A stretch of DNA of 32,332 nt from Acidobacteriota bacterium (GCA_021833665.1 JAKBES010000011.1:1-32332); one strand, 5' to 3'. Counted from the first letter of the stretch, positions 1 to 32,332 are shown. Program-made: numbers and translations. The notes: generated from the sequence alone by a model not told the origin.

Positions 1-128
1 GCGCCCTGCGGCCGCTTCGCTGAACTCCTCGGGGATAGGTTGCGCCTTAGCGCTGGCAAAGCCAGACGCACGGCGCGTCGGAAGTCCAAGAGGGAGGCTC
101 CGCCCCCCTCTTGGCGCTGCGCTCCCTG

Positions 129-1982
129 CTACTGTTTCCCTACCATATTTTCTGGCTTGAGCAGGTCGTCGAGGGCCTCCTTAGAGAGCCAGCCCTTGGC
201 GAGGACCAGGTCGTAGACGCTTTCGCCCGTGTCCAAAGCCTCTTTGGCGATGGCCACGGAGCGCTCGTAGCCCAGCGCGGGGTTGAGGGCTGTCACGAGG
301 CCGATGCTGTGCTCCACGTACCTGCGGCATTGGTCGCGGTTGGCCTTGATCCCCACGATGCAGCGGCTGGCCAGGGTCACGCAGGCGTTGCGCAGAAGGA
401 GGAGGCCTCCGAGCATGTTGTAGGCGATGATGGGCTCCATCACGTTCAGTTCGAGTTGGCCCGCTTCGGCGGCCATGGTGATGGTCATGTCGTGGCCGAT
501 GATCTGGAATGCCACCTGGTTCACCACCTCGGGGATGACCGGATTGACCTTGCCGGGCATGATGGAAGAGCCGGGTTGCATGGGCGGCAGATCGATCTCG
601 TGGAGGCCGCACCGAGGGCCCGAGGAGAGGAGGCGCAGGTCGTTGCAGATCTTGCTCAGCTTCACGGCCACGCGCTTCATGACGCCGGACATTTGGACGA
701 AGGATCCCGAGTCCTGCGTGGCCTCCACGAGGTTGGGGCTCTTGACCAGGTCCACGCCGCTCACCTCGCGAAGCCTCCGGGTAACCACGTCGGCGTAGCC
801 GGGGGGGCTGTTGAGGCCCGTGCCGATGGCCGTGGCTCCCATGTTGATCTCTTTCAGCAGCGCCCCAGCTTCCCGCAGGCGCTCCATGTCCTCTCCCACC
901 ATGACGGCCCACGCGCCGAACTCCTGCCCCAGGGTCATGGGGACCGCGTCCTGAAGCTGAGTCCTCCCCATCTTGATGACGTCGGCGAATTCGCGTTCCT
1001 TACCTTCCAGGGCCGATTTGAGTTCGCCCATGGCGGCCAGGGTGTCCTTGAGGGTGAGGTTCACGGCTATTTTGACCGCCGTGGGATAGACGTCGTTGGT
1101 GGACTGGGAAAGGTTCAGGTGGTCGTTGGGATGGAGGTGCTGGTATTGGCCCTTGGCGTGTCCGAGCAGTTCCAAGGCCCGGTTGGTGATGACCTCGTTG
1201 GCGTTCATGTTCGTGGAGGTGCCCGCCCCGCCTTGGATCATGTCCACCACGAACTGGTCGTGGAATTTGCCCGCGAGGATTTCATCGCACGCCGCCGCGA
1301 TGGCTTGGGTTTTGGCTTCGTCCAGGATGCCCAGGTCGCGGTTGGCCAGGGCGCAGGCTTTCTTCACGAAGGCCAGGGCGTCGATGAGGTGATGGAACCC
1401 CGAGAGCTTGGCCCCCGAGATGGGAAAGTTCTCCAGGGCCCGGAGGGTCTGCACGCCGTAGTAAACCTCCACGGGCACCTCGCGGGTCCCCAGAAGGTCG
1501 TGCTCCGAGCGCGTCAATCCCGAGATCTCCGAGGTGGAGGTTCCGATGTCCAGGGCCGCCGCCATCTGGATGCGCTCCTTGAGGAACCGGCTCATGCGGG
1601 CCACGAGGCGGTAGAAGAGGTCGGGGCGCTCTTCACGGACGCGCTCGATGTGGGCTTTGGAGAGCTGGAGGACGGAGGCGCCGTCCCTCGTGAAGCCGCT
1701 CGCCACGTGGGGCGTGTCGTCCACGAGGAGGCCCTGGCTGAGGGCGCCCCCCACGGTGACCGTCCCGACCCGTTTCGTGGCCCCGTGGAGGCCGATGATG
1801 AGGTCCACTTCGCCCGAGGCCACGATGCCGTACCACTGGCGGGGCGTGGATTCGTGGAAGAGCCATTCCCCCGGGCCGTAGTCGCGGCGCGTGAAAAGGC
1901 CCGCGAGGAAAACGCGGTCCGCGTCGTTCAATCCTTCGAACCCGGGAAGTGGGTTGATGTCCGTTGGGCCTTGATCTGTCAT
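129..1982 (-). CDS. aspA: Aspartate ammonia-lyase with an N-terminal cyclic-nucleotide-binding-like domain
   Basis: Fumarase/aspartase signature GSSIMPGKVNP, plus TSTNMNANEVI and NDVYPTAVKIA; about 110 aa N-terminal CRP-like cNMP fold (LFHESTPRQWYGIVASGEVDLII). ATG at 1982 (MTDQGPTDINPL) preferred over the longer ORF, whose upstream part covers repeat-like spacer. Confidence 0.9.
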   Translation of the reverse strand: MTDQGPTDINPLPGFEGLNDADRVFLAGLFTRRDYGPGEWLFHESTPRQWYGIVASGEVDLIIGLHGATKRVGTVTVGGALSQGLLVDDTPHVASGFTRDGASVLQLSKAHIERVREERPDLFYRLVARMSRFLKERIQMAAALDIGTSTSEISGLTRSEHDLLGTREVPVEVYYGVQTLRALENFPISGAKLSGFHHLIDALAFVKKACALANRDLGILDEAKTQAIAAACDEILAGKFHDQFVVDMIQGGAGTSTNMNANEVITNRALELLGHAKGQYQHLHPNDHLNLSQSTNDVYPTAVKIAVNLTLKDTLAAMGELKSALEGKEREFADVIKMGRTQLQDAVPMTLGQEFGAWAVMVGEDMERLREAGALLKEINMGATAIGTGLNSPPGYADVVTRRLREVSGVDLVKSPNLVEATQDSGSFVQMSGVMKRVAVKLSKICNDLRLLSSGPRCGLHEIDLPPMQPGSSIMPGKVNPVIPEVVNQVAFQIIGHDMTITMAAEAGQLELNVMEPIIAYNMLGGLLLLRNACVTLASRCIVGIKANRDQCRRYVEHSIGLVTALNPALGYERSVAIAKEALDTGESVYDLVLAKGWLSKEALDDLLKPENMVGKQ

Positions 1983-2086
1983 GGTGTGGCTCCTTTTTCG
2001 CCAGACGGGATGAGGAGATGAGGGAATGAGGAGATGCCGGGATGCCGAGATGAGGAAATGCCTTCGTCCATGGCGGTCTCTTTTTG

Positions 2087-2107
2087 CAAATCCCAAATCC
2101 CAAATCC
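2087..2107. repeat. Short heptad repeat (CAAATCC)3
   Basis: Direct reading: caaatcc caaatcc caaatcc. Confidence 0.8.
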
Positions 2108-2219
2108 GAATTTGCCCATTCCCCCGGCACGGCCGGGCGAGCAGATTCCCGATTATAATCGAAGGAGCGAAGGATCGTGGCCTCCTGCGAAGCCGCGCCG
2201 GCGCCGGGGGAGGGTCCGA

Positions 2220-2666
2220 ATGGGAAAAGGCAAAGGCAAGCGGAAAGTGCACTCTGGGAAGCGAAGCCGATTCAGCCTGAGCCCCAGGGGCGAGCTGGCC
2301 TTGGCCGGCATCGGGGTGATCGTCCTGGGTATCCTCGCGTTCCTGGGCTGGAGCCTCCTGGCACCCATGATCTTGAAGCCCGACCACGCCAAGGCCGCGG
2401 CGGAGCAAAAGGAGCGCGCCCAGATGGCAAGCCGCTGGGAGTCCATGACTCGGGAGGGGACCGTCCTCCGGGAGGACCCGAAGCGCTGCGACGTGATGGT
2501 GGACGGGGCCAAGTGGGAGGCCCTGGGCCTTTCCGGCCAAGGTGAGGCCGCTCAGGCCGCCTCAGCCCACTTCGGCGAGAAGCGCTGCTTCGTTTACGAC
2601 GCCGCCACCGGCGCCCAACTGGGCTGGTACACGGAGGCTGAAGGGTACAAGAGGACGGGCCGGTAG
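2220..2666 (+). CDS. Small hypothetical protein with basic N-terminus and one predicted TM helix
   Basis: ATG at 2220 (MGKGKGKRKVHSGKRSRFSLSPRGELALAGIGVIVLGILAFLGW...); basic stretch then hydrophobic segment. Confidence 0.5.
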   Translation: MGKGKGKRKVHSGKRSRFSLSPRGELALAGIGVIVLGILAFLGWSLLAPMILKPDHAKAAAEQKERAQMASRWESMTREGTVLREDPKRCDVMVDGAKWEALGLSGQGEAAQAASAHFGEKRCFVYDAATGAQLGWYTEAEGYKRTGR

Positions 2667-2702
2667 GGGGAAGGGGAGAATTCGGAAATCGGAACGGGAC
2701 GA

Positions 2703-2772
2703 TTGGGGAATTGGGATTTGGGATTTGGGATTTGGAAATTGGGATTTGGGATTGGGATTGGGATTTGGGAAA
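2703..2772. repeat. GGGATTT-type heptad tandem repeat
   Basis: ttgggatttgggatttgggatttggaaattgggatttgggattgggattgggatttggg, period mostly 7. Confidence 0.9.
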
Positions 2773-2845
2773 TCCTCGCCGATCCAAGCACGGCGCGTGC
2801 TGACTTTACTCCTCACGCCTCCCCGCTCCCTGCTCCCGGCTCATT

Positions 2846-2944
<99 letters not shown>

Positions 2945-3127
2945 CAACATTCATCCCCCCCGGCATCCCTGAAACTTTCCTAAACCCGCCCGCGTAGTTC
3001 ACTCATTGGGGATTTTCTTGCATGACACAAACGCAAGCAGCAGGCCCGTGCGCGGCGGAAGTGGGGCGTCCGCGCGGGAGGGTGAGGTGAGTGGGACATT
3101 GCCCCCATCGAAAGGAGCAGCAAGGAC

Positions 3128-4642
3128 ATGAGAACCCATCGGACGGCGGCGCTGGTCGCCGCGGGCTTGGCGGTGCTGGCCCTCGCGGCACCGGCGCGGG
3201 CCCAAGGCTTCAAGGACCTGGAGGGCAAGGTGGTGGAGAAAACCCTCCCCAACGGCCTCAAGGTCATCCTCCTTCCCCGGCCCCTGGCGCCGGTGACCTC
3301 CTTCGTGACCTATGCCGACGTGGGCGGGGTAAACGAACAGCAGAACGCCACGGGGCTGGCCCACATCTTCGAGCACATGGCCTTCAAGGGAACGACCACC
3401 ATCGGCACCAAGGACATCGCCAAGGAAGAGGCGGCCATGGCGAAGGAGGACCAGGCGTTCACGGTCCTGCGCGCCGAGCGCCTGCGCCGCCCGAAGCCCG
3501 ACCCGGAAAAACTGAAACTGGATGAAGCGGCCTTCAAGAAGGACCAGGAAGAGGCGCAGAAGTATTCGGACACGGGCGCCTTTGACAAGATCCTGGAGCA
3601 GCAGGGCGCCTCGGGCCTGAACGCCTTCACGGGCTTCGACCAGACCGTCTACCACTACTCCCTTCCGTCCAACAGGCTCGAGCTCTGGGCGGCGCTGGAA
3701 TCGGACCGCTTCACCCATCCCGTCCTTCGGGAGTTTTACAAGGAGAAGGACGTGATCATGGAAGAGAAGCGCATGGGGGAGAGCCGCCCCACCATGCGGC
3801 TCTTCAACGACTTTTTTCCCGTGGCTTACTCCGCCGCCATGTACCGCTCGTGGGTCATCGGCTCCATGAGCGACTTGCAGGCCATCACGCGCCAGCAGGC
3901 CAAGGACTGGTTCAGCAAGTACTACTGCGCCAAGAACCTCACCGTGGCCATCGTGGGCGACGTGGACCCCAAGACGGCCATGCCCGTCCTGGAAAAATAT
4001 CTGGACAAGATCCCCGCCGGTGCCAAGCCCGAGGGGCCCATCACCGTGGAGCCTCCCCAGCGGGCCGAGAAGCGCATCATCATGGATGATCCCTCCCAGC
4101 CCTTCCTGGTCATCGGCTACCACCGGCCCGACATCAACGACCCCGACAACGCGGCCTATGACGTGCTCGCGGACGTCCTGGGCGGCGGGCGCTCGTCGCG
4201 CCTCTACAAGGCCCTCGTGAAGGAGAAGAAGGTGGCCCTTTACGCCGCCGCCATGCCCTCCTTCGAGGGTGAGAAATTCCCCGGCCTCTTCACCATCATG
4301 GCCGTGGCCAACAAGGGCAAGACCAACGCCGAGTGCGAGGCCGCCATCTACGCCGAGCTGGACAAGATCCAGAATGAACCCATCACGAAGGACGAGCTGG
4401 AGGGCGTGAAGGCCCGCGCCAAGATGCATTTCATCGACGGTATCGACAGCAACATGGGCCTGGCCATGCAGCTCGCCATGGCCCAGAATCTCCAGGGCGA
4501 CTGGCGCCAGATGTTTAACTACCTGGACCGAATTGACGCGGTGACGGCTCAGGACGTGACGCGCATCGCCAAGTCGGCCTTCGCGAAATCCAACCGGACG
4601 GTGGGCATGATCGAGACGACGCCCGCCAAGTCCGAGAAGTAA
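3128..4642 (+). CDS. M16 family zinc peptidase (catalytic-type subunit), secreted
   Basis: Signal-peptide-like N-terminus; HxxEH zinc motif in GLAHIFEHMAFKG; RBS-like aaggagcagc upstream. Confidence 0.9.
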   Translation: MRTHRTAALVAAGLAVLALAAPARAQGFKDLEGKVVEKTLPNGLKVILLPRPLAPVTSFVTYADVGGVNEQQNATGLAHIFEHMAFKGTTTIGTKDIAKEEAAMAKEDQAFTVLRAERLRRPKPDPEKLKLDEAAFKKDQEEAQKYSDTGAFDKILEQQGASGLNAFTGFDQTVYHYSLPSNRLELWAALESDRFTHPVLREFYKEKDVIMEEKRMGESRPTMRLFNDFFPVAYSAAMYRSWVIGSMSDLQAITRQQAKDWFSKYYCAKNLTVAIVGDVDPKTAMPVLEKYLDKIPAGAKPEGPITVEPPQRAEKRIIMDDPSQPFLVIGYHRPDINDPDNAAYDVLADVLGGGRSSRLYKALVKEKKVALYAAAMPSFEGEKFPGLFTIMAVANKGKTNAECEAAIYAELDKIQNEPITKDELEGVKARAKMHFIDGIDSNMGLAMQLAMAQNLQGDWRQMFNYLDRIDAVTAQDVTRIAKSAFAKSNRTVGMIETTPAKSEK

Positions 4643-4653
4643 AGGAGGCGGCC

Positions 4654-6867
4654 ATGAGCATCAAGACGATTCTTCGCGTATCCGCCGCGGCCGCCCTTCT
4701 GTGCGGGATGGCCGCCGTGTCCTCCGCGGCACAGGAGAAGGCGCCCGCGCCGGCTCCCAAGGCAACCGCAGCGCCGGCCACCAAGGCCCCGGCCAAGACT
4801 TACGTGGACAAGCTCACGTATCCCAAACTCCATCCCATCACCATGCCCCAGGTGGTCCGCGAGACCCTCCCCAACGGCATGAGGCTCATCCTCATCGAGG
4901 ACCACGAGCTGCCCCTCGTGTCCATGCGGGCCCTGATCAAGGGTGGCAAGGTGGCCGAGCCCCCCTCCAAGCCGGCCCTCTGCGCTCTCTTCGGCGAGGT
5001 CCAGCGCACGGGCGGCGTGAAGTCCATGACCGGCGACCAGGTGGACGACTTCCTGGAGCGCATCGGCGCCTCCATCGAGACCAACGTGGGCGACACCTAC
5101 GGCGTGGTCTCCGCCAAGACCCTCACGGAGCAGCTCGACAAGGTCCTGCCGCTCTTCGCCGAGTTCCTGGAGGAGCCGGCCTTCGCCCAGGACAAGATTG
5201 ATTTGGCCAAAACCCACCTTAACGGGATGATCTCCCGCCGCAACGACGAGGTCATGGGCATCGCCAGGCGCGAGTTCCTCCAGCTCGTGTACGGCGCCAA
5301 GTCCCCCTTCGCCAGGGAGTACGAGTACGACGACGTGGACGCCCTGACCCGCGCGGACCTGCTGGGCTACCAGAAGGCCCTCTACCGGCCCGACAACGTG
5401 ATCTTGGCCGTGTGGGGCGACTTCAAGGCCCCCGAAATGAAACAGAAGCTCGCCGAAGCCTTTAAGGGGTGGCAGGCCTCGGGCCCCGCCCCGGTGTTCA
5501 CCGAACCCGCGGTGCCCCAGCCCAAGCCCTCCATCAACTATGTGGAGAAGACCGACCAGGAGCAGACCACCGTCCTGCTGGGCGAGCTGGGACTGCGACT
5601 GGACGATCCCGACTACCCAGCCATCAACATGATGTCCGAGATCCTGGGCGGCAGCATGTCCTCCCGCATCTTCGTCCAGGTCCGCACCCTTAAGGGCCTG
5701 GCTTACGGGGCGGGCGGCTTCATGGTTCCCGCCTACGACCACCCCGGCGCCTTCTATTTCTATACGGCCACCAAGCCCCACAGCACCGCCGAGGCCATCG
5801 CCACGATCTTGGACGAGATCAAGAAGATCCGGCAGGAGCCCGTCACCGACGAGGAGCTGAAAAAGGCCAAGGACGGCTACCTGAACACCTACGCGTTCGA
5901 GTTCGATTCCACCGGCAAGATCGCCGGCCGCCTGGCCACCTACGAGCTGTACGGCTATCCGGCGGACTTCAACGTGAAGCTGCGCGACGCCATCGAGAAG
6001 GTGACCAAGGAGGACGTGCTCAAGGCCGCCCAGAAGCACCTCAACCCCGACGTCCTCACGGTTCTGGCCGTGGGCGTGGCCAGCAAGTTTGACAAACCGC
6101 TGTCCACCTTCGGCCCCGTGAACACCATTGATATCACCATCCCCGAGCCCAAGCCCAAGGAGATCATTCCCGAGGCCACCGCCGAGACCCTGAAGGCGGG
6201 GACCGACGTCCTCCTCATGGCCGCCAAGGCCACGGGCGAGCCGGCCCTGCGCGGCCTGAAGAACATGGCCAGCGAGGGGGCCACCACCATCAAGACGCCC
6301 ATGGGCGAGATGGAGCTCAAGGGCTCGGCCACCTTCATCCTGCCCGCGAGGCTCTACAATTCCATTACGACGCCCATGGGAGCCATGGTTCAGGTCGTGG
6401 ACGGCGACAAGGGCTGGATGACCATGGGCCCCAACGTCCGTGATTTGCCCGCCTCGGCTGTCGCCGAGATGAAGCGCGGGCTCTACACGGAGGCGGGCTG
6501 CGCCCTCCTCCTCCAGCAGGCCCTTGAAGGCAAGCTCCAGGGCCAGCTCATCGGCAAGACGCAGTTTGAAGGCAAAGACGCCAACGACGTGCTGGTGAAG
6601 ATCGGCGACGGCGCCCTGCGCGTTTACGTGGCCGCCGACGGCACCGTGCTCGGCACCCGGCAGCGGGCCCAGACCCAGGAGGGGCCGGCGGACGTGATCG
6701 AGGTCTTCAGCACCTTCACGCCCGTGTCGGGCCTGAAGGTCCCCTTCGAGTCGGTCCAGAAGGTCAAGGGTGAGGTGAAGTCTTCGTCCAAGCTCACCTC
6801 CGTCAAGGTCAACCCCGGCTTCAGCGAGGACCTCTTCAAGAAACCGAGCGGAGAAGAGAAGAAGTGA
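4654..6867 (+). CDS. M16 family peptidase-like protein (non-catalytic type) with extra C-terminal domain
   Basis: M16 fold motifs (LPNGMRLILIEDHELPLVSMRALIKGG; GGSMSSRIFVQVR) but no HxxEH at the expected site; about 200 aa C-terminal extension; 11 bp after the previous gene. Confidence 0.85.
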   Translation: MSIKTILRVSAAAALLCGMAAVSSAAQEKAPAPAPKATAAPATKAPAKTYVDKLTYPKLHPITMPQVVRETLPNGMRLILIEDHELPLVSMRALIKGGKVAEPPSKPALCALFGEVQRTGGVKSMTGDQVDDFLERIGASIETNVGDTYGVVSAKTLTEQLDKVLPLFAEFLEEPAFAQDKIDLAKTHLNGMISRRNDEVMGIARREFLQLVYGAKSPFAREYEYDDVDALTRADLLGYQKALYRPDNVILAVWGDFKAPEMKQKLAEAFKGWQASGPAPVFTEPAVPQPKPSINYVEKTDQEQTTVLLGELGLRLDDPDYPAINMMSEILGGSMSSRIFVQVRTLKGLAYGAGGFMVPAYDHPGAFYFYTATKPHSTAEAIATILDEIKKIRQEPVTDEELKKAKDGYLNTYAFEFDSTGKIAGRLATYELYGYPADFNVKLRDAIEKVTKEDVLKAAQKHLNPDVLTVLAVGVASKFDKPLSTFGPVNTIDITIPEPKPKEIIPEATAETLKAGTDVLLMAAKATGEPALRGLKNMASEGATTIKTPMGEMELKGSATFILPARLYNSITTPMGAMVQVVDGDKGWMTMGPNVRDLPASAVAEMKRGLYTEAGCALLLQQALEGKLQGQLIGKTQFEGKDANDVLVKIGDGALRVYVAADGTVLGTRQRAQTQEGPADVIEVFSTFTPVSGLKVPFESVQKVKGEVKSSSKLTSVKVNPGFSEDLFKKPSGEEKK

Positions 6868-6898
6868 AACGTGAAAAGTAAAAAGTAAAAAGAGAGGG
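6864..6898. repeat. Heptad repeat (gtgaaac/gtgaaaa/gtaaaaa/gtaaaaa)
   Basis: Four consecutive 7-bp units starting over the stop codon of the M16-like gene. Confidence 0.7.
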
Positions 6899-7198
6899 CG
6901 CCACGCCCTCCCTGCTGAACGTCAGCGCCCCCGTCCGCTGTCAACGGGCCGGGGGCGTTGACGCGCCTATCCCTGCTCCTGGCGGCGGCCCATCTTACGC
7001 GCCGGTTCTGCGGCACTTCGCTTCCCGCCGCATGGGCATTCGATCTCCTTCGCCCTTAGCAACACTCAAAGCGTCCTTCCCAGTTCACATTCCGCCTTCC
7101 CCTGTTCCCGCGGGTTTTGGCATATAGGGCCCGGTTGGGCTACAATTTCTGATCAGCCCGCGCCGCGAGGACGCGGCGGGGCTCAGCGGAGCCGTCCT

Positions 7199-8401
7199 TT
7201 GGAGAATCGCAAGCGATCGCTTCTGACCGTCTTCCTTATCGTTTTCATCGACCTCATGGGATTCGGGATCGTCATCCCGCTCCTTCCCCTTTATGGTGAC
7301 CGGTACAACCCTTCTCCGGCGGTCTTCGGCCTCCTCATGGCGGCCTACTCGCTTATGCAGTTCATCTTCGCCCCGATTTTGGGGCGCTTCTCGGATGCCG
7401 TGGGGCGTAGGCCCATCCTCATCCTGTCCCTGGCAGGGACCGTCATAGGTTACTTTATTTTCGCCATGCAGGATTCCTTGTGGCTCCTTTTTCTGGCGAG
7501 GGCCGTGAACGGCATCGCGGGGGCCAACGTGGCCACCGCGCAGGCGGTCATCGCCGACGTGACGAAGCCCGAAGAGCGGGCCAAGGGCATGGGCCTCATC
7601 GGCGCGGCCTTCGGGCTTGGCTTTATTTTGGGGCCGGCCATCGGCGGCGCCGCCAACGAGTATTTCGGCGCCCGGGCCCCGGGCTTCTTCGCCGCGGCCC
7701 TCTCCGCCGGAGCTCTCCTCATGACCGTCTTCGCCCTGCCCGAAACGTGGCCCGCCGAGCGGCGCGCCCAGGCCGCTCCCAACCGCGTCCGCCGCGGCTG
7801 GTTCTCCGTCACCCGGCTCATGGAAGCGCTCCGCCATCCGCAGATCGGGCTCGTGCTCGTGATCTTCTTTCTCACAACCTTCGCCTTCGCCAACTTCGAA
7901 TCCACGTTTGCCCTTTTTCTGAATGAGACGATGCACCTCGACACCGCCCACGTCATGTACTTCTTCGTCTTCGTAGGCGTGCTGGCGGCGTTCATCCAAG
8001 GGGGGCTCATCGGCCGCCTTGTGAAGCGCTTCGGCGAGAGGAAGCTCATCCTCACGGGGGCCGTTCTCCTGGTGCCCGGCTACCTGCTCATCCTCACCGC
8101 CACGTCCATAGGGCACCTCATGGCGTTCCTCGTTCTGCTGGCCCTCGGCGCGGGCTTCACGTCGCCGACGCTATCGTCGCTCGTGTCGCGGCTGTCCACG
8201 GCCGAGGAACAAGGCGGCATCCTGGGCATCTTCCAATCCATGGCGTCCCTGGCCCGCATCACGGGGCCCTTCTGGGGCGTTTTCGCCTTCAAGGAGTTCG
8301 GGGTGTCCGTGCCCTACCTCACGGCGGGGTCCGTGGCCGCCGTGGTGGTGGTCCTGGCGTGGCTCATGCTCGCCCGGGCAAGGCGACAGGAACAGCGGTA
8401 A
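7199..8401 (+). CDS. MFS transporter (drug-efflux/TetA-like)
   Basis: Twelve-TM-like hydrophobic pattern; GRFSDAVGRRPILI loop motif; TTG start. Confidence 0.85.
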   Translation: MENRKRSLLTVFLIVFIDLMGFGIVIPLLPLYGDRYNPSPAVFGLLMAAYSLMQFIFAPILGRFSDAVGRRPILILSLAGTVIGYFIFAMQDSLWLLFLARAVNGIAGANVATAQAVIADVTKPEERAKGMGLIGAAFGLGFILGPAIGGAANEYFGARAPGFFAAALSAGALLMTVFALPETWPAERRAQAAPNRVRRGWFSVTRLMEALRHPQIGLVLVIFFLTTFAFANFESTFALFLNETMHLDTAHVMYFFVFVGVLAAFIQGGLIGRLVKRFGERKLILTGAVLLVPGYLLILTATSIGHLMAFLVLLALGAGFTSPTLSSLVSRLSTAEEQGGILGIFQSMASLARITGPFWGVFAFKEFGVSVPYLTAGSVAAVVVVLAWLMLARARRQEQR

Positions 8402-8567
8402 GACGCTAGACGCTAGACGCTAGACGCTAGACGCGAACCGCGAAGCGTGAGACGGAAAAGCGCGAGACGCGAGACGCGAGACGCGGGAGCGGAGACGCGA
8501 GACGCGAAGCGCGGGACCGGAGACGCGAACCGCGGGACCGGAGACGCGAACCGCGGGACCGGAGACG
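8399..8567. repeat. Heptad tandem repeat (TAGACGC/GAGACGC) grading into a 21-bp higher-order repeat
   Basis: tagacgc x4, then gagacgc units, then cgcgggaccggagacgcgaac at 8510-8530, 8531-8551 and a partial copy from 8552. Confidence 0.9.
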
Positions 8568-8570
8568 ATG

Positions 8571-8609
8571 AAGGGACCGGGGGCCATCCCAGCGGCCGCC
8601 CGGTCCCTT
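8571..8609. terminator. Inverted repeat between convergent genes, possible bidirectional terminator
   Basis: aagggaccggg (8571-8581) / cccggtccctt (8599-8609), perfect 11-bp stem between the MFS gene (+) and the ferritin-like gene (-). Confidence 0.5.
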
Positions 8610-8633
8610 CCTGTTCTGCCTATGGCCTATGGC

Positions 8634-9143
8634 CTATTCTTCTAAATTAAATTCCTGAAATTCATAGAAGTAGCCCGTGCGGGTGAGGACGTCCACCTCG
8701 GCCTGGACGATGGCCGTATGCCCGTCCTCGATCTCGAGGAACCGGCCGAACATGGCCTTGGCGTTGGGGTCCGACAGGGTTTCCACGAGCCCCTTGTAGT
8801 AGGTGCTCACCTCTTCTTCGAGCTTGAGGGCCGTGAAGAGGCGCTTGTAGTCGTCGCTGTAGTCCCGCTTCTCCTGGGAGGCCTTGATCATCTCCAGCCC
8901 CTTCTGAAGAAAATCGGGGGCGGGAATGACCGTCCCGATGGGATCGGCGGAAAGCTTCCCCTCGGCGCGCCACTGCTTGAGGCGCGAATCGAGGTAGTCC
9001 ACGTGGCCCTGTTCTTCCTTGGCCAAAACCTCAAAGAATACTTTGCCCTTGGGGTCGTCGGACTTGGTCGCGGCCCAGATATAGTGGTCCCGCACCTTGT
9101 TTTCGTATTGCAGGGCTGTGACGATGGCTTCATCAACGGTCAT
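8634..9143 (-). CDS. Ferritin-like / rubrerythrin-family diiron protein
   Basis: Paired helices with E...EEQGH (KVFFEVLAKEEQGHVDYL) and LEEEVSTYY / FLEIEDGHTAIV. Confidence 0.8.
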   Translation of the reverse strand: MTVDEAIVTALQYENKVRDHYIWAATKSDDPKGKVFFEVLAKEEQGHVDYLDSRLKQWRAEGKLSADPIGTVIPAPDFLQKGLEMIKASQEKRDYSDDYKRLFTALKLEEEVSTYYKGLVETLSDPNAKAMFGRFLEIEDGHTAIVQAEVDVLTRTGYFYEFQEFNLEE

Positions 9144-9165
9144 GGTTTTCCCCTTTTCCTGCGAG

Positions 9166-9894
9166 TCAGGCCTTACCGGCGGGGCCGAAGGGGTCCCGCG
9201 AGGGCATGAGGTGGATCTCGTCCACGTTGGCTTCCGCCGGCTGGGAGAGGGCGTAGCACACGGCCTCGGCCACGGTTCGGGCAGCCATCATTGATTCCCT
9301 GGGAAGTTTGCCGCCGAAGGTGTTCCACGCCGGGGTGAGGGTCGCCCCGGGGAGGATGGCCGTGACCTTGACGCCCTTCGGGGCCGCCTCCAGACGCAGG
9401 GCCGCCAGGAAACCCATGAGGCCCCACTTGCTGGCGCAGTAGGCGGTTTCCTGGGGGAACCCGATCTTGCCGGCGATGGAGGACAGGGCGACGACGTGGC
9501 CCGCGCCCTGCTTATAGAAGTGGGGCAGAAGGTATTTGATCAAGAAGTACGTGGACGTGAGGTTCGTGTCCAGGACCTGCCGCCACTCTTCCGTGGGGGT
9601 GGCCTCCAGCCGGTTCATGCGGAACACACCGGCGCTGTGCACCACCGCGTTCACGGCCCCGAAGGTCTTGAGGGACTCGGCCACGATGGCCCGGACGTCT
9701 TCCTCGACGGTCATGTCTCCGGGGATCGCCACGACCCGCTGTCCCCTGCTGGCCATCTCCCGGGCCGCCGCTTCAATCTTCTTGCGGTTTCGTCCCGTGA
9801 GTACGACCGTGTGATGCTCCCGGGCGAGTTGATCGGCCACGGCCTCGCCGATGCCCGAACTCGCCCCCGTCACAAGGATGATCTTCTTGTCCAT
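9166..9894 (-). CDS. SDR family NAD(P)-dependent oxidoreductase
   Basis: TGASSGIG cofactor motif, YCASK (YxxxK) catalytic motif, VHSAGVF. Confidence 0.92.
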   Translation of the reverse strand: MDKKIILVTGASSGIGEAVADQLAREHHTVVLTGRNRKKIEAAAREMASRGQRVVAIPGDMTVEEDVRAIVAESLKTFGAVNAVVHSAGVFRMNRLEATPTEEWRQVLDTNLTSTYFLIKYLLPHFYKQGAGHVVALSSIAGKIGFPQETAYCASKWGLMGFLAALRLEAAPKGVKVTAILPGATLTPAWNTFGGKLPRESMMAARTVAEAVCYALSQPAEANVDEIHLMPSRDPFGPAGKA

Positions 9895-9961
9895 GAACGC
9901 TCCAGATCTAGCTGTAAGTATAAACGAAGGGCCGGGTGAGGGGAAGGGGAGTACGAGTTTA

Positions 9962-9983
9962 GATTTGGGATTTGGGATTTGGG
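9962..9983. repeat. Heptad repeat (GATTTGG)3
   Basis: gatttgggatttgggatttggg. Confidence 0.8.
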
Positions 9984-10047
9984 AAAGGGGATCACCTGAT
10001 CACCCGATCGTCTCTGGCGTTCGCGTCTCGCGCTTTTCCGTACCGGC

Positions 10048-10078
10048 AAAAAAAGAGCGGGCCCTCGGGCCCGCTCTT
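10048..10078 (-). terminator. Rho-independent terminator of the GDSL hydrolase gene
   Basis: aagagcgggccc-tc-gggcccgctctt with an A-run on the + strand (T-run on the - strand), immediately downstream of the - strand CDS end at 10102. Confidence 0.85.
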
Positions 10079-10101
10079 GGGTGGTGCGCAGATCCCTTCC
10101 G

Positions 10102-11346
10102 CTACTTCTGCAGCGACGGGCTGGAGGTGAGCTCCGAGTAGGCGGAGGAGGGGACGCTGATGGGCAGCGCGCCGGGAGACATGCGGAAGCCCTGGGGATC
10201 GGTGAGGTTCACGTTCTGCACGTTCACCAGAGGCAGGGAGGTCCCGTAATAGCTGTTGATGGCCTTGGTAGCCTCGCGGGCGATGACGGCCTGTCCCGTT
10301 ACGGTGGGATGGACGCCGTCCAAGCCAAAGAGGCCGCCCAGGTATTCGGTGGTGAGCTTGACGCCGTTGGGCAGCATGTAGCCGTGCCTCTTGACCTTCC
10401 CCAAGAAGGAGTTGAAATCGAAGACGGCGCAGTGGAACTGGGCGGCCACAGCGTTGATCACGGCGTTGTCCGCGTCCACGATGGCCTGAATCTTAGGCAC
10501 GTCCGCGGCGTGGAGGATTTCGCCGGGGCCCAGGGGACCCGGGTCCTTGCCCTCGAGGATGAGCTTGATGTGTTCGTGGGAGTAAGGCGTGGCGTAGTCC
10601 TTCTTGGTCATGCCGAACTTGGCGATGGGCATGCCTTGGGCGGCGAGGGTGGAGCCCTTGCTCAGGGCGGGGATCATGGTCACGTTGGGGATGTTGATGA
10701 GGAGCATCTTGGCGCCCGTCTGAGCCATGGAGCCCACGATGGCGGGATAGACCTGGGCGAAAACGGCCGCGGGCACGGTGTAGTTGGGGTTGCCCGTGGC
10801 GGCGCCGCCGAGGACATCGTTGCTACCGATCCAGATGATCGCGAAGGTGGGCTGGAGGGTTGCTCCCAGGCCCACCTGGCTTGCGGGAGCGTGGCCCTGG
10901 AGGTAGACGCCGGGGAAGCCCAGGATCAGATCCGTCAAGGAGGCGGGCGGGATGGCGGGCTTAAGCGTGAGGCAGTCCACGGACGTCTGGCCGGGGACGG
11001 CGAGGTTCGTGGGCTGGCTCGCGGGATTCATCAGCGATCCCATCTCGGTGGCGACGGGGACCAGAATGGGGAAGCCCGTCACCGGGTCGAAGCCCTGGAG
11101 CCTCTCCTGGATGGGAATGCCGGGGTAGCTGATGAGGGGCAGGGTGAGGGGATGGCCCGCCTTCTCAGAGATGAGGTTGGCGTAGCTCTTGGGTTGCCCG
11201 TATTCATTGAGCGACAGGCCGTAATAGCCCGCCGAGAGGCTGTCGCCCAGCACCACGATCTTGCTGAAGTCGGGGGCCTGGGCGAAGGCGGCGGACGCCA
11301 CCAGGAGGCCGGCCGCGAGGATGAGCAGGGACTTTCTCAGGTTCAT
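10102..11346 (-). CDS. Secreted SGNH/GDSL hydrolase
   Basis: Signal peptide; VVLGDSLSAGYYG block I; IWIGSNDVLGG; GVHPTVTGQAVIA (DGVHPT). Confidence 0.85.
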   Translation of the reverse strand: MNLRKSLLILAAGLLVASAAFAQAPDFSKIVVLGDSLSAGYYGLSLNEYGQPKSYANLISEKAGHPLTLPLISYPGIPIQERLQGFDPVTGFPILVPVATEMGSLMNPASQPTNLAVPGQTSVDCLTLKPAIPPASLTDLILGFPGVYLQGHAPASQVGLGATLQPTFAIIWIGSNDVLGGAATGNPNYTVPAAVFAQVYPAIVGSMAQTGAKMLLINIPNVTMIPALSKGSTLAAQGMPIAKFGMTKKDYATPYSHEHIKLILEGKDPGPLGPGEILHAADVPKIQAIVDADNAVINAVAAQFHCAVFDFNSFLGKVKRHGYMLPNGVKLTTEYLGGLFGLDGVHPTVTGQAVIAREATKAINSYYGTSLPLVNVQNVNLTDPQGFRMSPGALPISVPSSAYSELTSSPSLQK

Positions 11347-11361
11347 CTCAGGGCTCCTCCC

Positions 11362-12612
11362 TTAGAATTTGTAGGTGACGGAAACGCCGCCTAGGTACGC
11401 GTAGGCTTTGTAGGTTCCGGGGATGAAAGGCGTGGTGACGGGTACGTTCTTGTTCTGGAAGGGCAAGTACATGAGGTAGCTGTCCACGCCCCAGTGTTTG
11501 GTGTGGTACATGAGGCCGCCCGTGAATCCGTTGCGGTTCGAGTCGGGGAGGATGGGGGAGGCGTACTTGTCGGGCACGGGGCTCTGGTCGTAGAAATACC
11601 CGAGGCCGTAGCTCCAGCGGTCCGACAGTTTATACTCGAAGCCGAGCTTGTACTTGTAGATGTCCTTCCAGTTTTGAGGCACCACCGAGTCGCGGACCTG
11701 CCCCTGGTTGGGCGAGAAGTGCATGGCCAGGGTCTTGAAGCAGCTCCACTCCTGCCGGGTGGCGTCTACTTCCACCGACCACTTGTCGGCCATGTAGGCG
11801 ACGCCGAGGGTGTAGACCCGGGGCAGCGTGAGATCGCCCGCCGCGAGGGTTCTGGGGAACATGGGCGTGAAGTTGGGGTCCGTGGGGATGCGGAAGAACT
11901 TCACGTCTCCCGTGTATTTCAAATTGACCTTGTCGCGGAAATTGAACCCCACCTGCCAGTGCTTGGTGGGCTTTCCCAAGACGCTCAAGCCCCAGCCCAC
12001 GCCGTTGGCGGTGCCGTTCAGGACGCCCATCCCAGGTTCAGGTGTGCGGGTGAGGGGCGGGGTGGGATAGGGGATAGCGGGGAAAAAGATTCCCTGGCGG
12101 AGATAGATGGTGGAGTGGACGAAGTTGGCGCTGAGAGCCATGGCCCACTTGTCACCGAAGCGCCAGGCGATGGTGGGCGTGGTGTAGACGGCCTTCTGCA
12201 AGGTGCGCTCGGAGATGGCGGCGCCCGCCCAGTTGCCGGGCCACTCGGTGGCGAGGTCGTGGGGGGAGTTGACGCCGATGCCGAAGGAAACGGAACCGGG
12301 CGTGCGGTACGTGAGGTACATGTACAGGGGCCAGTACGTTTTCTCGGGGCCCTGGATGTTGCCCGCGGGCCCGTTGTACTTCATGTGTTCATTGACGAAG
12401 TCGAAGCCGGCCATGAAGGCGCTGCCCTGAAAGGCGATGCCCGCCGGGTTGTAAAAGAGGGCGCTCGGGTCGTCCGCCCGTGCCGCGAAGGCGCCGCCTT
12501 CGGCCGACGCGCGGGCCCCTTGCTCTTCCACCAGGGTCCCCGAGGCCCAGACGCCGAGCGCCGCCGCGAGGATCACCCACGCCAAAACTGCTCTTCTGAC
12601 CCGCTGCTTCAT
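11362..12612 (-). CDS. OmpP1/FadL family outer-membrane transport protein
   Basis: Signal peptide, then GARASAEGGAFAARADDPSALFYNPAGIAF, typical of FadL-family N-termini; terminal aromatic residue (TYKF). ATG at 12612. Confidence 0.88.
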   Translation of the reverse strand: MKQRVRRAVLAWVILAAALGVWASGTLVEEQGARASAEGGAFAARADDPSALFYNPAGIAFQGSAFMAGFDFVNEHMKYNGPAGNIQGPEKTYWPLYMYLTYRTPGSVSFGIGVNSPHDLATEWPGNWAGAAISERTLQKAVYTTPTIAWRFGDKWAMALSANFVHSTIYLRQGIFFPAIPYPTPPLTRTPEPGMGVLNGTANGVGWGLSVLGKPTKHWQVGFNFRDKVNLKYTGDVKFFRIPTDPNFTPMFPRTLAAGDLTLPRVYTLGVAYMADKWSVEVDATRQEWSCFKTLAMHFSPNQGQVRDSVVPQNWKDIYKYKLGFEYKLSDRWSYGLGYFYDQSPVPDKYASPILPDSNRNGFTGGLMYHTKHWGVDSYLMYLPFQNKNVPVTTPFIPGTYKAYAYLGGVSVTYKF

Positions 12613-13024
12613 CGCGTCCTCCTCACAATGTCTCATCCCATGGCCGACTCGCCGCCTCGCGTCCCCCCAGCAGGACGGGACCGGCTCCGGCATCGACCGA
12701 CGACACTTGCCCGCGGCGTTCTCGCGACGTTCTAACGCAACGTCCAAACCCGCACAACCCATATTCTTGCCAGTGGGATGCCCTCGGTCCGCGCGGTGCC
12801 AGGCCCCAGCCTGGCCGCATTCTAGGACGGAGAGTCATGACGGTGTACTCCTGGCGCCGATGCACGTCTCCGGTCCCAGGTTCCTTCTCATTCCCCCTGG
12901 CCTCCTTACTCTGTTCCTACTGAGGCAAGGTTATCTGGATGCGGAGGGCGTGTCAAGTGACGGGGGTTATCGTTTCCCCGTCAAGAAGGCAGGCTCCGCC
13001 ACTAAAGGCGGGACCGGAGGAAAT

Positions 13025-13039
13025 GGGAACACAGTTCCC
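13025..13039. promoter_or_regulatory. Perfect 15-bp palindrome GGGAAC-ACA-GTTCCC
   Basis: Direct reading; in the divergent intergenic region. Confidence 0.5.
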
Positions 13040-13141
13040 GAATGGCCTGTGTCACGCGGACCATGGAGTCGTGGGAAAGCGGAATTCGAAAGGGAAGGAG
13101 GTTGGGATTTGGGAAAAGAAACCACCCTGGGCGGGGTTTTC

Positions 13142-13210
13142 TTACTCCTTACTCCTTACTCCTTACTCCTTACTCCTTACTCCTTACTCTTCACTCCTCA
13201 CTCCTCACTT
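13142..13210. repeat. (TTACTCC)n heptad tandem repeat
   Basis: Six perfect ttactcc units followed by ttactct/tcactcc variants. Confidence 0.95.
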
Positions 13211-13411
13211 CCAAGGCGCCGCGTCCCGGCCGGCTTCGTGCTGCCGGCGAACAAGATGGAACAAGTGTTCTACGCGCGCAGGCGATAGCCGTATAAGGCT
13301 TGTAAAATAAGCTAAAAATCAATGGATATGATCCCCCAGTGAAACACTATTGTCCATACGTTCCATTTCGCGCACGAGCAGCTTAACGCTTGTAAAATAA
13401 AGAACTTCCAA

Positions 13412-13428
13412 TTGGCACGAGTCTTTCA
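13412..13428 (+). promoter_or_regulatory. Candidate sigma-54 promoter
   Basis: TTGGCACGAGTCTTTCA versus consensus YTGGCACGNNNNTTGCW: one mismatch, but at the -12 G. Confidence 0.55.
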
Positions 13429-13459
13429 TTGTCCGTCCCTGTTTGAAAGGAGGTGTTTC

Positions 13460-13792
13460 ATGGTGGTTTCCAAGTGGATCAAGACGGCGGTCATCGCGGC
13501 GGGTCTCAGCTCCATGGTCATCGCAGTGGCGGCCGGCGGCAGCGAGACCAAGGGCAAGTTCTTCTTTAAGAAGGACTGCAAAACCTGCCACAACAAGGGC
13601 GCGGCGGGCGGCGAAGTGACGCCTCTGTCCAAGACCCAGGCGCAGTGGAAGGCCTATTTCCAGGCGGGCAAACACAACAAGGGCAAGGAAGAGCTGAGCA
13701 AGTACCTCACGCCAGAGCAGATCCTCGACGTGCAGACCTTCCTCACGGCCCACGCGTCCGATTCACCTCAGCCCGAGACGTGCGGCGGCTGA
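13460..13792 (+). CDS. Small c-type cytochrome (single CxxCH), exported
   Basis: Signal peptide; KKDCKTCHNKGAAGG; AAAGGAGG RBS 7 bp upstream of ATG at 13460. Confidence 0.85.
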   Translation: MVVSKWIKTAVIAAGLSSMVIAVAAGGSETKGKFFFKKDCKTCHNKGAAGGEVTPLSKTQAQWKAYFQAGKHNKGKEELSKYLTPEQILDVQTFLTAHASDSPQPETCGG

Positions 13793-13867
13793 GCCGATGC
13801 CCGCGCGCGGCGCGGGGATAGAACCAGCAGTTCCATCAGGCGCCGGATGGGCGCCAAGGAGGGATAG

Positions 13868-15454
13868 ATGAGGAAGATTGGACTAGGGGCCGTTCTTGCC
13901 GTGCTCCTCGTGCCCATGGGCCTCATGGCCCAGAGCAACGAGGAACTCATGAAGCAGATCGAACAACTCAAGCAGCAGCTCCAGAGCCTCGAGCAGAAGG
14001 TCTCTGCTCAACAGGCCGCGCCGGCTCCCGAGGAGCAGGTGAAGGATCTGGACAACCGCCTCACCAAGGTCGAGATCAAGACCGCCGGCGACAACATCTC
14101 GTGGGGCGGCGACATGCGCGTCCGCTTCGACAACCAGAGCTGGCACCTCAACCCTTACCAGCAGGTCATGGGCTTCAATCCCCAGACGGGCATGCCCATC
14201 ACCCAGCAGGTGCCCGCGCAGAACTGGGCCAACCCCATGCAGTGGTCCCTGCGCCTGCGCCTCAAGATGAACGCCAACGTGACGGACAACCTCAAGTTCA
14301 TGGGCCGCCTCTCCATGTACAAGCTCTACGGCGGCGCCGACGTGCCCATCTTCAACGGCCAGCCCAACACCGTTTACAACGGCTTCAACTCGGTGCGCGT
14401 GCCCAGCAACGACGTTCTGCACGTGGAGCGCGCCCTGCTGCGCTACGATTTCCCCAACGCCCCCTTCACCCTGGCCTTCGGCCGCATGAACACCAGCGAC
14501 GGCCCCCCCCTGGAAATCCGGGAAGGGACCGAGCGCCAGGCGACCCCCATGGCCATCATGGTGAACGCGGAGGTTGACGGGTTCCACATCGACTACCACA
14601 TGGACAAACTGGGCCTGCCCGAGGGCACCACCTTCGGCGTCTGCGCCGGCATCGGCTACGAGTCCGGGCTCGGCGGCGGCGGCCAGGTGAGCAGCTCCTA
14701 CACCATGACCCCCTTCGGCATGGGCTCCATCAACGGCATGAAGGACAGCTCCGTCATAGGCTTCATCTATGACATGCCCCTGCTTTTCCAGGTGGGCAAT
14801 ACGGTGAACAGCGCCCGCTTTATGCTCGGCTACAACCGCTTCGGCAACATGACCGACATCCCCTTCGGCTCCCTCATCAACTTCCCCATCCCCGGGCCCT
14901 ACGCCCAGCCTTCCCCCCAGTACGTGACGGCCACCAACAACCTGGGCGACATGGATCAGTGGGGCATCACCTGGGAGCACAACATCGGTGACACCTTCAC
15001 CTACTTCCTGGCGGGCGGCTACATCAAGAGCCATCCCAACGGCAAGGTGAGCCAGTACGGCTTCGGCGGCCTCCTCGGCGACCCCACCCACAGCAAGACC
15101 GGCACCGCCTACTACGCCGGTGTCAAGTGGACCCCCGTGCCCATGTTCGACCTGGGCGTCGAGTTCAACCACGGCTCGCCCCGCTGGTTCACCTACACCC
15201 CCAGCTCCGGCGAAGTGGGCGACAAGCTCGCGGCCCGCGGCGACGTGTGGGAAGGCTACATGCACATCAACTTCAACAAGCACGCCTCCATGCGAATCGG
15301 CTACACCTACTACGACTACTCCACGGCCTTCAGCGGCTGGCACATCGCCCCCGGTGACCTGAACTACTACAACCTGAACAACAATGCCGTGAACTTCTAC
15401 GCGTTCCCCAAGACCGTGAAGAACGCGTATCTGCTCTTCGACGCGACCTTCTAG
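13868..15454 (+). CDS. Outer-membrane beta-barrel protein (DUF3373/porin-like)
   Basis: Signal peptide, N-terminal coiled coil (EQLKQQLQSLEQKVSAQQ), ISWGGDMRVRFDN, alternating strands, C-terminal aromatic (LLFDATF). Confidence 0.75.
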   Translation: MRKIGLGAVLAVLLVPMGLMAQSNEELMKQIEQLKQQLQSLEQKVSAQQAAPAPEEQVKDLDNRLTKVEIKTAGDNISWGGDMRVRFDNQSWHLNPYQQVMGFNPQTGMPITQQVPAQNWANPMQWSLRLRLKMNANVTDNLKFMGRLSMYKLYGGADVPIFNGQPNTVYNGFNSVRVPSNDVLHVERALLRYDFPNAPFTLAFGRMNTSDGPPLEIREGTERQATPMAIMVNAEVDGFHIDYHMDKLGLPEGTTFGVCAGIGYESGLGGGGQVSSSYTMTPFGMGSINGMKDSSVIGFIYDMPLLFQVGNTVNSARFMLGYNRFGNMTDIPFGSLINFPIPGPYAQPSPQYVTATNNLGDMDQWGITWEHNIGDTFTYFLAGGYIKSHPNGKVSQYGFGGLLGDPTHSKTGTAYYAGVKWTPVPMFDLGVEFNHGSPRWFTYTPSSGEVGDKLAARGDVWEGYMHINFNKHASMRIGYTYYDYSTAFSGWHIAPGDLNYYNLNNNAVNFYAFPKTVKNAYLLFDATF

Positions 15455-15472
15455 AACCCTCCATACCCTTAT

Positions 15473-15505
15473 GGCCGGGGGGCTCCGAGCCCCCCGGCCT
15501 CTTTC
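15473..15505 (+). terminator. Terminator or attenuating hairpin after the porin-like gene
   Basis: ggccggggggct-ccg-agccccccggcc followed by tcttt. Confidence 0.7.
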
Positions 15506-15525
15506 AACCGGCGGGGGAGAGAGCG

Positions 15526-17715
15526 ATGGGAGCGAATCCAATGGACCGTAGAACGTTCATGCAAGTGACCGGCGCAGGCGCCGCCGCCACGGCCCTGATC
15601 ACCCAGACTGGATGCCTAAAATACTTTGAGAAGGGCACGGCGCAGGAGGCCGCGCCCACGGTGGTTCCCACCACCTGCGAGGTGTGCCCGAACAAATGTT
15701 CGGTGCTGGCGGTGGCGGAGGGCGGCGTGGTTCACAAGCTCAACCCGAACGCCGAGAGCCCGCGATCGAGAGGCATGCTCTGCGCCCGCGGGAACGCCGC
15801 CATCAAACAAGTCTATGACCCCGATCGTATCAAGCAGCCATTGATTCGCGCCGGCGCCAGAGGCGAGGGGAAATGGCGCGCGGTCTCCTGGGATGAAGCC
15901 TGGGACTACGCCGCCAAGAAGCTTTCAGAGGTCAAATCGAAGTACGGCCCCGAGGGAACCTTGTGGTCCTCCACGGAGGGGTTCCAAGAGGTCTTCTTCA
16001 AGAACCTCGGCCTGGCCCTGGGCTCGCCCAACATCGTCCGCCACCCCACCCTGTGCCTCGCTTCCGTGAACCTGGCCTACTCGGCCACCTTCGGGACCGT
16101 CCCCGCCTTCGACATGGAGAACGCCGACTACGTCATCATGTCCGGCGCAAACCGGTTCGAGGCCATCATCATCCCCGACACCATGGACCTCATCGGCTCC
16201 GTCATGCTCAAGAAGGCCAAGCTCGTCTACCTGGACCCGCGCTTCACGGTGACGGCCGCCAAGGCCGACCACTGGTTCCCCATCCGGCCCGGGACCGATC
16301 TCGCCTTCATCCTCGCCATGATCAACGTCATCGTGGGTGAGGGCAGGTACGACAAGGACTTCGTCGCCACCTATACGACGGGCTTCGACAAGCTCTCCGA
16401 CCACGTGCGCCAATACACGCCCGACTGGGCCGAGAAGGAAACGGAGATCGCCGCCCGGGACATCGTCCGCACGGCCCGGGAGTTCGCCGACGCCGCGCCG
16501 CGCGCCGTCTACTACGCGGGCCGCCGCAGCTCCTGGTACACCAACGACTTCCAGATGCGGCGCGCCCAGGCCATCCTCAACGCCATCGTGGGCAACTGGG
16601 ACCGCGAGGGAGGCATGGTGCCCAACGCCAAGATCTCCATGGGCGAATACCTCTTCCTCCCGTGGGACGATCCCAAGGCGGGGCGCGTGGACGAGATCGA
16701 CAAGAATTTCCCCCTCTCCGCCAAGGGCGACGGCGCCTATCTCAAGCTTCGGGAGAACGTGCTCTCGGGGCAGCCCTATCCGGTGAAGGGCTGGATGGTC
16801 TACAAGCAGGATCCCATGAACGCCCTGCCGGAGCAGGCCAAGACCGTCAAGATGCTCAAGCAGATGGACTTCGTGGGCGTCATCGACTTCCAGATGAGCG
16901 ATACGGCCTGGTACGCGGACGTGGTGTTCCCAGAATCTCACTACCTGGAGCGCACGGACCCCATGGAGATGATGCCGGGCATCTGGCCCGCCGTCGTCTA
17001 CCGGCAGCAGGTGGTGAAGCCCATCCACGACACCAAGCCCAACCTGGAGATCATTCAGGGCCTGGCCAAGCGCCTCAACCTCTCGGACTACTTCGACTAC
17101 ACGATGAAGGACTGGGTCGAGGCGCAGGCGAAGGACGTTCCCGTGGAGAACGCCTTCGACCACCTCCAGAAGCACGGTGTGGTTACCACCGGTGGCTTCC
17201 CGAAATACGGCACGACGCTCAAGCCGGACCACCGGTTCGTCACCAAGAGCGGGAAGATCGAGCTTTTCTCCGACCGGCTCCAGGAAAGCGGCTACGATCC
17301 GCTCCCCGTGTACAAGCCACCCGTGGAGCCCCAGCCGGGGCAGTTCCGCGTGGTCCTGGGCAGGCGGGCCTACTACACCCACGCGAACAACACGAACAAT
17401 CCGTGGCTTCACGAGTTCGCCCCCGAAAACCACCTCTGGATCAATCCCGAACCGGCGCAGCGGATGGGGATCCAGACGGGAGACCTCCTGGAGGTTTCCA
17501 GCAGGGTGGGGACCGTGCGGATCAAGGCGCGCGTCACCGACGAGATCCGTCCCGACTGCGTGTTCATGCTCCACGGGTTCGGCAAGCGGTCGCAGTGGCA
17601 GAAGCTGGCCTATGACAACGGCGCCAGCGACGCCCAGATTCTCGAAACGGCGTGGGACCAGGTCTCGGGCAACGCGGCGTTCCACGAAACCTTCGTGAAC
17701 ATCCGCAAGGTCTGA
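15526..17715 (+). CDS. Molybdopterin (bis-PGD) oxidoreductase catalytic subunit, polysulfide/thiosulfate-reductase-like (PsrA/PhsA type), Tat-exported
   Basis: Tat motif DRRTFMQ; C-x2-C-x3-C-x27-type Fe-S motif (CEVCPNKC...MLC); DMSO-reductase-family motifs; candidate Cys Mo ligand in RHPTLCLAS. Confidence 0.88.
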   Translation: MGANPMDRRTFMQVTGAGAAATALITQTGCLKYFEKGTAQEAAPTVVPTTCEVCPNKCSVLAVAEGGVVHKLNPNAESPRSRGMLCARGNAAIKQVYDPDRIKQPLIRAGARGEGKWRAVSWDEAWDYAAKKLSEVKSKYGPEGTLWSSTEGFQEVFFKNLGLALGSPNIVRHPTLCLASVNLAYSATFGTVPAFDMENADYVIMSGANRFEAIIIPDTMDLIGSVMLKKAKLVYLDPRFTVTAAKADHWFPIRPGTDLAFILAMINVIVGEGRYDKDFVATYTTGFDKLSDHVRQYTPDWAEKETEIAARDIVRTAREFADAAPRAVYYAGRRSSWYTNDFQMRRAQAILNAIVGNWDREGGMVPNAKISMGEYLFLPWDDPKAGRVDEIDKNFPLSAKGDGAYLKLRENVLSGQPYPVKGWMVYKQDPMNALPEQAKTVKMLKQMDFVGVIDFQMSDTAWYADVVFPESHYLERTDPMEMMPGIWPAVVYRQQVVKPIHDTKPNLEIIQGLAKRLNLSDYFDYTMKDWVEAQAKDVPVENAFDHLQKHGVVTTGGFPKYGTTLKPDHRFVTKSGKIELFSDRLQESGYDPLPVYKPPVEPQPGQFRVVLGRRAYYTHANNTNNPWLHEFAPENHLWINPEPAQRMGIQTGDLLEVSSRVGTVRIKARVTDEIRPDCVFMLHGFGKRSQWQKLAYDNGASDAQILETAWDQVSGNAAFHETFVNIRKV

Positions 17716-17725
17716 GGGGACGACG

Positions 17726-18283
17726 ATGGCTGACCAAAAGAAAAAGAAGCGCTACGCGCTCGTGCTGGACTCGAAGAAGTGCATCAACTGCAAGGCCTGC
17801 GTGGTGGCCTGCAAGGCTGAAAACGGCGTCCCCGTGGGCAAGTTCCGGAACTGGATCGACGAGGAGAAGCGGGGTTCCTACCCCAAGCTCCTCATGACCT
17901 TCGATCCCGGCCAGTGCATGCACTGCGAGAACCCCTCCTGCGTCCGGGTCTGCCCCACGGGAGCCTCGTGGCAGAGATCGGACGGCATCGTTCTGGTGAA
18001 CTATTCGGACTGCATCGGCTGCCGCTACTGCATGATCGCCTGTCCTTACAACGCCCGCTACTTCCGGGAGGACCTGGGGGTCGTGGACAAGTGCACCTTC
18101 TGCGTGCAGAGGGTGGACAAGGGACAGCCGCCGGCGTGCGTGGAGACCTGCCCCTCCAAGGTGCGGGTCTTCGGAGACCTGGACGACCCGCAGGGAGAGC
18201 TCCACGATCTGCTCTCCACGCGGCGCTACCTGGTCAAGAAAGCGGAAACGGGCAACGGCCCGCAGTTGTATTACCTGCTGTAG
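17726..18283 (+). CDS. 4Fe-4S ferredoxin-type electron-transfer subunit (PsrB/PhsB-like)
   Basis: Multiple CxxCxxCxxxC-type clusters: CINCKACVVACKAE, CMHCENPSCVRVCPTG, CIGCRYCMIACPYN, CTFC...CVETCP. Confidence 0.92.
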   Translation: MADQKKKKRYALVLDSKKCINCKACVVACKAENGVPVGKFRNWIDEEKRGSYPKLLMTFDPGQCMHCENPSCVRVCPTGASWQRSDGIVLVNYSDCIGCRYCMIACPYNARYFREDLGVVDKCTFCVQRVDKGQPPACVETCPSKVRVFGDLDDPQGELHDLLSTRRYLVKKAETGNGPQLYYLL

Positions 18284-18293
18284 GGAGAGAGCC

Positions 18294-19253
18294 ATGCAGA
18301 CCATCGAATGGGGTTTCCTGATCGTCAATTACCTATTCCTGGGCGGGCTTTCGGCGGGCATCTTTTTCGTCTCGGCCCTCGCCACCTACCTCCAGGAGAA
18401 CGGCCAGCCGGCCTATCCGCGCATCGCCAAGTACGGAGCCATGATGGCCCCCTGGCCCGTGGCCTTCGGGTCGTTCCTCCTGATCTTCGACCTGGGCAAC
18501 TGGTACCGGTTCTACAAGCTCTTCGTCACCTTCCGCTGGGAGAGCCCCATGTCCATCGGCTCCTGGCTGCTCATGATCTTCACGACCCTCACGTTCCTTT
18601 ACTTCTGGTCGTGGTTGCCCGCCGAGTTCCGCCAGAAGCTCTTCGCCATGGTCCCCAAACGCCTGGCCTTCCTCAACCGCCTGAACGTGGACCTCTCCGG
18701 GTGGAGCCGTCCCCTGGCCATGGCGGGATTTCCCTTCGCCGTGGGCGTGGGCATTTACACGGGCGTGCTCCTGGGAGCCGTCCAGGCCCGGCCCTTCTGG
18801 AACACCAACCTGGTGGCCCAGATGTTTCTCTTCTCGGCCCTCTCCACGGGCACGGCGGCTCTCATCCTGGCCCTTTCCTTCAACAAGAAGAGCCTCGATT
18901 TCAAGCAGGTGCGGTTCCTCTACACGCTGGACATCTGCTTCATCATCCTGGAGTTCTTCATCGTCCTGCCCTACCTCATCCACGGGAAGCTCTCGGTCCT
19001 GGCCGTGCAGGAGGCGCTGAAGCTCATCCTGGGCGGCCCGTACACGCTCGCCTTCTGGCTCTTCTTCCTGGGGCTGGGGCTCCTGCTCCCGCTGGCCATC
19101 GAGCTGTGGGAGATGGCCCCCGTCTTCCGGCAGAAGAGCACGATCCATCACAACAAACCCCTGGCCTCCGCGGCCGCGCTCTTGGTTCTGGCGGGCGGCT
19201 ACCTGTTGAGGTTCATCTTCGTCTATGCCGGCCAAATCAGCGCGTTCAAGTGA
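18294..19253 (+). CDS. NrfD/PsrC-family polytopic membrane subunit
   Basis: About 8 hydrophobic segments; N-terminus WGFLIVNYLFLGGLSAGIFFVSALA typical of NrfD; gene order A-B-C. Confidence 0.88.
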   Translation: MQTIEWGFLIVNYLFLGGLSAGIFFVSALATYLQENGQPAYPRIAKYGAMMAPWPVAFGSFLLIFDLGNWYRFYKLFVTFRWESPMSIGSWLLMIFTTLTFLYFWSWLPAEFRQKLFAMVPKRLAFLNRLNVDLSGWSRPLAMAGFPFAVGVGIYTGVLLGAVQARPFWNTNLVAQMFLFSALSTGTAALILALSFNKKSLDFKQVRFLYTLDICFIILEFFIVLPYLIHGKLSVLAVQEALKLILGGPYTLAFWLFFLGLGLLLPLAIELWEMAPVFRQKSTIHHNKPLASAAALLVLAGGYLLRFIFVYAGQISAFK

Positions 19254-19272
19254 GGGAGGAGGCTTGGGAACG

Positions 19273-19926
19273 ATGGACAACAGCGGCAGAGAGGATCTGA
19301 TAGGCGCCCTCTCGGAGGTCTTCAGCGTCCTGTCCGAGGTGTTCCTGGAGCCCGAGGCGGACGTGAAGGTACGGCTCGCGGGCGTGATCGGGCGCTGTCC
19401 CGAGAGGTGTCCCGGGCTGGACGGCCTTCCCGGGGCTCTGGCCGCCATGGTCGAGCACTGCGGCAAGCCTCAGCACCAGGCCGTGGAGTACGTCCGCCTC
19501 TTTCTCCACGGCAGCGGGAACGCCACGGTGCACCCTTACGAGTCGGTGTTCACCTACAACCGGCTCATGGCCCCCGAGTGCCTCGGCGACCTCAAGGCCC
19601 TGCATGAATCCGCGGGCATACGGCCCCGCAAGGGGCTCACCTTGCCGCAGGACCACCTGGGGCTCGAGCTGGAATTCCTGTCGTATATCCTCGCCGGATT
19701 CGCGCAGGCTGAGGACGCGGCGGAGCAGGAGCGATGGCGTGAGACGGCCGGGGTCCTCCTGCGCCGGCACCTGGTCCCCTTCGGGCGCCAGTTCGTGAGG
19801 AAGCTGGGGGATGCGCAGCCCAACCCCTACTTCGCCAGCGCGGGAGACGCCCTCGTGGAGGGGCTCCACGCGTGCACCCTCCTTTTGGGCATTGACATGG
19901 AACCGTCCGCAGGTTCCGATCAATAG
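19273..19926 (+). CDS. TorD-like molybdoenzyme chaperone
   Basis: Helical protein following A-B-C; HPYESVF and LGLELEFLSYIL motifs characteristic of the TorD/DmsD family. Confidence 0.75.
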   Translation: MDNSGREDLIGALSEVFSVLSEVFLEPEADVKVRLAGVIGRCPERCPGLDGLPGALAAMVEHCGKPQHQAVEYVRLFLHGSGNATVHPYESVFTYNRLMAPECLGDLKALHESAGIRPRKGLTLPQDHLGLELEFLSYILAGFAQAEDAAEQERWRETAGVLLRRHLVPFGRQFVRKLGDAQPNPYFASAGDALVEGLHACTLLLGIDMEPSAGSDQ

Positions 19927-19932
19927 AAGTTC

Positions 19933-19965
19933 GGGGGCGGGCCTTTGGCGGGCCCGCCCCCTTTC
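19933..19965 (+). terminator. Terminator between convergent operons
   Basis: gggggcgggcc (19933-19943) / ggcccgccccc (19951-19961) then ttt. Confidence 0.7.
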
Positions 19966-19993
19966 CCCCTCAACAACACAGCGGCTCTCACCG

Positions 19994-20509
19994 TCAGGAT
20001 TGCTCCTCCTGCCACCAGCCCAGCCTGGGCGACTCGGCGCAGTCGTGGGAGGGCAGATAGGGCTTGATGTCCAGCAGGGGCGTGTGGTCGCAAAGGTCGG
20101 CACCCAGGACCAGAAGGTCTCCCCCCTCGCGCTTCACCAGCTCCACGAGGGTGAGGCCGAGGGGATTGGGCCGCCTCGGCGACCGGGTGGCGAAGACCCC
20201 ATGGTCCATGTCCCGCTCCTTGGGCTTCACCAGAAGGTCGAAGCCGTCGCTCCTGTGAAGGAGAACGATCAGCCATAGGTGGCTGAATCCTTCCAGATCA
20301 TCGAGCCCCGGCACGTAATCGGGAAAGACGTGGACCGTGGACCTCCCGATGCGCTTGAAGTGGCGCGGCGCTTCCACGGGCGTTGAAAAGGGGGCGCGTA
20401 TGACGCCGATGGGCCGAACGCGCCAGCTCAGGCTCGGCCCGCCCCCTTCGGGGCACGGGGCCTCCCGCTCGGCCTCGTGTTCAAGGTCTGGCGGCTTGGG
20501 CCGGCTCAT
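19994..20509 (-). CDS. TrmO/TsaA-family (UPF0066) SAM-dependent protein
   Basis: RPIGVIRAPFSTPVEAPRH and ATRSPRRPNPLGLTLVELV signatures; start overlaps the end of the upstream cytochrome b gene. Confidence 0.85.
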   Translation of the reverse strand: MSRPKPPDLEHEAEREAPCPEGGGPSLSWRVRPIGVIRAPFSTPVEAPRHFKRIGRSTVHVFPDYVPGLDDLEGFSHLWLIVLLHRSDGFDLLVKPKERDMDHGVFATRSPRRPNPLGLTLVELVKREGGDLLVLGADLCDHTPLLDIKPYLPSHDCAESPRLGWWQEEQS

Positions 20510-21134
20510 GGCCTTCCCCCCTCCCCGCTTCATAGCCCGTGATCATGGCTCTCAACAGGCTCCAAGGTGTCGTGCCCGTGGTGGCGAGGTAGATGTGGCC
20601 GATGAGGAAGGCGAGGAAGAGGTAGGCGCCCAGGGTGTGGGCCGGGCCAAGAACCCTTAGTCCGCCGACGCGTTCGAAGGTGGCCGGCCAGCGGTTGGCG
20701 CCCCACATGAGGACGCCCGTGATGATCTGATAGGGCAGCAGGATGTTCAGGAGCGCCAGGTAGGTGACCTTCTGAAGGGGATTGAGCTTGTGCCTGGGGT
20801 CCGTCTCGTAAGGGTGCGGCTCGCCCTTGAAGATGCCGTACAGGTAGAAGCGCGCTTGCCGAACCGCGCCCCCCGTGAAGTCGTCCATCTTGGGCAGGAA
20901 GTGGTGATATTTGTCGGCCGTCAAATGGTAGAACAGGCCGAGGAAGGCGTTCAGAATCAGGGCGAATCCGATCCAGGAGTGCCAGCTCACGGCGTGGGCC
21001 ATGGACCCGAGGATGCCGAAGCGGTCGGGGTAGTGGATGGCGAAGCCGCTGAGGATCAGCATGATCATGGCCGCCGCCTGGAGCCAGTGCCAGATCCGCT
21101 CGTGAAGGGCGTAGAGGGGTTTGGACGCGCTCAT
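20481..21134 (-). CDS. Cytochrome b, HydC/FdnI-like (thiosulfate reductase/formate dehydrogenase gamma type)
   Basis: HERIWHWLQAAAMIMLILSGFAIHYP and later membrane His residues; ATGA overlap with the octaheme cytochrome gene. Confidence 0.85.
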   Translation of the reverse strand: MSASKPLYALHERIWHWLQAAAMIMLILSGFAIHYPDRFGILGSMAHAVSWHSWIGFALILNAFLGLFYHLTADKYHHFLPKMDDFTGGAVRQARFYLYGIFKGEPHPYETDPRHKLNPLQKVTYLALLNILLPYQIITGVLMWGANRWPATFERVGGLRVLGPAHTLGAYLFLAFLIGHIYLATTGTTPWSLLRAMITGYEAGRGEGHEPAQAARP

Positions 21135-23263
21135 GACCTGCCTCCAAAGAGACGGATGGCTCCGTGAATGAGGGCGAAGAGCAGGGCTCCCACGACGCTC
21201 AGCCAGCCCAGCCACTCGATCCACGTGGCCCTGCTGTTGCCGATGATGTAGAAGGAACTGAGGAGGGGCCTATTGTTGAAGGTTGGGTTTTTCCCTTCGT
21301 AGTTGACGACGTTGATGGGCTTCCCGCCGTAGATGACGGGCACGTCCTTGGGCAGGGCGTCGTCCAGGTCGAGGGGACGGTGGAGGATGCTGTTTTTGGC
21401 GTGGCAGGCGGTGCAGTCCTTGGTGGCCTGTTCCTTCCCAACGATGCTGTGGCTCATGGCCCAGGGGACGATCTCGATGCGCAGCTCGGGTTCGGAGATG
21501 CCCGCGTATTTCTGCAGGAGGCCCTTCACGAGGGCGATCTTCTCAGGCGTGGTGTAGAGGGCTTGAGCGCGGTCGATGATGCCGTCCTTGTCCCCGAACT
21601 CCTTCACGATCTCGGGGCGGTAGGTCCAGCCGTTGGATTTGTCCCAGCTCTCGAAGAAGGCCTTCTGAATCTGCCAGGTGAACACGGGACGGCCCTTGGC
21701 CTTGTCAAACCAGTAGACGCCCGTGATGAGGTTGGTGGGCCGGATCTCCAGATGCCCGTCCTTGGCGGGCGTGGGGACGTAGGCCGGCTGGAAGCCCGTG
21801 ACCTTGGAGTCGGGATCCACGATGTCGCCGTCGATGCCGCGGAAGGTGATCCGGCTCGTGCCCGTGTCCATCAGGAAGCCCCACTCATCGCTGCGGTAGG
21901 CCCAGAAATGGATGGCGGGGATGTGGCAGGTTTGGCAGGCGAGGGCCTTGAAGTGAAGGCTCTTGTAGGGCAGGAAGGCGTGGGTCCTTTCCGCGTCGTG
22001 GCAGTCGGCGCATCCCCTCATGGTGTTGTGGCGGGTCATGTTCACCGTCTCGGGGGGGATGTTGCCCCGGGCGAAGTTGTGGTCGGGGCGCTTGAGGTAG
22101 ATGGCGATGTCCTCGCTCACGGGTTTGTATTTCAGATACTTCTGGCTGTCCTCCTGGATCTTGCGGCCGGGGTTGTTGGGCGAGAAGTGGCAATCGATGC
22201 AAATAAGCCCTTTGGCGGCGTGCACGTCCCAGGGAAAATTCATCTTGTCCTTGCCCACGATGTGAGGGGAGACGGTGTCGCTGATCTTGGCGCCGTTGTA
22301 GATCCATCCTGCCTTCTCCGTGCCCCTCATGATGTCGGCGTGCTGGATGGGCTGGATGGTGGTGGCATCGCGCGCGGTGAAGCCGTGGCACTTGGCGCAG
22401 TTTTCGAGGGTGGGGTCGGACAAGTTGAGGACATCCTGCTTCACCGTTCCGTCGGCGTTGAACGCGGCGCGGTCATAGAGGAAGGCGCCTTTGGCGTCCT
22501 TGGTCACGATGCCCGTCTGAGAGAGGGTGGCGTTGTTGGCCCACCTGAAGTTGCCCGCGCTCATCTCCTCCCGCCGAGCCCCGCGGCTGGCCTTGGGCAC
22601 GTGGCAGAGGAAGCAGTCGCCTTCCGCCGTGCCGCTCTTCTCCCAATCCCACGGCACGACCTTCCCCGACTCCCGGTCCCTGATGGTATAGCTCGGGTCC
22701 ATGGGGCCCTTGGCTTTCGCGTCGGGGGACAGGAACTTGCGGCCGTAGAGGTCGTATTCGGAGATGCCTCCGCCCGTGTGGCAGACGCCGCACTTGGTGA
22801 GCCACTCGGGCTGGCTCATGTCCGCGTCCGCCGCCTCCGTGATGCCCGCGTGGGTGAGCTGCCGGTTGGGGATGATGGAGAATTTGCCGAACATGCCCGG
22901 CGATGAGTTGAAAGGAGCTATCCCGTGGGCTTTCAGGAGGGCCGGATCCATTTCGTTCTTGCCCTGCTGGAAGTGGAAGCTGTTGGTGATGAAGTCGTAG
23001 TCGTGGCAGTCCCCGCCGCACGTCTGGCGCGTGCTGATGGGGTTGCCCGTGTCCAGCACGTTCTTCCCCGCCGCGTCCTTCAGCACCAGGGCCGGATGGA
23101 GCAGCTTGGGGGGAGCGGGCTGATCGCCTGCTTGCTTCATTCCCGGGTCCTGCCCCGCCATGGTGGCGATGCCCAGCACCGCCGCCAGGACCAGGAAGGC
23201 GGGGGACACACGTATTCTGCCGTCCCGCCGCCCGTGGAGGCGGGACCTTGCATCACGAATCAT
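21131..23263 (-). CDS. Octaheme c-type cytochrome with C-terminal TM anchor
   Basis: Heme motifs CGGDCH (CX3CH), CGVCH, CFLCH, CAKCH, CIDCH, CADCH, CQTCH, CTACH; N-terminal signal; C-terminal WLGWLSVVGALLFALIHGAIRLF. Confidence 0.88.
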   Translation of the reverse strand: MIRDARSRLHGRRDGRIRVSPAFLVLAAVLGIATMAGQDPGMKQAGDQPAPPKLLHPALVLKDAAGKNVLDTGNPISTRQTCGGDCHDYDFITNSFHFQQGKNEMDPALLKAHGIAPFNSSPGMFGKFSIIPNRQLTHAGITEAADADMSQPEWLTKCGVCHTGGGISEYDLYGRKFLSPDAKAKGPMDPSYTIRDRESGKVVPWDWEKSGTAEGDCFLCHVPKASRGARREEMSAGNFRWANNATLSQTGIVTKDAKGAFLYDRAAFNADGTVKQDVLNLSDPTLENCAKCHGFTARDATTIQPIQHADIMRGTEKAGWIYNGAKISDTVSPHIVGKDKMNFPWDVHAAKGLICIDCHFSPNNPGRKIQEDSQKYLKYKPVSEDIAIYLKRPDHNFARGNIPPETVNMTRHNTMRGCADCHDAERTHAFLPYKSLHFKALACQTCHIPAIHFWAYRSDEWGFLMDTGTSRITFRGIDGDIVDPDSKVTGFQPAYVPTPAKDGHLEIRPTNLITGVYWFDKAKGRPVFTWQIQKAFFESWDKSNGWTYRPEIVKEFGDKDGIIDRAQALYTTPEKIALVKGLLQKYAGISEPELRIEIVPWAMSHSIVGKEQATKDCTACHAKNSILHRPLDLDDALPKDVPVIYGGKPINVVNYEGKNPTFNNRPLLSSFYIIGNSRATWIEWLGWLSVVGALLFALIHGAIRLFGGRS

Positions 23264-23304
23264 GAGTTTTCTCCTTGGCTCCGTTCAGCCCCTAGTGGTT
23301 CGCG

Positions 23305-24234
23305 TCAGCGGGCCGCCTCTTGCAGGGCCTTGATGAGATGGTCGAAGAGCGCGGTGTAGGACTTGGCCCCAGGGATCCCTTCGATGGACGAGGCCACTTC
23401 GATGACCTTGAGGCCAGGCTCCTGCCGGAACGCCTTGCCGTATTCAGGGGGAGTGCTGGGGTCCACGATGACGATCTGGGCCTTCATCTCCTTCACGTGG
23501 TCAACGAGGAGCTTGGGCGTGGGGAGGACGCCAGGGGTTCCCTTGCACACCACGAAGGTGGGTCCGCCGAGCTTGGAAAAGTTCTGCCAGCCGCACTGGG
23601 CGCTGAAGATGCGCAGATTGGAGAGGGGCTCCAGTTCCTTCTTCCAGCGGACGATGTCTCCGGCCACGGCCTTCTGGAAGGCCTCGGCGTTGGCGAGGAA
23701 GTAGGCCCTCTTGTCGGGTCTCAGGTCGCCCAGGCCCTCCGCCGCCGCCCGGGCGATGGTGGCTCCGTTCTGGGGGTTGAGCCAGAAGAAGGGGTCCCCT
23801 TCCATCTGGGAGGGGTCCACGTATCCGAAGCACGTGGAGGTGGGGACGTTGACCCTCGCCGCGCCTTTGGAGACGTCGATCCAGCCCGCGCCCGCTTCCT
23901 TCGATGCTGCGGCCGGCGTGCCCTTGTCTAGGGCCGCGTTGATGGCCGCCGACTCGTTGAAGAATCCCGTCCAGACCACCGCGTCGGCCTTGGCCAGCCT
24001 CGCGAGCACGGCGGGCTCCACGGCCAGGTTCTTTCTGAGGATGCACCCCTTGAACAGGCTGAAGGTGTCCACCTGGTTGCCGCCCACGACTCTGACGATG
24101 GCCTCGATGTCCGGCTCCGTCACGGCCACCTGCAGTTTTCCTCCCGGCCCGGCCAGCACGGCCAAGGTTCCAAGGGCCCACGCCGCCACCGCGCAGAGGG
24201 CCAGACGGCCCCATGAACTCCGTGTCGTTGTCAT
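23305..24234 (-). CDS. ZnuA-like (cluster A-I) metal-ABC-type solute-binding protein, ligand-divergent orphan
   Basis: LARLAKADAVVWTG, GDPFFWLNPQNG, IVIVDPSTPPEYGKAF follow the ZnuA/TroA pattern; no ABC ATPase or permease in the window. Confidence 0.75.
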   Translation of the reverse strand: MTTTRSSWGRLALCAVAAWALGTLAVLAGPGGKLQVAVTEPDIEAIVRVVGGNQVDTFSLFKGCILRKNLAVEPAVLARLAKADAVVWTGFFNESAAINAALDKGTPAAASKEAGAGWIDVSKGAARVNVPTSTCFGYVDPSQMEGDPFFWLNPQNGATIARAAAEGLGDLRPDKRAYFLANAEAFQKAVAGDIVRWKKELEPLSNLRIFSAQCGWQNFSKLGGPTFVVCKGTPGVLPTPKLLVDHVKEMKAQIVIVDPSTPPEYGKAFRQEPGLKVIEVASSIEGIPGAKSYTALFDHLIKALQEAAR

Positions 24235-24602
24235 CTCACACCTCCGGGGGCACAAGGCCCTGCGTGTCCGTCCACGCCGGGGAGCTTGAAACGCGGCTCC
24301 CCCAGCGCTCCGCACCGATACGCCGAAATCACTTCCATCACTTCGCCCGTCAGGCCTTGAACCACGTCCACGCCCCGGGACCGAATATCCTCTTCCATGT
24401 CCTTGCCGATGGCTCCGCAGAGGAGGACGTCTACGCCCATGGCCTGGAGCTTGGGCGCCCGCTCGCTGGGTCCGAGGCCGCGGCACGTCCGCTGGCCGGC
24501 GGACCTGACGCCCCGCTCGTCCACCCGCCAGAGGGTCACCCTGTGGCAGAAGTCGAAGGTCGGAGCAACCCTTCCGTGAAATTCCGGGACAGCCAGAAGC
24601 AT
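24231..24602 (-). CDS. NifX/NafY-like dinitrogenase Fe-Mo-cofactor-binding domain protein (COG1433 type)
   Basis: MLLAVPEFHGRVAPTFDFCHRV; GVDVLLCGAIGKDMEEDIRSRGVDVVQGLTGEVMEVISAYRCG; ATGA overlap with the next gene. Confidence 0.75.
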   Translation of the reverse strand: MLLAVPEFHGRVAPTFDFCHRVTLWRVDERGVRSAGQRTCRGLGPSERAPKLQAMGVDVLLCGAIGKDMEEDIRSRGVDVVQGLTGEVMEVISAYRCGALGEPRFKLPGVDGHAGPCAPGGVR

Positions 24603-24624
24603 GGCACCCTCCGCCCCAGCTAAA

Positions 24625-24639
24625 GCAAGGGCCGTACCA
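24625..24639 (-). promoter_or_regulatory. Candidate sigma-54 (-24/-12) promoter of the NifX-like/SBP/cytochrome operon
   Basis: Minus-strand TGGTAC-GGCCC-TTGC versus TGGCAC-N5-TTGC; GG/GC spacing correct. Confidence 0.7.
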
Positions 24640-24716
24640 CTCGCTCATTCCGCTTCTAACGTATGGCTGATGTCTTGAGAGGAACGCATCAGCAGGTGAA
24701 GAGGATCCCTTGAAGC

Positions 24717-24731
24717 GGTGCAAGGTGCACC
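24717..24731. promoter_or_regulatory. Candidate enhancer (UAS) 1: GGTGCA-AGG-TGCACC
   Basis: Perfect 6+3+6 palindrome about 110 bp upstream of the predicted sigma-54 start site. Confidence 0.7.
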
Positions 24732-24747
24732 GATCTAAAGGGCGAAG

Positions 24748-24762
24748 ATTGCAAAGTGCAAT
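24748..24762. promoter_or_regulatory. Candidate enhancer (UAS) 2: ATTGCA-AAG-TGCAAT
   Basis: Perfect 6+3+6 palindrome sharing the TGCA-N3-TGCA core, 31 bp centre-to-centre from UAS 1. Confidence 0.7.
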
Positions 24763-24775
24763 GGCGCGCCGAGAA

Positions 24776-26167
24776 TCAGCTCGGGTGCGGGGGGGTGCCC
24801 TTCCTCAGGCGCCGCCATAGGGTGGTCTTGTGGATGCCCAGTTCGCGCGCCGCGGCGCTCCGGTTGCCCTTATGGCGATCGAGGACGGAGAGCATGTGCG
24901 CGCTCTCCATCTCCCGGAGGTTGCCGGCGCCGAGGGGCGCCTCTCCCGGGGCCGGCGGGCCGGACTCGGCGCACACGGCCGCGGGCAGGTGCTCGGGGAG
25001 GACCAGGCCTTGGCGGCACAGGATGAAGGCGTGCTCGACGGAGTTCTCAAGTTCGCGGATGTTGCCCGGCCACGGGTAGCGAAGGAGGCATCGCATGGCT
25101 TCCGGCGTGAAACCCTGAATGTCGCGGCCCCGAAGATGGTTGAGCTTGTCCAAGACGTGCATGGCCAGAAGAGAGATGTCTTCGCGCCGGTCGCGCAAGG
25201 GAGGAATTGCAATTTGCACCACATTGAGCCGGTAGTACAGATCTTCCCTGAAACGCCCCGCCCGCACTTCGGCCAGAAGGTTCTTGTTGGTGGCCGCCAG
25301 GAAGCGCACGTCGGCGTGCAAGGTTCGGTTGGAGCCCAGGGGCTCGAAGGTCTTTTCTTGCAGGACCCGAAGGAGGCGCACCTGCATAGCGGGGGAGACG
25401 TCCCCGACCTCATCCAAGAAGAGGGTGCCGCCCTGGGCCGCGGAAAGGCGCCCGAGCTTGTCCCGTTTGGCGTCGGTGAAGGCCCCGGCCCGATAGCCGA
25501 AGAGCTCCGATTCCAGCAAGGCGTCGGGCAGGGCTCCGCAGTTGACCACCACCAGGGGCCCGGAAGCCCGGGGGCTGAGGTGGTGCAGGGCGCGGGCCAT
25601 GAGCTCCTTGCCCGTGCCGCTCTCCCCCGTGATGAGGACCGTGCAGTCGCTCTCCGCCACCTGGGGGAGCAGCTCGAAGATCTCCCGCATCTTGTGGTGC
25701 GCCGAAAGCATGTCCTGGAAGGCGAACCGTTTTTCCACCTGCCGCCGCAGGTCCTCCACCAGGGAGAGGTCGCGGAAGGTTTCCACCCCGCCCACCACGT
25801 GGCCCTTCGCGTCCTTGAGCAGCGCCGTGCTCACGCTGATGGGGACCTTCTGGGCTTTGGAGTTCAGGATGCGCACCGACTGGTTGATGACGGGGCGGCC
25901 CGTGGCAAGGGTCCTCTTCAGCGCGCACGAGCCTTCGCAGATATCGGCCTTGAAAACCTCCCAGCATGGCCGCCCCACGGCTTCCTCTTCGCTCGTGCCG
26001 GTGATGGTGGCGGCGGCCCTGTTGAAAGAGGTGACCTTGAACTCGCTGTCCACCGTAAAGACCCCGTCGTTGATGGAGTCGAGGATGGTGCGAAGGCCCC
26101 GGTCCCAGGCCAGGCCGGCCTTGCGTTCTCTGGCGGATTCACGGGAGGGGAGAGCCTTCTCGGTCAT
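24776..26167 (-). CDS. PAS-AAA+-Fis sigma-54-dependent regulator (regulator 1)
   Basis: GESGTGKE Walker A, GGTLFLDEVGD Walker B, GAFTDA loop, HTH GNRSAAARELGIHKTTLWRRLRK; PAS with Cys motif. Confidence 0.92.
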   Translation of the reverse strand: MTEKALPSRESARERKAGLAWDRGLRTILDSINDGVFTVDSEFKVTSFNRAAATITGTSEEEAVGRPCWEVFKADICEGSCALKRTLATGRPVINQSVRILNSKAQKVPISVSTALLKDAKGHVVGGVETFRDLSLVEDLRRQVEKRFAFQDMLSAHHKMREIFELLPQVAESDCTVLITGESGTGKELMARALHHLSPRASGPLVVVNCGALPDALLESELFGYRAGAFTDAKRDKLGRLSAAQGGTLFLDEVGDVSPAMQVRLLRVLQEKTFEPLGSNRTLHADVRFLAATNKNLLAEVRAGRFREDLYYRLNVVQIAIPPLRDRREDISLLAMHVLDKLNHLRGRDIQGFTPEAMRCLLRYPWPGNIRELENSVEHAFILCRQGLVLPEHLPAAVCAESGPPAPGEAPLGAGNLREMESAHMLSVLDRHKGNRSAAARELGIHKTTLWRRLRKGTPPHPS

Positions 26168-26183
26168 GGTTGCATTATGCACC
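26168..26183. promoter_or_regulatory. Candidate autoregulatory site ggTTGCA-TTA-TGCAcc at the regulator 1 start codon
   Basis: Same TGCA-N3-TGCA core as the two UAS, directly abutting the ATG. Confidence 0.55.
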
Positions 26184-26366
26184 GATTCGAGTACCGGGTA
26201 AAGGGGAAGGACGAGAGCGGCAAGCGGAGGGGAGGTGGTCGGATTGAGGGGACAGGGGACAAGCGCAAGGGAAGGTGAGTGGGGCTTCCTCCTCGCCTCA
26301 CCGCTTCGGCACCCCGCGTGCTGATCCATTGCGGCACCAAGGCTGGCGCGATTCATGGCCCGCGCC

Positions 26367-28181
<1,815 letters not shown>

Positions 28182-28248
28182 CACGCGCACCTCAGATTCA
28201 CACAGTAGATTCCCGTGCGGGGTGAGTCAAGGCAAGCTCAAGATGTAC

Positions 28249-28593
28249 TCAAGGCCGGGGGGCCGCTTCGCCACCGCTGAGCCGGACGATGAAGGCCACG
28301 AGATGGCGCCGGGCATCACCGCGGATGTGAGGAAACGGAGGCATGCCCTTGGCTCCATGGTCGAGCCGCTCCTCCACCGCGGAGGCGCTCAAGTGGCGTC
28401 CCGCCAGGGACGGGCCCGTCGTTCCCCCCTGGTGGCAGGGAAGGCAGGCCTCCATGTAGACGGTAGCCGCGTCGTCGGTGGCGGGCTTGTAGGGGCTGCC
28501 CGTGCACGCCAGGGCCAAGGCGATGCCCGCCACGGCAAAGGCGGCGAGGGAGAAGAAGGAAGGCTGGCGTCGGGCCCCGTTTTCGGTCACCAT
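28249..28593 (-). CDS. Small monoheme c-type cytochrome, probable lipoprotein
   Basis: Lipobox-like LALACTGS; heme motif CLPCH; MPPFPH downstream as in class I cytochromes c. Confidence 0.8.
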   Translation of the reverse strand: MVTENGARRQPSFFSLAAFAVAGIALALACTGSPYKPATDDAATVYMEACLPCHQGGTTGPSLAGRHLSASAVEERLDHGAKGMPPFPHIRGDARRHLVAFIVRLSGGEAAPRP

Positions 28594-28657
28594 GAGGATG
28601 GACTGTACGGCCTTCCAGGGCCCACGGGAAGGCAGGGCAGCGGGCCTCGCCGAAATT

Positions 28658-28671
28658 GGGGCATATGCCCC
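28658..28671. promoter_or_regulatory. Perfect palindrome GGGGCATATGCCCC
   Basis: Direct reading, between divergent cytochrome c (-) and Moco operon (+). Confidence 0.45.
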
Positions 28672-28881
28672 TCGCCATGGCGGCACGGGATTGCCCTTTC
28701 AACCTTTTGAACCCCGGAGCATCTTAGAGGGTGTTCGGATCAAAGGCCGGACGAAGGCGGTAGCGGACAACGGATGGCAAAGGAGCAGAGGACGGGGAGC
28801 TGGTGAAGTGAGGGCCGCGCAGCGTCTCGCGTCCCGAACAGATCGTTCCCGGCAATGCACGTCCTCCAAGGAGCAGCGACC

Positions 28882-29343
28882 ATGAACGGTCCCGAACTCA
28901 TCGCGGTAAACCTTTCCGAAGGCGGCATCCCCAAACTGCCCGTTCAGCGGGCTCAGGTTTTGGAGCGGGGGCTTGAGGGTGACGGACAAGCCCACGCCAA
29001 GCACACCAAGCCCAACCGCGCCCTCTCCCTGCTCCATCAGGAGGTCATCGCGCAACTGGCGGCGGAAGGATTCGCCGTAGGGCCGGGCGCCTTGGGTGAG
29101 AACCTCACGGTTCAGGGCTTGTACGATCTTCCGCTCGCCGTGGGCACCCGGTTGGCCTTCGCGGGAGGCGTGGAAATCGAGCTGAGCGAGGCCAGGAAGC
29201 CGTGTTTCGTCCTGGATGCGGTCGATCCCAAACTCAAGGAAGTGACGGTGGGCCGTCTGGGATGGATGGCGCGGGTGGTAAAGCCGGGGTGGATCGGTCC
29301 CGGCGAGGCCATTCGTGTTTCCTACCCCGCGCCTGCGGTCTGA
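28882..29343 (+). CDS. MOSC domain protein
   Basis: LPVQRAQVLERGLEGDGQAHAKHTKPNRALSLL, GALGENLTVQGL, RKPCF typical of MOSC proteins. Confidence 0.85.
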   Translation: MNGPELIAVNLSEGGIPKLPVQRAQVLERGLEGDGQAHAKHTKPNRALSLLHQEVIAQLAAEGFAVGPGALGENLTVQGLYDLPLAVGTRLAFAGGVEIELSEARKPCFVLDAVDPKLKEVTVGRLGWMARVVKPGWIGPGEAIRVSYPAPAV

Positions 29344-29361
29344 CAACGAAAGGGTATCCCC

Positions 29362-29973
29362 TTGGCCGGTCCGAACGCAGGGATCATTCTGGGCGCCGTC
29401 CTGGCCGGCGGCGAAAGCCGCAGGATGGGGAGGCCCAAGGAGGGCGTCCTCCTCCCCGGAGGGAGACCCATGATCGAACCCATTCTGGATGCCATGCGCG
29501 AGGCCTTCGGATCGGTGATCGTGGCGGGCGCCTGCGCGGGGTACGAATGCGCGGGGCGGCCGGGGGTCCTGCACATCCGGGACGGCCAGCCGGGCCTCGG
29601 GCCGCTGGCTGGACTGGAAGCCCTCCTCGCCTCGGGCGCCGCGGATGGCTACGTGGTGGCCGCGTGCGACCAGCCCATGGTGACGGCGGTCCTCCTTCGC
29701 CGTCTCGCGAAAGAGGCGGGGCCGCGGGGACGGTTTTTCAAGGCGGTCCGGAGCGGCGAGCACCTCGACCCCCTTCCCGGCTATTTCCCTTCCTGCTGGC
29801 TGGCGTCCGTCACGGCGGCCCTTGCCGAAGGACGGCGTTCGCTGAGGGCGCTGGTGCGGTCAGCGAGGGTGCGGTGGGTGCCCCTGGAGGACTCGGACGC
29901 GGGCAAGCTGGCCAGCATCAACGCCCCCGAAGATCTTAGACTCCTACCCGGGGTACAGGGTGTGAGACCATGA
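29362..29973 (+). CDS. mobA: Molybdenum cofactor guanylyltransferase
   Basis: LAGGESRRMGRPKEGVLLPGG; GPLAGLEALL; AACDQPMV; TTG start. Confidence 0.88.
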   Translation: MAGPNAGIILGAVLAGGESRRMGRPKEGVLLPGGRPMIEPILDAMREAFGSVIVAGACAGYECAGRPGVLHIRDGQPGLGPLAGLEALLASGAADGYVVAACDQPMVTAVLLRRLAKEAGPRGRFFKAVRSGEHLDPLPGYFPSCWLASVTAALAEGRRSLRALVRSARVRWVPLEDSDAGKLASINAPEDLRLLPGVQGVRP

Positions 29974-30956
29974 GCGCCATGATCGATCCCTTCGGCCGCC
30001 AACACGTCTACCTCAGGCTCGCCTTAACCCACCGGTGCAACCTGAACTGCACGTACTGCCGCCCGTCCGGGTGCGGCACGGTCACCACCGGCCCCATCCT
30101 TCCTTCCGGCAGCATTCTCCGCCTGGTCCGCATCTTCGCGGCCCTTGGCATCTGCAAAGTGCGCCTCACGGGCGGAGAGCCCACCCTAAGGCCCGGCCTC
30201 TTGGATCTGGTGTCAAAGATCGCCGCGGTGGAAGGCATCGGGACCCTCGCCCTCACCACGAACGGGGTCACCCTCGGGGGCCTCGCCGCCCCCCTCCGGC
30301 GGGCCGGGGTCGAGAACCTGAACGTGAGCCTCGACAGCCTCCGCCGGGAACGGTTTCTGAAGATCACGGGCCGGGACCTCCTCCCCGCGGTCCTCAAGGG
30401 CATCAGCGCGGCACTGGAGGCGGGATTCGAACCCCTCAAGCTCAACACGGTCGTCATGGGCGGGGTGAACGACGACGAACTGCTGGAGTTCGTGGAGCTG
30501 GCACGGAGCAGGCCCGTGAACATCCGCTTCATCGAGTACATGCCGTTCCGGGAGAACGGGTGGAGCCGGGAGGGCTTCGTGTCCCACGAGCGCATGCGCG
30601 AGCGCATCGAACGGGTTCACCGGCTCGTCCCCGTGGGCCAAGGCGAGCATACGGGCGGCGTGGCCAAGGACTTTTCCGTGGAGGGCTTCCGGGGCCAAAT
30701 CAGCTTTATCACGCCCCTCTCGGACGTCTTCTGCGACCGCTGCAACCGGCTGAGGGTGACCGCCGACGGCAAACTGAAAACGTGCCTTTTCGCGCCCGCC
30801 GGACTCGACCTCGCGAAGGCGCTCGCGCGCGAAGCGAGCGACGGCGCCGTGGCGCGCCTCATCGTCGATGCCCTCGCCTCCAAGCCCGAGAAGCACCCCG
30901 AGGCGGAGGATCTGAGGGCCGGCCAGGATCTGCCCATGAACGAAATAGGAGGCTGA
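29970..30956 (+). CDS. moaA: GTP 3',8-cyclase (radical SAM)
   Basis: CNLNCTYC radical-SAM motif; RLTGGEPTLR; FIEYMPF; C-terminal CDRCNRLRVTADGKLKTCLF; ATGA overlap with mobA. Confidence 0.93.
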   Translation: MSAMIDPFGRQHVYLRLALTHRCNLNCTYCRPSGCGTVTTGPILPSGSILRLVRIFAALGICKVRLTGGEPTLRPGLLDLVSKIAAVEGIGTLALTTNGVTLGGLAAPLRRAGVENLNVSLDSLRRERFLKITGRDLLPAVLKGISAALEAGFEPLKLNTVVMGGVNDDELLEFVELARSRPVNIRFIEYMPFRENGWSREGFVSHERMRERIERVHRLVPVGQGEHTGGVAKDFSVEGFRGQISFITPLSDVFCDRCNRLRVTADGKLKTCLFAPAGLDLAKALAREASDGAVARLIVDALASKPEKHPEAEDLRAGQDLPMNEIGG

Positions 30957-30958
30957 AG

Positions 30959-31870
30959 GTGCTGGACGTCTCACACAAGACGAGGACCCGCCGGACGGCG
31001 CGCGCCCAGGCGATTCTGCGGGCCGACCCCGGGACGGTGGACCGCATCCGCCGCCGCGAGGTGCCCAAGGGCGACCCGCTGGAAGTAGCCAAGGTGGCGG
31101 CCGTGCAAGCGGCCAAGGAGACCCCCCGCATCATTCCCTACTGCCACCCCCTGCCGGTGGATTTCGTGGGGGTGGAGTTCGAGCTGGGGGAAGCCACGGT
31201 TACGGTCACCACCACGGTGACGGCCACCTACAAGACGGGCGTCGAGATGGAGGCCCTCACGGCCGCGAGCGTGGCGGCCCTGACCCTCTATGACATGCTC
31301 AAGATGTTCGACGGGGACATGGCCATCGAGTCCGTGCGGCTCCTGGAGAAACGGGGCGGCAAGTCGGACTTCAGGGCGGCGTTTCCCGAACCTCCCAGGG
31401 CCGCGGTTCTCGTCCTCTCCGATTCTTCCGCCGCGGGAACCCGGGGAGACCTCTCGGGCAGGCTTCTGGTGGAGCGGCTCCAGGCGGTGGGCGTCGAGGT
31501 GGCGGACTACGCGATTCTCCCCGACGAGCCGGACCAGATTGCCGCGGCTTTGCGGAATTACGCCGACGTGCTGAAGCTCGACCTCGTCATCACCACCGGC
31601 GGCACGGGCCTCGGGCCCAGGGACAGGACGCCCGAGGCCATGGAGGGCATCATCGAGCGGGAGGTTCCCGGCATCGCCGAGGCCCTGCGCTCCCACGGCC
31701 TCGAACAGACGCCTTACGCCATGCTGGGCCGCGGCCGGGCGGGGGTTCGCGGCACGACGCTGATGGCCAACTTCCCGGGATCACCCTCCGCCGCAGGAGA
31801 CGCCATGGACGCCGCGCTGCCGGCCCTCCTTCACGCCCTTACCATGCTCAGGGGGGGCGGCCATCCCTAG
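30959..31870 (+). CDS. Bifunctional MoaC-MogA/MoaB fusion
   Basis: MoaC motifs (PYCHPLPVDFVGVEFEL; TGVEMEALTAASVAALTLYDMLK) followed by MogA/MoaB motifs (VLVLSDSSAAGTRGD; ITTGGTGLGPRDRTPEA). GTG start after AGGAGG. Confidence 0.88.
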   Translation: MLDVSHKTRTRRTARAQAILRADPGTVDRIRRREVPKGDPLEVAKVAAVQAAKETPRIIPYCHPLPVDFVGVEFELGEATVTVTTTVTATYKTGVEMEALTAASVAALTLYDMLKMFDGDMAIESVRLLEKRGGKSDFRAAFPEPPRAAVLVLSDSSAAGTRGDLSGRLLVERLQAVGVEVADYAILPDEPDQIAAALRNYADVLKLDLVITTGGTGLGPRDRTPEAMEGIIEREVPGIAEALRSHGLEQTPYAMLGRGRAGVRGTTLMANFPGSPSAAGDAMDAALPALLHALTMLRGGGHP

Positions 31871-31899
31871 GGCGACGTCCGGCGCCGGAAGGAGGCCCC

Positions 31900-32332
31900 G
31901 TGATCCCTTTTTCCGAGGCCCTGGGCGAGGTTCTGGCGCGGGTTGCGGCGCTGGAGCGCGAGGACGTGGCCTTAGGTTCGGCCCTGGGGCGCTTTCTGGC
32001 GTGCGACGTGAAGGCTCTCTCCGCCATGCCCCGCTTCGACAACTCTTCCGTGGACGGATTCGGCGTCCGGGTGTCCGACCTGGAAAGAGCTTCCAGCGAG
32101 CATCCCGTGCGCCTCCCCGTGGCGGGCACCGTGCCCGCCGGTCGTCTCTGGAGCGGTTCTCTCCCGCAGCGGACGGCCCTCAAGCTCATGACCGGGGCTC
32201 CCGTGCCGCCGGAGGTGGAGGCCGTGGTCATGCGCGAGGACGTGGACGAGGCGAGCGGCGCCGCCGCCTTCCGCGGGCCGGCGGAGCACGGCCAGAACAT
32301 CCGGCGCCGGGGCGGCGAGTACGGTGTTGGTG
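31900..32332 (+). CDS. moeA: Molybdopterin molybdenumtransferase, 3'-truncated by the window edge
   Basis: My translation from GTG 31900: MIPFSEALGEVLARV...PRFDNSSVDGFGVRVSDL...LKLMTGAPVPPEVEAVVMRED...GQNIRRRGGEYG; absent from the ORF track because it is open at the window end. Confidence 0.88.
   Translation, partial: MIPFSEALGEVLARVAALEREDVALGSALGRFLACDVKALSAMPRFDNSSVDGFGVRVSDLERASSEHPVRLPVAGTVPAGRLWSGSLPQRTALKLMTGAPVPPEVEAVVMREDVDEASGAAAFRGPAEHGQNIRRRGGEYGVG

Follow-up and report, generated by a model that had tools for sequence, protein, structure and literature searches.

The window, by which we mean the whole stretch of DNA analysed, is 32,332 nt long and comes from an Acidobacteriota bacterium (GCA_021833665.1 JAKBES010000011.1:1-32332). 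At 19994-24775 it carries five close-set genes on the minus strand, all of which are confirmed in the sequence, and in the Pfam and NCBIfam profile searches each of the five proteins falls in the family first guessed for it. The genes and the control elements around them are as follows.

24776-26596 (open reading frame), minus strand: EBP1, an activator with PAS, sigma-54 AAA+ and Fis-type HTH parts (profile matches)
24750-24760, minus strand: upstream activator palindrome TGCACTTTGCA, 121 nt upstream of the sigma-54 site
24719-24729, minus strand: upstream activator palindrome TGCACCTTGCA, 90 nt upstream of the sigma-54 site and 31 nt from TGCACTTTGCA
24639-24624, minus strand: sigma-54 promoter TGGTACGGCCCTTGCT, GG-N10-GC (sequence and comparison of leaders)
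24231-24602, minus strand: NifX-like protein, 123 aa (PF02579, 45 bits, cutoff 26.3)
23305-24234, minus strand: four-cysteine ZnuA-fold periplasmic protein with Cys64, Cys135, Cys214 and Cys230 (PF01297, 81 bits, cutoff 29; alignments; Foldseek match to ZnuA; subfamily score gap)
21131-23263, minus strand: octaheme cytochrome c, 710 aa, with a C-terminal membrane anchor carrying HGxxR (heme motifs and one TM helix)
20481-21134, minus strand: cytochrome b of HydC/FdnI/PhsC type, 217 aa (PF01292, 94 bits; NF011582, 138.5 bits, cutoff 204)
19994-20509, alternative start 20533, minus strand: TrmO-family protein (TIGR00104, 125.7 bits, cutoff 93.25)
19933-19961, no strand assigned: GC hairpin GGGGGCGGGCCCGCC-AAA-GGCCCGCCCCC (read directly from the sequence)

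The tight packing of the five genes that was claimed in an earlier note on this DNA is borne out: ATGA junctions are present at NifX/ZnuA and at octaheme/cytochrome b, the gap of 41 nt from the ZnuA-like gene to the octaheme gene carries an SD, and the start of the TrmO-like gene falls within the cytochrome b gene. The strong GC hairpin parts the 3' end of the operon from a convergent psr operon. At the other end, the sigma-54 site lies 21 nt ahead of the NifX-like start, and the two palindromes upstream of it are of the type TGCA-N3-TGCA, which is usually paired and recurs together with GG-N10-GC sites upstream of homologous operons. The arrangement in one related locus (L016) is the same as in the window, while in the Geothrix-type loci the leader is longer and a spacing of 34 nt separates the palindromes, which lie about 78 nt ahead of a GG-N10-GC site that is unchanged in 10 leaders. 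The promoter together with a palindrome pair at the required spacing is present in 8 of the 13 loci tested, the remaining five having at least one exact palindrome, and this layout appeared in none of 1000 dinucleotide-preserving shuffles at every locus. By this recurrence and this null the promoter, which had been proposed as a candidate, is substantiated.

EBP1, the true start of which is probably later than that of its open reading frame, near 26206 where the conserved part begins, has an orthologue (63-70% identity, 97% within the same genus) immediately upstream in the majority of the related loci with enough sequence on that side, although not in L018 and L065. At the threshold used, orthologues are found in 12 of 27 genomes, all 12 of which also carry the four-cysteine ZnuA-like protein. 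With a GG-N10-GC promoter, upstream activator sites and an adjacent enhancer-binding regulator all in place, the operon and its sigma-54 regulation, also put forward in the earlier note, are well supported, and it is expected that EBP1 would bind the paired palindromes. Note also that in Geothrix (L020-L028, L072) a conserved, GC-rich leader of about 230-270 nt lies between the sigma-54 promoter and the ZnuA-like gene; since it has no Rfam match and its covariation and pair support is weak, no riboswitch is claimed.

EBP1, the ZnuA-like protein and the multiheme c and cytochrome b pair travel together in the Holophagaceae (Geothrix, Holophaga) and in the family of the window, the conserved set being seen in about 16 loci. 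The order EBP1, ZnuA-like protein, multiheme cytochrome, cytochrome b is constant across the Geothrix, Holophaga and other Acidobacteriota loci, whereas the NifX-like and TrmO-like genes, present in many such loci, shift in position, the former standing first or between the TrmO and cytochrome genes and the latter after the ZnuA gene or last. The five-gene order pointed to in the earlier note is thus kept for the ZnuA-like and cytochrome genes and not for the two small ones. The NifX-like protein is conserved in L004, L016, L017 and L062, and because the NifX-like and ZnuA-like genes do occur with the cytochrome pair elsewhere, the idea that they belong with it survives. Since the set co-travels across lineages, we regard it as a system rather than a chance cluster, and the moving about of the small genes within the cluster suggests a functional linkage rather than an inherited neighbourhood alone. 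For the small genes themselves, cytoplasmic handling of a metal or sulfur cofactor by the NifX-like protein and RNA modification by the TrmO-like protein may be guessed; the TIGR00104 cutoff that the window TrmO-like protein passes is not reached by the Geothrix versions (59-66 bits).

Two loci deviate in content. At L017 (2203-4055) there is no octaheme gene and only a partial cytochrome b between the ZnuA and TrmO genes, a decayed copy or an assembly error, while in L063 and L064 the octaheme (34%) and cytochrome b are present without ZnuA, NifX, TrmO and EBP1 genes in the available stretch, so the bare pair occurs alone. Beyond the Acidobacteriota the search consisted of one genome-collection scan with close-relative patterns, which gave hits solely in records under the labels Acidobacteria, Holophaga/Geothrix, Terriglobia or Aminicenantes, and the distribution may be wider than this phylum; a plasmid search for the four-cysteine protein gave no match.

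The ZnuA-like protein belongs to the ZnuA family by its Pfam score and by its predicted fold (pLDDT 76), the best Foldseek match being E. coli ZnuA (2ps3, E 4.7e-13). Alignment with ordinary homologues shows, however, that the three zinc-histidine positions are all replaced (KGYQDPHF to KGCILRKN, NPHFW to DPFFW and TFHDSW to SAQCGW), and the protein is therefore not filed as a zinc-binding ZnuA. Ordinary zinc uptake is ruled out by the missing histidine ligands and by the lack of any ABC permease or ATPase partner among the scanned window genes. In place of the histidines, Cys64, Cys135, Cys214 and Cys230 are invariant in the subfamily, three of them (Cys64, Cys214, Cys230) in or next to the loops of the metal site and Cys135 a little ahead of the position of the second histidine; in the predicted model the Cys64 and Cys135 loops are of low confidence, making the placement of the four sulfurs relative to each other uncertain. 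Across 396 Acidobacteriota genomes the subfamily is set off by a sharp gap, scoring 286-571 bits as against at most 123 bits for ordinary ZnuA. The probable task of the four cysteines is to capture, for use in respiration, sulfur compounds or else a sulfur-loving metal.

The octaheme cytochrome has seven CXXCH motifs and one CX3CH, with exactly sixteen cysteines and none outside the heme motifs, and a single C-terminal TM helix, which together with the cytochrome b agrees with the anchored multiheme c and HydC/FdnI-type pair first described for this locus. The CX3CH at heme 1 (residues 82-87) is a local one-residue insertion (CGGDCH, and CGENCH in L018) where most relatives have CXXCH. In Geothrix this slot is taken by an OTR-family cytochrome with a C-terminal anchor, which scores 556.7 bits on the OTR model TIGR04315 (cutoff 375) and matches Shewanella OTR 1SP3 at 5e-116. 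The window octaheme scores 33 bits on that model, but aligned with the OTR-type relatives it gives an hhalign probability of 99.4 (E 8.6e-22) over its C-terminal two thirds, a match that spans the CQTCHIP heme, the last heme and the anchor, and it has the eight c-type heme motifs of an OTR. The anchor with an invariant histidine, mostly HGxxR, is common to the window-type and Geothrix-type cytochromes. The heme-2 lysine of OTR (CHxGYGxK), which is present in 11 of 16 OTR-type relatives, is replaced in the window by CHTGGGISE, and the extra invariant cysteine of OTR is missing. Thus, in the comparison with OTR that the earlier note had suggested, distant homology holds, and the octaheme is by its sequence a distant relative, but with the model score and the lysine both against it we do not file it as an OTR. 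The window-type proteins have eight invariant non-motif histidines in the periplasmic part, outside the anchor, as would be needed for bis-His ligation of all eight hemes and would suit a role in electron transfer. With the OTR catalytic residues missing, the window octaheme is more likely an electron conduit and may be non-catalytic; its structure prediction has a mean pLDDT of 40. Its partner, the cytochrome b, has the thiosulfate-reductase cytochrome b model (PhsC, NF011582) as best NCBIfam match, at a score under the cutoff that leaves it outside that model. Subunits of FdnI/HydC type lead us to expect that the pair exchanges electrons with menaquinone.

The neighbourhood of the operon in the window includes the following.

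13868-19926, plus strand: operon of a DUF3373 porin, PsrA/PhsA-like protein, PsrB, PsrC (NrfD) and TorD, a possible partner, converging on the five-gene operon (profile matches)
26367-28190, minus strand: EBP2, a second PAS-type sigma-54 activator
28855-30953, plus strand: MOSC, MobA-like and MoaA genes (molybdenum cofactor), in keeping with a molybdoenzyme close by

The order porin-psrABC-TorD recurs in Geothrix and other Acidobacteriota, often followed by an EBP2-like regulator, and since relatives of EBP2 (about 43%) adjoin psr or porin-OTR clusters in Geothrix, EBP2 may control the psr operon.

In another family the four-cysteine ZnuA-like gene stands directly upstream of psrABC (G355; L060, 9068-13783), in a genome where no octaheme was found at the thresholds used, and a second copy stands near cysteine synthase (L059, 6928-14464; L066); the same four cysteines are kept in all of these. 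L059 also has genes for an OYE-type flavoprotein, a ferritin-like protein, DUF134, CGGC and NifX. Elsewhere in the phylum some OTR-cytochrome b pairs have YeeE/YedE sulfur transporters downstream, one of these with a rhodanese domain, or PsrABC in the vicinity. Other pairs have the DUF3373 porin ahead of them, and in some genomes a protein of disulfide reductase-rhodanese type and a PLP enzyme of the Cys/Met kind are nearby. PsrA of the window type is found in 12 of the 12 near-complete genomes with the four-cysteine protein, the three exceptions being 64-86% complete; PsrA is also present in many Geothrix genomes without that protein, and the co-occurrence is confounded by phylogeny. Within Geothrix the presence of the four-cysteine protein tracks OTR plus PsrA exactly (7/7 vs 0/17), a match that probably reflects one clade and is thus not counted as independent proof. 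In an acidobacterial microcosm study otr was up 36-fold with tetrathionate (PMC8528874). OTR also reduces nitrite and hydroxylamine (PMC4484225), so that the substrate may be other than a sulfur compound, and we consider the sulfur assignment of the operon moderately supported. With a context of PsrABC, YeeE/YedE transporters, rhodaneses and PLP sulfur enzymes, and with a bona fide OTR-family cytochrome in the Geothrix slot, metal or cofactor sensing coupled to extracellular electron transfer, as suggested earlier, is not supported as the leading function.

Based on these data, we propose, tentatively and with a confidence somewhat short of even, that the operon serves the respiration of sulfur compounds, coding for a quinol-oxidising branch made up of octaheme and cytochrome b and for a four-cysteine periplasmic capture protein. 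In the proposal, a redox or chemical cue would be sensed by the PAS-containing EBP1, which, sitting on the paired TGCA-N3-TGCA sites, would switch the operon on via sigma-54. The cytochrome b and the C-terminally anchored octaheme c would form an inner-membrane complex that oxidises quinol and passes electrons to the periplasm, where they would reduce tetrathionate, thiosulfate, polysulfide or a similar sulfur compound. The ZnuA-fold protein, its zinc site lost, would bind a sulfane-sulfur species or some other thiophilic ligand in the periplasm through its four cysteines and deliver it to the reductases. It would in this resemble the Wolinella protein Sud, which binds polysulfide in the periplasm on behalf of PsrABC (PMC2628731) and hands it to PsrA. 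For Geothrix, the OTR-type reductase would be the octaheme itself, while in the window, with the octaheme more probably a conduit, the adjacent PsrABC could be the partner. It is noted that the operon, the promoter layout, the conservation of the gene set and the loss of the zinc ligands and of the OTR lysine are read from the sequences themselves, whereas we infer the quinol oxidation, the sulfur substrate, the capture role and the attachment of EBP1 to the palindromes. A bolder form, which we think possible but on the unlikely side, is that the metal-binding ZnuA fold has been turned into a periplasmic carrier of sulfane sulfur with four cysteines. Such a carrier would be controlled by a sigma-54 switch of its own and would supply sulfur reductases of both the heme-based (OTR-like) and the molybdenum-based (Psr) kind; if true, anaerobic respiration would have a sulfur relay of a novel type.

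By contrast, the four-cysteine protein could be a chaperone or sensor for a thiophilic metal, e.g. Cu(I), that matures or protects the reductases and carries no sulfur. The ZnuA fold binds metals, the four invariant cysteines lie in or near the metal loops, a SCO1/SenC gene downstream in L062 is compatible with a copper role, and MccA, a copper-containing octaheme sulfite reductase, is a precedent. However, an MccA-like copper site in the window octaheme is ruled out, there being no non-heme cysteine to hold the copper, the window has no recognisable copper genes, and the paralogues keep company with psrABC and cysteine synthase; we judge this role somewhat unlikely. Still less probable, in our estimate, is that octaheme and cytochrome b act together as a general quinol oxidase of the CbcBA kind, feeding periplasmic cytochromes for extracellular or metal respiration, with the other genes as accessories. 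The anchored multiheme c, the HydC/FdnI-type b and the sigma-54 regulator would all suit it, as would eight hemes that can be bis-His, the absence of the OTR catalytic lysine and the fact that Geothrix are Fe(III) reducers, but the surrounding genes are those of sulfur metabolism, the window shows no recognisable porin-multiheme conduit for the outer membrane and an OTR occupies the Geothrix slot, so that the context lends this reading no support. That selenite or another chalcogen or metalloid oxyanion is the real acceptor, with the four-cysteine protein binding the reduced product, is quite improbable: the Psr clade does include the SrrA selenite reductases (PMC8528874) and four cysteines would be a fitting ligand set for Se(IV) or As(III), but the rhodanese-like neighbours reported as typical for SrrA are not seen beside the window psr genes, and the Ext selenite-operon models match weakly, far under cutoff.

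Under the preferred reading of a sulfur-respiring branch with a capture protein, the locus ties a branch of a well-known metal-binding family, marked by four cysteines and apparently not studied before, to a respiratory module conserved in the Acidobacteriota, and would help to explain how these abundant bacteria use intermediate sulfur compounds in respiration. The in vivo substrate of OTR-type cytochromes and the route of the quinol electrons are still uncertain in the field, and since culturable Geothrix and Holophaga relatives carry the module, its function is directly testable.

Finally, we compare the operon with known systems, to which it would stand as a hybrid of an OTR/CbcBA-type branch and a Sud-like accessory. 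With OTR (TIGR04315/PF11783, PDB 1SP3) the window octaheme has in common the eight hemes, the CQTCHIP heme region and the last heme; it differs in lacking the heme-2 lysine and the extra cysteine, in being membrane-anchored with a cytochrome b partner, and in exceeding the Geothrix OTRs in length by about 170 aa. Geobacter CbcBA, an inner-membrane bc cytochrome reportedly under sigma-54 control, resembles it in architecture, both pairing an anchored multiheme c with a HydC/FdnI-type b, and the window operon differs from it by its accessory genes and its sulfur neighbourhood. The four-cysteine protein has the fold and the Pfam family (PF01297) of the ZnuA/cluster A-I metal-binding proteins, but has four invariant cysteines instead of the zinc histidines and no adjacent ABC transporter genes. 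With Sud of Wolinella polysulfide respiration it may share the role, proposed here, of presenting sulfur in the periplasm to a Psr-type reductase, although Sud is a rhodanese and the ZnuA-like protein is of an unrelated fold. To PsrABC/PhsABC the operon is linked by its cytochrome b, which best matches PhsC, and by the psr operon next door, whereas its own electron-carrying or catalytic subunit is heme-based and not a molybdoenzyme.
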